Shown piece by piece: positions 1 through 64,000 of a stretch of DNA of 64,000 nt. Position numbers and translations under genes: made by a program. Numbering within the stretch: position 1 is the first letter of the stretch; each line of letters opens with the position of its first letter. The notes under the pieces are model-generated. The model saw only the letters and a program-made list of their open reading frames with translations. It searched no databases and was not told where the DNA came from. The stretch covers positions 1-64,000 of the forward strand of contig NZ_JQKI01000037.1 of the NCBI RefSeq assembly GCF_000745965.1. Direction: 5' to 3'. The DNA is from Edaphobacter aggregans DSM 19364 (GTDB taxonomy: Bacteria; Acidobacteriota; Terriglobia; Terriglobales; Acidobacteriaceae).

Positions 1-564
1 TTTGTCGGAGATCAAATAAACACCACCGAAGATGTTCTCAGCTTTTTCAATCTTGGCCGAGGACTGAAAAAGTGCAAATGCAGCCGAAGGTTTCATAGGA
101 CCCCCGATATAGACCGGGTCGGAGCGGTCTTTCGCGGCCTTGAGATCAAGAACTTGAGAAAGCGGCACATCGGTGCGCCGGTTGAGAAATAGTCCGACTA
201 CGCCATTATCATCGTAGTGAACTAGCAGGATTACTGTTCCAACGAAATGCGGGTCGCCGAGGCCGCGGCTCGCGACGAGCAACTTTCCAGTACCTAAATC
301 TTTGGGGTTCTTGAATTGAATCGGAAGAAAGGACGCCGGCAGCAATTCGCCTTTCCTGTGGAATGCCTTGAGCCATCGCCTTGGCTTGTTTGCAGGCCAG
401 CTGCCGTACCAAGGCAATGCCCGAGTGGCAGGCGCAGAAGCGCGCAACAACGTATTCGGTTTCGGCACATCAAATTCCGCCTTGTAAACGTTGACCCTTC
501 CGGGCTCCGCCAAGCCAACGATCGCGAACAGCATTGCGAACAGCAACCCTTTGCGCAGCGACAT
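1..564 (-). CDS. YqgE/AlgH (DUF179) family protein, partial
   Basis: Reading leftward from an ATG at 564, the frame stays open for 188 codons to the window edge, so the C-terminus is missing. The segment LLVASRGLGDPHFVGTV, followed by a hydrophobic strand and GLFLNRRTDVPL, is the typical start of the DUF179 fold, and YIGGPMKPSAAF further on matches the conserved GGP region. The protein opens with about 20 mostly hydrophobic residues (MSLRKGLLFAMLFAIVG), which looks like a signal peptide or membrane anchor; canonical YqgE is shorter and cytoplasmic, so this is an exported or anchored variant. An AAGGA Shine-Dalgarno sits about 8 nt before the ATG. The biochemical function of the family is unsettled. 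Family call confident; export inferred. Confidence 0.8.
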   Translation of the reverse strand, partial: MSLRKGLLFAMLFAIVGLAEPGRVNVYKAEFDVPKPNTLLRASAPATRALPWYGSWPANKPRRWLKAFHRKGELLPASFLPIQFKNPKDLGTGKLLVASRGLGDPHFVGTVILLVHYDDNGVVGLFLNRRTDVPLSQVLDLKAAKDRSDPVYIGGPMKPSAAFALFQSSAKIEKAENIFGGVYLISDK

Positions 565-1208
565 GATCGGTATCCTTCCCAGAGGAGATTAGCCGATTTT
601 TTCTAGCGGTCCGACCCGAGATTTCTGTTGTCCCGCTTCCGATCACTCCAGACCTCGAACCTTCTGGCACGTCAGGATCTCAACGCAGGGCCGTCATAGC
701 CCTCTTCGAGCGCGTCGACAGCAATTCGCGGAAGCTTTCAATACTGTAGATCGTCATAATAGTACCGAACCGCAAGCTGTTCAGGATTAAGGCGCATGGG
801 CCGCAGATCTCACCTATTGAGGATAAAACCCGGATCGCGGGAGTGTTGTCGGCCAACCGGCAGTAACGGAAAGCTAATGTCCGGTTGGGCGGTTATACAG
901 CAACTTGCCGGTCAATGAGCGCTAAGCCCTGAAGGCAACAGTTGAGCCAAGGGCTACTTGTCCGGAAAGGCGACTATTCGGCAACTTGCCTCGATCTCAT
1001 TTGTCGATGCGTGACTTGGCGATTTATCGCTCATTGAGTAACTTCACTTAGGCAAAGCGCGTTTTAGGAGACCAATGCCTCTTCGACATGGCCTATCGCA
1101 GCTGCGCTCGAAGATCGCGCACTCCTCGTCCCAAGCGTTCACGTAAAAGTGTTCTCAACATCGCACCGTCGGAACAATAACCCAATCTGGCTTCAATTTC
1201 GGCGTGCA
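565..1208. other. Non-coding stretch, nothing recognised
   Basis: About 640 bases lie between the AlgH-like start and the next gene. All six frames are broken into short pieces, and I see no tRNA, no clear terminator and no recognisable protein fragment. Confidence 0.5.
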
Positions 1209-1230
1209 TCTAGCTCGTCGATTAGCTAGA
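1209..1230. promoter_or_regulatory. Perfect 7-bp inverted repeat upstream of the YciI-like gene
   Basis: TCTAGCT, an 8-nt spacer and AGCTAGA form a perfect palindrome whose right edge is 48 nt before the ATG at 1279. The position suits a repressor operator. No regulator gene is adjacent, so the role is inference. Confidence 0.3.
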
Positions 1231-1278
1231 TTAGTCCTCGTCAGACATCGAAATCCACATCTGACAAGGAGAATAGTC

Positions 1279-1569
1279 ATGAAGGTTTTCGCTATCGGAT
1301 CATTCGCCAAGCCGATCACGGACGAAGAGAGGCAGCGGATTATGCGGAAGGAAGTTCCGGACACACTCAAACTTTATCTTGAAGGCAAGATCGAGCAATT
1401 CTGGTTCCGCGAGGATAAGCCAGGCGTGATCTTCCTGATGAATACCGAGTCGCTCGATCAAGCTAAGTCGATAATCCACGAGCTGCCGCTTGCCGCGAAC
1501 GGCTTCCTTGGGTTCGAATTCATTCCAGTCGGGCCGCTTAAACCGCTCCGGCCTACTGATCCAGGGTAA
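1279..1569 (+). CDS. Small YciI/muconolactone-isomerase-like ferredoxin-fold protein
   Basis: A 96-residue protein starting MKVFAIGSF and containing the stretch EGKIEQFWFREDKPGVIF, then an acidic helix (NTESLDQAKSIIHELP) and a final strand with GFEFIPVGPLKPL. This beta-alpha-beta layout is that of dimeric alpha/beta-barrel proteins (YciI or muconolactone delta-isomerase type) often found beside SDR and cupin genes in soil bacteria. No catalytic residue can be named. AAGGAG lies 8 nt before the ATG, giving a clear start. The gene appears monocistronic, with a small palindrome just upstream. An intact gene is likely; the fold assignment is moderate and the substrate unknown. Confidence 0.7.
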   Translation: MKVFAIGSFAKPITDEERQRIMRKEVPDTLKLYLEGKIEQFWFREDKPGVIFLMNTESLDQAKSIIHELPLAANGFLGFEFIPVGPLKPLRPTDPG

Positions 1570-1602
1570 GTAAGCCCTGGATCTGCTAGCGACATTACGA
1601 AA

Positions 1603-1775
1603 CTATTTGGTGAGTGCAATCTGTCCTGTGTGAAACGATGCGTGATTGGTGCGGTTGAGGAAGACGGCAAGCCGGTTTCGTGTGGGATTCTTAGAGAAGT
1701 CTTCGTCGGAGACGGCGGTATGTTTGTTTAGCCAGTCGTCGACAGAGAATTTCTCAACTGCAGAAGCAATAGCAC
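1603..1775 (-). pseudogene. C-terminal remnant of a DinB-fold (DUF664-like) protein
   Basis: On the minus strand a frame ending in TAG at 1603-1605 reads about 55 residues including VEKFSVDDWLNKHTA and a tail FLNRTNHASFHTGQIALTK. The tail matches the DinB-fold C-terminal helix (xxHxxxHxGQI; compare TTHLAYHLGQAILVK in the intact protein at 6.1-6.6 kb), where the two histidines bind metal. No N-terminal domain or start codon remains. The fragment abuts and slightly overlaps the start of the GC-rich gene at 1795, suggesting that insertion removed its 5' part. Confidence 0.55.
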
Positions 1776-1794
1776 CAGTCGGCAGGAGAGAGCA

Positions 1795-2827
1795 ATGAAT
1801 CCTGTGGAGATCGCGGCGCTCGACGCGCTGGACCTGCTCGTCGTCGTGGACAACGAGAGCGACACGCTATCCAGCGTGGATAAACGTGTGCCGCAGCTTC
1901 CCGAGCTCGGGCGACTGGTCGCGCGTGTTCCCCATCTTGCGCCCAAGGACGGCCATGACTGCGTCGAGCCCTGGGGGCACCTGTGCCTCGCCTGCCACGG
2001 CTTCTCGGCGCTGGTCACGGGGCGGCGCGGCTCCGAAGAGCGCTCGGTCCTCTTCGACGTCGGACCCTCCGCCGAGGTCTGGCTGGAGAACGCGCGTCGG
2101 CTCGGCGTCCGGCTCGCGTCCATCGAAGCCGTGTGCCTCTCGCACTGGCACACGGACCACAGCGGCGGGCTCCCGGGGGCGGTGGCTGCCATCAGTCGGT
2201 CCCGCCTCGACGAAGGGCTCCCGCCGCCGATCGTCGATCTACACCCAGACCGGCCCGACCAGCGTGGCATCATGACCCCGGCCGGGACGCTGGTGCTGTT
2301 GAACCCGGAGCCGACGTTCGAGGCGATCGAGAGCGCCGGTGGGCGCGTCACGAAGCACGCCGAGGCGCACGTACTTGCGGGCTTCTTCTTCGTCAGCGGC
2401 GAGATCGAGCGCGTGACGTCGTACGAGGCGGGGTTCGTCGGGCACCACACGGTGCGCGATGGGCACTGTGCCGGATCCCTTGATCCTCGACGAGCGATTC
2501 CTCGCGGCGCGCGTGCGCGGCCGCGGCGTCAGTGTGCTCTCGTCGTGCTCGCACGCAGGCGTCGTCAACGCAGCGCTCGGCGCGCTGGGCGCGTTCGGGG
2601 GCGAGCCGATCGACGTCATCCTCGGCGGCTATCATCTGGCAGGCGAGGGCATGGAGCCGCGGATCGAGCCGACCGTCCACGACCTCGCCAATCGTGTCAG
2701 GCCTCGTGTCGTCGCGCCGGGGCACTGTACCGGCTGGCGTGCCAAGGCGGCGCTCGCGCATGCGTTTGCGCCGGGAAACTATGGGCCGAGCGTCGTCGGC
2801 TCGCTCTACGCTCTGCGCGCGACGTGA
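1795..2827 (+). pseudogene. MBL-fold hydrolase of the COG1237 type, frameshifted
   Basis: The first frame (ATG at 1795, AGGAGAG upstream) carries the metallo-beta-lactamase zinc motif SHWHTDH at residues 116-122 followed by GG. Near 2455-2466 the homology jumps to another frame, which supplies TVPDPLILDERF, then SCSHAGVVNAAL and GGYHLAGEG, and PGHCTGW near the end, closing with TGA at 2827. These motifs together are typical of the COG1237 group, related to the archaeal dihydropterin-phosphate synthase-like MBL proteins. A single-base indel would restore about 343 residues. The gene is much richer in GC than its neighbours, suggesting recent transfer from a high-GC donor. It could be a true pseudogene or a sequencing error. 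Confidence 0.7.
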
Positions 2828-2829
2828 GC

Positions 2830-3251
2830 GGGACGACTTCGCCGGGAGCCACCGCCGGACTCCGGTTCGGCGGTTCGAACTCCAGACCATCGACGCCGAG
2901 CCGAAGAAGCCGGTACCCGAACGCGAGCTGCACGAACGCCCGACCGAACTGTTCAGCATTCCCCAGCATCGAGAGCACGTCATCGAGCCTCGGGACGCGC
3001 GCGCAGTGGCGCAGGTAGACCGCAAGCTCAACGACCGACGGCACGTTTGTAGAGGATGGCGTCGCGATCCAGCCACCGATGCAAACGTCTGTATTGAAGC
3101 ACGCGATAGGATGCGACTTGAAAGGCTGTGCCGGTATACAGGCCGGCCCGCCGTGGCCACGGAACGCCTGACTGAATTGCCTGATCGGCGGCTCCTCTAT
3201 CGTTTTGAAACGCCCATGGCGAGACGGAACCAGTGCACACCTAATTAGGTA
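2830..3251 (-). pseudogene. Unrecognised minus-strand open frame, probable gene remnant
   Basis: A minus-strand frame is open from a stop at 3252-3254 through the whole interval and continues antisense into the MBL gene. It contains protein-like sequence such as SVVELAVYLRHCARVPRLD and FVQLAFGYRLLRLGVDGLE, which look helical. There is no ATG, GTG or TTG at its beginning; the first candidate is a GTG at 3044. I do not recognise the family. The GC-rich composition matches the MBL gene beside it, so both probably arrived together. Because GC-rich DNA produces long chance frames, this call is weak. Confidence 0.25.
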
Positions 3252-3283
3252 TCACGGAGTACTGGGCATTCAGTGAGGGCGGA

Positions 3284-4156
3284 TCATTCAACAAATGAAT
3301 TGACTGCCTCATAAACATGCTTCGGATCTTGCAAATGTGGAAAATGACTTACTCCATCCAAAAGATCGATTGGTGCTTTGATCCTCTCAGCCAGCTCTAT
3401 TCCCATTTCTTTCTTTATGTAGAAGTCAATTGCGCCCCATACAACTTTGACCGGCGTCTTAAGGCGACTTAGGTTTGCCTCGAAATAGTTTTGGTCTCTC
3501 GTAAAAAAAGAATAGTAATGATAAAAAGCGTCTACCGAGGTCATGTCAGGCCCGTCCCACCCCTCACTCAAATCGCCCTTATATTCCTTGGAGACTTCAA
3601 ACTGATGCTCTTTCGCCAAACCATTTCTGAAGATATTCTCTAGAATTCCACGTTTATTTGCGTTCATATATTCCCGGATCTTTTCGGCAGATCCACTTAG
3701 CTTTAAGTGGCGTAAATTGTCATACATATACTGCGGCCTATCAAAAGGAGCAAAAGCCCCAACAATGATCTTTCTCATCATGTGAGGCTCTTCTAACGCA
3801 AGCAGCAGTGCAGGCAACCCACCAATGTCCGTTGCATAAACCAAAAGTCTTTTTGAATCCAACCCCGCAGTCTGAATGTAATCTTTCAGAACATTCGCAT
3901 AATCTTTGGGTGAGTATGAAAATTTGTCACTCGATGGTCTTGATGAGAGTCCATAACCTGGCCAATCAAAAGCGTGAACCTCAAATTCCTTAACAAGGAA
4001 TTTCGCAGCTCCGCTCCAGGCATAGATCGTCTCCGGGAATCCGTGCAGACAAAGCACAATGCCTTTTGCATTTGAATTGCGCCCGATCATTCTCCTTAAC
4101 TTCAAGCCGGATTTCAGTTCTACATAATCAACTTCCAACTGCGATCTTTCTTCCAT
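3284..4156 (-). CDS. Alpha/beta hydrolase, epoxide hydrolase/haloalkane dehalogenase-like
   Basis: A 290-residue protein with the oxyanion motif LCLHGFPE (36-43) and FDWPGYGLSSRP (63-74). The nucleophile elbow is YATDIGGL, with aspartate D110 where lipases carry serine. Aspartate nucleophiles define the epoxide-hydrolase/haloalkane-dehalogenase branch. The probable acid and base are D244 (VVWGAIDFY) and H271 (GVSHFPHL), and a helical cap lies between residues 140 and 230. An AGGAGG is about 15 nt upstream of the ATG at 4156, rather far. The gene is visibly more AT-rich than its neighbours and uses many lysine AAA and AAG codons, so it is likely foreign. Substrate unknown. Confidence 0.8.
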   Translation of the reverse strand: MEERSQLEVDYVELKSGLKLRRMIGRNSNAKGIVLCLHGFPETIYAWSGAAKFLVKEFEVHAFDWPGYGLSSRPSSDKFSYSPKDYANVLKDYIQTAGLDSKRLLVYATDIGGLPALLLALEEPHMMRKIIVGAFAPFDRPQYMYDNLRHLKLSGSAEKIREYMNANKRGILENIFRNGLAKEHQFEVSKEYKGDLSEGWDGPDMTSVDAFYHYYSFFTRDQNYFEANLSRLKTPVKVVWGAIDFYIKKEMGIELAERIKAPIDLLDGVSHFPHLQDPKHVYEAVNSFVE

Positions 4157-4310
4157 TGCAGATCCGTTCGCCTCCTTATTCTATTCTGAAGCTTCTTAGT
4201 TAGGATGCATTTGCTGTTCTGCCTGCATGGCCCGAAAGAATGAGAAACAAGAGAGCCCGCCCTGAACGAAGTCGAATGGGTGCCGTGAAGCCGCGAAAAT
4301 ACGAGGGAAT

Positions 4311-4704
4311 TTAGCCCGGGGGACGCGCCTGCACAAGCACAAAGAGACTGGGACTCACGCTGCAGCCAGACGCGCCCGCCCTCCACGTGCTGTCGTCTGC
4401 GTACGTGATACGCATCAAGTCAACGCGTGTGACGGTGGCAGGAGCTCCAATCAACAGGCTGCCTGCAAGCCTCCGCGCCGAACCATCCCTCCGACGACAG
4501 CTCAAAGGTCTTCTTCAGTTCCGCCGCACCCATCGTCGCGACGCCGCTCCCGGTAACCGGCAAAATGCGACTATGAGGCCCTAGGTAGTGAACCACCAGC
4601 TCAACACTGCTCAGAGATTTGTCCTCAGGAGCTTCGAGTGCAACATGCACACCAATTAGAGCGGTCGCCGCCACCAAACACGCATAGACCGCTGACTCGC
4701 TAAC
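4311..4704 (-). pseudogene. Frameshifted C-terminal fragment of an unrecognised protein
   Basis: Two overlapping minus-strand frames read as one protein broken near 4450-4475. The first gives VELVVHYLGPHSRILPVTG and LKKTFELSSEGWFGAEA; the second continues LLIGAPATVTRVDLMRI, then TYADDSTWR and CSVSPSLFVLVQA to a TAA at 4311-4313. The ending, an aspartate- and serine-rich strand with STW and a late cysteine, recalls C-termini of uncharacterised secreted acidobacterial proteins, but I cannot name the family. The 5' side stops at TAG at 4705-4707 without a start. Probably a relic. Confidence 0.35.
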
Positions 4705-4775
4705 CTATGAGCGGGGCATACGAAACCAAGCCTAGCAAGAAACTATGGTCGGCGCTGATGACCGCTTGTCACCAG

Positions 4776-4798
4776 CCGGAGCGCTCGTCGCGCTCCGG
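4776..4798. repeat. 8-bp perfect hairpin with 7-nt loop
   Basis: CCGGAGCG, loop CTCGTCG, then CGCTCCGG. No T-run follows, so it is not a standard terminator. A hairpin of the same geometry sharing the CCGGAG/CTCCGG core lies at 19849-19871. Confidence 0.4.
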
Positions 4799-5228
4799 GG
4801 CCGCTGTGCGCTGAGGCGGGTTATCGCCCAAACCTTCATTGGCGATAACAGATCAATGCGCTCAGCGAAGAGAGCCCGAGGTCATTCCAGTGGCTCCGCG
4901 AGCGCCTGTTCAGACTCAAACGATTTTGGGCCGCCGAGACTTTCCCTACGAAACTGATGTGGCGACGGAACTGTACTTGGAGGAGTACTCAACCAGAACG
5001 CGTAATACAGAAGGAAGGGAAGTGGCGCTTCGCTGCGGTTGATTCGAACGGCAAATGCGCTACTGGAAGGGCGCCAGAGTGCAAAGTTTTCGGGTACACG
5101 TTCGGGTACAGACATCAGTTCGCCCTGATTGCGGAAACTACGCTAAATTACAGATAGTAATGGGTTTAGCTAGTCCACTAATTACGCCTAGTTTCGCTTA
5201 TTTATCATAGACTTACGGGGTTCTTCAG

Positions 5229-5286
5229 AGACTTAAAATTCGCATCGAGAAATCGAGTGGGGGTTCGAGTGCCCCTCCGGGCACCA
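5229..5286 (+). other. tRNA-Leu(UAA) 3'-half remnant, candidate attachment scar
   Basis: The sequence reads as an anticodon loop CTTAAAA, a long class-II variable arm (ATCGA, loop, TCGAGT), a T-arm with TTCGAGT, and an acceptor strand TCCGGGC-A-CCA ending at 5286. No matching 5' half (a GCCCGGA acceptor strand and D-arm) precedes it, and position 61 of the T-stem is G instead of the conserved C, so it is not a working tRNA. A 3' half beginning near the anticodon loop is the usual footprint of a tyrosine integrase that targets tRNA genes. Confidence 0.55.
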
Positions 5287-5504
5287 ATACAAATAGAATC
5301 ACCTATTTGTGATGGTATTTGAGGTAGAGTTCGAGGAGCGAGTGCCCTCCCAAATGTTGACTTGATTACGCTCGATTATGTGTAATCGCAGCGGACTGCT
5401 CGGTGGCACTCGTTCGTCGCTGACCCCATTGCCCGTTCACCATCTTCTCGTGAGGCGATTGCCCACTTCGTGAGCGTTCGATGGGTCCCTGCTCCCGTTT
5501 TCTC

Positions 5505-5822
5505 TCACGAAGCACGTTTGCAATTGCTGTCCAGAGGACAATTCCATTTACCTTTGGATATTCTCGCCCAATCAAATTGGGGCCGTAAGCTCTGCGCGTT
5601 TAGCCGATACTGCCTATACCGACCGTGTTTTACGACCGTAACAATACCAACCTTGCGCAGCACTCGAAGGTGCTTGGAAGCGGTGGGTTGCGTAATTTTC
5701 ATGCGACCGACGATTTCGCTGACAGTCCAGTACTTGCCATTGTTCAGGAGTCCGATCATCTCTCGTCGCTTCGCTTCCGCGATAGCGTTGAAGACGTCGG
5801 TTGTTGTCGCTGCCCTGGCCAT
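5505..5822 (-). CDS. ArsR-family winged-helix repressor
   Basis: A 105-residue protein. Residues 8-80 form an ArsR-type winged helix: VFNAIAEAKRREMIGLL, then the recognition helix in ITQPTASKHLRVLRKVGIV, then a wing with VVKHGRYRQYRLN. The cysteine pair of metal-sensing ArsR proteins (ELCV) is absent, so it belongs to the non-metal branch that often controls SRPBCC or DinB-like genes. The C-terminal FDWARISKGKW matches the family's usual FDW-x(6)-W tail, and length is normal. The ATG at 5822 is chosen. The nearest co-directional gene is the DinB-fold gene at 6073-6555, a possible target. Confidence 0.8.
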   Translation of the reverse strand: MARAATTTDVFNAIAEAKRREMIGLLNNGKYWTVSEIVGRMKITQPTASKHLRVLRKVGIVTVVKHGRYRQYRLNAQSLRPQFDWARISKGKWNCPLDSNCKRAS

Positions 5823-6072
5823 GGGATTACGTAGCTCCAGAATTGCTCTTGAAAGATGAAGGATTGCCTTTTCTCAGGGCTCGTGGGTTGCGGCCGGTTC
5901 CATCAGTTTGGATACGAATCCTCGCCGCACTATCTTGGGGTTCAACCATCGACACTCACCCCCTCCGCGACATGAATCGAGCGGGCGGTGGCAAGCACCC
6001 TGACAGTGTCCGAAGTCCACCGCGCGAGAGATCTTTTGTTCGCTCACTGCGAGCCGGATGACCTTACTGTTG

Positions 6073-6555
6073 TTAGCGTTTTACGAGGATGGCTTGACCG
6101 AGGTGATAAGCCAGGTGTGTCGTCCGGCCCAGCAGTATCGCGTAACGGTTTCGGTGCGGCTCACGTTCAAAGTCCTCTGGTGATACTGCTTGATGCCTGT
6201 CCAGCCACTCGGCCGGTGTCAGCTTTGCAAATTCACTCCAAAGCAGATCGCCCAATTGGCTCCACATGTCGCCCATGGCCTCACCCGCGAAATTATGGGG
6301 AACAGCACGATCAGGCTGAGAGATGAAGATCAGATCCAATTCGGGATAGCGACGTTCACCGAAGCCAAGAAGCGGAATCATCCTGTCGTTGGTCGCAGAG
6401 AGGTGTCCCCAAATGTAGATCAAGCGATTCTTGCCAGGCGCGATCTCCTTTTGTAAATCGTCATCCGATAACGAACGGAAGAATCTTCCAACCCGGTCCA
6501 TATTTGAGTGCCAATTGCGAAGTGCTCCATCGATCAATGCATTTTCGGTTGCCAT
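6073..6555 (-). CDS. DinB-fold (DUF664-like) metalloprotein
   Basis: A 160-residue four-helix protein. The metal-binding histidine of the first pair is in YIWGHLSATNDRM, and the C-terminal pair is in TTHLAYHLGQAILVKR, all diagnostic of DinB-fold proteins, a family of thiol or metal-dependent enzymes of mostly unknown substrate (unrelated to polymerase DinB). I use the ATG at 6555, preceded by AAAGG, rather than a longer upstream frame whose extra 70 residues resemble no known family. The reading frame is intact. The related remnant at 1603-1775 suggests more than one such gene has passed through the locus. Confidence 0.8.
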   Translation of the reverse strand: MATENALIDGALRNWHSNMDRVGRFFRSLSDDDLQKEIAPGKNRLIYIWGHLSATNDRMIPLLGFGERRYPELDLIFISQPDRAVPHNFAGEAMGDMWSQLGDLLWSEFAKLTPAEWLDRHQAVSPEDFEREPHRNRYAILLGRTTHLAYHLGQAILVKR

Positions 6556-6933
6556 ATTCCAGATAGCCTTTCTTCGTGAGGGGTGTCGTGAACCATCAGT
6601 TGTTAGTGGAGCGCGTTGCCAAACGAGAAACATCATCACCTTTTGACCACCAGACTGAACTGGACCTTCGGTACTGAGTCGCAACGTGTTTCTCTCCAGG
6701 TGAGCAAGCCGAGGTTGTTTGTTTCCGGCCCAGGCCGGGAACAACGATACCTCCATCGGGTGCAATAGCCTCTCCTCCAGTGCTCGATGTTAGAGAGGGG
6801 GATTCGTGGTTTGGCAATTGGTGTCCGCTCAGCAGACAGGCTCCACCTCCCGAGCAATGTCTACATTGCGTATCCACCTCGGCCCGTCTTGCGATCGTCG
6901 GCTCAAGCCGGGGCGTCATTTTCCATTCCTTCT
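6556..6933. other. Non-coding stretch, nothing recognised
   Basis: Roughly 380 bases between the DinB-fold start and the TetR gene's stop. Open frames here are arginine/serine-rich and look like chance. Confidence 0.4.
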
Positions 6934-7530
6934 TTAGCCAGCCATCTCTCCATCTAATTTCTTTTGCACCTCCCGCAGTATCTCTCGTGAGAACGCTTCG
7001 TCATCGACCGCCCTGGCAAGCGAAATCGCTCCTACTAGGGTTGCTAGGGTCGCCATCGCCTCTCTGCGTTCGCCTACCATCGCTGAGATAATCTCCTTAA
7101 GATTTGCGGTGAACCTACCTTTCACTTCCGGCTCGTTCCGTATTTCGCCCGACAATGCAGCCATCGGGCACCCAGTTCCAGGCGTGTCCCTGTGCCTTAC
7201 GGTTAGATACCGATCCAGATAGGCCCGTCTTCCCTCCAGCGTTGGGAAACTTTTCTTCACGCCACGGAGTACCCCTTGCATGGCATAGTCCACTGCCGCC
7301 ACCATAAGAGCTTCCTTGGATTCAAAGTGGCTGTAGAACGCGCCGTGGGTCAGCCCCGCTTTTTTCATGACCTCGGCGACGGTCACATCTTCAAAACCGC
7401 GTTCGCGAAAGAGACGCGAGGCCTCTTGCACGATGCGGTCGTGCTTCTCGGCCGTTTCGGTTGCTGGATAGCGCAGAAAGGCCCTTTCCGCAAAAAAGAG
7501 AATCCCTTTTGCATGATCATCATCATACAT
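6934..7530 (-). CDS. TetR-family transcriptional repressor
   Basis: The TetR DNA-binding domain is clear: HDRIVQEASRLFRERGFED, then VTVAEVMKKAGLTHGAFYSHF and ESKEALMVAAV. The C-terminal ligand domain contains GTGCPMAALSGEI, a signature of a TetR subgroup that controls SDR genes in soil bacteria. The start is uncertain. The frame extends to 7578 (TTG) with ATGs at 7542 and 7530; the N-terminal 35 residues before the HTH are unusual and I chose 7530 provisionally. It is divergent from the SDR gene at 7662, so autoregulation plus control of the SDR-cupin pair is likely by inference; no clear palindrome is visible between them. Confidence 0.8.
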   Translation of the reverse strand: MYDDDHAKGILFFAERAFLRYPATETAEKHDRIVQEASRLFRERGFEDVTVAEVMKKAGLTHGAFYSHFESKEALMVAAVDYAMQGVLRGVKKSFPTLEGRRAYLDRYLTVRHRDTPGTGCPMAALSGEIRNEPEVKGRFTANLKEIISAMVGERREAMATLATLVGAISLARAVDDEAFSREILREVQKKLDGEMAG

Positions 7531-7661
7531 GACGAGCGTCATACCTGCAAGAGACGTCGTTGAACAGGCTCTGAGCAAAACGAATCTCGCGGAGCTGGTA
7601 CGCGGCGTCGGCTAGAAACTGTAACCGACACGAACATGTTTAATCCGAAGGAGCAAAGACA

Positions 7662-8423
7662 ATGGGTAGGCTAACGGACAAGAACATCCTCATCACAGGC
7701 GGCAATAGCGGAATCGGGCTGGCCGCAGCGCAGGAATTCGACCGAGAGGGTGCGCGCGTCGCCATCTGCGGCTTGAATGAGCGGTCGCTGCAGGCAGCGA
7801 AGGAGACGCTTGGAGCCGGAAGTCTCGCCGTTCGCGCGGACGTGAGCAATCTCCGCGACCTCGACACGATGTTCGCCACGATCGAGCGGGAGTTCGGGCA
7901 CCTGGACGCCGTCTTCGTAAATGCGGGTTACAGCGAGTTCCTGTTGTTCGAAGACGTGACGGAGCAAAGCTTCGACAAGGTGATAGCCGTCAATTTCAAA
8001 GGGGCTTACTTCACGATTCAAAAGGCATTGCCGCTACTCAGGGAAGGCTCGTCTGTAATCATCAATGCGTCGGTTGGCGCGCGCAAGGGGTGGCCGACAA
8101 CCTCGACCGTCTCGACCTGCAAGGCAGCAGTCGTCCATCTCGCTCACATTCTCAGCGCCGAACTCGTGGAACGCGGTATTCGCGTGAATACCCTAAGCCC
8201 GGGCCCGACGGACACGGCAATGTTCGGTCGCTTCCCAGGCGAAGAGCAGGGCGAGGCGGTTAAGGGCGTCCTCCGAGCCAACAATCCAAGCAAGCGGATG
8301 GCCGATCCGTTGGAAATCGCAAAGCTGGCAGTTTACCTCGCGTCGGACGATTCTGCGTACGTCGTTGGGGCAGACTTCTTGATCGACGGCGGGGTCACGG
8401 CCATTTCGGGCGTGGGCGCCTGA
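7662..8423 (+). CDS. Short-chain dehydrogenase/reductase lacking the catalytic Tyr
   Basis: A 253-residue classical SDR. It has the NAD(P) motif TGGNSGIG (12-19), ADVS (60-63), FVNAG (85-89), serine S137 in INAS, and the C-terminal PGPTDTAM and DFLIDGGVT. In the usual Y-x3-K active site the lysine is present (K154 in TCKAAV), but the tyrosine position is valine V150 (codon GTC), so the normal proton donor is missing. AAGGAG lies 8 nt before the ATG. It is followed by a cupin gene 50 bp downstream and faces a divergent TetR gene. Either a non-catalytic or altered SDR, or a recent inactivating change. Confidence 0.88.
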   Translation: MGRLTDKNILITGGNSGIGLAAAQEFDREGARVAICGLNERSLQAAKETLGAGSLAVRADVSNLRDLDTMFATIEREFGHLDAVFVNAGYSEFLLFEDVTEQSFDKVIAVNFKGAYFTIQKALPLLREGSSVIINASVGARKGWPTTSTVSTCKAAVVHLAHILSAELVERGIRVNTLSPGPTDTAMFGRFPGEEQGEAVKGVLRANNPSKRMADPLEIAKLAVYLASDDSAYVVGADFLIDGGVTAISGVGA

Positions 8424-8473
8424 GTCTCGTTGTAGAGAGTGGAGACTTCAACAACACGAAAGGAAACTTAAAA

Positions 8474-9034
8474 ATGAAAACGAAATCACAAGTATCCAAG
8501 AACGTGACCACGAACAACCCGGACGAGAAGAGACAGGGGATGAAGGTACGCACGGTTGTCACCGGCCATGACGCCAAGGGCCGGGCTGTTTTTGTGCGGG
8601 ACGAGCAAGTCGATGGGACGCCCATCCCTGGCTTAGGAGAGCTCGCCTTCCTCTGGAATGCCGATGAGCCCGCAACCTACCCGAACGTGGGGAACAATCC
8701 GGCGGCGCCCGGTATATTCCCACCCGTAGGTGGCATCCGCTACATCATAGGGACGTACTTGCCCGGCGTGATTGCACCAGAACCCACTCCCGAGATGCAC
8801 CTCGAGGATGGCGACGAACCCGGTGGAGCTAACGACGGCTTTCACAGGACTGACACGACGGATTTCGGGGTCCTTCTCTCCGGCAACATGGCACTCGAGC
8901 TCGACGATGGCGCGGAGGTGGTGCTGTCTCCCGGCGATGTCCTGATCGAGAACGGAACTCGGCACCGTTGGCGCGTCGTTGGGGACGTGCCGGCCACCCT
9001 GGCTTCTTTCATCATCGGAGCCCGCCGCCGTTAG
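8474..9034 (+). CDS. Cupin-domain protein
   Basis: A 186-residue protein with a C-terminal cupin barrel: FHRTDTTDFGVLLSG then MALELDDGAEVVLSPGDV, and a second motif ENGTRHRWRVVGDVPA. The histidines fit the cupin metal site; the first motif has Asp/Asp in place of the second His-Glu spacing, as in many small DUF-type cupins. AAGGAA is 9 nt before the ATG at 8474. Co-directional with the SDR, 50 bp after it, so probably one transcript under the divergent TetR. SDR-cupin pairs are common in catabolic or detoxification islands. No substrate can be assigned. Confidence 0.78.
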   Translation: MKTKSQVSKNVTTNNPDEKRQGMKVRTVVTGHDAKGRAVFVRDEQVDGTPIPGLGELAFLWNADEPATYPNVGNNPAAPGIFPPVGGIRYIIGTYLPGVIAPEPTPEMHLEDGDEPGGANDGFHRTDTTDFGVLLSGNMALELDDGAEVVLSPGDVLIENGTRHRWRVVGDVPATLASFIIGARRR

Positions 9035-9563
9035 GTTCCGGCCTGCGCGTGAGGTGGCGATTGCCATGACACGGGAGGACCCTTGTGGTTACAGGGTGGA
9101 AGCAGCTCGAGCGAAAGAGTACGCGGCGCCGACGCGGCGGCACCACAGGCAGCGGACTTGCGGCGGAGCAGGGGCTAGGCGTTCAGAGAGTCGAGGCCGT
9201 TCCTGTTCCCGCTCAGGCAAGGGATCGCACCGCCAATCCTCGTCACGCAAAAAACGTAACTAGTAAAAAGAGCTGATTCTGGTTGCGGAGGAGGAGGTAT
9301 GCGGAGACGCGGCTCTAACAACTCCGCGAGATGACCGTTGTCGTCGCTGATACAGGAGATCGAGGCGATCGAAAGCGCAAAGCCACAAAATGCAACGACC
9401 ACCCCGTCGCTTATCCCAGCGGATGCGCAACAACCGCAATATCAACCCATCGTGGACGGTGTCCTCATCGATCCGCGTTGCCCCTCGGTGCTCGCCAGCT
9501 AGTGATTGCGGCCAGAGCGTGACCAACTTTGGATTCAATCTTGAGACAACTAAGGAGAAAGAA
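9035..9563. other. Non-coding or decayed stretch, nothing recognised
   Basis: About 530 bases after the cupin gene. A plus-strand frame near 9085-9276 is basic and low in complexity. I could not link it to a known family and regard it as chance or debris. Confidence 0.35.
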
Positions 9564-11694
9564 ATGAAAATCTCGCAAACGTACCCAGCTGCTTTGATCG
9601 CAACTCACACCAACGATTCAGCGCCTCAGAGGCCCAAGTCAGCGCGCCGAGGCCTGATGCAGCGTCTCGGCGTTGCTTGAAACTGGAGTTTGTTCCTTCC
9701 TGCTGTTTCTGAAGATTTTCCTTCGCGATTGAATCTTTGGAGATTTCGGCGCTCAATTGGGATTGCAGCGTTGGGATTTCCTTCTCGATATCCAGCAATG
9801 ATGTCTCTGTGATTGTGGTCTTCACGACATCAGACAGGTTGAGACCCAATGTCTGAAAGTCTTTTACGGTTTCTTCTTGAAATTGGTCATATGCGCGCTT
9901 CAGCAGGCGGATCCGCTCTCGGATGTTTTGAATTGCCTTGATCCGCGCTGCGATAACTAACTGAGCAGCAGAATGCCGACCAGCGCGCTCATCAAGATTT
10001 GCGAGGGCATCTGAGGTCGAGTCCAGTTCGTTGGCTGCCAGAGCTTGGTCCGGACTCAGTTCATCGGTTGGTTTGGTAAGCGTTTCAGGTCGTAGCTTCT
10101 GGTGCTCTGCAATCTCCTTTATCTGAAGGCCTAGCTTCTCGTTCAGATTCTTTCTTATCTCTGGCTGTAGTTGATCCTCTATACCGGAGATGTCTTGGTT
10201 CAATCGGTTGAGCTGTTTCCTGAAGTCAGCGAGTTGGTCTCTGTAACTTCTCTCTTGCTGTTCAATTAGCTGATCAAAATCCAATGCTCCAAGCCGGATG
10301 GAGTCTCCGGCATGTGAGAAGATCACTGCCTTTAGTTCGCGTTCAAACGCATTGGACCTACCAGACACAGGTTCGTTGCAAAGCTCCTCAAAGCGACCTT
10401 GAGGGATATAGCGAACAAGTTCTACCTTCTCTGAGGGCGTGTCATCATTGAGGTTCTGGCCTCCTTCATCGCTTGAGTCGCACCAGACAAGCCTTCCAAC
10501 GAAGTGCTTTGCAGGCTCTCCCGATTTCCCCCGGAAACGCTCTTTCTTGAGAAATGTAAAATGCACCCTCTGGTGAGAATGGCCGAGCAGAGCGATAACA
10601 TCGGCAAGCGCGCTTTTCCCGCTTCCCTTATTGCCGATGATGGCGACAAGGTCAGTGTTCAGGGGCACAGAGCATCCGTCTAGCCACTTGTCAGTCAATG
10701 CACTGCCGGCAACTTTGGCGATTTCCACTTTGTCAATGAAATATCTCTTTTGTCCAGCCACCTCAAGTAGCTTGGACGGTACTTCGCCAATGAAAGTACG
10801 TGACTCTGGCTCCTTTATGGCCTGTAAGAGACCAAGAAAACTGGGGTCGGCCTTTACCCAGCAATACCGCTTTTCGTCTGGTTCAAAGAGTCTGGCAATC
10901 TCGTGAGCGTCGGAACCGTGAAAGCAAGGCTTCAGCGTCTTGTATTGGCTTTTTATGCTTGTCGCAGGAATACCCGGTTTCTGCCCAAGGTAGTGCTTCC
11001 GGTCTGAAGGGTTCCCACTAAAGATGAAGTCGGAACGGCACAGCAGTTCATCTCGAGTTGCGGCAAAGCTATCTAGCGGCAGGCCGCTGATCCCATCACT
11101 TCCATTAGCGATACCGACAACGCTGTTATCTGTTAACCATTTATCGTTTTGGAGCCATTCGAAAATGTCAGTGTGGGATGGCTTGAATTGCTCCACCCCA
11201 AGCCTATAAGCAGCCGTTTCGTCGTGCAGCGAGGGGTCTTGTTGTCTCGCAAATTGAATCAACTCCTCACGAATGCAACCATAGTCTTGCTGTTTGTACT
11301 TAAATTTCAGATTTCTAAGAGACTTCTTTAGTTTGTCAATATGGAGAGGGTCTGCAGCATTTACAAGCAAATGGATATTCAAAGCCTGACCCGTTTTGGT
11401 GTGGGGCAGGCTCCTGAATTCGATGTTGGGCAAAAGAAGGACAGATGACAATCTCGGGTGTTTCGTATCTTGCTGAAGAGCGACAAGTCTTTCATAGCCG
11501 TCGATGGACATGTAGTCTGTTATGCCTATGACGGCAATTTTGTGACGGGCCACCGCCTCCTCAAGCGCGTTTACGTAGTCGTCCCATTGCACATTTACGA
11601 ATGAGGTTCCAAGAAGACTTGCTGGTGTGTGAACATGCAAATCCCGTCGACGCCATTCTGCCCCTCGTGGCCAGATATTTGAATCTACCGTCAT
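9550..11694 (-). CDS. TrlF-type PHP domain/AAA ATPase, C-terminally truncated
   Basis: A 714-residue protein. The N-terminus is a PHP phosphoesterase-like domain: RRDLHVHTPAS (D18, H20, H22), VIGITDY (55-61) and CFHGSDAHE (257-265), which supply metal ligands. A P-loop GNKGSGKS follows at 354-361, then a long coiled coil from about 480 to 670. In full-length TrlF-like ATPases the coiled coil is followed by a second ATPase half with ABC-type signature and Walker B. Here that half is missing, and the last 40 residues after SSFKQ look unrelated, so the gene is probably truncated near 9680. It lies 47 bp after the DUF2130 gene on the same strand. Relatives occur near defence and restriction genes. 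Confidence 0.8.
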   Translation of the reverse strand: MTVDSNIWPRGAEWRRRDLHVHTPASLLGTSFVNVQWDDYVNALEEAVARHKIAVIGITDYMSIDGYERLVALQQDTKHPRLSSVLLLPNIEFRSLPHTKTGQALNIHLLVNAADPLHIDKLKKSLRNLKFKYKQQDYGCIREELIQFARQQDPSLHDETAAYRLGVEQFKPSHTDIFEWLQNDKWLTDNSVVGIANGSDGISGLPLDSFAATRDELLCRSDFIFSGNPSDRKHYLGQKPGIPATSIKSQYKTLKPCFHGSDAHEIARLFEPDEKRYCWVKADPSFLGLLQAIKEPESRTFIGEVPSKLLEVAGQKRYFIDKVEIAKVAGSALTDKWLDGCSVPLNTDLVAIIGNKGSGKSALADVIALLGHSHQRVHFTFLKKERFRGKSGEPAKHFVGRLVWCDSSDEGGQNLNDDTPSEKVELVRYIPQGRFEELCNEPVSGRSNAFERELKAVIFSHAGDSIRLGALDFDQLIEQQERSYRDQLADFRKQLNRLNQDISGIEDQLQPEIRKNLNEKLGLQIKEIAEHQKLRPETLTKPTDELSPDQALAANELDSTSDALANLDERAGRHSAAQLVIAARIKAIQNIRERIRLLKRAYDQFQEETVKDFQTLGLNLSDVVKTTITETSLLDIEKEIPTLQSQLSAEISKDSIAKENLQKQQEGTNSSFKQRRDAASGLGALTWASEALNRWCELRSKQLGTFARFSFLSP
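9564..9680 (+). CDS. 38-residue ORF with strong RBS, probably a truncated 5' gene end
   Basis: ATG at 9564 is preceded by a very good AAGGAG 8 nt upstream and encodes MKISQTYPAALIATHT, then a basic tail RPKSARRGLMQRLGVA and TGA. The gene overlaps the 3' end of the TrlF-like ATPase on the other strand. The protein similarity of that ATPase appears to stop at about 9680, so both genes may end at one recombination joint. It could be a genuine small protein, but a fragment of a lost longer gene is equally likely. Confidence 0.35.
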   Translation: MKISQTYPAALIATHTNDSAPQRPKSARRGLMQRLGVA

Positions 11695-11741
11695 CGTCTT
11701 ATTGTCCTCATTGCCCCTTACAGAAGATCCTTTGGAGCAAG

Positions 11742-13490
11742 TTAGCCTACACTCAGCGCTGAAATTCCAGGCAACTCCAAGCCTTCTATTTCGCGCAGAG
11801 ACTTGCCTGCAATTCCTTGGAGATCACCATACATCCCAACCGTTGCACCTATTACTCGCTCGATTTGTTCTTCGCGCTTCGCCCATTGCTTCATGATCGC
11901 CTTTCGTTCCTTGTCCAAGTCTTCCTGCATGGAGGAAAACGCCTCAACTATCGCCTCAACGCGTTGGCGGAAGCGTGGTCCTGTTAGATATTGGTAGACC
12001 ATCTCAGCCTTTGTTTGCTGCCCTTCGGTGATGAGTTTCGCTGTGCTCACCTGAAGGAGCGTATGGCGCAGGATGGTGGCAACAGGCAAAAGAGAGCGAG
12101 GATGTGTGATCCAAACGCCATCAATAACATCGAAGGTCTCGATGCCTTCGGGTAAGGTCTTGGAGATGAGCACGGATATATCTGCCTTGGCTGTGCGCTG
12201 ATCGTCGCGCAACTTCGGGAGCCATCCGTTACTCCAATTCTTCGTGCGCTTCGTTTCCCAAAGAATCGTGCCGCTCGTCAGGCCGCTTGAACTGATTACT
12301 CGCTGGAGCGTGTCGCCTCCGAATTCCCCCTTGGGAACAGGCTCAATTGCGTCGTATGGGAATCTGGCTCGGAGGAGATTTTCCAATTCTAGCTCCTGAA
12401 CCTCACCCTGCAACTGCTGGGAACCTTGCTCGGCCTTTTGTTTCAGCTCCTCGATCTTCTGCTGCATTGAGGCAATGGTTTGATCCTTTTCCATCACCTT
12501 GAGCCTGAGACCTTCTTCGGCTTCCCTCTTTGCCTGTGAGCGGACTTCGGTAAGGCCATCCTGTACGCGCTTCTCCACGGTCAATTCCAGCTCGCGTTTT
12601 GCGTCGTCCAACTCACGCTGCTTCTTGATTAGCTCTGCTTGCGCCTTCTGGGCTTCGGCCAGCTTTTCGTCACGCACCTTGAGAACTTCTTGTAGCTCTG
12701 TCAACTCCTGGGCTTTCGACTCAAGTTCTGCCGCACTGGCGAGCTTGGCCTTTTTCCACTCCTCATCAACCACTCGCGCTCGTTCTGTTTTGAGTTGCTC
12801 TGCCACCTGATCTGTCACTTGCTGTTCAAGCGTTCGCTTCTCTTCGAGGATCCGCTTTTCATTGTCGCGTACTGCCTGTTCACGTTGGGCTATCAGCTCG
12901 TCCTTCTGCTTGAATTCTTCGATGTTTTGTTGCATCGCGGCAATGGCTTGATCCTTTTCCATCACCTTGAGCTTGTGCCCTTCTTCGGCCTCCTGCTTTG
13001 CCTGAGAGCGGACTTCGGTAAGGCCTTCCTGTACACGCGTCTCTACGGTCAGCTCCAATTCACGTTTTGCGTCATCCAGCTCACGCTGTTTCTTGATTAG
13101 CTCGGCTTGGGCTTTCTGAGCCTCGGCGAGCTTCTCGCCGCGGGCTTTGAGAATTTCTTGAAGCTCGGTCAATTCTCGCGCTTTTGTCTCAAGTTCTGCC
13201 GCGCTGGCGAGTTTGGCCTTTTTCGACTCTTCTTCGACCACTCGCGCTCGTTCGGTTTTGAGTTGCTCCGCCACTTGATCCGCGACGTGCTGTCCAAGCA
13301 AGCGCTTCTCTTCGAGGACCTGCTTCTCCTTGTCACGCACTACCTGTTCGCGGTGGGCTATCTCCTCATCTTTCTGAGATAGTTGCTTCTCAAATTGGTG
13401 ACGAGTCGCTTCGATCAGTGGTGCGGCAAGAGATTCTGTTAACCGAATTTCGCTTCTGCATTTTGGGCAGGTAATTGTCGGTTCTGTCAT
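11742..13490 (-). CDS. DUF2130 protein: zinc ribbon, coiled coil, nuclease-like domain
   Basis: A 582-residue protein. The N-terminus has a half zinc ribbon, CPKC at 8-11. Residues about 45-355 are a charged coiled coil, and the C-terminal domain carries FPYDAIEPVPKGEFGGD, then TILWETKRTKNW and DGVWITHPR. The D (395) with E-x-K (414-416) fits a PD-(D/E)xK endonuclease core, the predicted fold of DUF2130 (COG4487). Typical members are about 430 residues; the excess is an internal 156-residue duplication of the coil. It sits between the SNF2 helicase and the PHP/ATPase in one direction, so co-expression is likely. Function in the family is unproven. Confidence 0.82.
   Translation of the reverse strand: MTEPTITCPKCRSEIRLTESLAAPLIEATRHQFEKQLSQKDEEIAHREQVVRDKEKQVLEEKRLLGQHVADQVAEQLKTERARVVEEESKKAKLASAAELETKARELTELQEILKARGEKLAEAQKAQAELIKKQRELDDAKRELELTVETRVQEGLTEVRSQAKQEAEEGHKLKVMEKDQAIAAMQQNIEEFKQKDELIAQREQAVRDNEKRILEEKRTLEQQVTDQVAEQLKTERARVVDEEWKKAKLASAAELESKAQELTELQEVLKVRDEKLAEAQKAQAELIKKQRELDDAKRELELTVEKRVQDGLTEVRSQAKREAEEGLRLKVMEKDQTIASMQQKIEELKQKAEQGSQQLQGEVQELELENLLRARFPYDAIEPVPKGEFGGDTLQRVISSSGLTSGTILWETKRTKNWSNGWLPKLRDDQRTAKADISVLISKTLPEGIETFDVIDGVWITHPRSLLPVATILRHTLLQVSTAKLITEGQQTKAEMVYQYLTGPRFRQRVEAIVEAFSSMQEDLDKERKAIMKQWAKREEQIERVIGATVGMYGDLQGIAGKSLREIEGLELPGISALSVG
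12440..13375 (-). repeat. 468-bp tandem duplication inside the DUF2130 gene
   Basis: Two adjacent, highly similar copies (about 12440-12907 and 12908-13375) with a 468-bp period, for example CTCGCGCTCGTTC at 12773 and again at 13241. The period is exactly 156 codons, so the frame is kept and the coiled coil is lengthened by one unit. Copies differ mainly at third positions and a few residues, so the duplication is not brand new. Confidence 0.85.
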
Positions 13491-13640
13491 TGGTCCCCAG
13501 TTGTCTGAAACTCTGTTATGGATGCTTTGAGTCAGTCGGAAGCTAAGAATTAGCTGGTCGTATGAGACTCTTGAGATTCACTTTATTTCCATTACTTAGC
13601 CTGTCGGGATTCCTTCAACCACTGCTGATTCGTTCATTTC

Positions 13641-15509
13641 TCATGCGAGACTCCAGCGAATGGTAAACAGCGGGGACAGCTCCTGCTGCTGTTTGAGCTT
13701 GCCTTCAATGTCCGCGATCAGCGCTTCACGCCTTGCCTCAACCTCATCCTGAGCGACGAACAGGTCTTTCCTACGCTGATTGCGTGCGACAGTGAGGTCC
13801 TTCAGTTGCCTCTGGTGCTCTAGCTTCTCCTGCAAGCCTAATGCCGCGACAGAATCACGTCGTATCTCGCGAATCTCTTTGTCCAAGTCTTTGATCTCCT
13901 GCTCCAGGCCGAACTTCAGGTCTTCCGTCCATCGGTCAAGCTTCTCGATTTCCGCATCAAGCCACTTGCCGTTACGTTCCTCAAGCTCTCGAAGTACCCG
14001 TTGCTGTTCGCTTTGAACCCCGTTGGTCAAACCATCGGGTGCTTCCAAAAGCAGCGGTTGGCCGGCTTCGGCAGTTAGATCGAAGAGGCGCTTACATGCG
14101 ACGGCGTCCATCGGCTGCCCGTTATCCAGAACGCCAGCAAGCAGGATGTGGTCTTCGGTCTCCAATCCGTTCAATGTAAAGCGAGCACTTGTGAGCCAAC
14201 CGCTGCGGACCGGCAGAGATTCCAGAAGGGCAATACGTTTGCCGCTACCGCTGAGATCGAAGCGAAGCTCAACCTTTGGCGTAGGGAGTGCGCAGCAATT
14301 GGTCAAAACCTGTTGAGCAAGGGGATGACCGATGCGGTAGGTGTTGGCTTCTTCGATCTGCTTACCCATGCGGTATGGACCTGGATGGATCGGGTGCTGC
14401 TTTTGTTCGGCTGCTGCAAACGGGTCGTGTTCCAAGTAGAAGCTGTGGCAGGAAGATTCAAACCGGGCATAGGGCGCGAGATAGAAAGCAGTTAGTCGCC
14501 AAAGCAGTTCTTCAAAGCGTCCGAGCGATTTCGCGCTGGCGACGCGAACCCGCTCGATGACCTCCTGGTCAAAGTTGTTGAGGAGCTGTTCGCTTGCGTC
14601 ACTCCGTGCCTGGCTGATCTGGGATTCAAGTTCTTTCTGCAACTGATCGAACTGAAACTCGATCTGTTCGGTCGTGCGGCACTGTTGGTAGATGCCGACG
14701 ATGCGCTTCTCGAAGTCGACACCGGACTCAATCGCTCCGATGACTTCATCGCTCGCCCCAAAGACGCCGTCGAAAAGTTTGAACTTCTCCGCAAGCAACT
14801 GATACACCCGCACGTCGGCGGCATTCGACTTGTTGAGGAAGTTGACGACTACAACGTCGTACTTCTGACCGTAGCGATGGCATCGGCCGATTCGCTGCTC
14901 GATCCGCTGGGGGTTCCACGGCATGTCGTAGTTGACGACCAGATTGCAGAACTGGAGATTGATGCCTTCGGCAGCCGCCTCCGTCGCAATCATGATGTTC
15001 GCTTGATCGCGGAAATACTCCACGAGAGCGGCGCGTTTGTCGGCGGTGGGCGAGCCGGTGATACGGTCTGTTCCGGCGTGCTGCTTCATCCAATTCTGGT
15101 AGATTTCGCGGCTGCCTGGGTCGGTGTTCGTACCATTAAAGAGAACGACCTTGCCCGCAAAGTCTGTCTTCTGTAACAGGTTGTATAGGTATTCCTGAGT
15201 CCGGCGGGACTCGGTAAAGATGATGGCTTTTTGCTGGAGGGCGCCTGTCTGTGCATCCGCTTGAACAGTTCGGGCGGCCTCAAATCCTCGGCGAAGGGCG
15301 GTGAGTAGCACCTCGCCCTTTGAATTCGTACGGATTGCCTTGGCTAGATCGTGGAATTTTCGCAGCTTTTCCTTCTCGGAGCGAAGCTCAGCGAGCTGTT
15401 CCTTGCTTAGCCTTTCGGGTACCTTTTTCTCGTCGCCGAAAGCGTCCTCCGATTCTGAACCTTCGTCATCATCAACCCACTCCTCCTGCATTTCGGGCAA
15501 GGGTCTCAA
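13641..15509 (-). CDS. SNF2-family helicase, C-terminal part (split gene)
   Basis: 622 codons read from a TTG at 15509. It contains helicase lobe 2: QQKAIIFTESRRTQEYLYN (motif IV region), then AAAEGINLQFCNLVVNYDMP (motif V) and WNPQRIEQRIGRCHRYGQ (motif VI with arginine fingers). A charged coiled-coil tail of about 100 residues closes the protein. It lacks motifs I-III, which are in the preceding frame, so alone it cannot be an ATPase. Its first codons overlap the stop of that frame by four nucleotides (TTGA). The parts would join into a SNF2 ATPase of about 970 residues by a one-nucleotide shift. A frameshift mutation, an assembly error or translational coupling are all possible. Confidence 0.75.
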   Translation of the reverse strand: MRPLPEMQEEWVDDDEGSESEDAFGDEKKVPERLSKEQLAELRSEKEKLRKFHDLAKAIRTNSKGEVLLTALRRGFEAARTVQADAQTGALQQKAIIFTESRRTQEYLYNLLQKTDFAGKVVLFNGTNTDPGSREIYQNWMKQHAGTDRITGSPTADKRAALVEYFRDQANIMIATEAAAEGINLQFCNLVVNYDMPWNPQRIEQRIGRCHRYGQKYDVVVVNFLNKSNAADVRVYQLLAEKFKLFDGVFGASDEVIGAIESGVDFEKRIVGIYQQCRTTEQIEFQFDQLQKELESQISQARSDASEQLLNNFDQEVIERVRVASAKSLGRFEELLWRLTAFYLAPYARFESSCHSFYLEHDPFAAAEQKQHPIHPGPYRMGKQIEEANTYRIGHPLAQQVLTNCCALPTPKVELRFDLSGSGKRIALLESLPVRSGWLTSARFTLNGLETEDHILLAGVLDNGQPMDAVACKRLFDLTAEAGQPLLLEAPDGLTNGVQSEQQRVLRELEERNGKWLDAEIEKLDRWTEDLKFGLEQEIKDLDKEIREIRRDSVAALGLQEKLEHQRQLKDLTVARNQRRKDLFVAQDEVEARREALIADIEGKLKQQQELSPLFTIRWSLA

Positions 15510-16561
15510 AGTCCCTCAGCCATGATGGCGACCGGTTCTGCGGCTTGGTGTTGCTCTACTTCGGCTGACTCGAGCTTGTTGGCGAGTCCGAGAAGCGTGT
15601 CGGAAATCGCATAAGTTGAGGAAGCAAGCAGTTTCCGCAAGATGAGCGTCATGAGCTGACGTTGGCTGGCAGGGAGCGCGTATAGTTTCTCGCCTTTGAG
15701 GTAATCCGAGACAAGATCGTAGAGTTCTTGCTCTGCGGGACTGGGAACGAACTCCTGCACCATCGCGTGACGGTTGGTGTACGGAACGTAGGCGAGTACC
15801 TGCCTCCTAAGCGTCCGCTGACAAATCGGACGGAGACGCTGCTTCAACGCGTCGAAGTCTGCTTTTCCGGCTAGGCGGGCAAATTGCGCCCTAAAACGTC
15901 GCAGATCGCCGAAGGTAAATTCGTCAACGATGCTGACCAAGCCATATAGCTCAAGAAGGGAGTTCTGAAGCGGAGTTGCGGTTAGCAGAAGTTTTTGATG
16001 TCCAGTGAGCGCCTGCTTGATCGCGTTCGCAACCTTGTTGCCGGGTTTGTAGACATTCCTGAGCCGGTGGGCTTCGTCTATCACGACGAGATTCCAAGGC
16101 GTTGTTCGTAGGTAGGGCTCTTTGGAACGAGCAAATTGGAACGAGCAAATGATGATCTTCGGCTGCTCGAAGGGATTTAAATTGCCCGCTCGGACGGCCT
16201 CATTGAAAGTCTTGGCTTCCAGAATGACACTAGGAAGAAAGAATTTGTCTTGTAACTCCTGGCTCCACTGTTTGCGGAGGTTTGCCGGACAGATCACCAA
16301 CAAGGTGCGCCGTCGCTCGGCCCAACGTTGCGCCAGCAAAATACCCGCCTCGATTGTCTTTCCGAGTCCAACCTCGTCGGCGAGAATCGCGCCTTTTGAG
16401 AGTGGAGAGCGGAAAGCAAAGAGAGCGGCTTCAATCTGGTGGGGATTTAGATCAACTTGAGCATCAGAAAGCGCGGATGCCAATTTGTCGACGTTGTCAG
16501 AACTGGACCGCTTCGTCAGCTCGTGGGCAAAGAGCTTGGCGTGATAGTCGGTCATGTTCAT
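15506..16561 (-). CDS. SNF2-family helicase, N-terminal part (split gene)
   Basis: 351 codons from the ATG at 16561 (MNMTDYHAKLFAHEL), with GGAGAA about 13 nt upstream; a longer TTG start at 16588 is also open. It contains motif I GAILADEVGLGKTIEAG, motif Ia TLLVICPANLRKQW, motif II VVIDEAHRLRN and motif III LLLTATPLQN. These are complete lobe-1 features of the RapA/HepA-like SNF2 group used in bacterial chromatin, transcription and defence enzymes. The frame ends in TGA just before the lobe-2 frame starts. It is the first gene of the minus-strand set SNF2, DUF2130, TrlF. Confidence 0.78.
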   Translation of the reverse strand: MNMTDYHAKLFAHELTKRSSSDNVDKLASALSDAQVDLNPHQIEAALFAFRSPLSKGAILADEVGLGKTIEAGILLAQRWAERRRTLLVICPANLRKQWSQELQDKFFLPSVILEAKTFNEAVRAGNLNPFEQPKIIICSFQFARSKEPYLRTTPWNLVVIDEAHRLRNVYKPGNKVANAIKQALTGHQKLLLTATPLQNSLLELYGLVSIVDEFTFGDLRRFRAQFARLAGKADFDALKQRLRPICQRTLRRQVLAYVPYTNRHAMVQEFVPSPAEQELYDLVSDYLKGEKLYALPASQRQLMTLILRKLLASSTYAISDTLLGLANKLESAEVEQHQAAEPVAIMAEGL

Positions 16562-17179
16562 TAGCGCTAGGGATTCTCCGTGCACCAATTTTAGAGCATT
16601 ATCTCTACGAAAGTATTGGGAACATTAGACTTTCGCTGAGACCAGGGGGAGTCAGGGCTAAATTTGAGGGAGATTTTGCGCTCTTTTGCAGGCTGAGACC
16701 TTGATCGCTGCTGCTGGGCGTCGCATTCGGAACGCCGTCGCCAACACCAAAAAGTAAAACTCTACAAGATTGATACAGGGAACCCCAGCCACTACTTGAC
16801 CACCACTGCGTGCGTCCGTTTCCCGTCCAAGGTGCCCTCCTTTGCCTGGGAACTGCTTCGTGAAATTCCCTCACCATGATCTCTGCGACTTTGTTATCTC
16901 TATCGCCGACCTTCGATCACCAAGTGCGCGGTCCGGACAATGAGCCTGTTGAGGTAGGAGATTGACCCGGCATTCCCGCGAGCCCACCAGAAGCTCTATC
17001 GCGAGGAAGCAAAGTTTAGAGCTGAGGAATCTGAGGCGAAGCAGCACTGAACGAATTGGACAACCACAAAATGAGTAGCGGAAACCGTCCGGCATCGCCG
17101 GCGGCTGGAGTGAGCGAGGAGATTTCCTCCCTTATCCCAAAAGTGAAATGATGGAACGTTGCTGAACGAGGATAAAGCG
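16562..17179. other. Divergent intergenic region, no gene recognised
   Basis: About 620 bases separate the SNF2 start and the next plus-strand gene. Frames inside are short and low in protein character. Promoters for both directions presumably lie here, but I see no convincing -35/-10 pair. Confidence 0.4.
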
Positions 17180-17668
17180 ATGAGCTGGGAGATTATGCGT
17201 TCCGAGACAGGCCCCTGCGACTGTGGAGCCGGAACGATGATTCACGTCATGGAGATGGACGACTGGAACCCGACACGGAGTTCAACCGAAATCCACTGTC
17301 CCGCATGTGAGGAAAAGCGGTCTCGGGAACTGAAAGCAGACCGGGCGCGAGAGAAGCGAAGAGATGAGCTTCTACGCAGAGCGAAGCAACTCGCAACCGA
17401 TCGTTATCTCGAAAATTGGCTGGCCCGGTTTGCAGGAATGTCGAAGAGAGCAGCCTGGGAGCGATATACCGGAGGTTCTGGCTATCCGGCGCTCGGAACT
17501 TTCTACCAGCACGTAAAGCACTCAGGCAGCCTTAGCAAGTATATGGAATGGTGCTTTCCCAACGAACTAGAGAAGTCGCTGCGCATCCTCGGCGTTGAAG
17601 ACAAGGAAATCGAAGCCCTGCTCAAAGAGCATTCCCGGCTCTGGAGACCAACGAGCAAATCCCTATAG
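17180..17668 (+). CDS. Hypothetical protein with zinc-ribbon-like N-terminus
   Basis: A 162-residue protein not recognised. The N-terminal part has C-x-C (GPCDCGAG, residues about 11-15) and C-x2-C (HCPACEEK) about 30 residues apart, spacing that could hold one zinc. A basic helical segment follows (RAREKRRDELLRRAKQLA), then ENWLARFAGMSKRAAWERY, resembling an HTH-like helix pair, and a C-terminal helix ending in KEHSRLWRP. GAGGAT lies 8 nt before the ATG at 17180. It is transcribed away from the SNF2/DUF2130/TrlF set and may be a DNA-binding accessory or an unrelated island gene. It appears intact. Confidence 0.6.
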   Translation: MSWEIMRSETGPCDCGAGTMIHVMEMDDWNPTRSSTEIHCPACEEKRSRELKADRAREKRRDELLRRAKQLATDRYLENWLARFAGMSKRAAWERYTGGSGYPALGTFYQHVKHSGSLSKYMEWCFPNELEKSLRILGVEDKEIEALLKEHSRLWRPTSKSL

Positions 17669-17734
17669 AACCGCAATTGTAGGCTTCACTGACTATCGAA
17701 CTGGCTCACTTGCTTGTTAGGAATGTCCGATTTT

Positions 17735-18004
17735 CAACGAGCGCCGCGCGCATCCGTTCCGGGAGCAGTAGACATACACGTCGTAAACTCCGCGCCTCGA
17801 TTGACGAAGTCATACATGCGCGTAGTCGTGCGGGCCACCTTCACGTCCGCTTCGTTCCCAGACTGCATGGCTGCATCGTACGCAGCGGCAGGCGCTCGGC
17901 CGACACCGGACCAGGAATCACGACGAAGCCGGTATCCCGCAACTCCTTGGCTACGAGTGCGGCAATTGGCTGCCTGCACTGATCGTGCCGAACAATTTAT
18001 CCAT
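17735..18004 (-). pseudogene. Phytanoyl-CoA dioxygenase (PhyH) family 5' remnant
   Basis: A perfect AAGGAG precedes an ATG at 18004 that reads MDKLFGTISAGSQLPH and then hits a stop. The homology continues in a second frame as LVAKELRDTGFVVIPGPVSA and in a third as DVKVARTTTRMYDFVNRGAEF. These three blocks in order form the N-terminal quarter of a PhyH-type Fe(II)/2-oxoglutarate oxygenase. At least two frameshifts are needed, and the gene stops near 17735 before the catalytic HxD motif, so it is dead. It starts 19 bp after the DNA polymerase IV stop on the same strand. Confidence 0.6.
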
Positions 18005-18023
18005 CTGATCTCCTTGTGTAACT

Positions 18024-19157
18024 TCATATCAATTGGTCCTGCACAGGCTCCTCGACAAAGAGAGGCGAAGCCGGGTCCTCGGCTGTTTGAAAGTTACTGA
18101 AGCCAACTCCCACCAAACGGTAGAGCTGCTTTGGTCCCAACTCAACACGTTCGCGCAGCGCGAGTGCGATACGTGTAAGTTCGTCGCAGGATGAGGGCGG
18201 AGCCGGAAGTGTGAGACTTCGCGTGAGGCTACTGAACTCTTTCGTCTTCAGCTTCAGAACAACCGTCTTTGCTGCTCGCGCATTGCCGTGCGAGGATTTC
18301 CAGACCTTCTCAGCCAGACGCCGAATCTGTAGCTCGGTGTCCGCGAGCGGAATGTCTTCGGGAAACGTGTCTTCGGCGGAGATTGACTTGCTGACTCGGT
18401 TCGGTACGACGGGATTGTGGTCGATACCACGGGCGAGTTGATATAAGCGAAGACCGTAGCTTCCGAAGTGACTTTCAAGGATGGAGAGTTCAAGGGCATA
18501 GAGATCGCCGACGGTTGCGATTCCAACCGCCTTCATACGGCTCTCTGTGACCTGCCCCACTCCAGGGATGCGGCCCACCGGCAGCGGCAGAAGAAAACTC
18601 TGTACCTCGTGCGGTTGAATCACGAACAGACCATTGGGCTTCTTCCAATCAGATGCGATCTTCGCCAGGAATTTGTTAGGTGCCACGCCGGCGGAAGCGG
18701 TGAGGTTCAGCTCCTCGCGTATCTGCTCACGAATCATCTTCGCAACGCGCGTCGCTGTCGGAAGCTGCATCTTGTTCTCGGTCACGTCCAGATACGCTTC
18801 ATCGAGAGACAGCGGTTCGATCAGATCGGTATGCCGCTGAAAGATTTCACGCACAGCGGCCGAAGCAGCTTTGTAGCGCACGAAATCAGGCGGAATGAAA
18901 ATTGCTTCCGGGCACAGTCGCTCGGCACGCACCGCGGGCATCGCAGAGCGAACGCCATAACGGCGAGCTTCATAGGAGGCGGCGCAGACCACAGAACGAT
19001 TACCGCGCCAAGCGACCACGACCGGCTTCCCTCGAAGCTCTGGATTGTCTCGTTGTTCGACCGAGGCGTAGAAAGCGTCCATGTCTACATGAACGATCTT
19101 GCGAAGGGGAGCGGAGGTGTCAGCGACGACTACGTTTTGGGCGTTGGATGCTGTCAT
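18024..19157 (-). CDS. dinB: DNA polymerase IV (Y family)
   Basis: A 377-residue translesion polymerase. Catalytic motifs: KIVHVDMDAFYASVEQ (D25) and PLSLDEAYLDVT (about 116-127, the DE pair). The helix-hairpin-helix GRIPGVGQVTESRMKAVG and the little-finger domain with TVVLKLKTKEFSSLTRS are present. The extreme C-terminus lacks an obvious QLxLF clamp-binding peptide; it ends FVEEPVQDQLI, where QDQLI may be a degenerate version. The start ATG at 19157 leaves about 20 residues before the first motif. A small co-directional gene starts upstream with a 20-bp gap, suggesting a two-gene unit. Role: error-prone bypass of damaged DNA, extending mismatched primers. Confidence 0.95.
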   Translation of the reverse strand: MTASNAQNVVVADTSAPLRKIVHVDMDAFYASVEQRDNPELRGKPVVVAWRGNRSVVCAASYEARRYGVRSAMPAVRAERLCPEAIFIPPDFVRYKAASAAVREIFQRHTDLIEPLSLDEAYLDVTENKMQLPTATRVAKMIREQIREELNLTASAGVAPNKFLAKIASDWKKPNGLFVIQPHEVQSFLLPLPVGRIPGVGQVTESRMKAVGIATVGDLYALELSILESHFGSYGLRLYQLARGIDHNPVVPNRVSKSISAEDTFPEDIPLADTELQIRRLAEKVWKSSHGNARAAKTVVLKLKTKEFSSLTRSLTLPAPPSSCDELTRIALALRERVELGPKQLYRLVGVGFSNFQTAEDPASPLFVEEPVQDQLI

Positions 19158-19177
19158 CGTTCCGCGAACGCTGCACG

Positions 19178-19432
19178 CTACTCCTTGCAGTCTTCACACG
19201 TCTCGCAATGCTCGGTGAAAGCGTCCCACTCCAGGATGCCAGCGAACGCGGATGTATTCAGATCGGCAAAGTCCTGCGCCTGAAGAAAGGCGTAATCCTT
19301 GGGACGTGCCTCTTCAAATCGGCGCAGCAAATCCATTCCAACAGGACAAGCAGGAAGGTCATCGCCTGTCCATACCGGACCGGTTGAGTTTTGAGGTTGT
19401 CGAGTCAGCGAAATCACCTCGCATCCATTCAA
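19178..19432 (-). CDS. Small Cys-rich-tailed protein upstream of dinB
   Basis: An 84-residue protein from a TTG at 19432; no ATG is available in frame near the start. It contains LPACPVGMDLLRRFEEARP, then LEWDAFTEHCETCEDCKE at the C-terminus, giving a C-x2-C-x2-C cluster within the last eight residues, plus one further Cys upstream. Such a cluster could bind zinc or an iron-sulfur centre. It precedes dinB by 20 bp on the same strand. I do not recognise the family. Composition and operon position argue that it is a real gene. Confidence 0.55.
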   Translation of the reverse strand: MNGCEVISLTRQPQNSTGPVWTGDDLPACPVGMDLLRRFEEARPKDYAFLQAQDFADLNTSAFAGILEWDAFTEHCETCEDCKE

Positions 19433-19560
19433 TCATATTCGCCTCTTGTTCGCCTAGCTGGTTCAATACAGACCTGACCTAAAGCCCCCTGAGGGAGGAA
19501 GTCTCCTATCAAAGTACGGATCTCGATCAACAACTTGCGGAGTTATTGGCTCGAGTATTC

Positions 19561-19643
19561 CCCGGCAACTGGGCAACGGGCTGTTGCACCATTGCCGGGA
19601 ACATAATGAAAAGAGTTTGGGCTGATCCCACACGGATCAGCCC
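19561..19643. repeat. Cluster of strong hairpins in a boundary zone
   Basis: An outer stem CCCGGCAA (19561-19568) pairs with TTGCCGGG (19592-19599) and encloses an inner hairpin GCAAC-GGGCT-GTTGC (19573-19587). A perfect 10-bp hairpin follows: GGGCTGATCC, loop CACAC, GGATCAGCCC (19619-19643). No T-run follows. Candidate structured recombination site or transcription-blocking element. Confidence 0.5.
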
Positions 19644-19670
19644 GATGGCCCGCTGCTAAAGAAGCTTGTC

Positions 19671-19724
19671 GCATTTTTGTCGCAAATAGCGCCGATTGTG
19701 CCGGTTTTGCCGACTCAGCCGACT
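19671..19724 (-). repeat. Copy 1 of a 54-bp repeat resembling an integrase 3' end
   Basis: Nearly identical (about four or five mismatches) to 37738-37791. Both copies read on the minus strand as ESAKPAQSALFATKM, so the conserved part may be the coding tail of an integrase gene. Here no integrase body is left. The copies are 18,067 bp apart in the same orientation. Confidence 0.6.
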
Positions 19725-19848
19725 CGTAAGCGCTGTGCCGTCTATAATTTGCGGTTTGACTCATTCCATGGCATGGAAGAGCATCGATGCCTGCCTTCTG
19801 CGTGCTGGGGCTTGTTTCTGCTGGGTGGTTGGCGCCAAAGAACGGAGC

Positions 19849-19871
19849 CACCGGAGTAGTAAGCTCCGGTG
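19849..19871. repeat. 8-bp perfect hairpin with 7-nt loop
   Basis: CACCGGAG, loop TAGTAAG, CTCCGGTG. Same stem length, loop length and CCGGAG core as the hairpin at 4776-4798. Confidence 0.4.
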
Positions 19872-20159
19872 CGTGCCGTGCGGAGACGGGCGTAACCCGG
19901 TGACAAAGAGGCGTCCCCACCTTTAGAAAACTGAAGGTGCATCGGACTCTCCAATCGAAGGGCTGCAAGGTGGTGCAGCGTCGTCGGTCGAGGTGTATTC
20001 TGTCTACGATTACAGCGGATAGGGAAGTGCGTTTTGACTTTGGCTATACTTTGGCTAATCAGTCTCGATCGAACCTCACCGAACCTAATGGAACGTAACT
20101 CTCCACTGCACGTAAGTATTTGGAAACAAGGAAAATACAGAACTTAAGGAGATCCAGAT

Positions 20160-20217
20160 GCGGACTCAAAATCCGCCGGGCTTCGGCCCGTGGGGTTCCA
20201 CTCCCCTCCCGGCACTA
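20160..20217 (+). other. tRNA-Leu(CAA) 3'-half remnant, candidate attachment scar
   Basis: Anticodon arm GCGGA-CTCAAAA-TCCGC is perfect and gives anticodon CAA. It is followed by a class-II variable arm (GGGC-TTCG-GCCC), a T-loop TTCCACT and an acceptor strand TCCCGGC-A. The last bases are CTA rather than CCA and the T-stem lacks one base. There is no 5' acceptor or D-arm upstream, so it is a degenerate 3' half. Confidence 0.55.
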
Positions 20218-20287
20218 CTCTCGTTCAGGGACACGGCGCATCCTTTTATTTTAAGTAGAGAAGGGAACTAAGTGTTTCTTGCTAAAT

Positions 20288-20335
20288 TGGTGGCCAGAGA
20301 CGGGATCGAACCGCCGACGCCGGCCTTTTCAGGGC
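20288..20335 (-). other. tRNA-Phe 3'-half remnant, copy 1
   Basis: On the minus strand: anticodon loop CTGAAAA (GAA anticodon) in a perfect stem, then TCGGCGGTTCGATCCCG as T-arm, acceptor TCTGGCC-A and CCA at 20288-20290. Sequence beyond the anticodon stem does not resemble a tRNA 5' half. Almost identical to 37335-37382 in the same orientation. Confidence 0.65.
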
Positions 20336-20639
20336 CGCCTCGCAAGCTAACTAAGTGGTCTGGAATCAGCGGATATCATTGAGACGATTAGCGTTGTGGC
20401 CTCCTCCAATTAGGATGGTTTAGGACCATTTGTGATGGTTTCGACTGTACGATGGTCGTGTTTTGGTCGTGCCGTTGACCCATCGGGCACCTCTCCTCGA
20501 CAAGTCGCCCTGCCGGTTCGCTCGGATGTGAAGGAGAGCTTGAGCAACCGCGGGATTTACGATCCACTAGACGGTTCACTTCGGAGAAAGTTTTCGGTCT
20601 ACGGTCTCGCGCAACATCGCAATCACCCGGAAGCTGAAC

Positions 20640-20860
20640 GCGAGCTGCTTGTATGCTTCAACACAGCCTTGTTTCCCGAAGAAAATCTCGGACGCCAAAC
20701 GCCGAATCTTCTATGGTGCAGCGATCGAGAATCTCGACATGACGTTGCAAAAGGGTTTGCGCTTATCTGAGGCGAGATCTCTGGAGTTCCGTGCAGAGGC
20801 ATTCAACGTCTTCACTCATGCGCAATTTTATGGCCCCGCAGCCGTAGATGGACATAGAGA
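20640..20860 (+). pseudogene. C-terminal fragment of an Oar-like TonB-dependent receptor
   Basis: A short frame reads AAIENLDMTLQKGLRLSEAR then LEFRAEAFNVFTHAQFYGPA, which is the conserved last-strands motif of acidobacterial Oar-like receptors (compare LELHGDAFNVLNTPQFTNP in the intact receptor at 26.7 kb). Everything before about 20640 is out of frame, and the terminal beta-strand is missing. It lies at the left edge of the amylolytic locus and is likely debris of another receptor gene. Confidence 0.6.
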
Positions 20861-20943
20861 AGCTCTTTCATCCAGTTTGTATCAATTCGATTTGCACAAA
20901 AGAAGTCGGGCGCTGCACTCGTTCTTCGGTTGTCCAGCTCGAA

Positions 20944-23205
20944 CTACCTACGATCTTCTAGTAGTGGCAATTCGACTGAGTACAGGTTTCCGGTTCCCAC
21001 ACGGATTTCAATCAGAGGTGAGCCGTCGGGCGTGATGCCGCTGAAGAAGTAGCTTTCAGCCGTGGACGAGCCGAGCTTTGAGAGATCGGCGACAGTTGTT
21101 ACTTTGCCGTCCACGCCGGCCCTCATAATGGCTGAATTCGGCTTGGCGAAGGCATGGAAGTAGATAGACCGGCTATCCACGCTCCAGACGGGGTCGGCGG
21201 CGCCGCCCGTAAAGAGCGTCTTCCATGTTCGTTCGTTCGTGTTGTAGACCACAAGCCGGGACTGATCTCGCGAGAGCGCAGCGATCCAAAGCCCATCCGG
21301 AGACCAGCGAGGGCTGAAGAGATCCTTGGAGCCAAGAAGAGACCGGATTTGATGATTGCGAAGATCAAGCAGCCGGATGTCATGAGGTCCGATCTCCATG
21401 CCCATGAGATCCGCCTCCCGGCCAAAGACGATCTGGCTTCCATCTGCAGACCATTGCGGGTCTGCAAGATTCTGCCCGTCATCGAGCACAAGATGAAGCG
21501 CGCCACCGTAGGCGCTAATCGTGAAGATCTGCCAGGTCTTTCCGGGTTGTCGAGCCATCAGTAGCAACTGCTTTCCGTCAGGCGACCAGTTGGCGGCAAA
21601 TACTTCAAGGTCACTGCCGCTGAGTCGTAAGAGGTCCGCGCCATCCTTGCTGCGAGCGCGCCAAAGTTGCTCTTGAGGGTCGGTCCAGGCCACCCATGCG
21701 CCGTCGCGCGAAAAGGTTACGCGTTGCGCGCTCTGGAGGAAGTGCGGTGCGGGGGCGAATCGATGAAGAGCACCGTCGTAGATGCGCGTGCCTGCGGGCT
21801 GAGCCACGCCAAAAGCGAAGACGGTCCGGCCCTCGCGGCTGGGCAGCGGCGAGGTGAAGCGAATCGGTCCGTTGGTAAGCTGCACCGGCCATGCCTGTTC
21901 ACCGCTTCCAACGACCCAGAGATTGCTCTCGTGAACATCACCGCTTTGAAAGGTGAACTGGTCCCCGGACGGTGTCCATGTCCCACAGCAAAGGTCCATG
22001 TTGCTCAGAGCCGGAAAAGACAGTCGATGAGTCTTTCGCGTCGCTGCATCGAGTTCCCAAAGGGAAGAGGTATGACTCGTCGGTTCCAGAAGTGTAAAGC
22101 GGAGCTTCTTTCCGTCAGGCGACCAGCGCATCCAGAAAGCCCGCCCCGGAAGCGATGCGTAGGGGGATATCGCGCCGTTGCTGATCTGCACGACGGCCAG
22201 GTCATTGCCAGACGCGAACAGGATGCACTCATCATCTGGCATCCAGGTGGCGTCGTGAGCTAAGACCTCGCCTACCCGTGACGCTCCAGACCCGTCCGTG
22301 GGGACAATCCAAAGTGGTTGCTCTGGTGCTCGCGTCCGCAGACTACGCACCAGAAGTCTTGAGCCATCGTGGGAGATGCCGGTGATAGCGCCGGAACTCA
22401 GATCCCTGGGCATGCTGATCGGCTCGGACTCCGTGCCATTCAGAGCCAACGATGAGAGCTGCGATTGGCCGTTCACAAGTACCGGGACATATAGCCGGGG
22501 TCCATCCGTGGCGATTGACAGGAATGTCTCCGGATTAGGCGGTCCGGTATATATATCCGTTGCTTGTGTGAGCTGCTCGATATGCGGGGGCGCCGACTTC
22601 CCTTTGCTCCGTCCCCAACCGCGGGCAAGTAGGGCGGTAAGGAGCACCAATGCAACAGCTCCGTACCCAAGCACCATTGTCTGCCAGAGCCGAGGAGCTG
22701 ACACGTACCGCCGGAGCCTCCTGTCAGCCTGCAGAAGCTGTCCCTGCTGCGGGGCTTCGACTGTTGGTGAGGTGCTTACAAGACTTTCAGTGTGGCTTGG
22801 CGAACTGTCCGCAACCTGGATCGCGGGTGGCCCTGGTTGAGCGTGCTCCTCCCCGGCCACCCGCCCGTCGTTAACGCTTATCGGTGCAATGAATCGATAT
22901 CCCCTGCGAGCCAAGGTCTCAACGTAGCGGGGTTGTTCCGCGGAGTCACCCAAGGCTTCGCGTAACTTGTTGACGGCGCTGGCGAGGCCCTGCTCGAAAT
23001 CGACGTTAGTGTTGGCACCCCAGATCTCGCGCTGAAGCTCCTCCCGGGTGAGTATTTCCCCCGGACGGGCAAGCAGTGCGGCCAGCAGCCGAAAGGGCTG
23101 GCCAGGAAGGCGGACGCGCATCCCCGACTTGCGAATTTCGCCCGCATCGATGTCGACTTCAAATGTGCCGAACGAGACGATCTTGTGTCTTGTTCCAACA
23201 GCCAT
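20944..23205 (-). CDS. Winged-helix/TolB-propeller membrane regulator
   Basis: A 753-residue one-component regulator. Residues about 10-105 are an OmpR/CadC-type winged helix: FGTFEVDIDAGEIRKSG, then PFRLLAALLARPGEILTREE and VETLARRGYRFIAPI. A proline-rich linker leads to one membrane helix near residue 180 (VLGYGAVALVLLTALLA). The rest is a TolB/PD40 propeller with repeats such as RWSPDGKKL, NWSPDGKQLLLM, QWSADGSQIVFG and RWSPDGLWIAAL. The topology puts the propeller outside the inner membrane, suggesting signal sensing in the periplasm. It is divergent from the TonB receptor gene at 23431, making control of that locus likely. Confidence 0.88.
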   Translation of the reverse strand: MAVGTRHKIVSFGTFEVDIDAGEIRKSGMRVRLPGQPFRLLAALLARPGEILTREELQREIWGANTNVDFEQGLASAVNKLREALGDSAEQPRYVETLARRGYRFIAPISVNDGRVAGEEHAQPGPPAIQVADSSPSHTESLVSTSPTVEAPQQGQLLQADRRLRRYVSAPRLWQTMVLGYGAVALVLLTALLARGWGRSKGKSAPPHIEQLTQATDIYTGPPNPETFLSIATDGPRLYVPVLVNGQSQLSSLALNGTESEPISMPRDLSSGAITGISHDGSRLLVRSLRTRAPEQPLWIVPTDGSGASRVGEVLAHDATWMPDDECILFASGNDLAVVQISNGAISPYASLPGRAFWMRWSPDGKKLRFTLLEPTSHTSSLWELDAATRKTHRLSFPALSNMDLCCGTWTPSGDQFTFQSGDVHESNLWVVGSGEQAWPVQLTNGPIRFTSPLPSREGRTVFAFGVAQPAGTRIYDGALHRFAPAPHFLQSAQRVTFSRDGAWVAWTDPQEQLWRARSKDGADLLRLSGSDLEVFAANWSPDGKQLLLMARQPGKTWQIFTISAYGGALHLVLDDGQNLADPQWSADGSQIVFGREADLMGMEIGPHDIRLLDLRNHQIRSLLGSKDLFSPRWSPDGLWIAALSRDQSRLVVYNTNERTWKTLFTGGAADPVWSVDSRSIYFHAFAKPNSAIMRAGVDGKVTTVADLSKLGSSTAESYFFSGITPDGSPLIEIRVGTGNLYSVELPLLEDRR

Positions 23206-23430
23206 GGTATCTGGTATCTATCCGCTAATGATTCTAATCTGCGGTTGCCGTCACGTAAAGAAATCCACTATCGAACTCAAACAAAGAGACTTATCTGGTT
23301 ATACACATTCAATACAAAAATCTGGGCGCCGCTATTGCGCTAAGCCGCAAAGAACGAAGAGAGTTTGCAATCGAACGAGACTTAGCCGCGTAATCACAGC
23401 CAAGCAAACGATTCACATTGAGGCCGTCCT
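23206..23430. promoter_or_regulatory. Divergent promoter region of the amylolytic locus
   Basis: A 225-bp gap between the regulator start (23205, minus) and the receptor start (23431, plus). It is more AT-rich than the flanking genes. No unambiguous operator palindrome stands out; the promoter role is inferred from gene orientation. Confidence 0.45.
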
Positions 23431-26400
23431 ATGAAATTGCAGTCTATATATCAGCTATGCAGAGCAGCCGTGGTCTGTCTTGCGGTATCTGCCGTGTTTT
23501 CCGTTGAGATGCCCCACGCCTATGCCCAGGCCGACTCCGGTCGCATTGCCGGCACCATCACCGATTCAACCGGCGCTGCCATCCCGAACGCCATCATCAC
23601 TCTGGTCAACCCGCAGACGGGGCTTAAGCTCTCCGGCGCCTCAAACGACAGCGGTGAGTTGAATATTCCCGCTGTGCCCCAGGGCACCTATACAGCAAGG
23701 GTAATCGCGACCGGGTTTCAGGCCCAGACGCAGCAAGTCACGGTTGCCGTGACTCAAAACCTGACCCTCAACTTCAAGTTGCTGCCGGGCGCGGCAACGA
23801 CAACCATCGAAGTGACCGGAGCTGCCGCCCTGGTCGACACGACCGACGCCACACTAGGGGAGACGATCCAAGGCAAACAGATCACTGAGCTTCCATTGAA
23901 CGGCCGCAATGCCCTCAATCTCGCCCTGCTTACGCCCGGGGTGACTCAGGGACGTTACGGAGATAGCAGCCAGGACACCGTAAATCGCAACGGGGAGAGC
24001 GGCGGTGGCGCGCTCTCGGTCAACGGCACCCGGTTGCAAGCCAATAACTTCATCTTGGACGGCGTAGACAATAATGATGGCCTGCAGAACGACATCCTGT
24101 TCTTCCCGCCGGTGGAGGCCACCCAGGAGTTTCAGGTGACCACCAGTGTGGCCCCCGCGCAATACGGCCGGGCAGGCGGCGCCTTGGTGATCGCCTCCAT
24201 TCGCTCCGGCACCAACCAGATTCATGGCTCGGCCTTTGAGTTTTACCGTAGCGGTCACTTTGACGCGAACCCGAACTACCAGTTCCTGGATGCTCCCTTC
24301 ACTCCAAACCCGTCGTACAACAGAAACCAGTTCGGCGGTTCCGTGGGGCTGCCAATCATCAAGGACAAGCTGTTCATCTTTGGCGACTATGCAGGTTACC
24401 GCGAGGCTTTGCCAGTGGCTGCCTCGTATCACACCGTGCCCACGGCGCTGATGCGTACGGGTGACTTTTCGGAGCTGCTCAACCCGGCGCGCACGGGCGG
24501 GACCTTCATTACGACGTTCCCCAAGTGCGTTCCGAACAACGGCGCAATGAACAACAATTTAAGTATGTTCAGCAAGGGTCAAATCTATGATCCTGAGACG
24601 TGTACGCCTTTTTCCGGCAACAAGATACCCTCGAACCGGCTCAACCCAGCAGCTGTGAACTATCTGAATGCCTACCCGATGCCCACCCGCACCGACCGCG
24701 TGCTCCAGAACTACCTGGCCCAGCAGCGGGCGGCAAACAAATACAACACTTTTGATACTCGTATGGACTGGCATCCAACCAGCAAGGACCTGCTCTTCTT
24801 CCGCTTCTCCTACGATAACTCGACGAACACGCTGACGTCAGTACTTGGCCCGGCCCTGCCGGCCGGCAGCGGTTCCGGCTCTAATTACGTGCATGGGCGC
24901 GGCTACGATCTGGGCTCCACGCACACTTTTTCGCCCCGCGTCGTAAACGAGCTCCGCATTGCTTACAATCGCGATAACTTTGGCTACCAGCCGCCCAATT
25001 TCGGAGAGAACGTCTCCGCCAATCTCGGCATCGTGAACGCGAATCGCAACCTTGAGACCAGTGGCGGCGCACTGATCGGTGGCAATAATACAGAGATTGA
25101 ATACACGGGCGACTACGGCCTCTACGCCGTACCGGAGAACACATACGAGCTAACCGACACTGTCAATCTGACACTCGGCAAGCACGTGATCCAGACCGGC
25201 GGGACCTTTCTGCGTCGGCAGGTGGAATTCTTCCGGCCCATCGCGGGTAAGGGCTTCTACAATATCGCCGGGAACGGCGTCGACTATACCGGGTTCGAGC
25301 CTACCGAGCTTCTAGTGGGAGCCGTCGATAATTATCAGATCGGCGCACAGAGTGGCTACTTCGCGAACAACAGCCAGGAGGACGCTCTCTTCATCCAGGA
25401 TGACTGGCGCCTCAGCCCACGCCTCACCCTCAATCTTGGCATCCGCTGGGACCTGCTGACCTGGCCGTATGAGCAGCACAACCAAGCCGCCGCGTTCAAC
25501 CCGACAAATGGCACCATTTATCTTGCAGGGCAGAATGGAATTCCACGCAGCATTATCAATCAGGATTATGGCAACTTCGCGCCGCGGGTTGGATTCGCAT
25601 ACGCGCTTACGCCCGACGGCCGCGCTTCTTTGCATGGTGGTTACGGAATCTTCTACTTCCCCGATTATGGTGGCATCAGCAACCAACTGGGCCAGCAACC
25701 ACCCTTTGGAGGTAGCGTCACTTACCTGGCAAACAATGGCTACTGCATTACTTTCACCGGCCAAACCTCCGGTCAGGGCGCGCCATATACCTGCCCGGGA
25801 TACACCTCGCCTGCTGCCGTGACCACGGCTCTTCCGGCGCCAGGCTTCCCCAACTTCAACCCGAACAGCCCTCCGCTGGGCTTGAGTGGCCTGGCCGTGG
25901 ACCGCGATAACAAGCACGCCCGTCTGCAGGAGTTCAACCTGCAGTTGCAACAGCAGTTCGGCCCACGCGACGTGTTCAGCGTGGCCTATGTTGGTGTGCA
26001 CAGCGACCGGCTGTCTTCGTACTATCCGCTGAACAGCTACTACTTCAATACCCCCACGCTGCCCTTTGAGAATCTCGGGGGAATTTCCCTCAATCGATAT
26101 GACGGCATCTCCAACTACGACGGCCTGCAGGTGCACTACGAGCACCGCGCAGAAGACCTGCTGGTGACGGGGTCTTATGCCTGGTCGCATTCGCTGGATG
26201 ACTCACCGGGCGCCTTTGAAGGCTCAACCGTCAGCCAGCCCAATAACCCCCTTCTTAACTATGGCAACTCCAACCAAGATGTTCGCCACAACTTCTCGAC
26301 CTCGGCTCTTTACATCCTTCCTTTCGGCCGCGGCAAGCGGTTTGGCGCAAACGCTTCCAGGGTCACGGACCTGCTGATCGGGGGCTTCCAACTTAATCTC

Positions 26401-26847
26401 ATAGCGTTGCTTGCAACCGGTCAGCCCGATGATCTCAGCACCGGCGTCAACACGCCCGGAAACCATCCAGACCTGGTCGGTACGCTTCAGTATCCCAAGC
26501 AAATCGCGGGTCACTGGTTCAACCCCAATGCATTCTCCGCCAACATCCCCTCGATTACCTCAACCGACGGTAAGGACCAGACCGTCTACACACGTGTGGG
26601 CACGGCGGGCCGCAATATCATCTTCGGACCTTCATCCCGCGTTGTGAACTTTGGCGTGCAGAAGAATCTCCACCTAACCGAGCGCATCGCGCTGGAGCTA
26701 CATGGCGATGCCTTCAACGTCCTGAACACTCCCCAGTTCACCAATCCTGGGGGTAGTCTCAACAACCTCACCACGTTTGGTGTGATTACCGGGCTGAAGG
26801 CAAACTCTGCCCGTCAGATCCAGCTTGCCACTCGTCTGACGTTCTAA
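23431..26847 (+). CDS. Oar-like TonB-dependent receptor with CarboxypepD_reg domain
   Basis: An 1,138-residue outer-membrane protein. A signal peptide ends near residue 31 (cut after HAYA). Residues about 35-125 form a carboxypeptidase-regulatory-like domain: RIAGTITDSTGAAIPNA and VPQGTYTARVIATGF. The plug region contains ITELPLNGRNALNLALLTPG and NGTRLQANNFILDGVDNND. A large barrel follows and ends in the expected terminal phenylalanine (LATRLTF). No SusD-like lipoprotein gene is next to it, typical of acidobacterial Oar-type systems. It is the first gene of the plus-strand set with four glycoside hydrolases, so uptake or surface capture of maltodextrins is the likely role; specificity is inferred from neighbours. 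Confidence 0.92.
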   Translation: MKLQSIYQLCRAAVVCLAVSAVFSVEMPHAYAQADSGRIAGTITDSTGAAIPNAIITLVNPQTGLKLSGASNDSGELNIPAVPQGTYTARVIATGFQAQTQQVTVAVTQNLTLNFKLLPGAATTTIEVTGAAALVDTTDATLGETIQGKQITELPLNGRNALNLALLTPGVTQGRYGDSSQDTVNRNGESGGGALSVNGTRLQANNFILDGVDNNDGLQNDILFFPPVEATQEFQVTTSVAPAQYGRAGGALVIASIRSGTNQIHGSAFEFYRSGHFDANPNYQFLDAPFTPNPSYNRNQFGGSVGLPIIKDKLFIFGDYAGYREALPVAASYHTVPTALMRTGDFSELLNPARTGGTFITTFPKCVPNNGAMNNNLSMFSKGQIYDPETCTPFSGNKIPSNRLNPAAVNYLNAYPMPTRTDRVLQNYLAQQRAANKYNTFDTRMDWHPTSKDLLFFRFSYDNSTNTLTSVLGPALPAGSGSGSNYVHGRGYDLGSTHTFSPRVVNELRIAYNRDNFGYQPPNFGENVSANLGIVNANRNLETSGGALIGGNNTEIEYTGDYGLYAVPENTYELTDTVNLTLGKHVIQTGGTFLRRQVEFFRPIAGKGFYNIAGNGVDYTGFEPTELLVGAVDNYQIGAQSGYFANNSQEDALFIQDDWRLSPRLTLNLGIRWDLLTWPYEQHNQAAAFNPTNGTIYLAGQNGIPRSIINQDYGNFAPRVGFAYALTPDGRASLHGGYGIFYFPDYGGISNQLGQQPPFGGSVTYLANNGYCITFTGQTSGQGAPYTCPGYTSPAAVTTALPAPGFPNFNPNSPPLGLSGLAVDRDNKHARLQEFNLQLQQQFGPRDVFSVAYVGVHSDRLSSYYPLNSYYFNTPTLPFENLGGISLNRYDGISNYDGLQVHYEHRAEDLLVTGSYAWSHSLDDSPGAFEGSTVSQPNNPLLNYGNSNQDVRHNFSTSALYILPFGRGKRFGANASRVTDLLIGGFQLNLIALLATGQPDDLSTGVNTPGNHPDLVGTLQYPKQIAGHWFNPNAFSANIPSITSTDGKDQTVYTRVGTAGRNIIFGPSSRVVNFGVQKNLHLTERIALELHGDAFNVLNTPQFTNPGGSLNNLTTFGVITGLKANSARQIQLATRLTF

Positions 26848-26855
26848 GTCCGAAA

Positions 26856-26895
26856 GCGCAGGGAGGCAGCCGGTTTACGGTTCGCCTTCCTGCGC
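26856..26895 (+). terminator. 12-bp stem hairpin after the receptor gene
   Basis: GCGCAGGGAGGC pairs with GCCTTCCTGCGC at 11 of 12 positions around a 16-nt loop, starting 9 nt after the receptor stop. No U-tract follows, so partial termination or mRNA stabilisation between receptor and hydrolase genes is more likely than full termination. Confidence 0.5.
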
Positions 26896-26955
26896 ATACT
26901 TTCTGCGCCTGCTCATCAGCAACTAAATCACCCTGCTTGGAGTTCCCGACCATTT

Positions 26956-28458
26956 ATGCCGGTGCCTACCCTGCTTCGCGAGCTGATTCTTCCCGGCAGA
27001 GCGAATTCATCCGCGGCGCACCCTGCCCTTCGTACGGTGTGCGGCCTCGCACTTGTTCTTGGTCTTCTGTATTCGAGCTCAGCCTTACGGGCACAGGAGC
27101 CGCAATCCGAGGCAGTCCCGCTCGCGCCGGCTCGGTCTGCCCCCGCCTGGATGGACCAAGCCGTCATCTATGAGATTTTCCCCAGGCACTTCTCCCCCGA
27201 GGGTACGCTCAATGCTGTGACGGCGCGGTTGAATACCCTGCATACGCTGGGCGTCAACGTGCTCTGGATCATGCCAGTGCATCCCATTGGGGAGGTACAC
27301 CGGCTGGGTGCGCTGGGAAGCCCATATGCCGCGCGCGACTTCTATGCTATCGACCCTGCGCTGGGAACGAAGGCCGATTTCACGCGCCTGGTCGAGGCGG
27401 CGCACGCACTCGGCATGCGCGTCATTCTCGATATAGCCGCCGATCATACCGCGTGGGACAGCGTGATGATGGCACATCCGGAGTTCTACATGCATGATGC
27501 GGCGGGACACATCGTCTCGCCGCACGGCTGGAGCGATGTCGCCGGTCTGAACTACGACAATCCGGCATTGCGCGAGTACATGGTCCAGATGTTCACGTAC
27601 TGGCTGAAGACCTTCAACCTTGACGGCTTCCGCTGCGACGCGGCAGGATTCGTCCCGACCAGCTTCTGGGAACAACTACGGCCGACCCTTCAGGCGGTTC
27701 GTCCCGATGTGCTTCTGCTCGCGGAGGCTTCAAAGCCTGAACTGATGACCAAAGCCTTTGACCTGGACTATGGATGGCCGCTACTTGCCACGTTCAACGA
27801 GGTTGTCGAGCACGGCAAACCAGCAACAGCCATCGAGGCCACGTGGAACGAGCAGCAGGTTCGCTTTCCCCGCGGCACCGAGCACATGCTGATCTCGGAC
27901 GACCACGATGAACAGCGGGCGACGGTACGGTACGGAACCGGCGGTGCCCTGGCTGTGTCGGCGCTAGTATTCACGCTGCCGGGGGTGCCTCTGCTGTACA
28001 ACGGCATGGAGGTGGGCGATGCTACGCCTTCGGGCGCTCCCGCGTTGTTCGAGAAGTTTCACCTGTACTGGGGAGCCGGAAAACAGCGGCCCCAGTTTGC
28101 GGCCTTTTATCGTGCCATCATCCCGCTTCGTGCCAGCTCAACCGCGCTTCGCCACGGTGACCTGATCTGGCTGCACAATTCAGACGAGCAGCATGTGGTC
28201 AGCTTTATCCGCCGCAGCCCTGAGGAGACCGATCTCGTCGCAGTCAATCTTTCGAACACTCCATTTCGCGGCAGTGTTGAGGTGGCTGCGTCAGGCAACC
28301 AGCCGTGGCAAGAGGTCTCGTTGACACCTCCTGCCGGCTCAAGGAGACACCCTGCGAGTGCGGCTGCCACAGCATCGCTCCCTCCGGCCTTACCAGCTCT
28401 CTCCCTCGATGCCTTTCAGGTCCGCATCTTTCGGCTACCCGCGCCGACCCAGCCCTAA
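26956..28458 (+). CDS. Exported GH13 alpha-amylase-family enzyme
   Basis: A 500-residue protein with a long N-region and a hydrophobic segment (CGLALVLGLLYSS) followed by ALRA, a signal peptide. GH13 motifs: region I DIAADH (159-164), region II GFRCDAAGF with nucleophile D228, region III LLLAEASK with acid E257, region IV SDDHDE with D318. The usual NH of regions I and IV reads ADH and DDHD, a variation seen in some maltogenic or trehalose-type subfamilies. Length suits an amylase without extra binding modules. It lies 108 bp after the receptor and 9 bp before the GH31 gene. It probably cleaves short alpha-glucans in the periplasm; exact product unknown. Confidence 0.88.
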   Translation: MPVPTLLRELILPGRANSSAAHPALRTVCGLALVLGLLYSSSALRAQEPQSEAVPLAPARSAPAWMDQAVIYEIFPRHFSPEGTLNAVTARLNTLHTLGVNVLWIMPVHPIGEVHRLGALGSPYAARDFYAIDPALGTKADFTRLVEAAHALGMRVILDIAADHTAWDSVMMAHPEFYMHDAAGHIVSPHGWSDVAGLNYDNPALREYMVQMFTYWLKTFNLDGFRCDAAGFVPTSFWEQLRPTLQAVRPDVLLLAEASKPELMTKAFDLDYGWPLLATFNEVVEHGKPATAIEATWNEQQVRFPRGTEHMLISDDHDEQRATVRYGTGGALAVSALVFTLPGVPLLYNGMEVGDATPSGAPALFEKFHLYWGAGKQRPQFAAFYRAIIPLRASSTALRHGDLIWLHNSDEQHVVSFIRRSPEETDLVAVNLSNTPFRGSVEVAASGNQPWQEVSLTPPAGSRRHPASAAATASLPPALPALSLDAFQVRIFRLPAPTQP

Positions 28459-28467
28459 GGAGATATT

Positions 28468-31011
28468 GTGTCTCATTTCTTTGCCTCGATTGTCCCGTGG
28501 TTCATCGCAGCAGCTCCCTCTCGCCGTCTTCGCTGCGTGACCTTGAGCGTTGCCTTTTTGTCCGTGGTGACCCTCGCGGCGGCAGCACAGACCCCGGCCG
28601 GCGCCGATCTGGAGCGGCTCGCCAACGGGGTGCGTGTCCATCGTGGAGACCAGACGATGGAGATCACCACGTTGCGCGACGATGTCATCCGCGTGCGCTC
28701 ATGGCAAGGCACGTCGGAGCCCGAGAACAGCTCCTGGGCCGTACTGCCTGAGGCGCTCCGCAGTACGGGACAGGCGACGCCAGAGCCTGCCGGCTTCAGC
28801 ACCGGCAAGCTCCATGTTGCGCTCGGCCCTGGCCTCATGTTCACCGTGACGGACAACATCGGCAACATCCTCGAGCAGGATGCCGAGCCCATGGTGTGCC
28901 GTGGCACAGATTTCCGCATCTACAAGCACCGCACCAGAGACGACCACTTCTTCGGTCTTGGAGACAAGCCCGGTCCGCTCGACCGCTCCGGTGAGGCGTT
29001 CACTCTATGGAACACCGACCAATTTGGCTGGCAGGAGTCAACCGATCCGATCTACAAGAGCATCCCATTCTTTCTCGACGTTAGACAGGGCCGCACGCTC
29101 GGTGTCTTCTTCAACAACACCTTCCGCAGCTTCTTTGACTTTGGCCGTGAGAAGGCAGACGAATACAGCTTCGGCTCGGTAGACGGTCCGGCGGATTACT
29201 TCCTGCTGTACGGTCCAACGCCCAAGCAGGTGCTTTCGGACTATGCCTGGCTGACCGGGCCGACGCCGCTGCCGCCACTATGGTCGCTTGGCTTTCAGCA
29301 ATCGCGCTACACCTACTCGCCGGAATCAGAACTGGTGGAGGTCGACCACCGCCTGCGCGCCGACAAGATTCCGACGGATGTGCTTTGGCTCGATATCCAC
29401 TTTCAGAAGAACAACATGCCATTCACCATCGATCCGGAGTGCTTTCCCAACTTTCCGCAGCTAGTGAAGAACCTCGCAGCGGACCAGTTCCACCTTGTGG
29501 TAATTACGGATCTGCATATCGCGCGGCAGCCGGGCATCGGCTACGATCCGTACGATTCCGGCGTGGCGGGCGATCATTTCCTCAAGATGCCCGATGGCAG
29601 CACCTATGTCGGCACCGTCTGGCCGGGCCCCGCTGTCTTTCCCGATTTCACGCAGCAGAGATCTCTGGCATGGTGGGGTTCGCTGTACAAGCCATTCATC
29701 GCAGAAGGTATCGCCGGCTTCTGGAACGACATGAACGAGCCTGCCGTCTTCAACACACCCACCAAGACGATGCCTGATGACGTGCAGCACCGCATCGACA
29801 TGCCGGGCTTGCTCAAGCGCACGACCGATCATCGCGAGATACACAACGTCTACGGCATGCTGAATTCGGAAGGCACCTACGACGGAATGCTTGCGGCACG
29901 GCCGAATGAACGGCCTTTTGTTATGACGCGCGCCAGTTTCGCGGGCGGCCAGCGCTACGCTGTCACCTGGACCGGCGACAACAGCTCTACGTGGAATCAC
30001 CTCCGGATGACCATGCCGCAGCTGATGAACCTTGGTCTGAGTGGCTTCTCCATGGCGGGTGCGGATGTGGGCGGTTTTGCAGGCTCTCCACCGGCCGACC
30101 TGCTGACCAAATGGCTTGAGGTCTCCGCCTTCCAGCCCATCGATCGCGATCACTCCGCCAAGGGCACACGACGTCATGAGGTCTGGGTGGACGGCCCAGC
30201 GCAGGAGGCGATCCGGCGGCACTTCATCGAGGAGCGTTATCGGCTTCTGCCTTACCTGTACACAACGACCGAGCACACGGCCCATGACGGCGTCCCAATG
30301 ATGCGTCCGCTCTTTGTGGAGTTTCCGGAGGCTACGACCGATGGACACCCCTTCGATCTGGAGGCGGGAGGCAGTGAGTTCTTGGTCGGTCCTGATCTGC
30401 TGGTGGCGCCTAATCCTTCTCCTGAAGAGATCGCTCCGTATGAGGTCCATTTGCCACCCGGCACCTGGTACGACTACTGGACAGGTGAGCGCTTCGAGCG
30501 TGCTGCGAAGATAGCCACTCGCGACCTGGAACAACGCGATCAGCTGCATTCCGTCCAGCCCCTGATGATCACACCCACGCTCGATGCGCTGCCTGTGTAT
30601 GTTCATGGCGGCAGCATCGTCCCCATCGAGCCCCTGACCCAGAGCACGGAGGAGACGCCTAAGGGCCCACTGACCTTGCGGGTCTACCCCGCCACGGATC
30701 GCACCACTCCCTGCACCGGCGAGGTTTATGCCGATGACGGTCACAGCTTCAACTTCAGGCAGGGCGACTACGCCCGGGTCAACTTCTCCTGTGCCCTTCA
30801 GCAGGATGGCTCGATGACGTTTACCGTCGCACCGCAGCAGGGCCGTTTTCATCCCTGGTGGACCGAGTACAGGCTCGAGATCTACGGTTGGACGCCCACA
30901 AGGCACACAGCATCCACGGACTCGAGCAAGCTACCGCTCACAGCTGCAGGGAGCGCATGGACCGTGAGCTTTCCCGCCAAGCCGAACGGAGGAACCGTGC
31001 AAATTCAATAG
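28468..31011 (+). CDS. Exported GH31 alpha-glucosidase
   Basis: An 847-residue enzyme beginning with GTG, with AAGGAG six nt before it. The signal peptide contains LSVAFLSVVTLAAAAQ. The GH31 nucleophile is D421 in GFWNDMNEP and the acid D504 in TWTGDNSSTWNHL; LWLDIHF (307-312) and DKPGPLDRSG fit the N-terminal sandwich and barrel of the alpha-glucosidase subfamily. It would release glucose from the non-reducing ends of maltooligosaccharides. Nine bases separate it from the GH13 gene, so the two are co-transcribed. Full length and uninterrupted. Confidence 0.93.
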   Translation: MSHFFASIVPWFIAAAPSRRLRCVTLSVAFLSVVTLAAAAQTPAGADLERLANGVRVHRGDQTMEITTLRDDVIRVRSWQGTSEPENSSWAVLPEALRSTGQATPEPAGFSTGKLHVALGPGLMFTVTDNIGNILEQDAEPMVCRGTDFRIYKHRTRDDHFFGLGDKPGPLDRSGEAFTLWNTDQFGWQESTDPIYKSIPFFLDVRQGRTLGVFFNNTFRSFFDFGREKADEYSFGSVDGPADYFLLYGPTPKQVLSDYAWLTGPTPLPPLWSLGFQQSRYTYSPESELVEVDHRLRADKIPTDVLWLDIHFQKNNMPFTIDPECFPNFPQLVKNLAADQFHLVVITDLHIARQPGIGYDPYDSGVAGDHFLKMPDGSTYVGTVWPGPAVFPDFTQQRSLAWWGSLYKPFIAEGIAGFWNDMNEPAVFNTPTKTMPDDVQHRIDMPGLLKRTTDHREIHNVYGMLNSEGTYDGMLAARPNERPFVMTRASFAGGQRYAVTWTGDNSSTWNHLRMTMPQLMNLGLSGFSMAGADVGGFAGSPPADLLTKWLEVSAFQPIDRDHSAKGTRRHEVWVDGPAQEAIRRHFIEERYRLLPYLYTTTEHTAHDGVPMMRPLFVEFPEATTDGHPFDLEAGGSEFLVGPDLLVAPNPSPEEIAPYEVHLPPGTWYDYWTGERFERAAKIATRDLEQRDQLHSVQPLMITPTLDALPVYVHGGSIVPIEPLTQSTEETPKGPLTLRVYPATDRTTPCTGEVYADDGHSFNFRQGDYARVNFSCALQQDGSMTFTVAPQQGRFHPWWTEYRLEIYGWTPTRHTASTDSSKLPLTAAGSAWTVSFPAKPNGGTVQIQ

Positions 31012-31109
31012 ACATGCCACTTGCCTCGTACCGAGTTCGACGGTCGAAGGCGCTGCCATTCACTTCGCTCAACTCACGTTTTCAGCTTTGGTCTCTTGAG
31101 AGGTGTCTC

Positions 31110-34100
31110 ATGGTTTCTTCTCGCGGTTTGCTTCGGTCGCTTTGCTCCTGTCTCTTGCTGTTCGGCATTTTCTCCAACGTGGACGTGCATGCGCAGTCGG
31201 ATCCCCCAATCCCCGCAGGCGACATCCGCGTCCACTACTTTCGCCCGGATGGAAACTATGCGGGATGGACGATCTATGCCTTTGGCGATACCACAGAGCC
31301 CAACAACTTCGCCGGCGGACCGGTCCCGGTCACGGGTACGGACAGCTTCGGGGCGTACTTCGACGTAAGTGTCACGACCGGCGCGGCCAACGTTGGGCTC
31401 ATCCTGCATAACGGCAACACCAAGGATCCGGGACCCGATCAATTTGTCGATCCCGCCACTCAGGGCAACGAGTTCTGGGAGCTTTCCGGAAGCGACAAGC
31501 TAAGGACAACCCGGCCCGCTACAGGCGCCGATCCCGCAATCCCCACCGGGCATGCGCGTATTCACTACTTCCGGCCAGATGTCAACTATGACAACTGGAG
31601 CCTGTTCCCCTTCGGTGCCACCACGGACCCAACCGGAACCTTTTGCTCTACGGAGGATTTCTATAGCGGCTATGACAGCTATGGACCTTACTTCGATGTC
31701 GGAGTCAGCACTGGACAGCTCGGCTTCATCATCCATAACTGCTCCACGGGCGTGAAGGATCCGGGCCCGGACCAGTTCCTGCAGATCCCACAGTTTCAGC
31801 AGGGCTGGGTCGTCTCGGGTGACCCGACCGTGTTCACCCAGTTGCCCAGTCAGGCGCAGCTGCTCAATGGTCCATTCCGTCAACTGCAGGCGTACTGGAT
31901 CGACGCAACGACGGTGGCCATCCAGCCGCAATTCATGCAATCGGGCTCTACCTACACGCTTCAATCGAGCCTGTCGGCGAGCCTCGCCATCACGGCGACA
32001 GGACTGACAGGCTCTGACATCTCGCTTGCGCTGACACCCTTCTCCGGCACGCTTACTGCCGAGGAGCTCACCCGCTTTCCGCAGCTCGCAGGCTACGCTT
32101 TACTGAAGCTGCCTGCGACCGTCCAGGCGGCCACGCTCGACAAAGCGCTCAAAGGTCAGCTGGAGGTAACCGCCATCGCCGCGGACGGCAGCCTGAAGTA
32201 CACGACCGGCGTGCAGAGTTTCGGCGCACTCGATGCTCTGCTTGCCTACAACGGCAGGCTGGGAGTTGTCTTTCACCATAACCTCGATCCAGGCTGGTTC
32301 GACTGGGAGGACGATGATTCCTGCCCACTCAAGGTAAAGGTCTGGGCTCCCACGGCGCAGAGTCTTTCGCTTCTCCTGTTTGCCAACAGCACCGATACGA
32401 CGCCTGAGAAAACTGTCGCCATGCACGAGCACAACGGTGTGTGGGTCGCCGACGGCGAAGCCAACTGGATTGGCAAATACTATCAGCTCCGCGCACAGGT
32501 TTATGTCTCCGCCGATCAGGCGATCGACACCAATACCACCACCGATCCTTACTCGGTCGATATTGCGCTCAATGGATTGATGACGCGCATCACTGACCTG
32601 GACGACGTGAAGACCAAACCAGCCTTCTGGGATCTACTGCCTTCGCCCACGCTCGCCAGCCTGAACGACATCAGCATCTACGAACTGCACATTCGCGACT
32701 TCAGCGTGGGTGACAACACAGTTCCCGCGGATCGTCGCGGCACCTACGAGGCCTTTACCGACCTGACTAGCGACGGCATGCGGCACCTTCACACGTTGGC
32801 GCAGGCCGGAATTAAAGCTGTGCATCTGCTGCCCAGCTTCCACTTCGGCACGGTCAATGAGGACAAGACTACGTGGCAGAATACCGAAAATTTGTCTAGC
32901 AATCCGCCCGACGGAGAGCAGCAGCAAGCTGCCGTCGAAGCTGTCCAGGCAAACGATCCGTACAACTGGGGCTACGATCCGGTGCACTACATGGCTCCCG
33001 AGGGAGCGTATGCCACTGATCCCAGCAATCGTGTGCGTGAGTATCGCGACATGGTCGGCGCCTTGCACCTCGCCGGGCTCCGAGTCATCCAGGACGTGGT
33101 CTTCAATCACACTTTTGCGAGTGGCGAGGACCCGCGAGCGAACCTGGACGAACTAGTGCCGAACTACTACCACCGTCTGGACGCGAACGGTGTACTCGAG
33201 ACGGGCTCCTGCTGCGCGGACACGGCCAGTGAACACAAGATGATGGAGAAGCTGATGATCGACTCCGTCGTGCTGAACGCCAGGGAGTACAAGATCGACG
33301 GCTTCCGCTTCGACGCCATGGGTCTGCACTTTGTCTACAACATGGTGGACATCCGCAACGCGCTGAACGCGCTGACGCCGGAGAAGGATGGCGTTGATGG
33401 AAGCAAGATTTACATCTACGGTGAGGGCTTCCAGATCGCCGAGGCGGCCCACAACGCCATCGGACCGAACGCCAGCCAGTTGAACCTCTTCGGAACGGGC
33501 GTGGGCAGCTTCAATGACCGCATCCGGGATTCCATCCGTGGCGGAAATGCCTTCGGCACGGATCAACAGGATCAGGGCTTTGCCACAGGTCAGTTCACCG
33601 ATTCGAGCGCGTTTACCAGCCAAGGCACTGCTCGGTCTGACCAGCTTGCTACGCTTCTTTCGCAGGCGGACCTGATCCGTCTCAGCCTCGCGGGAGCGCT
33701 CCGGAACTACACTCTCACCGACGCTACGGGACAGACCGTCACCGGTGCACAACTCTCCTACTCAGGTCAGCCGGCAGGATACACGGCGTCGCCGATTGAG
33801 GATGTCAATTACTGCTCCGTGCATGACAACCAGTCGCTCTTTGATGCCATCCAGATCAAGAGCTCTGCCGCGGACAGCATCGCCACACGGGTGCGGCGGC
33901 AGGTGTTGGCCATGAGTCTCGTGGCGCTCGCCCAGGGTGTCCCTTTCTACCAGGGGGCGGATGACCTGCTGCGATCGAAGGACATGGATAACAACGCCTT
34001 CAACTCCGGCGACTGGTTCAACAAGATCGACTTCTCTGGCACGGCCAACAACTGGGGAATCGGCCTGCCGGTCGCCAACCAGAATCAGGCGCAGTGGCCG

Positions 34101-34541
34101 GTCATGCAGCCCTTGTTGGCCAACACCGCCCTGAAGCCCTCGCCGCAGGAAATCGCCTCTGCGACGCAGGAGTTCCAGCACTTCCTGCGCATCCGCTATA
34201 GCACTGGCCTCTTCCGCATGGCGACGTTCGCTGAGGTGCAAGCGAACCTCAGCTTTCTGAACACCGGGCCCAGCCAGATCCCAGGACTCATCGTCATGCG
34301 GCTTGATGACCACGGCCACGACTACGGCGGCGGTATCCACCACGTGGTCGTGTTCTTTAACGCTACAAATGCTGCGGTGAGCTTTACCAACGCCAGCCTG
34401 CAGGGGATGAATCTACAGCTTGACCCATTGGAGACCGCATCATCTGACGCGACGTTGCTGCAGTCGAAGTTCGATAGAAGAGAGGGCACGGCTACCATCC
34501 CTGCGCTCACCACTGCAGTCTTTGTCGCCCATCAGGAGTAA
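31110..34541 (+). CDS. Exported pullulanase with two PUD domains
   Basis: A 1,143-residue protein from the ATG at 31110 (the frame is open further upstream over the GH31 end, but the signal peptide MVSSRGLLRSLCSCLLLFG begins here and GAGAGG precedes it). Two pullulanase-associated (PUD/CBM41-like) domains are obvious as repeats: IRVHYFRPDGNYAGWTIYAF and ARIHYFRPDVNYDNWSLFPF, each followed by KDPGPDQF. An N-domain and CBM48-like module precede the GH13 barrel with the pullulanase signature NWGYDPVHY, nucleophile region DGFRFDAMG, acid IYGEGFQ and YCSVHDNQSL. It would debranch alpha-1,6 links in pullulan or glycogen-type glucans. Gap of 98 bp after GH31. Confidence 0.92.
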   Translation: MVSSRGLLRSLCSCLLLFGIFSNVDVHAQSDPPIPAGDIRVHYFRPDGNYAGWTIYAFGDTTEPNNFAGGPVPVTGTDSFGAYFDVSVTTGAANVGLILHNGNTKDPGPDQFVDPATQGNEFWELSGSDKLRTTRPATGADPAIPTGHARIHYFRPDVNYDNWSLFPFGATTDPTGTFCSTEDFYSGYDSYGPYFDVGVSTGQLGFIIHNCSTGVKDPGPDQFLQIPQFQQGWVVSGDPTVFTQLPSQAQLLNGPFRQLQAYWIDATTVAIQPQFMQSGSTYTLQSSLSASLAITATGLTGSDISLALTPFSGTLTAEELTRFPQLAGYALLKLPATVQAATLDKALKGQLEVTAIAADGSLKYTTGVQSFGALDALLAYNGRLGVVFHHNLDPGWFDWEDDDSCPLKVKVWAPTAQSLSLLLFANSTDTTPEKTVAMHEHNGVWVADGEANWIGKYYQLRAQVYVSADQAIDTNTTTDPYSVDIALNGLMTRITDLDDVKTKPAFWDLLPSPTLASLNDISIYELHIRDFSVGDNTVPADRRGTYEAFTDLTSDGMRHLHTLAQAGIKAVHLLPSFHFGTVNEDKTTWQNTENLSSNPPDGEQQQAAVEAVQANDPYNWGYDPVHYMAPEGAYATDPSNRVREYRDMVGALHLAGLRVIQDVVFNHTFASGEDPRANLDELVPNYYHRLDANGVLETGSCCADTASEHKMMEKLMIDSVVLNAREYKIDGFRFDAMGLHFVYNMVDIRNALNALTPEKDGVDGSKIYIYGEGFQIAEAAHNAIGPNASQLNLFGTGVGSFNDRIRDSIRGGNAFGTDQQDQGFATGQFTDSSAFTSQGTARSDQLATLLSQADLIRLSLAGALRNYTLTDATGQTVTGAQLSYSGQPAGYTASPIEDVNYCSVHDNQSLFDAIQIKSSAADSIATRVRRQVLAMSLVALAQGVPFYQGADDLLRSKDMDNNAFNSGDWFNKIDFSGTANNWGIGLPVANQNQAQWPVMQPLLANTALKPSPQEIASATQEFQHFLRIRYSTGLFRMATFAEVQANLSFLNTGPSQIPGLIVMRLDDHGHDYGGGIHHVVVFFNATNAAVSFTNASLQGMNLQLDPLETASSDATLLQSKFDRREGTATIPALTTAVFVAHQE

Positions 34542-34550
34542 ATTTCACCG

Positions 34551-34578
34551 GGCGGGTTCGCATTACGGCGCACCCGCC
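34551..34578 (+). terminator. Intergenic hairpin after the pullulanase gene
   Basis: GGCGGGT (34551-34557) pairs perfectly with ACCCGCC (34572-34578) across a 14-nt loop. It lies between the pullulanase stop and the next RBS (AAAGGA). No U-tract; a weak attenuator at most. Confidence 0.35.
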
Positions 34579-34610
34579 TCCTTCTCACCCGAATTTTTAA
34601 AGGACTTCTT

Positions 34611-36530
34611 ATGGCTCTGCTGTCAACTCGCGGCTTTATGGTTGTTCCCGCGTTCTATCTGGCACTGCTCGGCGCAGGCGTATCGCAGGCCCAGACGCAG
34701 TCGCCCGCGTCTGCTGAGCCGCTCACAGTCAACAAGATCGATCCACCGAACTGGTACAGCGGGCTGCCGAGCCCTATGCTATTACTGCGCGGAACCGGCC
34801 TGACTGGAGCGCGCTTCGCCTTCAGCGACCATTCCCTGCACGTGGAACGCAGCTCGATCTCGGCGAACGGTCATTGGGCGCAGTTACAACTGAACGCAGC
34901 GCCGGCCGCCGCGGAGTCGGTAGAGATTCAGATCGAGCGCTCAGGCACTAAGCTGCGCCTACCATATAGGTTCGACACAGCGCGGGCGACCAGTGATGGC
35001 ATGCAAGGGTTCTCAGGGCACGACGTTATCTACCTGATCATGACCGATCGCTTTGCGGACGGCGACCTCCACAACGACGGTTTGGATGCGCAAAGCGATG
35101 CCAGCAGTCCGGCGGCTCTGGCAGAGCGGAGCAAGCCCAGAGGCTGGCATGGCGGCGATCTACAAGGTGTACTCCAGCACCTCGACTATCTGCAGCAGCT
35201 CGGCATCACCGCTGTCTGGATCACCCCCGTATACACGAACGCTGAACCGGCGGCCTACCACGGCTACCATTCTACGGACTACTACGGAGTGGACCCGCAC
35301 CTGGGAAGGCTGAGCGATCTCGAACAACTCGCGAAGGCGCTGCACGCTCGCGGCATGAAACTTGTACTGGACACCGTCCCCAATCATGTGGGTCCTGGAC
35401 ATCCCTGGGTGGCCGACGAGCCGACACCAGATTGGTTCCATGGCACGCCGGCCAATCACAGCCCGGCCACCTTTGACTTCTCAGCCCTAATCAACCCGCA
35501 CGCCCCGGAACGCGACCGAGTCAACACGCTTCATGGCTGGTTCGCGAATGCACTTCCGGACATGAACACAGATGATCCGATCGTGGCGCAATACCTTCGT
35601 CAGAACGCGGTCTGGTGGGTCGAGCAGACTGGGGCGGACGCTCTGCGCATCGACACCTTCGCGTTCGTTAACCGACCCTTCTGGCATGACTTCAACGGTG
35701 AGCTCGCTGAGCTGTTCCCGCATTTGACCGAGGTTGGTGAGATCTTCAACCCCCACCCGGAGATCACCTCTGCCTTTGCAGACGGCGTCATCCGTGCCGG
35801 AGCCGACACGCGACTCTATACTCCCTTCGACTTCCCGACCTACTTTGCGATCCGGGACGTTTTTGGCAAGGGCAAACCGATGAGCGAGCTTGCCGACGTA
35901 CTTGCAGCGGATGCGCTGTATCCCCATCCCGAACGACTCGTCCCCTTTGCCGGTAACCATGACACGTCACGCCTGGCAGAGGTCGTGCGAGATCCTGCTC
36001 TCAGAGAACTTGCCTTTGCGTACCTCCTGACGACGAGGGGAACGCCGCAAATCTACGCCGGCGACGAGATCTCGATGCGCGGTGGTGACGACCCCGGCAA
36101 TCGGGCAGATTTTCCGGGAGGTTTTGCCTCGGTGAACCCAGGCCCGAATGCCTTTTTGGCCGCGGGCAGAACGCCTGAAGAGCAGCGCAGCTATGCCTGG
36201 ATCAAGCGCCTGCTCGCTCTACGCCGTGAGCACGATGTGCTGGCCTGTGGCGAAGAGCAGGTACTCTCCGCCGGGCCGGATGCCATAATCTATGCACGCT
36301 TCGATTCAAAGGGCTGTGTCAAACCTGACGGCTCAGCGGAGCAGGTTCCGTTGCTGATTCTGCTGGAGCGTAATGGCTCCGTGCCAATAACTGTCGACAT
36401 CCGCAACACAGCGCTCGAGGGTTGCACTCCTCGTTCCCCCATCCTAGGAGAAGCGGAGTCGAGCATGCGAGATGGCCAGCTTTCGGTAGCACCGCATAGT
36501 CCGGTGGTCGTGCTGCCATGCAGATTATGA
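34611..36530 (+). CDS. Exported GH13 cyclomaltodextrinase/neopullulanase-like enzyme
   Basis: A 639-residue protein. The signal peptide ends near SQAQ. The N-terminal domain reads IDPPNWYSGLPSPMLLLRG, which matches the cyclomaltodextrinase N-domain. GH13 motifs: VIYLIMTDRFADGD, region I LDTVPNHVG, region II ALRIDTFAF, region III EVGEIF and region IV FAGNHDTSRL. The combination is that of SusA-type periplasmic neopullulanases, which act on pullulan, cyclodextrins and maltooligosaccharides. AAAGGA is 8 nt before the ATG. It closes the plus-strand hydrolase set; its 3' end adjoins the SDR debris and the right tRNA-Phe scar. Confidence 0.9.
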   Translation: MALLSTRGFMVVPAFYLALLGAGVSQAQTQSPASAEPLTVNKIDPPNWYSGLPSPMLLLRGTGLTGARFAFSDHSLHVERSSISANGHWAQLQLNAAPAAAESVEIQIERSGTKLRLPYRFDTARATSDGMQGFSGHDVIYLIMTDRFADGDLHNDGLDAQSDASSPAALAERSKPRGWHGGDLQGVLQHLDYLQQLGITAVWITPVYTNAEPAAYHGYHSTDYYGVDPHLGRLSDLEQLAKALHARGMKLVLDTVPNHVGPGHPWVADEPTPDWFHGTPANHSPATFDFSALINPHAPERDRVNTLHGWFANALPDMNTDDPIVAQYLRQNAVWWVEQTGADALRIDTFAFVNRPFWHDFNGELAELFPHLTEVGEIFNPHPEITSAFADGVIRAGADTRLYTPFDFPTYFAIRDVFGKGKPMSELADVLAADALYPHPERLVPFAGNHDTSRLAEVVRDPALRELAFAYLLTTRGTPQIYAGDEISMRGGDDPGNRADFPGGFASVNPGPNAFLAAGRTPEEQRSYAWIKRLLALRREHDVLACGEEQVLSAGPDAIIYARFDSKGCVKPDGSAEQVPLLILLERNGSVPITVDIRNTALEGCTPRSPILGEAESSMRDGQLSVAPHSPVVVLPCRL

Positions 36531-36629
36531 CCCGCTCCCTACATCCTGACAGCCCTGATCGCGAAGCCCAAGCGACTCGGCTGTCTCAGCTCCATGCTTC
36601 ACCAGAACGGCGATCGACCCTTGAGGACC

Positions 36630-36845
36630 TGACGTGCTCCTCGCCATTGGTATCGCACGACGTTGGTCCAGAGTCCTCTCGAATGCACTGCACTGGAGCC
36701 AGGCTGGGTCCCGACGAAGACGGGTGGCACCGAGGCAACGGGTGATCTGGACGAGGCACGTCGCACCCAGGTTTGGCTTGCAGCAAGCGATCAACCTGAG
36801 GCACTCGTAACTGGAGAGTACTTCTATCGCCTAAGAAAACGCTTT
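36630..36845 (+). pseudogene. C-terminal fragment of an SDR-type oxidoreductase
   Basis: Two frames in order read LLAIGIARRWSRVLSNAL and EPGWVPTKTGG, then DLDEARRTQVWLAASDQP and VTGEYFYRLRKR. They match the C-terminal third of a known SDR subgroup (NA-x-PGWVPT-x-GG ... TQ-x-WLA ... GEYFY). A frameshift lies between the two blocks, and no Rossmann motif or YxxxK remains. It is debris at the right edge of the amylolytic locus. Confidence 0.6.
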
Positions 36846-37334
36846 GAAGATTCCGTAGCCGTGCATCGCGTTATCGCTTCGTTTGAGCGAGCGGCCGAAC
36901 ACGTGCGCCGAACTTGTCGATCAAGCGAAGCTCGAAGTGAAACTAGTCGCCGCCGATGATTTCGGGAGCAAAGCGTGAGTGGATTTGATATCTCCTAAAC
37001 ACTAAGGATTTCAAGGGGTCGCCGAACTGTTGCAAGGCAAATGGACAGAACGTGCTGAGACCGTCTTGAGCGGAGTTCGTATCAGAACACCACCGACCAA
37101 CAGGTAGAGCGCGGCCTTGAGAAAGGCTGGCGTCGCCAATTCTGCGGTATTCGTATTTTGCACATTCCAAAAGAGTTGGAAGATCGTCTTCAATGAGCAA
37201 GGCGGCGCATGACCAATACGCGACCACACCCAAAAAGTGTCATGTTATTCAAAACAGGGCATTTACCCAAAACACCTAAAGGCCTCCCGTCCGGGAGACC
37301 TAATAGTTTATTCCTCGTAAGTCATTGATTCTAA
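36846..37334. other. Stretch without a supported gene; one hairpin
   Basis: About 490 bases. Short minus-strand frames at 36943-37233 resemble nothing I know. A hairpin GGCCTCCCG/CGGGAGACC at 37281-37300, followed by TAATAGTTTATT, could terminate plus-strand transcription leaving the amylolytic locus. Confidence 0.35.
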
Positions 37335-37382
37335 TGGTGGCCAGAGACGGGATCGAACCGCCGATGCCGCCCTTTTCAGGGC
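37335..37382 (-). other. tRNA-Phe 3'-half remnant, copy 2
   Basis: Minus strand: CTGAAAA anticodon loop, TCGGCGGTTCGATCCCG T-arm, TCTGGCC-A and CCA at 37335-37337. The 3' part matches copy 1 at 20288-20335 apart from a few bases, but the 5' strand of the anticodon stem no longer pairs fully (two of five mismatched). It lies 17,047 bp from copy 1, same orientation. Confidence 0.65.
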
Positions 37383-37737
37383 TGGCTTCGTTCCAGTGAC
37401 GCGAAAATTATGGCTGGCATTTTCGATTTGTAGCATCTTGTAGAAGCGATCCTAAAGCGATTGAAATGACTGTACCCATTTTTGTGTATAGCAGGGGAAG
37501 GGAAGGGAATTCGCTGGCTGTTAACCGAAGGGTTGTAGTCGAGTAGGTTTCGACCCCTTGGAGGCGCATCCGATTAGTTTGAAAATCAATCGAATATTCC
37601 CTCACACTGGAACCGGTTGTCGGCCAGCAACATCACATGGAGCAAGTACTTAATGCCGTTCGAACGGGAGGAAAGCTGGGCTGTTCCGCCACGGCCAGCC
37701 CATGGCCCACTTGGTTAGATCACTGAAAGAGTTTGTG

Positions 37738-37791
37738 GCATTTTTGTGGCAAATAGCGCCGATTGTGCCGGTTTTGCCGACTCATCCGGCT
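37738..37791 (-). repeat. Copy 2 of the 54-bp integrase-tail-like repeat
   Basis: Matches 19671-19724. On the minus strand it reads ESAKPAQSALFATKMPQ and then a stop. It sits 30 bp before the tRNA-Val scar and about 170 bp beyond the 3' end of a broken integrase gene, which supports an integrase link but does not prove it. Confidence 0.6.
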
Positions 37792-37821
37792 AATAAACCC
37801 TTTACCGTCAATAAAATGCCC

Positions 37822-37879
37822 GTAGAGTGCCACCTTCACACGGTGGAAGTCGTAGGTTCGAATCCTGCTGTGCCCACCA
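37822..37879 (+). other. tRNA-Val(CAC) 3'-part remnant, candidate attachment site
   Basis: Anticodon arm CCACC-TTCACAC-GGTGG gives anticodon CAC; T-arm GTAGG-TTCGAAT-CCTGC and acceptor TGTGCCC-A-CCA are perfect. A short GTAGAG before the anticodon arm matches the end of a D-arm, but the acceptor 5' strand (GGGCACA) is missing. The sequence from T-arm to CCA is intact, as expected for an att core rebuilt by integration. The integrase gene lies 80 bp to the right. Confidence 0.65.
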
Positions 37880-37958
37880 AATCTTTCAACAACTTAGCTG
37901 CGGATAGGGAATTGGCCGTTGCTCCAGCTTGCTCCAATCGCAGCCTATAGTGTTCATT

Positions 37959-39175
37959 TTATTGATCACAGATGGAGCTCGATTGTCCGATCGCAGGTGC
38001 GAACTCCTCCACCCCTTCGGGAAGAATTGCTTGTACTAGACGCCGTTGGGCTTCTCTCTTTGCGATGAGGCCAGCTTGTGAGTAGATTTCCAATGTGAAC
38101 CGACTGTTCGCATGCCGCATGAGCTCCTGCACCACCTTTACGTTCTCCCCATTTGCGATGAGAAGTGTTGAGTAGGTGTGGCGGAAGGTATGCCAGCCAA
38201 TCCTCTTCCGGATGCCGGCTCTCATTGCTGCTGGCCGAATCATCTTCTGTAGTACGACACCCGGCCAGAGCGGATCTTTGCCGTCGTTGCGAGAGCTGGC
38301 AAAGATCCAATCGTCCGAACCACTGTACTTGGATGTCTCTTTCCAGAGCCAGAGATCGGCAGCAATGCGTTCATTCACGGGAACCGGTTTGCGGAAGCTT
38401 CTGTTTTGCAATCCCCGATGGTGCCGAGGTAAATCGAACGTCGCACGGAGATCTCCAGATCAGAAAAGTTCACGTCGCCCCATCGGAGAGCAAAGAGTTC
38501 GCTGCGTCGCAGTCCCGTCGTCACAGCCAGCGTGACCATTAGGCGGGAGCGCGAATCCAGCTGCACCAAGAGAGCTTGGATGTCACTGGATTCCAGCACT
38601 TCCGGAACGTTCATGCGCATCGCACTCTGTCGAACGAGAGTGATAGGATTTTCGCCCTGTTCGAGCCATTCACAGCGGATCGCATGATTGAATAGCACGC
38701 TGAAAATATTGCGGATCTTTGCTTTGGTCGGATTCGCCAACGGAATTCCATCCGCACGCTGTAATTGTCTCAACCAATGCTCAACGGCTATGGTTCGAAC
38801 GCAACGAAGGGCCATCTCGCCCCAGTGCGGACGGATCCACTTCTTCAGAAAATAACGATATACAGTTTTCGTCGCATGAGAATGCCAGCCTGCCTCCGCT
38901 AAGAGCTCCGTCTGCACATAATGGTCGATTAAATTCCCGATTGAGATAGAGTGCACTGGATGGCGGTTGCGATCTGCATTGATCTGCATTTTCAGCCCAT
39001 TCGCCGCCGCCAGAGCTTGTTCTTCTGTCGGATATTGCTCAACGGTTCCGATAATCGTGGTTCGGCGTACCCATTTTCCTGTTTCGTCATGTTCTCGCCA
39101 GAGAAATTCCCAACGATGCGGTCCGGATTTTTGTTTTGCACGCCTTAGGTAGCCGTGCTGATAGTTTTGGCTCAT
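37959..39175 (-). pseudogene. Tyrosine recombinase/integrase, frameshifted
   Basis: The N-terminal frame (ATG at 39175) gives a DNA-binding domain, a SAM-like domain with YVQTELLAEAGWHSHATKTV, and the first catalytic arginine in TTGLRRSELFALRWGDV. At about 38385-38400 the homology moves to another frame (RKPVPVNERIAADLW) that supplies HTFRHTYST (HxxR), LMRHANSRFTLEIYSQ (His and the Tyr nucleophile). All catalytic residues are present in sum; one C missing from a CC run would explain the break. Full length would be about 405 residues, normal for a phage/island integrase. It adjoins the tRNA-Val scar. Confidence 0.8.
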
Positions 39176-39576
39176 TCAAGCCCTCCTCTTAGGAGGGTAC
39201 CGGCTGCAGAAGTCGACCGATCGCTGTTGTTCGCGGGGAGTTTTTCTTTAATGCGGTGTAGTGGCTCGTCAATATGCGCTAGTCGGTTTCGGTCTTCAGT
39301 TAAGAGCTGAATTTGTCGGAATTCCCAAGCAGCGCGATACTGCCAGCGAACGTACTTGAGCAGCATGGAGCCGGTAGCCACCATGCCAGATTGCCAACTG
39401 TCAATTGGAACAGGGCCCAGCAATTTGCAGGTAGTACCCTGTCCGCGCGTGCACGTGAACCCCAGCACCTCTCTATTCTATTTCGACCGGCGCGCAGACC
39501 AGCGGTGCGATCTATAATCACCGCTGCAATAGTAGCAATCCATCGGATTCCACACAAAACTTGGGGGGAAGTAGTC

Positions 39577-39800
39577 ATGAATTCCAAACCAGAATACCGA
39601 CTACAGGCGTTAGACGAGGTCCTCTGGCGCTGGTTTGTGCAATTGCTATCGTAACGGGGGATACCCTGGCAGACGACACTCGCGGGCCTTGCGCTGCTGG
39701 CGGCGCCGACGAATACCCCGTGACAGGAGTAAAAACTTTGATTGTCAGCAACGACGGGTGTGATCTACCAGAAGGATTTTGGGTCTACGACCCTCGATGA
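39577..39800 (+). pseudogene. Possible small exported protein, frameshifted
   Basis: ATG at 39577 (GGGGGGAAG upstream) reads MNSKPEYRLQ; a shift of frame then gives PLALVCAIAIVTGDTLADDT, which would complete a signal peptide, and ends TLIVSNDGCDLPEGFWVYD with TGA near 39800. No family recognised. The link between frames is inference. Confidence 0.25.
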
Positions 39801-39821
39801 ATTCAAGAAGAATTCTAGAAG

Positions 39822-39932
39822 ATGGAACTTTTTAACCCGGATCAATCCTGGACGTCGGTCGAGGAAGACAGTAGCCTAGTCGGCTGGTACGCGGACAGCC
39901 ACAAAGGAAACTGGAGGCCTCGGAATGAGTGA
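39822..39932 (+). CDS. 36-residue ORF overlapping the phosphatase start
   Basis: MELFNPDQSWTSVEEDSSL and GWYADSHKGNWRPRNE, ending in TGA eight bases inside the next gene. It could be a leader peptide for translational coupling or a remnant. It is acidic and soluble, with no family match. Confidence 0.25.
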   Translation: MELFNPDQSWTSVEEDSSLVGWYADSHKGNWRPRNE

Positions 39933-40542
39933 TCGTCTTCCTATCGTCTATCTGGCCCGGCACGGAGAAACGGCCTGGACCATTACAGGGCAGCACACCG
40001 GGCTTACGGACCTGCCCCTCACGGAAGATGGCGAGCATACCGCTCGGCGACTGGGGGAACGTCTCAAGGGACTTGTCTTTGCAAGGGCGTTCACCAGTCC
40101 CTTGCAGCGCGCACGCCGGACTTGCGAGTTAGCGGGATTCGGTTCCGTGGCCGAGATTGACTCCGATCTTGTGGAGTGGAATTACGGTGAATATGAAGGC
40201 CGCCGCGGCGCGGACATCCGATTGGAGCGCCCGGACTGGAATCTGTTTCGGGATGGATGCCCAGGAGGTGAAACGCCGAAGCAGGTAAGTGCTCGAGCAG
40301 ACAATGTGGTTAACCAAGTACGCGCGATTTCCGGCGACGTATTGCTGTTTACAAGCGGGCATTTCATTCGTGTGTTGGCCGTGCGGTGGCTCGGACTTGA
40401 ACCAACTGCCAATAGCAGATATCTCATGTTAAGTACGTCGAGCCTGAGTGCGCTGGGCTACGAAAAAGATCTTAGCCGACCGGTAATTCGATTCTGGAAC
40501 GACACTCGTCACGTCGATACGGAGGCCGAATCGGAGGTGTAA
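39925..40542 (+). CDS. Histidine phosphatase family protein
   Basis: A 205-residue protein of the phosphoglycerate-mutase-like superfamily. The phospho-accepting histidine is in VYLARHGETAWT (about residues 8-19), RAFTSPLQRARRTCEL carries the second arginine, VEWNYGEYEGRRG the acidic residue, and LFTSGHFIRVLAVRW the second catalytic histidine. The LARHGE core and length fit broad-range sugar or sugar-phosphate phosphatases more than cofactor-dependent mutases. GGAGG about 11 nt upstream supports the ATG. It lies beside the fermentation region, so a role with sugar phosphates is plausible but unproven. Confidence 0.88.
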   Translation: MSDRLPIVYLARHGETAWTITGQHTGLTDLPLTEDGEHTARRLGERLKGLVFARAFTSPLQRARRTCELAGFGSVAEIDSDLVEWNYGEYEGRRGADIRLERPDWNLFRDGCPGGETPKQVSARADNVVNQVRAISGDVLLFTSGHFIRVLAVRWLGLEPTANSRYLMLSTSSLSALGYEKDLSRPVIRFWNDTRHVDTEAESEV

Positions 40543-40743
40543 TTTACGCCTGACGACGCCGACTAGGGCAAGAGCACCGGCGTTCTTTTTCCTGCTTGCC
40601 GGCTGATTATCAACAAAAAGGGCGAACTTCAATTTGAGCTCCGTAGGAATTCCTTGAAGCTGGTGAACATCATCGACTGGAACAAGGCCGGCATGGAGGC
40701 GCAGTGAACCCCGAAAGGAGGCCCGCTTACTGAGATTTGATAG

Positions 40744-41020
40744 CTCACTTCGACCAGAAGACGATCTTGATGATTTCAAGTGTCGTCACATTCGATCAGT
40801 AAGCCGGGAGACCCTCCGAACGAAACTGCGCACAGACACGTTCAATCGTGTCGACACTCGGTGGCTGGACATCGTCGAGGGTGTAGTTGAGTTTGAGCTC
40901 TTTCCACTTAAATCGGCCCATTTGATGGAACGGCAGAACGTCGACCCGCTCCACGTTTCCCAGTCCGCGGAGAATCTGGCAATGTGTGCGATGTTCTCTG
41001 CATCGTCGCTTAGTCCGGGG
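40744..41020. repeat. Direct repeat A of the pflA 3' end
   Basis: About 277 bp, roughly 94 percent identical by eye to 43433-43711. Offset is 2,689 bp. The copy includes the last coding part of pflA and about 40 bp of 3' flank, including ATTTCAAGTGTCGTCA. Confidence 0.85.
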
Positions 41021-41075
41021 AGATCGGGCAGGCCACAAAACCAACGAACGACCGCTGGATTTGAGCGTCGTTGAC
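40796..41075 (-). pseudogene. pflA 3' fragment (duplicate)
   Basis: The frame ending at 40796 reads [20 protein letters not shown] and ends RSEGLPAY, matching the intact PflA C-terminus at 43485. Upstream, the homology continues out of frame as [16 protein letters not shown] owing to a missing base near 40962. The radical-SAM domain is absent, so it cannot be functional. Confidence 0.85.
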
Positions 41076-41093
41076 GGCCACCGTAAGTCACGC

Positions 41094-41708
41094 CTACTGT
41101 GACGGATTTCCTAAGGATGCATTGAATGAGACCGCTACGCGCGGCGTCTCGCCCATATAGGGATGGACCCAGTGGTAGAGCCAGCTGGGGAAGATCACGA
41201 GTAGACCGGGTTTGGGTTTGATTCGAACAGGTTCTCCGTATGGGTCGCCAGGCGCGCTTACAGCTTCCACACCGGCGCGCGGATCTAAAAATTCCAGCAC
41301 CCCGCTCAGGGGACGTTCCGGATTACCAACTCCCGGATCCACGTAATAAACGCCGGACCAGGCACTGTCAGGATGGGAGTGCGGAGCATGGTACGCACCA
41401 TCGCGGCAGGTAGTCGCCCATGCCGAAAGCGATATCGTTCCGTTGAACACGCCTGGGCCGGCAGAGGCATCCACCATATGCTTCACCGCCCAGGTAATCC
41501 ATGCAGTCAGTGCCCCAATGGATGCCTCCGAGCCGTTGAGGAAGTCCGGCCGCGAGTGCCATCCTCCGATATTGCTACGACCCAGGGTAGCGTGTTTCGT
41601 CTCCTCCGCGAGAATCAACTCTCGGAGTTCCTGGTTCATCGCATCGGAATCCGGTACCCGCAATTGACCGATGAGGGTGGGAAACGCCGGTGTAACTTCG
41701 AGTTCCAT
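41094..41708 (-). CDS. Putative 2OG-Fe(II) oxygenase (TIGR02466 type)
   Basis: A 204-residue protein. A first iron-ligand pair is suggested in YHAPHSHPDSAWSGVYYVD and the distal histidine in FPSWLYHWVHPYMG, followed by a 2-oxoglutarate-binding arginine in TPRVAVSFNAS. These match the TIGR02466/PF13759 group of putative 2-oxoglutarate oxygenases, usually about 200 residues. The start ATG at 41708 is 16 bp after the stop of the serine ammonia-lyase gene, so they share a transcript. Both lie between the two pflA repeats. Substrate unknown; oxygen dependence is odd beside pyruvate formate-lyase. Confidence 0.75.
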   Translation of the reverse strand: MELEVTPAFPTLIGQLRVPDSDAMNQELRELILAEETKHATLGRSNIGGWHSRPDFLNGSEASIGALTAWITWAVKHMVDASAGPGVFNGTISLSAWATTCRDGAYHAPHSHPDSAWSGVYYVDPGVGNPERPLSGVLEFLDPRAGVEAVSAPGDPYGEPVRIKPKPGLLVIFPSWLYHWVHPYMGETPRVAVSFNASLGNPSQ

Positions 41709-41724
41709 CGGAGCCCCGCCTTAT

Positions 41725-43386
41725 TCAACAGAGAACCACTGAGAGGGCAAGGCCTGCCTCACTGGTTTCCTTGTACTTGCTGTTCATATCCTTTGCGGTC
41801 TGAGCCATCGCCAGGATGGTCTCGTCTAGGCTGACGCGGTGGCTTGCTGCGATTTCGTTACTTGCAATCGCATAAGCCGTCCATGCCTTGACCGCGCCAA
41901 AAGCGCAGCGCTCGATACACGGAATCTGCACGTATCCGGCAACCGGGTCGCAGGTCATCCCAAGATGATGCTCAAGCGCCGACTCCGCAGCGTTTTCGAT
42001 AACCCTTGGTTCAGCGCCATGAGCCTCCGCAATCATCGCTGCAGCCATTGCAGAGGCGACGCCAATCTCGGCCTGACAACCTCCCTCGGCGGCGGACAGC
42101 GTTGCGTTATGTTTGCACAGATACCCGATCGCAGCTGCGGTGATCATGCCGTCGCGAATCTTCTCCGAGGATAGCTTGCGTCCTCCTTCGCCAAGTCCGT
42201 AGACGAGGGCCGGCATCACGCCGGCGGAGCCTCCTGTTGGAGCTGTGACGACCAGATGGCCGCGCCCGTTTTCTTCCGATCCTGCAAGAGCATATGCCGA
42301 AAGCGAACCAATCCCGCGGTCCGACTCGTACTGCTCGTCCTGCGCGCGCTTGTAGACCGTAGATGCCTTCGTCTTCAACTTCGCCGGACCCGGCAATACC
42401 TCTTCGGGAGCGCTTAGTCCTGATTTCACGATGGCCACCATCGCGCCACTGATCTTATCGACAAAGGCATAGACCTCCTCCTGACTCTTGCCCGAGATCG
42501 ACATTTCGTTGGCCAGAACCACTTGCGCGATCGTGAGCTTGTTTTGCTCTGCGTGCTGCCGCAACTCTTTCATGGTGCTGTAGGGATACTTCGGTGGATT
42601 CTTCTTGGGTGGCGTGTAACCTTTCCACTCAATGAATCCGCCACCCACTGAGTAGTACTCCTGCTCAAGAAGCACTTTGTTTCCAGCCATCAGGCTGCAA
42701 GTCATCGTGTTCGGGTGCGGGAAGTTGCCTTTGACGGCGTCAAAGACAACATCCTTAAGCGTGACATCAACGGTCTTCGAACCGAACGTCACAGGGTAGG
42801 ACTGATCGGGATTATCTTTCATGCTGTCGAGAAATTTCGGATCGACCGTTGCGGGTTCCTTTCCGACCAATCCTGCAAGCGAGGCCCGCTCTGTGCCATG
42901 TCCCTTGCCTGTGGCACTGAGACTTCCGAACAGACGAACTTTGAGTGCTGTCGCCTGATTGAGCTGATCCGGAGGTAGCTTGGTACAACGCTGATAGAAG
43001 TCATATGTAATACGCATCGGCCCAATCGTGTGCGAGCTGGAAGGCCCGGGTCCCACCTTGTAGAACTCATCCAATGTCGTCATCACCGGACCTTTTGATT
43101 GTTTTACGACATTCAGATCAGGAGAGACCTTCGTTCCACCGGGAGGCGCCTTTGGAGGTGCTGCCGTGGATCTCTCCGTTCTCTCCTGGGCTGAGATGGG
43201 GGTGCCGACGATCACCGCGGCAGCTCCGACTACAGCGCTCCGCATGAGAAAGGTACGCCGATCAACGCCGACTGGAATCTCCTGGGAAAGCACGTCGGTG
43301 GAGGTGCCAATTGGATTCTCTCGTTCTGATTCATTAAGCTGGCTCATCGCCGCCTGACGATCACTATTGCCTTCTTTGGTAGACAT
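41725..43386 (-). CDS. Tat-signal L-serine ammonia-lyase (Fe-S type)
   Basis: A 553-residue protein from the ATG at 43386, preceded by AAGGAGAG. The body matches the one-chain iron-sulfur serine dehydratase: YKVGPGPSSSHTIGPMRITY (beta domain), APTGGSAGVMPAL, and Fe-S cysteines in AAEGGCQAEIG and MTCDPVAGYVQIPCIERC. The terminal residue is cysteine (LALSVVLC), the tail-in-mouth feature of this family. It is unusual in having about 95 extra N-terminal residues with a twin-arginine signal, DRRTFLMRSAVVGAAAV and a cut site near TPISA. That would export it folded with its cluster. Reaction: L-serine to pyruvate plus ammonia, feeding pyruvate formate-lyase. Confidence 0.88.
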   Translation of the reverse strand: MSTKEGNSDRQAAMSQLNESERENPIGTSTDVLSQEIPVGVDRRTFLMRSAVVGAAAVIVGTPISAQERTERSTAAPPKAPPGGTKVSPDLNVVKQSKGPVMTTLDEFYKVGPGPSSSHTIGPMRITYDFYQRCTKLPPDQLNQATALKVRLFGSLSATGKGHGTERASLAGLVGKEPATVDPKFLDSMKDNPDQSYPVTFGSKTVDVTLKDVVFDAVKGNFPHPNTMTCSLMAGNKVLLEQEYYSVGGGFIEWKGYTPPKKNPPKYPYSTMKELRQHAEQNKLTIAQVVLANEMSISGKSQEEVYAFVDKISGAMVAIVKSGLSAPEEVLPGPAKLKTKASTVYKRAQDEQYESDRGIGSLSAYALAGSEENGRGHLVVTAPTGGSAGVMPALVYGLGEGGRKLSSEKIRDGMITAAAIGYLCKHNATLSAAEGGCQAEIGVASAMAAAMIAEAHGAEPRVIENAAESALEHHLGMTCDPVAGYVQIPCIERCAFGAVKAWTAYAIASNEIAASHRVSLDETILAMAQTAKDMNSKYKETSEAGLALSVVLC

Positions 43387-43432
43387 GTTTCTCTCCTTCC
43401 GGCAAGCTCCGTTAGGAGCCTGAGTTTTGATG

Positions 43433-43711
43433 CTCACTTCGACTAGCTGACTATCTTGACGATTTCAAGTGTCGTCATATTCGATCAGTAAACCCGGAGA
43501 CCCTCCGAACGAAACTGCGCACAGACACGTTCAATCGTGTCGACACTCGGTGGCTGGACATCGTCGAGAGTGTAGTTGAGTTTGAGCTCTTTCCATTTAA
43601 AACGACCCATTTGATGGAACGGCAGAACGTCGACTCGCTCTACGTTTCCCAAGCCCGCGGAGAATCTGGCAATGTGCGCGACGTTCTCTGCATCGTCGCT
43701 TAGTCCCGGGA
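43433..43711. repeat. Direct repeat B of the pflA 3' end
   Basis: Partner of 40744-41020. It covers the 3' part of intact pflA and a short downstream flank. Confidence 0.85.
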
Positions 43712-44324
43712 CCAGCACGAATCGCACCCAGACGGGCCTTTTGTGCTCCGCCAGCCGGCGTGCGAAATCCAGAACTGGGGCATTATCCATGCCGGTAAGA
43801 TGACGATGTCGCTCCGGATCCCACATCTTGATGTCAAGGAGCACCAGGTCGATTTGCTCGAGTTCTGTATCGCTGAGACGATTACCGAAAAAGCCATTAG
43901 TATCCAGCGCGGTATGGATTCCCATCGATTTAGCAGCTGTAAACAGCTTGACGGCAAATCGGTCCTGCATGAGAGGCTCACCGCCGCTCAATGTGAATCC
44001 GCCAGACATGATCTTCAGACCATGACGATACTTGCGAAGCTCCTCTGTTGCGTGAGCGAGTGTAACGGGGATGCCGTTGCTCATATTCCAGGTGTCGGGG
44101 TTATGGCAGTATAGGCACCGCCATTGGCAACCTGTCGTCCATCCGACGACTCGCACACCAGGACCATCGACTGTCGAGCCGGTAGTAAAGGAATGAAGGA
44201 AGCCCATGTTCCCAGTGGCTAGGGCTGTCCGCACGTCCGATTCGGGCGTGTCCGCCCCGAGGTTGACACGCAGTTCGAAGGGGTTTCTCGCTTCGAGAGA
44301 GATAGTTTTTAGACCTTGGCTCAT
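43485..44324 (-). CDS. pflA: Pyruvate formate-lyase activating enzyme
   Basis: A 279-residue radical-SAM enzyme. The cluster motif C-x3-C-x2-C is in [28 protein letters not shown] and [11 protein letters not shown] are the SAM-binding glycine-rich and conserved strand regions. It makes the glycyl radical on PflB. Its ATG overlaps the PflB stop by four bases, so the two are translationally coupled. About 45 residues precede the first cysteine, slightly more than in E. coli PflA. The 3' end is duplicated at 40744-41020. Confidence 0.94.
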
Positions 44325-46594
44325 GTCGTCGCCTGGCTTCCGTGGAAAGTCCGGTTGATTACATCCATCTGTTGTTCGCGAGTCAATCGGACGAAGTTGA
44401 CGGCGTATCCTGAGACGCGGATCGTCAGGTGCGGATACTTCTCCGGATGATCCATCGCATTCAGGAGTGTTTCGCGATTGATCACGTTCACGTTCATGTG
44501 ATAACCCGTAGCACTGAAAAACGCGTCAAGCATGCTTCGCAAATTCGCGATCCGGTCCTGGGCGATTCTTCCGAGTCCCTCGGGGAGTAGCGTCGCGGTG
44601 AGAGAAATGCCATCGGCAGCATCGCGAAAGGGGATTTTTGCGACCGACGCGCCTGCAGCATGAATGCCATGGCTGTCGCGCCCATGCATAGGGTTGGCGC
44701 CCGGAGCGAACGGCTCTCCGCGACGCCTTCCGTCAGGAGTGTTGCCTGTACTCTTGCCGTACACCACGTTCGATGTAATGGTCAGGATCGACTGAGTGTG
44801 AACAGCGTGCCGGTAGGTAGAATACTTCCTCAGTTTGCTCATGAACGTGCTGACAACCCAGGAAGCGAGTTGGTCAACTCGATTGTCGTTATTGCCGAAG
44901 ACGGGAAAATCGCCTTCAATCGCGTAGTCGATGACGAGCCCGGACTCATCGCGAATCGCCCGAACTCTCGCATACCGTATCGCCGAAAGACTGTCGGAAA
45001 CTACCGACATGCCTGCCATGCCGAAGGCCATGGTACGCAGGGGGGCGTAATCGTGAAGCGCCATTTCCAGGCGCTCGTATGCGTACTTGTCGTGCATGTA
45101 GTGGATGATGTTCATGGCGTTGACGTACACGCGGGCGAGCCAATCCATCATCTTTTCGTACTTGTCAAGCACGTCATCGAAATCAAGGTACTCGCCCTTC
45201 ACGCCGTCGACCGCCGGTCCCACCTGCTCACCTGTAATTTCATCTCTGCCGCCGTTGATGGCATACAGCAGACATTTGGCGAGGTTTGCGCGCGCACCAA
45301 AAAACTGCATCTGCTTGCCCATGAGCATCGGTGACACACAGCAAGCGATGGCTCCGTCATCTCCCAGAGAGCGGCGCATGATTTCGTCACTCTCGAATTG
45401 AATGGAGCTGGTGTCTATCGCCACCTTGACGGCGAAATTGCGAAATCCGTCAGGCAACTGCGGTGAATACCAGATGGTGAGATTGGGTTCCGGCGCCGGG
45501 CCGAGGTTATACAGCGTCTGAAGAAATCGAAAGCTTGTTTTGGTTGCCAGCGATCGCCCATCATCTCCCATGCCGGCAATCGACTCGGTCACCCAGGTCG
45601 GATCGCCTGCGAAGAGATCGTCGTATTCCGGTGTGCGTAGAAATCGAACAATGCGCAGCTTGATGACGAAGTCATCGATGATCTCCTGCGCCTGCTGCTC
45701 GGTGAGCGTACCACTTGCGAGGTCCCGGTCGAAGTAGATGTCGAGGAACGTTGACGTTCGGCCAAGCGACATGGCCGCTCCGTTTTGTTCCTTCACGGCT
45801 GCGAGGTAGCCGAAGTACAACCACTGCACGGCTTCGTGCGCGTTGCGGGCGGGCTCCGAGATATCGAATCCATAACTGAACGCCATCTGCTTCAGTTCGT
45901 TCAGGGAGCGAATCTGTTCGCTGAGTTCCTCGCGGTCGCGGATGATGTCTTCGGTCGACATGGCCGAATCGAGGCTGAGTTTCTCCTCCTGCTTGTGCTT
46001 GATGAGCCGGGAAACACCGTAGAGAGCCACTCGGCGGTAGTCGCCGATAATTCGTCCGCGCCCGTAGGCATCGGGCAAACCGGTTAGAACGTGAGAGCTG
46101 CGACACCGCCTCACGTCTGCAGTGTACGCATCGAAGACTCCTTCATTGTGCGTCTTGCGGTACTTCGAAAAGGTCTCGACGACCTGAGGATCGGGCTCGT
46201 ACCCATAAGCCTTGAGGGCGGTCAGAACCATCCGAAGGCCGCCGTTCGGCATGATTGCCCGCTTCAACGGCGCCTCGGTCTGAAGGCCAACAATCACTTC
46301 GTTCTCTCGATCGATGTAGCCCGGACCGTGCGCCGTGATCGAACTGGGGACCTGAGAGATGTCGAGCACGCCCTTCTTGCGCTCTTCAATAAACAGTTGG
46401 CTCAACCCATCCCATATTTTCCTAGTCCGTTCCGTCGCTGCTGCAAGGAAAGATCCATCTCCCTCGTATGGCTCATAGTTCTGCTGTATAAAATCGCGAA
46501 CGTTGATCTCCTTTTGCCAGAGACCCTTGCTGAATCCAGTCCATGGAGAGGTCGCTGCTTCTGGCGCGATCTGCTGTGAAGTGGCAATCGTCAT
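44321..46594 (-). CDS. pflB: Formate C-acetyltransferase (pyruvate formate-lyase)
   Basis: A 757-residue glycyl-radical enzyme. Active-site cysteine pair in AIACCVSPM; glycyl radical site [13 protein letters not shown] near the C-terminus; [20 protein letters not shown] near residue 160 fits the PFL domain. Reaction: pyruvate plus CoA to acetyl-CoA plus formate, under anoxia because oxygen cleaves the radical protein. It is followed by pflA with a four-base overlap and preceded by ackA with a 24-bp gap. Together with pta and ackA it forms a complete pyruvate-to-acetate ATP-yielding set. Confidence 0.96.
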
Positions 46595-46618
46595 TTGTAG
46601 TTCCCCCTGCTTCTGCCG

Positions 46619-47815
46619 TTATGAAACGGGCTGCATAAATCCAAGTAATGACCATGTATGGCGCGCGATCATGAGTTCCTCGTTAGTCGGAACCACCCAT
46701 GCCGACACTCTGCTTTGCTCAGTCGATATTCGCGAGTTACCGCTGGTGTTCGCCTGGGCGTCCAAGTCCAAACCCAGCCACGAAGATGCCTCGCAGATTC
46801 GGCGGCGGATTTCCGACGAATTTTCCCCGATTCCTGCCGTAAAGACGAGTGCATCGACTCCACCGAGCACCGCGGCCAGAGCTCCGATTTCTTTTGCCGC
46901 GCGATATACGAAGTAATCCACCGCCAGACGAGCTTCGGGTTCGCTTCTGCCGAGCAGATCGCGCATGTCGTTGCTTATCCCTGAGATCCCCAGCAAACCC
47001 GACTGCTTGTAAAGCATCGTCTCCACCTCTTTGGCGCTGAGCTCGAGGTTTTGAAAAAGATACAAAAGGACCCCTGGATCAATCGCGCCCGGCCTTGTTC
47101 CCATGCAGAGTCCGTCCAGGGCTGTAAAGCCCAGAGTGCTGTCCAGGCTTCTTCCATCCTTTAACGCGCATAGGCTCGCACCGCTTCCAAGATGCGCGAC
47201 TATGACCCTGGCTTTGGCAATCGCGGGTGCTACCGTAGGCAAAACGGAGGCAATGTACTCATAGGACAGCCCGTGGAAACCGTATCGCCGCAGACCCGAT
47301 TTGCAAATCTCCTTTGGCAGCGGGATCAGTTCGACGACTTGCGAATGACCGGCATGAAAACCCGTATCAAAACAGGCGACCTGCGGCACACCAGGCAGGC
47401 GTTCGAAGACGGCATCGATGGCTGCGAGGTTGTATGGCTGGTGCAACGGGGCCAGCGGGACGAGCTCGTAAAGATCAGAAAGCGTCTGCCGCGTCAACAG
47501 CACCGGTTGGCCGTATCGTGTCCCGCCGTGAACTACACGATGTCCAACACCGAGCACATGCGCGCCGGGCCACTTTGACCGCAGCCACGACGCAAGCGCC
47601 TCGATGGCTGCATGGCCATCAGCGACGCTGGCATCCAAGCTGTTGTTTACAAGGACTGCACCCTGAGCATCCTTCGCACTAAGCCGAGGCGAGGTTCCAA
47701 TCCCCTCAATCTGGCCGCGCGCCGCGATTTCCCAGTCGTTGTCACGAGGTCGCTGGTAGACGCAAAACTTCAGGCTTGATGAGCCGGCGTTGAGCACAAG
47801 TGCGTAGTCGTCCAT
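46619..47815 (-). CDS. ackA: Acetate kinase
   Basis: A 398-residue enzyme. ALVLNAGSSSLKFCVY (phosphate-binding 1), GVGHRVVHGGTRY (Arg for acetyl phosphate), ACFDTGFHAG (catalytic Asp), RRYGFHGLSYEYI, HLGSGASLCALKDGRS and VVPTNEELMIAR (C-terminal Glu) match the family in order. GGAG lies 8 nt before the ATG. It is separated from pta by 9 bp. Reaction: acetyl phosphate plus ADP to acetate plus ATP. It can be fed by Pta from pyruvate formate-lyase and by the phosphoketolase encoded at 59.5 kb. Confidence 0.96.
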   Translation of the reverse strand: MDDYALVLNAGSSSLKFCVYQRPRDNDWEIAARGQIEGIGTSPRLSAKDAQGAVLVNNSLDASVADGHAAIEALASWLRSKWPGAHVLGVGHRVVHGGTRYGQPVLLTRQTLSDLYELVPLAPLHQPYNLAAIDAVFERLPGVPQVACFDTGFHAGHSQVVELIPLPKEICKSGLRRYGFHGLSYEYIASVLPTVAPAIAKARVIVAHLGSGASLCALKDGRSLDSTLGFTALDGLCMGTRPGAIDPGVLLYLFQNLELSAKEVETMLYKQSGLLGISGISNDMRDLLGRSEPEARLAVDYFVYRAAKEIGALAAVLGGVDALVFTAGIGENSSEIRRRICEASSWLGLDLDAQANTSGNSRISTEQSRVSAWVVPTNEELMIARHTWSLLGFMQPVS

Positions 47816-47824
47816 CTGTAACTC

Positions 47825-48757
47825 CTACGGTTTGCTTCGGCGGGCATGCGCCGCCAGCATCGCGACGGCACAACTTGCAATTCGCGACCGCACGCTATCG
47901 GCCCGGCTGGTCAGGATGATCGGCACTTTAGCGCCAAGCACCAATCCGGCACTGTCGGCTTTGGCCAGGAAGCTTAGTTGCTTGGCAAGGATGTTTCCTG
48001 CTTCGAGGTCCGGCGCCAGAAGGATGTCAGGATCACCAGCAACCTCAGAGTGAATACCTTTGGTTAGGGCGGCCTCCTTGCTGATGGCGTTGTCAAATGC
48101 CAGTGGACCGTCGAGGATCGCGCCGGTGATCTGTCCTCGCTCCGCCATCTTGCAAAGCGCTGCGGCGTCGATCGTGGCCGGCATCTTCGAAGTCACGGTT
48201 TCGACCGCTGCCAGAATTGCGACCTTTGGTTTGTTCACGCCGAGTGAGATGGCGAGATCAACAGCGTTCTGGCAGATGTCTACCTTGTCTTCCAACGTGG
48301 GGGATATATTGATCGCACCGTCTGTAACAATCAGGACCTTGTGATACGTCGGAATATCCATCACAAAGACGTGACTGATGCGACGGCCTGTCCGCAGTCC
48401 TCCTTCGCGTGACACGACCGCTGCCATCAATTCGTCAGTATGAAGGCTGCCCTTCATCAGAAGTTCTGCCTGTGCCGAACGCACTAATTCGACGGCCTTC
48501 GCCGCGGATGCATTGCTGTGTGGCGTGTCCACGATTTGAAAGCTGTTGAGGTTAATTCCCGCGGACTTGGCGGTGGCAGCTATCTTGTCGCGAGGCCCAA
48601 CCAAGATGGGAATGATGATTCCCAGGTTCGCTGCCTCGACTGCACCAGACAGCGCCGACTCCTCGCATGGATGTGCTACCGCGGTTGGAATCGGCTTCAT
48701 GTTCTTGCATGTCGCCAATATCTGTTCATATTTTCCGGTTCCGGTTTGGTCAGTCAC
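47825..48757 (-). CDS. Phosphate acetyl/butyryltransferase
   Basis: A 310-residue PTA_PTB-fold enzyme. I choose GTG at 48757 (VTDQTGTGKYEQIL), which overlaps the MFS stop by four bases, over a longer upstream frame inside the MFS gene. Family features: LVGPRDKIAATAKSAG near the N-terminus, LLMKGSLHTDELMAAVV, ISHVFVMDIP, VTDGAINISPTLEDK and LLAPDLEAGNILAKQLSFLA. It makes acetyl phosphate from acetyl-CoA for AckA. The sequence looks closer to the short phosphate-butyryltransferase-type proteins than to long E. coli Pta, so substrate breadth is uncertain. Confidence 0.88.
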   Translation of the reverse strand: MTDQTGTGKYEQILATCKNMKPIPTAVAHPCEESALSGAVEAANLGIIIPILVGPRDKIAATAKSAGINLNSFQIVDTPHSNASAAKAVELVRSAQAELLMKGSLHTDELMAAVVSREGGLRTGRRISHVFVMDIPTYHKVLIVTDGAINISPTLEDKVDICQNAVDLAISLGVNKPKVAILAAVETVTSKMPATIDAAALCKMAERGQITGAILDGPLAFDNAISKEAALTKGIHSEVAGDPDILLAPDLEAGNILAKQLSFLAKADSAGLVLGAKVPIILTSRADSVRSRIASCAVAMLAAHARRSKP

Positions 48758-50052
48758 GCTTTCATCCCCTGCACTACTCGCGAAGACGATGCTCGGGCTG
48801 CGGGGCCGGTTTCCCTCAGGAAGAACGACAGTATAATAGCAACCGCGACCCCCAGGAGCAACGGCGCAAAAGCCACCTGATAATGTTCCTTTTCCATACG
48901 ACCGGCGCCGCCAGACATGTGTTGAAGAATCCATGCGAAGACCGGACCGAGCAGAGCGCTGAAGGTAAAGTTCAGAAAATTGACGACCCCGGTCGCCGTC
49001 CCTCCAAACTGCGGAGGGTTAGCTTCCTTGATCACGCTGTAAGGCAGCATCGCTGCACCGGATGCCACTCCGGCCATCAGACCGACGACGTAAGGAGGGA
49101 ACACTCCTGTGCGACCGAAGAGTATCCAGGCCATGCATGCCATAAGCGCAGCCGCGCCTCCGATGATTACTGGCTTCCGTCGCCCGAGCCGATCGGAGAT
49201 GAAACCCAGGAGCGGGCAACCGATGATCCAACCAAAGGGAACCGCGGACGAGCGCATAACCGCAGATGCGTAGTCGAGGCCATGGGCTTCCTGGAGATAG
49301 CGCACCCCCCAAACCATGTCGAAGATCGTGGTTGGGATAAAGAGCAGCCCGGCGATCAAACCGCACAGGATCGACTGCGGATTGCTGAAGACAACGCGGA
49401 AAGACGCGACGGTGGTACTCAACCAGTTGTCGAGCCGCTTTTCCTGTTTTTCCTTTGGTAAGAAAACGGCAAGGAGGAGGCCAATCCCCAGGCCGGCAAT
49501 GCCCATGCCGATCCAGAAACGGTTCCACGCGAGGCCGCCGCCGATCATGGGTCCTACCACGAACTGCCCAGCCGACCCACCGGCCATTCCAAACATTTGT
49601 GTGGCACCGACCAAAGTGGCCGCGTTGGAAGCCGGAAAATTCTTGGTCGCGATGTAGATCGCACCTACAAGTGCAAAAACGCCGCCCGCACCCTGAAGCA
49701 CTCTGCCCAGGCTCGCGACGTCGCTGCGGCCAGTAGCGAATAGCAGCGCCCCTAACCCAACCACAGCTGCGGCGACCGGCAGAACTCTTCGCGGCCCAAG
49801 CTGGTCCATAGCAGCGCCCGCCACCAGGCTGAACGGAGAATACCCGTAATAGAACAGGCCTACGATCGAGGCCACGCCGAGTGCGCTCACCCCGAAGGCT
49901 TCCGATAATTGCGGCATCATGACAGAGGGAGCCGAGCGGAGTGAATACTGATAAAAGTAGTAGATCGCGGTCAGCACCCATGCAAGGACAGCTATTCCCA
50001 GGCTCTTCCCAGTCTGCGGCCGGCTTTCTAATTGTGCTCTTACCTCTGCCAT
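48754..50052 (-). CDS. MFS transporter, candidate formate/acid carrier
   Basis: A 432-residue 12-helix protein. MFS signature loops: AMDQLGPRRVLP (between helices 2 and 3) and GFISDRLGRRKPVI (between 8 and 9). GAIYIATKNFPASNAATLVG and FVVGPMIGGGLAW fit inner helices. It is the first gene of the pta-ackA-pflB-pflA set, overlapping pta by four bases. The operon suggests organic acid movement (formate or acetate export, or pyruvate/hexuronate import); similarity alone does not show which. The start ATG is at 50052. Confidence 0.82.
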   Translation of the reverse strand: MAEVRAQLESRPQTGKSLGIAVLAWVLTAIYYFYQYSLRSAPSVMMPQLSEAFGVSALGVASIVGLFYYGYSPFSLVAGAAMDQLGPRRVLPVAAAVVGLGALLFATGRSDVASLGRVLQGAGGVFALVGAIYIATKNFPASNAATLVGATQMFGMAGGSAGQFVVGPMIGGGLAWNRFWIGMGIAGLGIGLLLAVFLPKEKQEKRLDNWLSTTVASFRVVFSNPQSILCGLIAGLLFIPTTIFDMVWGVRYLQEAHGLDYASAVMRSSAVPFGWIIGCPLLGFISDRLGRRKPVIIGGAAALMACMAWILFGRTGVFPPYVVGLMAGVASGAAMLPYSVIKEANPPQFGGTATGVVNFLNFTFSALLGPVFAWILQHMSGGAGRMEKEHYQVAFAPLLLGVAVAIILSFFLRETGPAARASSSRVVQGMKA

Positions 50053-50212
50053 ATACGTCCGTGCGACTGACGCTGAAGTTCGCGCCGCATGTTGCTGCTC
50101 TCTAACAGAGCACTTCAGATACCGCTTAACCCGTCTTTGGAAGTCTTTTTGTTACTTGAAGTCCACTTTTTGTCGCTTCATGTGTTGGTATAAGCGGGTG
50201 CCAGAGAACCTA

Positions 50213-50234
50213 CAACTGGGGAAAACCCTAGTTG
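50213..50234. promoter_or_regulatory. 22-bp palindrome between divergent operons
   Basis: CAACTGGGG, spacer AAAA, CCCTAGTTG: 8 of 9 arm positions pair. It lies 161 bp upstream of the MFS start and 78 bp upstream of the lipoprotein start, in the 259-bp intergenic region. Position and symmetry suit a dimeric regulator. It does not match the FNR/CRP consensus TTGAT-N4-ATCAA. Confidence 0.45.
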
Positions 50235-50311
50235 ACCCTGATTACATGGTTTTCTAGGATCTCTTTCATTGACCAGTTCGTAGCTTTAAATTTTGCTTAG
50301 CGAATGTCGCC

Positions 50312-51883
50312 ATGCCTACTGAGCGCAAATCGGAACTCTGCTCCGGTTATCGATGTCGAGACGCCAGCTCTGCCGTTATGCTCTTGGGCGCGGCGCTGAC
50401 GCTGACTGGTTGCTTGGTAGGGCCGAACTACAAAAAGCCGGTACTGAAGGTAAACGACACTTGGGGCGTGACCAGCCCACAGATCTCTGCGCAGCCTCCT
50501 TCGGACAGCGCATGGTGGAAAGCCTTCAACGATCCAACGCTTGAACAATTGATCCAGCTCGCCTACAGTCAGAACCTGACGTTGCAGGTTGCGGGACTTC
50601 GGATCATGGAAGCTCGGGCCGCGCTCGGTGTCGCGATCGGCAATCAATATCCGCAGAACGAGGTGTCTGCGAGAGTAAGCCGAGTAGGTCTCAGCAACAA
50701 TACGGTTAACAGACCACCTGATTTCACTCGAGATTACTGGAATCAGCAGGTCGGTTTTGACGCATCCTGGGAAGCGGACTTCTGGGGCAAGTACCGCAGA
50801 GCCGTCAAGGAGCAGAAGGCCGTTTATGTGAGCTCCATTGACGACTACCAGAACGCACTCGTCTCGTTGTGCGCCGAAGTCGCGCGGACCTACGTGGCTA
50901 TTCGCACCTTCGAAGAGCTGATCGAGCAGGGCCGCCAGAACGTGCGCATTCAGGAAGAATCGCTGCGCATCACGGATGTGCGCTTCCGTAATGGGGCTAC
51001 GTCCGAATTAGACGTAGCGCAGGCGCGGGAGCTGCTCGAGAGCACACGAGCGTCGATTCCTCAGTTCGAGATCGGCCTCGCTCAATCGCAAAACGCGCTC
51101 TCCACCTTGCTCGGTCAGCCCACAGGCTCGCTCCAGAATCTGTTGCAAGGACCGCGGACGATCCCGGCGGCACCGCCCCAAGTGGCGGTGAGTATTCCTG
51201 CAGATATGCTGCAGCGCCGTCCGGATATCCGAAGTGCAGAACTCGTCGCAATGGCACAATTCGAACGCATTGGTATCGCAAAGACGGAGCTCTATCCGCA
51301 CTTCGTTCTCTCAGGTGCACTGGGAGTGCACTCGACCAACCCTGGTGTATCGCCCTTCAACTTTCTCGACCCCGCCAGCCTGTTCTATGCCGTGGGTCCG
51401 CGTGTGTATTGGCAACCCTTCTCTTACGGCCGCATCAGGAATCAAGTGCGTGTCGAGGATGCGCGATTTCAACAAGCTCTCACCACATTCCAGAACAGCG
51501 TACTCAAGGCGTCGCAAGAGGTGGATGACAGCATTATAGGATTCACCAAAACACTCGAGGCGACGTCTGCCGAGCAAAACGCGGTGACGGCGGCACGCCG
51601 GTCGGTCGAACTGGCCTCCATCCAATATCGGGAAGGTGCAGTCGATTACCAGCGTGTGCTCGATTCCGAACGAACGCTCTTGCAGGAGGAGAACAATCTT
51701 GTCAATCTGCGCTCGAACGCCGCGACGAACGTCATCAGTCTGTACAAGGCCCTCGGCGGCGGTTGGGAGATGAGCGTCGGTCAGCCTTTCGTCCCCAACG
51801 TAATCAGGATCGAGATGGAGAATCGCACCAATTGGGGCAATTTGTTCTCGACGCAGCCGACGACGGACTCGTCCAAAAAGTAA
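50312..51883 (+). CDS. Outer-membrane factor lipoprotein, NodT/TolC-like
   Basis: A 523-residue RND-type outer-membrane lipoprotein. The lipobox TLTGC is near residues 30-34, followed by LVGPNYKKP, the standard start of the mature protein. SDSAWWKAFNDPTLEQLI and NQQVGFDASWEADFWGKYRR are hallmarks of the efflux OMF family, repeated in the second half as IPADMLQRRPDIRSAEL and VGPRVYWQPFSYGRIRNQ. The gene begins a plus-strand set with an adaptor and two ABC genes, so it most likely forms the exit duct of an ABC-driven tripartite exporter. The 28-bp gap to the adaptor gene suggests one transcript. Confidence 0.9.
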   Translation: MPTERKSELCSGYRCRDASSAVMLLGAALTLTGCLVGPNYKKPVLKVNDTWGVTSPQISAQPPSDSAWWKAFNDPTLEQLIQLAYSQNLTLQVAGLRIMEARAALGVAIGNQYPQNEVSARVSRVGLSNNTVNRPPDFTRDYWNQQVGFDASWEADFWGKYRRAVKEQKAVYVSSIDDYQNALVSLCAEVARTYVAIRTFEELIEQGRQNVRIQEESLRITDVRFRNGATSELDVAQARELLESTRASIPQFEIGLAQSQNALSTLLGQPTGSLQNLLQGPRTIPAAPPQVAVSIPADMLQRRPDIRSAELVAMAQFERIGIAKTELYPHFVLSGALGVHSTNPGVSPFNFLDPASLFYAVGPRVYWQPFSYGRIRNQVRVEDARFQQALTTFQNSVLKASQEVDDSIIGFTKTLEATSAEQNAVTAARRSVELASIQYREGAVDYQRVLDSERTLLQEENNLVNLRSNAATNVISLYKALGGGWEMSVGQPFVPNVIRIEMENRTNWGNLFSTQPTTDSSKK

Positions 51884-51911
51884 CCGGCACCACCCGTGAG
51901 GTAAGAACATC

Positions 51912-53123
51912 ATGGCCAGCAGATTTTCCAAGAAGTGGATCATCATTGCAGTCGTCATCGTGGCCGTTGGCATCCTGGCCTACCAATATTGGAAGTCAAA
52001 GCAATCGGCCCTGCCCGAGGGAATCGCGTCTGGCAACGGCCGTATCGAAGCCAAGCTCTCCGACGCCTCTGCGAAGGAGCCGCTCAGGGTCAAGAAAGTT
52101 CTGGTAGACGAGGGTGACCTGGTCCAGCCTGGTCAAGTGCTAGTGCAATTGGACACCTCGACGATCGACCAGGAACTGGCAAAGGACGAGGCCGCCGTCG
52201 CATCCGCCAGGGAGGATTTCGCCGCGGCTAACTCAGCCATCGCCGAGGCCAAGGCGGATATCGCTGTGGCCAACGCAGACATTGCTGGCACCAAGGCAGA
52301 CGTCGCCTCGGCCAACGCCGCCATCGAGCAGCAACAGAGCGAGGTCCAACTCGCGCAGACCGAGGCCGACCGCCAGAGCAGGATGCTTGCGGAGAATGCG
52401 ACGTCAAAGGCCGTGTATGACGTCCGCCAGACTGCCGTGCTTACGACGAAGGCAACGCTTAAGGACGTACAAGCGCGCGAGATCGCCGCGCAGGCGCGGG
52501 TGGGCGCCGCACAAGCAAAAGAGGGCGCCGCACAAGCACGGGCGGCCGCCGCACAAGCACGAGCTGACGCTGCACAGCAGCAGATCGGAGTGGCTCAGGG
52601 TCAGGTAGAAGTGACCAAAAGCCGCATTAAGGATGCAACCCTGATCTCGCCTGTGACCGGCCGGGTGCTCTATCGTTTGGTTGAACCGGGCGAAGTCCTC
52701 GGCTCTGGCGGTAAGGCATTGACGATCGTGGACCTGAGCGACGTTTATATGGAGATCTACCTCCCGTCCGATCAGGCCGCCCGGTTGAAGACAGGCGCGC
52801 CCGCGCGCATTACCGTCGACTACGAACCAAACCAAGCCGCTGCCGCGTATGTTAGCTTCGTGTCGCCTGAAGCACAGTTCACACCAAAACAGGTCGAGAC
52901 AAAGAGCGAGCGCGAGAAGCTGATGTTTCGCGTCAAGATTCAGATACCTCCCGAGCTTGTCACGCACTACATCGAACGCATCAAGACTGGCGTGCGCGGT
53001 GTCGGCTATGTGAAGGTAACCCCCGACGCCACGTTTCCGGACTGGCTGGAAAAAGGCCTCATAAATCCGAAGACGAAGACGTCCGCGTTGGAGTCATCTC
53101 ATTCTTCAGTGAAGTCCAACTAA
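51912..53123 (+). CDS. HlyD/EmrA-type periplasmic adaptor (YhiI-like)
   Basis: A 403-residue membrane-fusion protein. One N-terminal membrane anchor (KWIIIAVVIVAVGILAYQYW), a lipoyl half LRVKKVLVDEGDLVQPGQVL, a long coiled-coil hairpin very rich in alanine (AAQAR and AAQAK repeats, residues about 190-230), and the second lipoyl half with PVTGRVLYRLVEPGEVLGSG. It bridges the inner-membrane ABC transporter to the outer-membrane factor. Order and neighbours resemble the E. coli yhiI-rbbA-yhhJ locus. It is preceded by AGGTAAG and followed after 8 bp by the ABC gene. Confidence 0.9.
   Translation: MASRFSKKWIIIAVVIVAVGILAYQYWKSKQSALPEGIASGNGRIEAKLSDASAKEPLRVKKVLVDEGDLVQPGQVLVQLDTSTIDQELAKDEAAVASAREDFAAANSAIAEAKADIAVANADIAGTKADVASANAAIEQQQSEVQLAQTEADRQSRMLAENATSKAVYDVRQTAVLTTKATLKDVQAREIAAQARVGAAQAKEGAAQARAAAAQARADAAQQQIGVAQGQVEVTKSRIKDATLISPVTGRVLYRLVEPGEVLGSGGKALTIVDLSDVYMEIYLPSDQAARLKTGAPARITVDYEPNQAAAAYVSFVSPEAQFTPKQVETKSEREKLMFRVKIQIPPELVTHYIERIKTGVRGVGYVKVTPDATFPDWLEKGLINPKTKTSALESSHSSVKSN
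52485..52580 (+). repeat. 21-bp tandem repeats in the adaptor coiled coil
   Basis: GCCGCACAAGCA recurs at 21-bp spacing, each unit coding a heptad of the type GAAQAKE or AAAQARA. It is in frame and extends the hairpin by whole heptads. Confidence 0.6.
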
Positions 53124-53131
53124 GGTGCTCT

Positions 53132-55915
53132 ATGGCAACAGCGGTTGAATACCCGTCCTCGCAGATCAAACCGGTCGCCTCGATTCGAGATGTCACGCAC
53201 CACTACGGCAAAGTGCTCGCGCTCGATCGAATTTCGGTCGACATTCCATCGGGGATCATGGTCGGCGTCATCGGTCCGGACGGCGCCGGCAAGTCGACGC
53301 TTTTAGGGCTGATGGCGGGATCGAAAAGGATGCAGGAGGGACAGATCGACGTGCTCGGCGGCGACATGAGGCAACTGCGGCACCGGCGCGCCGTGTGCCC
53401 CAAGATCGCGTACATGCCGCAGGGTCTCGGCAAGAACCTGTACCTGGAGCTCAGCGTCCACGACAACGTGGACTTCATGGCGCAGCTCTTCGGCCTCTCC
53501 CCGAGTGAGCGCCCCGTTAAAGTCAAAGAGCTGCTCGATGCCACCGGGCTTGGGCCCTTTCCCGATCGTCCGGCGGGAAAGCTCTCGGGAGGCATGAAGC
53601 AGAAGGTAGGGCTATGCGGAGCCTTGGTCCACGACCCGGATCTCCTCATTCTTGATGAGCCGACCACAGGCGTAGATCCGCTCTCACGGCGCCAGTTCTG
53701 GGCGCTCATCAATGATATTCGTAAGACTCAGCCGAGCATGAGCGTCGTCATCGCGACAGCCTATATGGACGAGGCGCAGCAATGGGATTGGATCGTCGCG
53801 ATGGACGAGGGGAAAGTCCTCGCGACAGGAACGCCAGCTGAACTCATGGAGCGCACGGGATCCAAAGATCTGGAGCACTGCTTCGTCGGTCTGCTCCCGG
53901 AAGAAAAACGCAAGGGACATGTGGAGCTCGTGATTCCGCCACGCTCCGTAAGCGACAAACCCGAAATCGCTATCGAGGCGAACGGCCTGACCAAGCGCTT
54001 CGGCAGTTTCACAGCCGTCGATCACGTGAGCCTGCAGATCGAGCGCGGAGAAATTTTCGGCTTTCTCGGCTCCAACGGCTGCGGCAAGTCGACGACGATG
54101 AAGATGTTGGTTGGACTCCTGCCTCCCACCGAAGGCACGGCGAAGATCTTTGGTAAATCGGTCGAAGCCGGCAGCATGGAGGTTCGCCGCAACATCGGGT
54201 ACATGACGCAGGCGTTCTCGCTTTGGGGCGAGCTCACGGTGCGCGAGAACCTCATACTGGATGCACGTCTCTTTCACATCCCGCCCGACAAAGCCAAGGC
54301 GCGCATCGAGGACCTCGTCGAACGATTCGGCCTAGGTCCACATCTCGATGCGCTGGCTGACTCGCTGCCCATGGGCGTGCGGCAACGGCTCTCGCTGGCC
54401 GTCGCTGTGCTCCACGACCCCATATTGCTGATCCTCGACGAACCCACCTCAGGAGTCGATCCGGTTGCGCGCGACAGCTTCTGGGAGCTGCTGGTCCAGC
54501 TCTCTCGTGAGCAGGGTGTGACGATTTTTGTCACGACGCACTTCATGAACGAAGGCCTGCGCTGCGATCGCATTTCGCTGATGAATGCCGGCAAGGTGCT
54601 CGCCTGCGATGCGCCGCAGAAGTTGATCGAGGCGCGCGGCGCCAAGGATCTCGAGGAGGCGTTCATAGGCTACATGGAAGACGGGATCGCGCAGGAGGCA
54701 AAAGGTTCGATACAGGCGAAGATTGCGAGCGAGGTACCTGTGGCCGCAGCGTCCACTGCCGCTCCGGCACACGAGAAAGCGGCGTTTCCTCTGCCGCTGC
54801 GCAGGCTGATGGCCTATGCGCGTAACGAGGCGATTCAGATCATGCGCGATCCCATCCGGCTGACTTTTGCCTTCCTGGGATCGGCCGTCCTAATGCTGGT
54901 CTGCGGCTTCGGCATTACGTCCGATGTTGAGCATATTAAAGTGGCTGCCTTGGATCGCGATCAATCTCAGGACAGCCGGACGTACCTCGAGCAGTTCCGA
55001 TCAATACCCCGATATTTCATGTGGCAACCTCCAACATTCTCCGACGAGGATGCTCTTAAACGTATGCAGCGGGACGAAGTCGCAGCCGTGGTCGAGATCC
55101 CTCCGAACTTCAGCCGTGACCTGCGTCGCGGCAACACTCCAGACGTCTTCATGCAGATCGATGGCGCGAATCCCTTCCGTGCCGAAACGATCAGGGGGTA
55201 CATGGAGGGGGTCCAGAACACACTTCTTGCAGACCCGGACAATCGGCTCTATCAAGGGCCGACCAAGTACACCGCCAACTTCCAGGATCGCTACATTTAT
55301 AACCCCACGTTCGAGAGTATCTACTCGATTGTCCCCAGCGTGCCGGCGATACTCCTCATCCTGATTCCAGCGGTTTTGATGACGGTCAGCATCGTGCGCG
55401 AAAAGGAACTGGGTTCGATCATCAATTTTTACGTAACGCCAACAGGACGGCTTGAATATCTGCTCGGTAAGCAACTGCCGTATCTTGTCATTGCCATGAT
55501 CAACTTCTTCATTCTTGTGACGCTTGCCTTGATCGTGTTCGGTGTCCCTATAAAGGGAAGCTTTCTGCTTCTGGCGCTTTGCACGCTGATTTATGTCTTT
55601 GTCACAACAGGAATTGGAATGGCGACTTCGACATTCACAAGCACTCAAGTCGCCGCCGTGTTCGTCACGGCTATTCTCACGATTCAGCCATCGGTCCAGT
55701 TCTCAGGAATGTTGCAGCCGGTATCGACACTGGAGGGCAGTGCTGGTGCGGTGGGCTCCATCTGGCCCACAACGTACTACATGCACTCGAGCCTGGGCGC
55801 CTACACGAAAGGCCTAGGAGCCGATCTCATGTGGAACGACATGCTCATTCTCCTCTGCTGGATCCCCGTGCTCCTGTTCGTAAGCATGCTCGGGCTGAAG
55901 AAGCAGGAGAAGTAG
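53132..55915 (+). CDS. RbbA-like fused ABC protein: two ATPases plus permease
   Basis: A 927-residue polypeptide. ATPase 1: Walker A GPDGAGKST (about 49-57), signature LSGGMKQKVGL, Walker B LLILDEPTTGVDP. ATPase 2: Walker A GSNGCGKST, a degenerate signature LPMGVRQRLSL, Walker B LILDEPTSGVDP. The C-terminal third is an ABC-2 membrane domain beginning FPLPLRRLMAYARNEAIQIM with a large extracytoplasmic loop, then several helices (LLILIPAVLMTVSIVREKELG). This fusion is that of RbbA/YhiH proteins. With the adjacent permease it would form an exporter. The E. coli protein has been described as ribosome-associated; export is inferred here from neighbours. Confidence 0.9.
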   Translation: MATAVEYPSSQIKPVASIRDVTHHYGKVLALDRISVDIPSGIMVGVIGPDGAGKSTLLGLMAGSKRMQEGQIDVLGGDMRQLRHRRAVCPKIAYMPQGLGKNLYLELSVHDNVDFMAQLFGLSPSERPVKVKELLDATGLGPFPDRPAGKLSGGMKQKVGLCGALVHDPDLLILDEPTTGVDPLSRRQFWALINDIRKTQPSMSVVIATAYMDEAQQWDWIVAMDEGKVLATGTPAELMERTGSKDLEHCFVGLLPEEKRKGHVELVIPPRSVSDKPEIAIEANGLTKRFGSFTAVDHVSLQIERGEIFGFLGSNGCGKSTTMKMLVGLLPPTEGTAKIFGKSVEAGSMEVRRNIGYMTQAFSLWGELTVRENLILDARLFHIPPDKAKARIEDLVERFGLGPHLDALADSLPMGVRQRLSLAVAVLHDPILLILDEPTSGVDPVARDSFWELLVQLSREQGVTIFVTTHFMNEGLRCDRISLMNAGKVLACDAPQKLIEARGAKDLEEAFIGYMEDGIAQEAKGSIQAKIASEVPVAAASTAAPAHEKAAFPLPLRRLMAYARNEAIQIMRDPIRLTFAFLGSAVLMLVCGFGITSDVEHIKVAALDRDQSQDSRTYLEQFRSIPRYFMWQPPTFSDEDALKRMQRDEVAAVVEIPPNFSRDLRRGNTPDVFMQIDGANPFRAETIRGYMEGVQNTLLADPDNRLYQGPTKYTANFQDRYIYNPTFESIYSIVPSVPAILLILIPAVLMTVSIVREKELGSIINFYVTPTGRLEYLLGKQLPYLVIAMINFFILVTLALIVFGVPIKGSFLLLALCTLIYVFVTTGIGMATSTFTSTQVAAVFVTAILTIQPSVQFSGMLQPVSTLEGSAGAVGSIWPTTYYMHSSLGAYTKGLGADLMWNDMLILLCWIPVLLFVSMLGLKKQEK

Positions 55916-55918
55916 AGA

Positions 55919-57043
55919 ATGGACTCGCTCAAGAACATCTTCTGGCTTGCGATCAAGGAGCTTCGTAGCGTCCTGAGCGACAAGGTACTGGTGATGTTCG
56001 TGCTCTACGCATTCACGTGGACCATCTACCAGCAGGCGAGCGGCACGTCGAACGAGGTCAACAATGCCTCGATCGCCTTCGCGGACGAGGACCAGTCCGC
56101 GCTGTCGGAGGAGCTGATCAATGCATTCTATCCCCCTCGCTTTCAGCATCCAGTGAGGATTCGAACCGACGAAATCGAGCGAGTCATGGACGAAGGCCGC
56201 TTCATGTTCGTCGTCGTGATTCCACCCCAGTTTGAACGGGATTTGCGTGCCGGACGCCAGCCGGACGTCCAGGTGAACATCGACGCGACCGCCATGCAGC
56301 AGGCAGGCATCGGCGCCGGCTACATCCACAACATCATCACCCAACGGCTCGCGACCTATCTCAAACGCACGGATGTCGACACAAGCGGCCCCGTGAACCT
56401 CGTGCAGCGCAAGTTGTTCAATCCGAACGGTGTCTCGGCATGGTTCTCGAGCATCGTGGCCATCATGAACCAGATATCGCTGCTCACGATCGTGCTCACG
56501 GGAGCCGCGGTGATCCGCGAGCGCGAGCACGGCACGCTCGAACACCTCTTGGTGATGCCGCTCACCCCCTTCGAGATTGCAATGGCGAAGGTCTTGGCGA
56601 ATGGTCTGGTGATTCTCGTCGCAACGATGCTTTCGCTGTTCCTCGTTGTACGAATGGTTCTAAAGGTGCCCGTCCAAGGATCGGTGGCACTGTGGTTCGT
56701 TGGCGTTCTGTTATATCTGTTCTTTGCGACGGCGCTCGGCGTGTTCCTCGGAACCATTTCGCGGTCAATGGCGCAGTTCGCGCTGCTGATCGTCCTGGTG
56801 GTTATGGTGGTTCAGCTTCTTTCAGGCGGATCGACTCCCGTTGAAAGCCAGCCCGGCTGGTTGCAGGCGATCACGTATTTCCTGCCGTCACGGCACTTCG
56901 TCAGTTTCTCGCAGATCATCATCTACCGCGGCGGCGGACTAGCGGCCGTGTGGCGCAACTTCGCAATGGTAGCGGTGATTGGACTGGCGTTCTTCTCATA
57001 TAGCGTTGCGCTCTTCCGCAAGTCGATCGCAGTCACGAAATAA
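55919..57043 (+). CDS. ABC-2 type permease (YhhJ-like)
   Basis: A 374-residue membrane protein starting 3 bp after the ABC fusion. One helix at residues about 18-35, a large periplasmic domain (FADEDQSALSEELINAF), then five helices in the C-terminal half including IREREHGTLEHLLVMPLTPFE, the conserved amphipathic motif of ABC-2 permeases, and LLSGGSTPVESQPGWLQAIT. It is homologous to the C-terminal domain of the preceding protein, so the two probably pair as the transmembrane dimer. Full length. Confidence 0.9.
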   Translation: MDSLKNIFWLAIKELRSVLSDKVLVMFVLYAFTWTIYQQASGTSNEVNNASIAFADEDQSALSEELINAFYPPRFQHPVRIRTDEIERVMDEGRFMFVVVIPPQFERDLRAGRQPDVQVNIDATAMQQAGIGAGYIHNIITQRLATYLKRTDVDTSGPVNLVQRKLFNPNGVSAWFSSIVAIMNQISLLTIVLTGAAVIREREHGTLEHLLVMPLTPFEIAMAKVLANGLVILVATMLSLFLVVRMVLKVPVQGSVALWFVGVLLYLFFATALGVFLGTISRSMAQFALLIVLVVMVVQLLSGGSTPVESQPGWLQAITYFLPSRHFVSFSQIIIYRGGGLAAVWRNFAMVAVIGLAFFSYSVALFRKSIAVTK

Positions 57044-57129
57044 TCAGGGACACGACACCAGATATGCGTAACCGTGAGGATTCCGGAAGTAACGCTAGAA
57101 CGGAAAGTAGCTTGTCAGGAGGCAACCAT

Positions 57130-57945
57130 ATGGCAAAGCAAGTCAAAGGCAACGCCAGCATCAAGCTAAAGCTGGCACGGAAGGAATACGAAAAGGAACT
57201 CGTGGGACTGCAGGCCGAACTCTGCCATTTGCAGGAATGGGTCAAACACGAAGGCGAGCGCATCATCATTGTCTTCGAAGGCCGCGACGGTGCTGGAAAG
57301 GGTGGGGCCATTAAGGCAATCACAGAGCGCGTGAGCTCCCGCGTTTTCCGTGTAGTGGCGCTGCCCGCCCCCTCCGATCGAGAGAAAAGCCAGATGTATA
57401 TGCAGCGCTATATTCCGCATTTTCCAGCCGCCGGTGAAATTGTGATCTTCGACCGCAGTTGGTACAACCGCGCCGGAGTGGAACCGGTGATGGGATTTTG
57501 CACTGAGAAAGACCATCGCCGCTTTCTTGAACTTTGCGCCATGTTTGAAAAGTACGTTGTGGAAGGAGGGATCAGGCTAGTCAAACTCTGGCTGGAAGTA
57601 AGCAACGAGGAGCAAGAGCGGCGGTTTAAAGCACGCATCGAGGACCCGCTGCGCCAGTGGAAGCTTAGCCCGACGGACCTCCCATCCCGCGAACGGTGGT
57701 ACGACTACTCGCGGGCACGGGATCAGATGTTCCAAGCTACAGATACAAGGGATTCTCCGTGGTATATTGCGCGGTCGGACGACAAGAAGCGGTTGCGCCT
57801 CAACTGCATCAGCCACCTCTTAGGCTTGATTCCATACAAAAAGCTCCCGCGGAAGAAAATCAAGCTGCCTAAAAGATCGATGAAGCGAGCGTACGATGAT
57901 CAGGTTTCTCTTAAAGGGAGAAGATTCGTACCCGAGAAATATTGA
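57130..57945 (+). CDS. ppk2: Polyphosphate kinase 2
   Basis: A 271-residue one-domain PPK2 from the ATG at 57130, with AGGAGG 8 nt upstream; the frame is open further back, but the RBS decides. Walker A FEGRDGAGKGGAIKA (49-63), lid and Walker B region GEIVIFDRSWYNRAGVEP, and KLWLEVSNEEQERRF are diagnostic. It transfers phosphate between inorganic polyphosphate and nucleotides, in this family mostly polyphosphate to ADP or GDP. It comes 86 bp after the exporter operon and 1.6 kb before phosphoketolase, consistent with energy rescue when respiration stops. Confidence 0.93.
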   Translation: MAKQVKGNASIKLKLARKEYEKELVGLQAELCHLQEWVKHEGERIIIVFEGRDGAGKGGAIKAITERVSSRVFRVVALPAPSDREKSQMYMQRYIPHFPAAGEIVIFDRSWYNRAGVEPVMGFCTEKDHRRFLELCAMFEKYVVEGGIRLVKLWLEVSNEEQERRFKARIEDPLRQWKLSPTDLPSRERWYDYSRARDQMFQATDTRDSPWYIARSDDKKRLRLNCISHLLGLIPYKKLPRKKIKLPKRSMKRAYDDQVSLKGRRFVPEKY

Positions 57946-58542
57946 ATGTCGGGCTCAGAAAATCGAAGTTGGAGGAATCACACCTTGGATGTTTTCAGCA
58001 TTTCCGAGAGTTTCACGCGGTACTGCCCGCGAGAGGATTCCCCTTCCGCGAGGTCGAACTCAAAACATGACGTCCTTCGGGTCGGTGGTCATCGGTTTGT
58101 CAAGCACCAGACCGCGCCGCATGGTTGCGATTGTCAGTCGTCCTTGATGCGACGCGCGACTCGCTCCATTCGCAGTGCTTACCACATCGACCAGCACACG
58201 GAAGGATTCCTGCTGCGAACCGCATCAAAGTTCGCCTCGGTTAGGGCAGAGCATTTCGTCGCGCCAAAGAACCCTCGGATTATTCCTAGAGCAATGTGCG
58301 GCCTTCCGCCACTGGGGAAATCCCCAGTATGCTGGACGCCCGAGATATTGGCTACGCAAGCATTGTGGGAGAAAGAACTGTGAATCTTGACACCGGTGTC
58401 TCACAGCTTTAAATATCGTCTACTGGCATTTCTGCTAGGTCTTTCGCAGGTAAGGGCAGCGGTATGATTGTGCCTCCGTCGGTCGCAGTTTCACATGTAC
58501 CGGGAACATCGTTCCTTTACACGAGCACAAAAGGGGGCATCC
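57946..58542. other. Stretch without a supported gene
   Basis: About 600 bases between ppk2 and the secreted protein. Open frames here are rich in Ser/Arg/Pro and show no family motif. No strong hairpin with a T-run was seen. Confidence 0.4.
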
Positions 58543-59082
58543 ATGGAACTGCAACTCAGAGATACAAGACTTCTCCCTCTGGTTTGTTTACTTCTGTTGG
58601 TCTCAACACTGGGTGTCGCTCAGCAGTTCAAGACGGAAGGGCAGACCAATAAGAACGAACCTACATCGACAGCGGACAATCTCAAATCGATCACTTTCAA
58701 ACCCGTCGGCGAAGGTGGAAAGCGCGTTTCCGTCGTTATCAGAACCAGTGAAGAGATGCGCGAGAAAGAGGGATTGCCAAAAACCATTACAGTAGGATTC
58801 AACGGAGAACCTGTTGACTTCAAACGCAAGAGAGGCGGTAAATACGAAGCTACCGTCCGCCTAAAGGGTGACGAAGCGTTGGACACAACTGAGACTCTGG
58901 ATTTAGCGCGTGGTTCGATCCGCGAGGAGCATTACACACGCGCGGCTGCTGTAATGGTGCTCCGCTGTAATACCAGGGCTGTACCTTGTGACCAGAACTG
59001 CAGAAGTGCAAAGTCTCACGCCCCTTGCATGATGTGTCTAAATACGTGTGGCATAGAGTGGAAAAGTAGTAGCAAGAAATGA
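58543..59082 (+). CDS. Secreted protein with a six-cysteine C-terminal tail
   Basis: A 179-residue protein from the ATG at 58543 (AAAGGGGG upstream). Signal peptide: LLPLVCLLLLVSTLGVAQ, cut near residue 26. The middle part is a basic beta-rich domain (ITFKPVGEGGKRVSVVIR and VDFKRKRGGKYEATVRLKG). The last 45 residues carry six cysteines in the pattern C-x6-C-x3-C-x8-C-x2-C-x3-C, which could make disulfides or bind metal. No family is recognised. It stands alone between ppk2 and phosphoketolase on the same strand. A real gene is likely from RBS, signal peptide and composition. Confidence 0.65.
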   Translation: MELQLRDTRLLPLVCLLLLVSTLGVAQQFKTEGQTNKNEPTSTADNLKSITFKPVGEGGKRVSVVIRTSEEMREKEGLPKTITVGFNGEPVDFKRKRGGKYEATVRLKGDEALDTTETLDLARGSIREEHYTRAAAVMVLRCNTRAVPCDQNCRSAKSHAPCMMCLNTCGIEWKSSSKK

Positions 59083-59546
59083 ACAGGGCTGCTCTCGCGG
59101 ACCACACCTCCGGGCGAACCGCGATGGCCCAGCAAGCTAGCTGCCAGTGTGTTAAGCGAATCTACAGACTTAGGGGTTTCCCTAATTGATTTCACAGGTT
59201 GTCCGGCGTAAGACTGACTGACAATGGAAGTTCCCCGAAGATTGTAAAAACGGGGTTTGCACCGCGATCTCAAGCGCCTTGATTTCCGTCCTGACCTCGG
59301 TCTATCATCTGACCCAATTGCTGGGGCCTTTCAGCTGTTCTACCAGTCGGATCGCGCTCGAAGAGCGGGCCAAATCCAAATGGCGTAAAGAGCAAGCAGA
59401 GCAAGAATGCTTATGAGATCGAATCCCTTCTGCTGGCGCCACACGATTCTGTGAGGGGCACACCTCGACCGCCGTCAGTTTTTGAAAAGTTGCGGATATC
59501 TTTTGACAGCCTTAGTCCGCGAATCCGGCCAAAAAGGAGCACGACT
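59083..59546. other. Intergenic region before phosphoketolase
   Basis: About 460 bases. It probably holds the phosphoketolase promoter; no motif could be assigned. AAAAAGGAG at 59531 is the RBS of the next gene. Confidence 0.4.
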
Positions 59547-61982
59547 ATGACACCCGTGGCAGCACCTGAACAAGTCCACCATCCCTTGAGTACATATGGA
59601 CCCGCGAGATCCACCATTGCAGGAACACCTCTCAACGCGGACGAGTTGCACAAAACCCACGCCTATTGGCGCGCCTGTAATTACCTGATGCTGGGCATGA
59701 TCTACCTACAGGACAATCCGCTGCTGAAGGAGCCTCTTAGAACGGAGCACATCAAGAGTCGGCTTCTGGGGCATTGGGGCGCGAGTCCCGGGTTGGCATT
59801 TATCTATATTCACCTGAACCGCCTGATCAAGAAATACGATCTAGACATGATCTTCCTCGCGGGGCCTGGACACGGAGCGCCGGGAGTTCTCGCTCCAGTT
59901 TATTTGGAAGGTGCATATTCGGAAATCTATACGGATAAGAGCGAAGACGAAGATGGCCTGCGGGCGTTCTTCAAACAATTTTCCTTTCCGGGCGGCATCG
60001 GAAGTCACTGCACGCCGGAAACACCCGGGTCAATCCACGAAGGAGGAGAACTTGGGTACGTACTCTCGCACGCGTGTGGCGCTGCCTTCGATAATCCGGA
60101 ACTGATTGTTGCAGCCGTTGTCGGCGATGGAGAGTCGGAAACCGGGCCACTTGCCACGTCGTGGCAGATCAATAAGTTCCTGAACCCGATCCGAGACGGT
60201 GCAGTCCTCCCCGTGCTGCACTTGAATGGCTACAAGATCAATAACCCGACGCTCCTCTCACGCATAAGCCACGAAGAACTGGAGAGTTTTTTCCGAGGCT
60301 ACGGGTGGACGCCGTACTTTGTGGAGGGCTCCGATCCAGAGAGTATGCACCAGGCGATGGCTGCGACCATCGAACACTGCGTTTCCGAGATCAGGAAATC
60401 TCAAAACGAAGCTCGCCATTCCGGAGTAGCTGAACGGGTGCGCTGGCCCATGATCGTGTTACGGACGCCAAAGGGATGGACCGCTCCAAGTGAGATCGAC
60501 GGGCACAAATTGGAAGGCTCCTGGCGGGCGCATCAAGTTCCGATGGCGGATGTGAAGAAGAACCCAGAACGTCTACATCAACTGGAAAACTGGATGCGGG
60601 GGTACAAGCCGGAAGAGCTCTTCGACGAACGCGGAACCTTAGTTCCGGAGCTCAAAGAACTGGCACCGACTGGCGCGCGAAGAATGGGCGCTAATCCTCA
60701 CGCGAATGGAGGGCACCTGAAGAAGGCTCTCCGTCTGCCGGCATTCCAGGAATACGCTTGCAAGGTAGATAAACCAGGCACACAGGAGGCAGAAAACGCG
60801 CGTCCGCTGGGCGCTTTCCTCCGCGACGTGATGAAGCTGAACATGAAGAACTTTCGTGTCTTCGGCCCGGACGAAAACACGTCGAACAAGCTGAATGATA
60901 TCTACGCGGTTAGCAAAAAGTTCTGGATAGAGGAATATTTTCCCGAAGATGCTGATGGCGGCGAGCTAGCTCCTGACGGACGAGTGATCGAGATGCTTAG
61001 CGAACATACCCTTGAAGGCATGCTCGAAGGCTACTTGCTCACCGGGCGCCATGGATTCTTCTCTTCTTATGAGGCATTCATTCATGTGATTGACTCTATG
61101 TTCAATCAGCATGCTAAGTGGCTCTCCATTTGTAATCATCTGTCATGGCGCGATAGCATTGCGTCGCTGAACATGTTTGTCACATCCACGGTTTGGCGGC
61201 AGGACCACAACGGTTTCACTCATCAGGATCCCGGGTTCCTCGATGTAGTCGTGAATAAGAGCGCGGAAGTCACACGCATCTATTTACCGCCTGACGTTAA
61301 TTGCCTCTTATCCGTGGCCAACCACTGTCTGAAGAGTGAGAACTACGTCAACGTTATCGTTTGTGACAAACAGCTGCATCTTCAGTACATGGATATGGAC
61401 GCGGCAATCGCCCACTGCACTAAGGGCATCGGAATCTGGGAATGGGCGTGTACTGATGAGGGTAGCGAACCAGATGTGGTAATGGTCTCCGCCGGCGATA
61501 TACCCACACAGGAAGCTCTTGCGTCGATTTGCCTGCTGCGGGACGAGTTTCCCGATATCAAGGTCCGTTATATCAATGTGATTGATCTCTTTAAACTCCA
61601 GCCCAGTACGGAACACCCCCACGGCTTGTCCGATCACGACTTCGATTCGCTCTTCACCGTCGACAAGCCGATCATCTTCAACTTCCACGGGTATCCGTGG
61701 CTCATTCACCGTTTGGCTTACCGGCGAAAAAATCACGACAACATGCATGTGCGTGGCTATAAGGAACGAGGCAACATCAATACACCGCTGGAGCTAGCGA
61801 TATCTAACGAAATTGACCGCTTCAGCCTGGCAATGGACGTCATCAAGCGTGTGCCGAGGTTGCAGCCTGTCGGAGCGCACGCCATGGAACGCTTCCGCAA
61901 TATGCAGATTGCATGCCGGAACTACGCTTACGAGCACGGGACCGATATACCCGAGGTGGCTGGCTGGAGATGGCCGCACTAG
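59547..61982 (+). CDS. xfp: Phosphoketolase (Xfp type)
   Basis: An 811-residue thiamine diphosphate enzyme. [20 protein letters not shown] and [17 protein letters not shown] are conserved N-terminal blocks; [16 protein letters not shown] is the TPP/Mg motif; [16 protein letters not shown] and [20 protein letters not shown] lie in the middle and PYR domains; [16 protein letters not shown] is in the C-terminal domain. It splits xylulose-5-phosphate (and often fructose-6-phosphate) with phosphate to acetyl phosphate. AckA can then make ATP. I use the ATG at 59547 with AAAAAGGAG 8 nt before, rather than a longer upstream frame. Followed by glgP after 106 bp. Confidence 0.95.
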
Positions 61983-62088
61983 AGTCCCTTCACTGATGCT
62001 CTCATGCACGGCCCGAGGAAGTGGACGATTTCTGCAAGAGGGAAGCTCCGAATGAGCCGGCGCACCAATCCTCACGAAGGAGGAACAG

Positions 62089-64000
62089 ATGGGTACAAGC
62101 GCGCGCGTGGCACCAAAACCGAAGATAGTGAAGATAGATGCTGCAAGACTCCTCGAACATTACGGATGTGGCCCTATCCAGTTCATGGCAGAGGACGGGC
62201 TATACCAACGACATCTCCACTTCGACAATGTTACAGACGACAAAGACATCGGACCACGCGAACGCTTTGACGCTGCCGCGCGTTCTGTGCGGGACGTTCT
62301 TTCGCAACGATGGGTGCTTACCGAGAAAACCTACGAAGAGAAGAATGCCAAACGTGTGTACTACCTCTCGATGGAGTTTCTTCTCGGCCGCTCCCTGGCA
62401 AACAATTTCACTAACCTTCTTCTCGATTCTCTTGTCGCAGAAACGGCAAAGAAAAACGATGTGGATCTCCTTTCGCTGCTGGAACAAGAGGATGATGCAG
62501 GCCTGGGTAACGGAGGACTTGGCCGTTTGGCAGCCTGTTTTCTTGATTCCATGGCCACTCTGCAGCTTCCGGCCATGGGCTACGGCCTGAGATATGAATA
62601 TGGCATGTTCAAACAACTCATTGAAGACGGCTGGCAACAAGAGAAGCCGGACAATTGGTTGCGTCATCCGGATCCTTGGGAAGTCGCGCGGCCGCACGAG
62701 AAGGTCGAAATCAAGCTGAATTCTTCGTTTGAGTTGCAGAGTGGATCCTTTCGACTGATTCGCGGAAGACCGTCCACGTTGTGGGGCATACCTTTTGACC
62801 GTCCAGTAGTTGGCTATGGGGGTAAGAACGTAAACACACTTCGGCTCTGGGCAGCGAAGAGTACAGATTTTTTCGACTTCCAGAGCTTTAGCCGCGGCGA
62901 TTTTGTTGCTGCACAAACGGGGGATCTTGCGGCTGAGTCGATAACGCGTGTTCTGTATCCAGACGACACTACAAGTTTGGGCAGAACGTTGCGGCTCGTA
63001 CAGGAATATTTTCTAGTGGCTTGCTCACTGGCGGATCTCATCCGACGCTTCCGCCGGAATAACGCAGATTGGAGCACGTTACCAGAAAAGGTCTCGATCC
63101 AGTTGAATGACACGCACCCGGCAATGGCGGTCCCCGAGATGATGCGCATCTTGTTGGATGACGCACACCTTGAATGGGATCACGCATGGGAGCTCACGCA
63201 GCAGACGTTAGCCTATACGAACCACACGCTACTCCCCGAAGCTCTCGAGAGGTGGCCCGTTGAATGGTTTGAGATATTGCTACCGCGTCATCTGGAGATC
63301 ATTTACGAAATCAACCGTCGTTTGCTTCTTGCGATCCAGAACCGGTTCCCCGGCGATAGTCAACGCGTTGCGAGCATGAGCCTGGTGGAAGAAGGTCCTC
63401 AGCGCAAGATTCGCATGGCCAATCTAGCCATCGTCGGTTCGCACAGCACCAATGGGGTCGCCGCGATTCATTCCAACCTGCTGAGGGCGACGACGGTAAG
63501 AGACCTCGCCGAGATGTTTCCGGAACGGTTCAATAACAAAACAAATGGCGTCACGCCTCGACGCTGGTTAATCCTCGCCAATCCCTCTCTCTCCGCAACC
63601 ATCACCGAAGCTATTGGAAGTGGCTGGATTACAGATCTCGACCAGCTAAGCAACCTCAAGCCGCTTGCCACTGATCGGGCCTTTCGAGACGCATTCCTCA
63701 AGGCTAAACGCGAAGCCAAAGTTCGGTTTGCAGAATGGCTGGTGACGAGCACCGGGCAAACGGTGAATCCGGACTCGATATTTGATTGTCAGGTCAAACG
63801 GATTCACGAATACAAGCGGCAGCTGCTGAATGCCCTGCGGGTTGTCGTGCTTTACAACCGTATCCGGGAAAACCCAGACATTGCCATAGCGCCACGAACG
63901 TTTTTCTTCGCCGGCAAGGCAGCGCCGGCGTATCAACTGGCAAAGCTGATCATTAAATTCATCAACAACGTTGCCAGCACGATCGACGGTGACCCTGCCG
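62089..64000 (+). CDS. glgP: Glycogen/alpha-glucan phosphorylase, partial
   Basis: ATG at 62089 with AAGGAGG 9 nt before; open to the window edge (637 codons), so the C-terminus with the PLP lysine is off the window. KRVYYLSMEFLLGRSLANNF, DDAGLGNGGLGRLAACFLDS, WEVARPHEKVEIKL and VSIQLNDTHPAMAVPEMMRIL are strong GT35 motifs; KTNGVTPRRWL and DCQVKRIHEYKRQLLN continue the C-domain. It releases glucose-1-phosphate from glycogen or maltodextrin with phosphate, saving ATP. The phosphoketolase gene directly upstream makes a glycogen-to-acetyl-phosphate route likely. Confidence 0.95.
   Translation, partial: MGTSARVAPKPKIVKIDAARLLEHYGCGPIQFMAEDGLYQRHLHFDNVTDDKDIGPRERFDAAARSVRDVLSQRWVLTEKTYEEKNAKRVYYLSMEFLLGRSLANNFTNLLLDSLVAETAKKNDVDLLSLLEQEDDAGLGNGGLGRLAACFLDSMATLQLPAMGYGLRYEYGMFKQLIEDGWQQEKPDNWLRHPDPWEVARPHEKVEIKLNSSFELQSGSFRLIRGRPSTLWGIPFDRPVVGYGGKNVNTLRLWAAKSTDFFDFQSFSRGDFVAAQTGDLAAESITRVLYPDDTTSLGRTLRLVQEYFLVACSLADLIRRFRRNNADWSTLPEKVSIQLNDTHPAMAVPEMMRILLDDAHLEWDHAWELTQQTLAYTNHTLLPEALERWPVEWFEILLPRHLEIIYEINRRLLLAIQNRFPGDSQRVASMSLVEEGPQRKIRMANLAIVGSHSTNGVAAIHSNLLRATTVRDLAEMFPERFNNKTNGVTPRRWLILANPSLSATITEAIGSGWITDLDQLSNLKPLATDRAFRDAFLKAKREAKVRFAEWLVTSTGQTVNPDSIFDCQVKRIHEYKRQLLNALRVVVLYNRIRENPDIAIAPRTFFFAGKAAPAYQLAKLIIKFINNVASTIDGDPA

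Follow-up and report, generated by a model that had tools for sequence, protein, structure and literature searches.

Type I and type III restriction-modification (R-M) loci are reported to carry toxin-like genes, and proteins of the AIPR family have been linked to R-M in the same account (PMC3506569). A large ATPase family has entered the literature by another route, through the Temperature Restricting Locus of Photorhabdus (trlG, trlF and trlR), an operon that arrests growth and in which trlF is a large gene with the annotation histidinol phosphatase, a PHP protein (PMC7554251). As that report describes it, growth arrest was traced to TrlG, which combines AlbA_2 and HATPase_c_4, the mutations lifting the arrest left the trlF gene untouched and the role of TrlF was left open, and on one plasmid small methyltransferase genes of type I R-M lie within the trl operon (PMC7554251). 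The TrlF family of NCBI presumably takes its name from this gene. As for the DUF2130 family, we found no paper studying it, and papers containing the word concern other subjects, judging by titles and the opening of abstracts. The literature searched yielded no named system composed of SNF2, DUF2130 and TrlF, in line with an earlier sequence-only reading that knew of none with exactly these three.

The window analysed here, a stretch of 64,000 bases from Edaphobacter aggregans DSM 19364, contains three co-directional genes encoding a RapA-like SNF2 translocase, a DUF2130 protein and a TrlF-type PHP/ATPase, whose minus-strand ORFs were confirmed (Table 1), the TrlF ORF as called spanning 9550-11694. 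We consider it likely that the locus is a decayed five-gene restriction operon, with the order SNF2, DUF2130, TrlF, Mod and Res and with the core and effector mechanism proposed below. Comparison with the DNA of relatives shows the gene order, an intact sister copy, the exchange of genes in a slot of the operon and, in the window, the loss of Mod, of Res and of the C-terminal end of TrlF; the function of the operon and of its parts is what we infer. A sister species of the same genus (G221) retains the complete operon, with proteins of 971 (SNF2), 589 (DUF2130), 1025 (TrlF), 561 (Mod) and 897 (Res) residues, and the ORFs, their starts being called mechanically, overlap in operon order by 1, 4, 11 and 4 bases. 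In PADLOC, Mod of G221 matches MTase_III with 698 bits and Res matches REase_III with 781 bits, the latter as its sole match at E <= 1e-20, so that G221 has the adjacent Mod and Res genes of a type III-like system. The three genes therefore do belong together, being intact and adjacent in G221, but there they open an operon of five genes and are not the free-standing module initially supposed. Another genome of the genus (G214) has SNF2, DUF2130, PDC-S06 (another ATPase), Mod and Res, and a genome from another family of the class (G271, locus L348) has SNF2, a 209-aa protein, AbiEii, DUF2130, a 224-aa protein, PDC-S06, Mod and Res. Partners in the Mod and Res positions also match MTase_III and REase_III in L065, L315/L332 and L176, and in L083 for Res only.

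The SNF2 translocase, previously read across two frames, corresponds to two minus-strand ORFs that overlap by 4 bases in different frames. Its helicase motifs were assessed at the level of Pfam domains: the N-terminal part matches SNF2-rel_dom (E 6.4e-36) and the C-terminal part Helicase_C (E 2.8e-21), and they align with residues 1-350 and 355-970 of the intact G221 protein at 87.7% and 82% identity, respectively. Since five relatives encode a single protein of 938-1156 residues, the split represents a frameshift near 15.50-15.52 kb, where the tblastn alignment switches frame. In the tree, the window SNF2 clusters with those of G214, G221 and G484 with a support of 1.0. The tRNA scars said to flank the locus are unsupported, because neither a tRNA or tmRNA in the 64,000 bases nor, within bases 1-30000, any Rfam match with E <= 0.5 was found.

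Table 1. Features of the locus, in window coordinates
Feature	Position	Strand	Basis
Broken SNF2 translocase gene: N-terminal part with the first RecA-like domain	15506..16588	-	SNF2-rel_dom and G221 identity
Broken SNF2 translocase gene, other frame: C-terminal part with Helicase_C and the region at the C-terminus	13641..15509	-	Helicase_C and G221 identity
Frameshift site splitting the SNF2 gene	15500..15515	-	Frame change in tblastn; single ORF in relatives
150-base segment, SNF2/DUF2130 spacer	13491..13640	.	Missing in G221 and G214, whose SNF2 and DUF2130 ORFs overlap
Intact DUF2130 ORF, coding for a C-x-x-C near the N-terminus, a long coiled coil and a C-terminal core resembling PD-(D/E)XK nucleases	11742..13490	-	
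DUF2130 core resembling PD-(D/E)XK nucleases (residues ~357-482; E366, D393, E412-x-K414)	12045..12422	-	AlphaFold2, structure comparison and residue counts
TrlF-type protein: PHP domain, Walker A, part of coiled coil	9672..11694	-	NF045780; G221 identity
Chimeric end of the TrlF ORF, with chromosomal DNA marking the junction	9550..9671	.	9591-9671 is 95% identical to G230:C4

The DUF2130 ORF matches Pfam PF09903 (E 5.5e-79, 265.5 bits, above the threshold of 26.7 bits) and its product is 84% identical to the G221 protein. The zinc ribbon attributed to it amounts to a single conserved C-x-x-C pair. The nuclease-like D...E-x-K core fared better. The AlphaFold2 model has a pLDDT of ~90 over most of the core, and comparison of the modelled C-terminal domain in VIA-align 2 gave a best Z of 9.8 (VC1899; rmsd 3.0, 114 aligned), followed by McrBC (9.7), Cdn1 (9.6) and Hjc (9.1). 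Among 32 distinct copies, counted above 120 bits and 300 aa and hence without the distant subfamily L255/L256, E366 and D393 are conserved in all 32, K414 in 31 (one gap) and E412 in 30 (one D, one gap). As modelled, the core is folded like those of PD-(D/E)XK nucleases, with D393 and E412-x-K414 kept. With Foldseek alone, no PDB entry reached E <= 0.001 (the best match, a weak one, had E 0.015), a PDB sequence search with the G221 protein gave none at E <= 0.1, and PADLOC holds no family for DUF2130. Copies elsewhere adjoin Gabija genes: a distant DUF2130 follows GajA-GajB in the genome to which the window belongs (G000:C41), and another precedes GajA- and GajB-like genes (218 and 110 bits) on an Aliarcobacter plasmid. 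When 15 reference proteins were sought near DUF2130, none appeared in 16 of 16 viral loci or in three of five plasmid regions, and a fourth plasmid region gave just a weak GajA match (67 bits).

The arrangement seen in G221 was followed in a census directed from SNF2 loci to the presence of Mod. It comprised 142 distinct loci, reduced to 107 by dropping 35 with <4.5 kb downstream, and left out loci whose SNF2 scored 600 bits or less in the profile made for this analysis, 39 viral loci (L202-L240, <= 31% identical) and a duplicate contig (G252:C18 = G320:C21, L340); L312 and L315 are not an unbiased sample, because they were found via the window's own DNA. A Mod-like methyltransferase comes next after SNF2 in 93 of the 107 loci; 54 loci have a short Mod, with Res also present in 52 and the slot between SNF2 and Mod occupied in 37. 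The slot contains AIPR, Schlafen/AlbA, SMC-like ATPases, TrlF (three short-Mod loci) or DUF2130 (four), and its content varies between close relatives. All loci with any Mod provided 79 slot proteins, of which 62 were scanned, the rest being seven TrlF/DUF2130 and ten others, mostly short; AlbA_2 and HATPase_c_4 were each found in four of those scanned. Co-localisation of the three families, suggested earlier as a check, holds in G221, although the exact trio was seen only there and in the window. DUF2130 within SNF2 operons was seen in one bacterial class only, and none was detected near SNF2 outside it at phmmer E <= 1e-10 in 80 genome contigs and 80 viral loci, some of them short. The TrlF gene is mostly solitary in the loci examined, and in a search with the window TrlF the best relatives, apart from itself, were those linked to SNF2 in L083 and L138. 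DUF2130 and TrlF are exchangeable accessories beside the core, and each of them probably entered such operons more than once.

The window copy lacks Mod, Res and the C-terminus of TrlF. A PHP domain joined to an SMC-like ATPase had been recognized in this ORF, and both the match to NF045780 (365.1 bits, where the cut-off is 350, covering profile positions 1-614 of 944) and a fold comparison pointing to SMC heads agree with it, a PDB sequence search giving weak ABC-ATPase matches at most. The gene is nevertheless shorter than the ORF: similarity to residues 4-677 of G221 TrlF (80% identity) ends at 9685, and homology does not reach 9550, stopping at ~9672-9685. In the alignment with relatives, Walker A is present while the ABC signature and Walker B, which lie beyond the truncation near 9672, are missing, so the ATPase is incomplete. 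By tblastn, neither Mod of L315 nor Res of L083 had a match in the window, and the L065 Res matched weakly the SNF2 N-terminal part alone (E 0.003). The dN/dS ratios against G221, 0.043 for the SNF2 N-terminal part, 0.051 for DUF2130 and 0.071 for TrlF, with dS near saturation, show past purifying selection on these parts. Decay of two members, as first noticed, is real in that SNF2 is frameshifted and TrlF truncated, with the DUF2130 ORF intact, and the system is probably inactive here. The draft nature of this fragmented genome (345 contigs, contamination 7.21) and the strong past selection could be taken to mean that frameshift and shortened TrlF are assembly or binning artefacts; we regard this as improbable, since the junction is backed by 81 chromosomal bases also present in G230 and the whole genome (G000) has no Mod relative above 33.5 bits, just weak MTases.

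The other readings concern what belongs to the operon. Contiguity in both the window and G221 would suit a self-contained defence module of SNF2, DUF2130 and TrlF with Mod and Res of the relatives as a separate neighbour, but a stand-alone module was rejected because G221 showed Mod and Res, and it has little probability left: the TrlF/Mod and Mod/Res ORFs of G221 overlap, Mod follows SNF2 in the 93 loci regardless of the genes between, and the window TrlF lost the end that faces Mod in G221. Even less credible is a DISARM-related system with SNF2 as DrmD. DrmD is the best NCBIfam and PADLOC model for this protein, yet its scores, 309 and 331 bits for the window halves and 685-695 for three intact relatives, stay below the curated cut-off of 950 bits, and the partner genes scanned, those in the Mod and Res positions, match MTase_III and REase_III; DISARM membership was set aside on these grounds. 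More weight, though still an unlikely reading, has the possibility that TrlF and DUF2130 are mere passengers, having settled as mobile genes of defence beside a SNF2/Mod/Res core in a defence island with no functional link to it. TrlF and DUF2130 often stand alone and slot content changes among close relatives, as passengers would have it; on the other hand, their place is within the operon, flanked by SNF2 and Mod, their ORFs are co-directional and overlap, they probably entered more than once, and the expectation by chance in 107 loci is 0.013 for DUF2130 and 0.014-0.017 for TrlF, a rough figure that applies the density of one phylum to loci from many phyla and assumes genomes of 4.1 Mb on average.

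In the five-gene restriction operon that we favour, Mod would methylate host sites, and Mod and Res would recognise unmodified foreign DNA and cut it after ATP-driven motion, as in type III R-M, with the RapA-like SNF2 as a third core component moving on that DNA or clearing proteins from it. The slot genes might then be second-line effectors restrained by the core, a logic modelled on PrrC, an anticodon nuclease that accompanies an R-M system: DUF2130 would act as a coiled-coil PD-(D/E)XK DNase, and TrlF as an SMC/Rad50-like ATPase whose PHP domain may cut nucleic acid in response to DNA ends, or to stalled translocation, sensed by the ATPase. A broader and more tentative proposal, to which we give somewhat less than even chances, is that DUF2130 is an undescribed PD-(D/E)XK effector nuclease of general use, inserted time and again at loci of type I and III R-M, Gabija and Cmr-type CRISPR, and that the RapA-like SNF2 clade filed under DISARM marks a separate class of type III restriction with three components, whose exchangeable effector slot has recruited TrlF, TrlG-like AlbA_2/HATPase proteins and DUF2130, TrlF and DUF2130 more than once. 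These findings provide a testable role for DUF2130 and for an ATPase family, TrlF, so far tied to a growth-arrest operon, and suggest that a type III restriction layout with SNF2 is widespread, although current models file this SNF2 under DISARM. The slot is a natural catalogue of effectors, and unknown slot proteins are therefore candidates for defence functions, while the decayed copy, set against intact sister copies, illustrates how such operons are lost.

Among the systems described so far, Shield has a membrane-bound ShdA with an RmuC domain (PMC10270631; PMC11090510), a domain for which DUF2130 gave no match at E <= 0.1, and Gabija shares with our operon the DUF2130 copies adjoining GajA/GajB elsewhere, though nothing at the window locus matched Gabija. 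MORC/GHKL R-M operons, as described, also include a SNF2 helicase or a type III-type helicase, and AIPR is common in R-M operons, but they are centred on MORC ATPases and the two helicases are alternatives, not partners (PMC2292703). DISARM, ARMADA and the BREX-related (BR) systems have in common with this operon a SNF2-type helicase and an adenine methyltransferase; according to their descriptions, DISARM and ARMADA use YprA-family helicases and BR a DUF499 ATPase, whereas the partner in G221 is a Res that matches REase_III (PMC12458937; PMC12839542). The TrlG families of the trl locus, AlbA_2 and HATPase_c_4, also occur in the slot of SNF2 operons, although the account of that locus, as far as it was available to us, describes no SNF2, Mod, Res or DUF2130 (PMC7554251). 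PrrC with its R-M system, and RloC, are likewise presented as ABC/Rad50-like ATPase effectors encoded with R-M (PMC3506569), but as anticodon nucleases, while the effectors here would be TrlF (PHP) and DUF2130 and the R-M is type III-like with SNF2. With type III R-M itself, whose Mod and Res are absent from the window, the operon of G221 shares Mod and Res genes matching the PADLOC type III models, and it differs by a SNF2 gene ahead of Mod and an exchangeable slot between the two.

Judged from gene neighbourhoods, the SNF2 gene of the window is part of a type III-like restriction-modification core with an exchangeable slot, a place between SNF2 and the methyltransferase subunit (Mod) gene that is filled by varying accessory genes. 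SNF2 loci were gathered from 80 genome_contigs matches, 80 viral matches (those used were L161-L201; the remainder, at most 31% identical, were left out) and phylum, genus and class genomes, and a threshold of 600 bits gave 142 distinct loci, 107 of them reaching 4.5 kb or more past SNF2. Within 9 kb after SNF2, a Mod-like gene was present in 93 of these 107 loci and absent from 14. The Mod was short in 54 of the 93, the restriction subunit (Res) being present in 52 of those, and the other 39 matched the Mod profile more weakly; L176, from this weaker group, is likewise type III by PADLOC (MTase_III 1128 bits, REase_III 1538 bits). At least one extra same-strand gene separated SNF2 from the short Mod in 37 of the 54 loci. 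TrlF and DUF2130 left out, 62 of 79 slot proteins were scanned with Pfam, revealing SMC_N (15), AIPR (7), AAA_13, SLFN_AlbA_2, HATPase_c_4 and DUF4276 (4 each), as well as single cases that include Abi_2, AbiEii, a kinase and ThsA_Macro. The recurrence of Mod after SNF2, the varied slot content and named plasmids such as that of Deinococcus sp. KNUC1210 (SNF2, AIPR, three small genes, methyltransferase and helicase, in this order) together argue for SNF2 as a member of the core. Two contigs from different class genomes, G252:C18 and G320:C21, are both 42,456 bases long with SNF2 at the identical place and score, probably a result of cross-binning.

A DNA search of 60 same-genus genomes with the upstream flank of the window led to two relatives, G221 and G214. 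In G221 (L315) the operon is intact and runs SNF2 (971 aa), DUF2130 (589), TrlF (1025), Mod (561) and Res (897), successive ORFs sharing 1, 4, 11 and 4 bases under mechanical start calling; PADLOC assigns both Mod and Res to its type III models, and window positions 9696-16561 share 75-78% DNA identity with this locus. G214 carries SNF2 (980), DUF2130 (430), an ATPase of another type, PDC-S06 (884 aa), Mod (562) and Res (901). Pfam assigns two genes upstream of SNF2 in G221, one a nucleotidyltransferase/HTH gene and the other HEPN-like, which left no tblastn trace in the window and have look-alikes in G213, judged by eye only; the regions concerned are L315 7935-8964 and L317 2015-3068. A gene of ~1040 aa precedes SNF2 in G214:C11 (L312) and G147:C45 (L314); it presumably encodes a TrwC-type relaxase, and therefore the operon may be carried by a conjugative element in these two genomes.

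The sequence-only reading had proposed SNF2, DUF2130 and TrlF as a three-gene module. Their co-localisation was borne out in that TrlF fills the slot in three loci (L083, L165, L315) and DUF2130 in four (L312, L315, L347, L348), against an expectation of ~0.01-0.02 (0.013 for DUF2130 and 0.014-0.017 for TrlF, by rough density in the 107 loci, estimated from 199 phylum genomes with an assumed mean of 4.1 Mb), but both families often occur elsewhere. TrlF also lies directly upstream of SNF2 in L138; a TrlF-type ATPase part follows Res in L063 and, in L109, stands ~7 kb downstream of SNF2. Among 299 class genomes, this SNF2 occurred at E <= 1e-100 in 24, with DUF2130 downstream in four (G000, the window's own genome, G214, G264 and G271), some of the remaining loci being short; TrlF occurred at E <= 1e-60 in 14, within 20 kb of SNF2 on the same contig in three (G000, G418 at 10.6 kb and G435 at 18 kb). 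In the SNF2 tree, some deep nodes of which are poorly supported (0.14 at the node joining L165), L312, L315, L334 and the window formed one group with support 1.0 that excluded L347/L348, L083, L165 and L138; in the DUF2130 tree L347/L348 fell with type I, type III and viral-locus copies (0.96), outside the window clade. These separate positions suggest that TrlF and DUF2130 were probably each recruited more than once.

One of the neighbourhood scans used 15 reference proteins, a set that other defence genes would escape. Of the 11 DUF2130 copies above cut-off in the phylum, seven had restriction-modification, Cmr, Gabija or the present SNF2 as neighbours: type I in three, a weak type III-like match (72 and 70 bits) in one, Cmr and Gabija in one each, and SNF2 in the window. 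The same holds for two of nine further places in the genus (G221, G214), and a third, G223:C4, gave a weak GajA match of 66 bits. Five plasmid DUF2130 regions comprised one with such neighbours (Aliarcobacter), one on that same G223 plasmid, and three without; none of the 15 proteins was found near 16 viral DUF2130 loci, some of them near-duplicates. TrlF was mostly solitary, with type I-like genes in one of 10 phylum stretches; its 18 viral loci include the SNF2 case and another where SNF2 matched weakly. Elsewhere in G000, L255 (G000:C41:500-20499) is a Gabija locus with DUF2130, where GajA (893 bits), GajB (827 bits) and a distant DUF2130 follow one another at 4940-10514. The Aliarcobacter butzleri plasmid NZ_CP104379.1 (L367) reads, in a single series, DUF2130, ATP-dependent endonuclease, UvrD helicase, methyltransferase, RhuM and DEAD helicase. 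In L261 (G122:C33) a DUF2130 gene at 9005-10243 stands directly upstream of a Cmr-type CRISPR locus, whose Cas10/Cmr2 gene was confirmed by Pfam; a 349-aa gene between the two gave no Pfam match.

Four ORFs make up the three genes of this locus; the window (G000:C30:1-64000) belongs to an 8.18 Mb draft genome.

ORFs of the SNF2 locus in the window
Gene	Positions	Strand
SNF2 (two ORFs)	15506-16588 and 13641-15509	minus
DUF2130	11742-13490	minus
TrlF	9550-11694	minus

The suspected decay of two members was confirmed. SNF2, a single protein in relatives, is split here, residues 1-350 and 355-970 of the intact G221 protein lying in different frames (tblastn). TrlF is cut: it covers only positions 1-614 of 944 of profile NF045780, lacks the ABC signature and Walker B of its relatives, and loses homology to the G221 protein at 9685, positions 9591-9671, still inside the ORF, being 95% identical to G230 chromosomal DNA. 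A short sequence at 9502-9671, found also in G208, G243, G155, G230 (twice near contig ends) and G000:C149, may be a repeat or insertion target. Searches by tblastn found no trace of Mod or Res in the window except one weak Res match on the SNF2 gene; in G000, the top-scoring Mod relative reached 33.5 bits. The split of SNF2, the truncation of TrlF and the loss of Mod/Res probably leave the system of the window dead, though its DUF2130 might still be active alone. Against G221, dN/dS was 0.043 for the SNF2 N part, 0.051 for DUF2130 and 0.071 for TrlF, with dS near saturation, and not computable for the SNF2 C part; by these ratios the genes were constrained over most of their divergence, so that the decay looks recent. 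Beside the island, a 169-aa ORF (17159-17668) has a relative at G000:C26:36166-36690, which adjoins a second TrlF gene (G000:C26:37770-40610).

The nuclease-like core proposed for DUF2130 agrees with structure prediction. The AlphaFold2 model (mean pLDDT 75, pTM 0.34) reaches ~90 across most of the C-terminal core, ordered alpha-beta-beta-beta-alpha-beta with E412-x-K414 placed on a strand. Foldseek alone gave nothing at E <= 0.001; VIA-align 2 ranked VC1899 best (Z 9.8, rmsd 3.0, 114 residues), then McrBC, Cdn1, Hjc, Bax1 and a cyclic-oligoadenylate DNA nuclease, all of which we take to be PD-(D/E)XK enzymes. All 32 distinct copies keep E366 and D393, 30 keep E412 and 31 keep K414. For TrlF, the L083 protein is predicted to have an SMC/Rad50/RecN-like head (best match Z 16.9, rmsd 21.1, 411 aligned; second Z 16.1, rmsd 4.1, 261 aligned), and H23, H25, D69, E100, D279 and H281, presumably the PHP metal ligands, are invariant in 13 sequences. 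In Photorhabdus, trlF, trlG and trlR form a three-gene operon that causes growth arrest at 36 degrees, with arrest-lifting mutations in trlG, not trlF (PMC7554251). The TrlG domains AlbA_2 and HATPase_c_4 are also among the slot families, which ties both TrlF and TrlG to SNF2 loci; TrlG-like proteins combining the two are encoded at L066 3598-5094 and by other genes of the slot that TrlF occupies.

Our searches of the open-licence literature found no report of DUF2130 in defence or of SNF2 paired with type III Mod/Res. It is already known that type I and III restriction-modification operons carry toxin-like genes and that AIPR occurs with restriction-modification (PMC3506569, PMC2292703). SNF2 helicases accompany methyltransferases in BREX-related and ARMADA systems (PMC12839542, PMC12458937), and in Shield an RmuC nuclease with a coiled coil stands next to type I restriction-modification (PMC10270631, PMC11090510).
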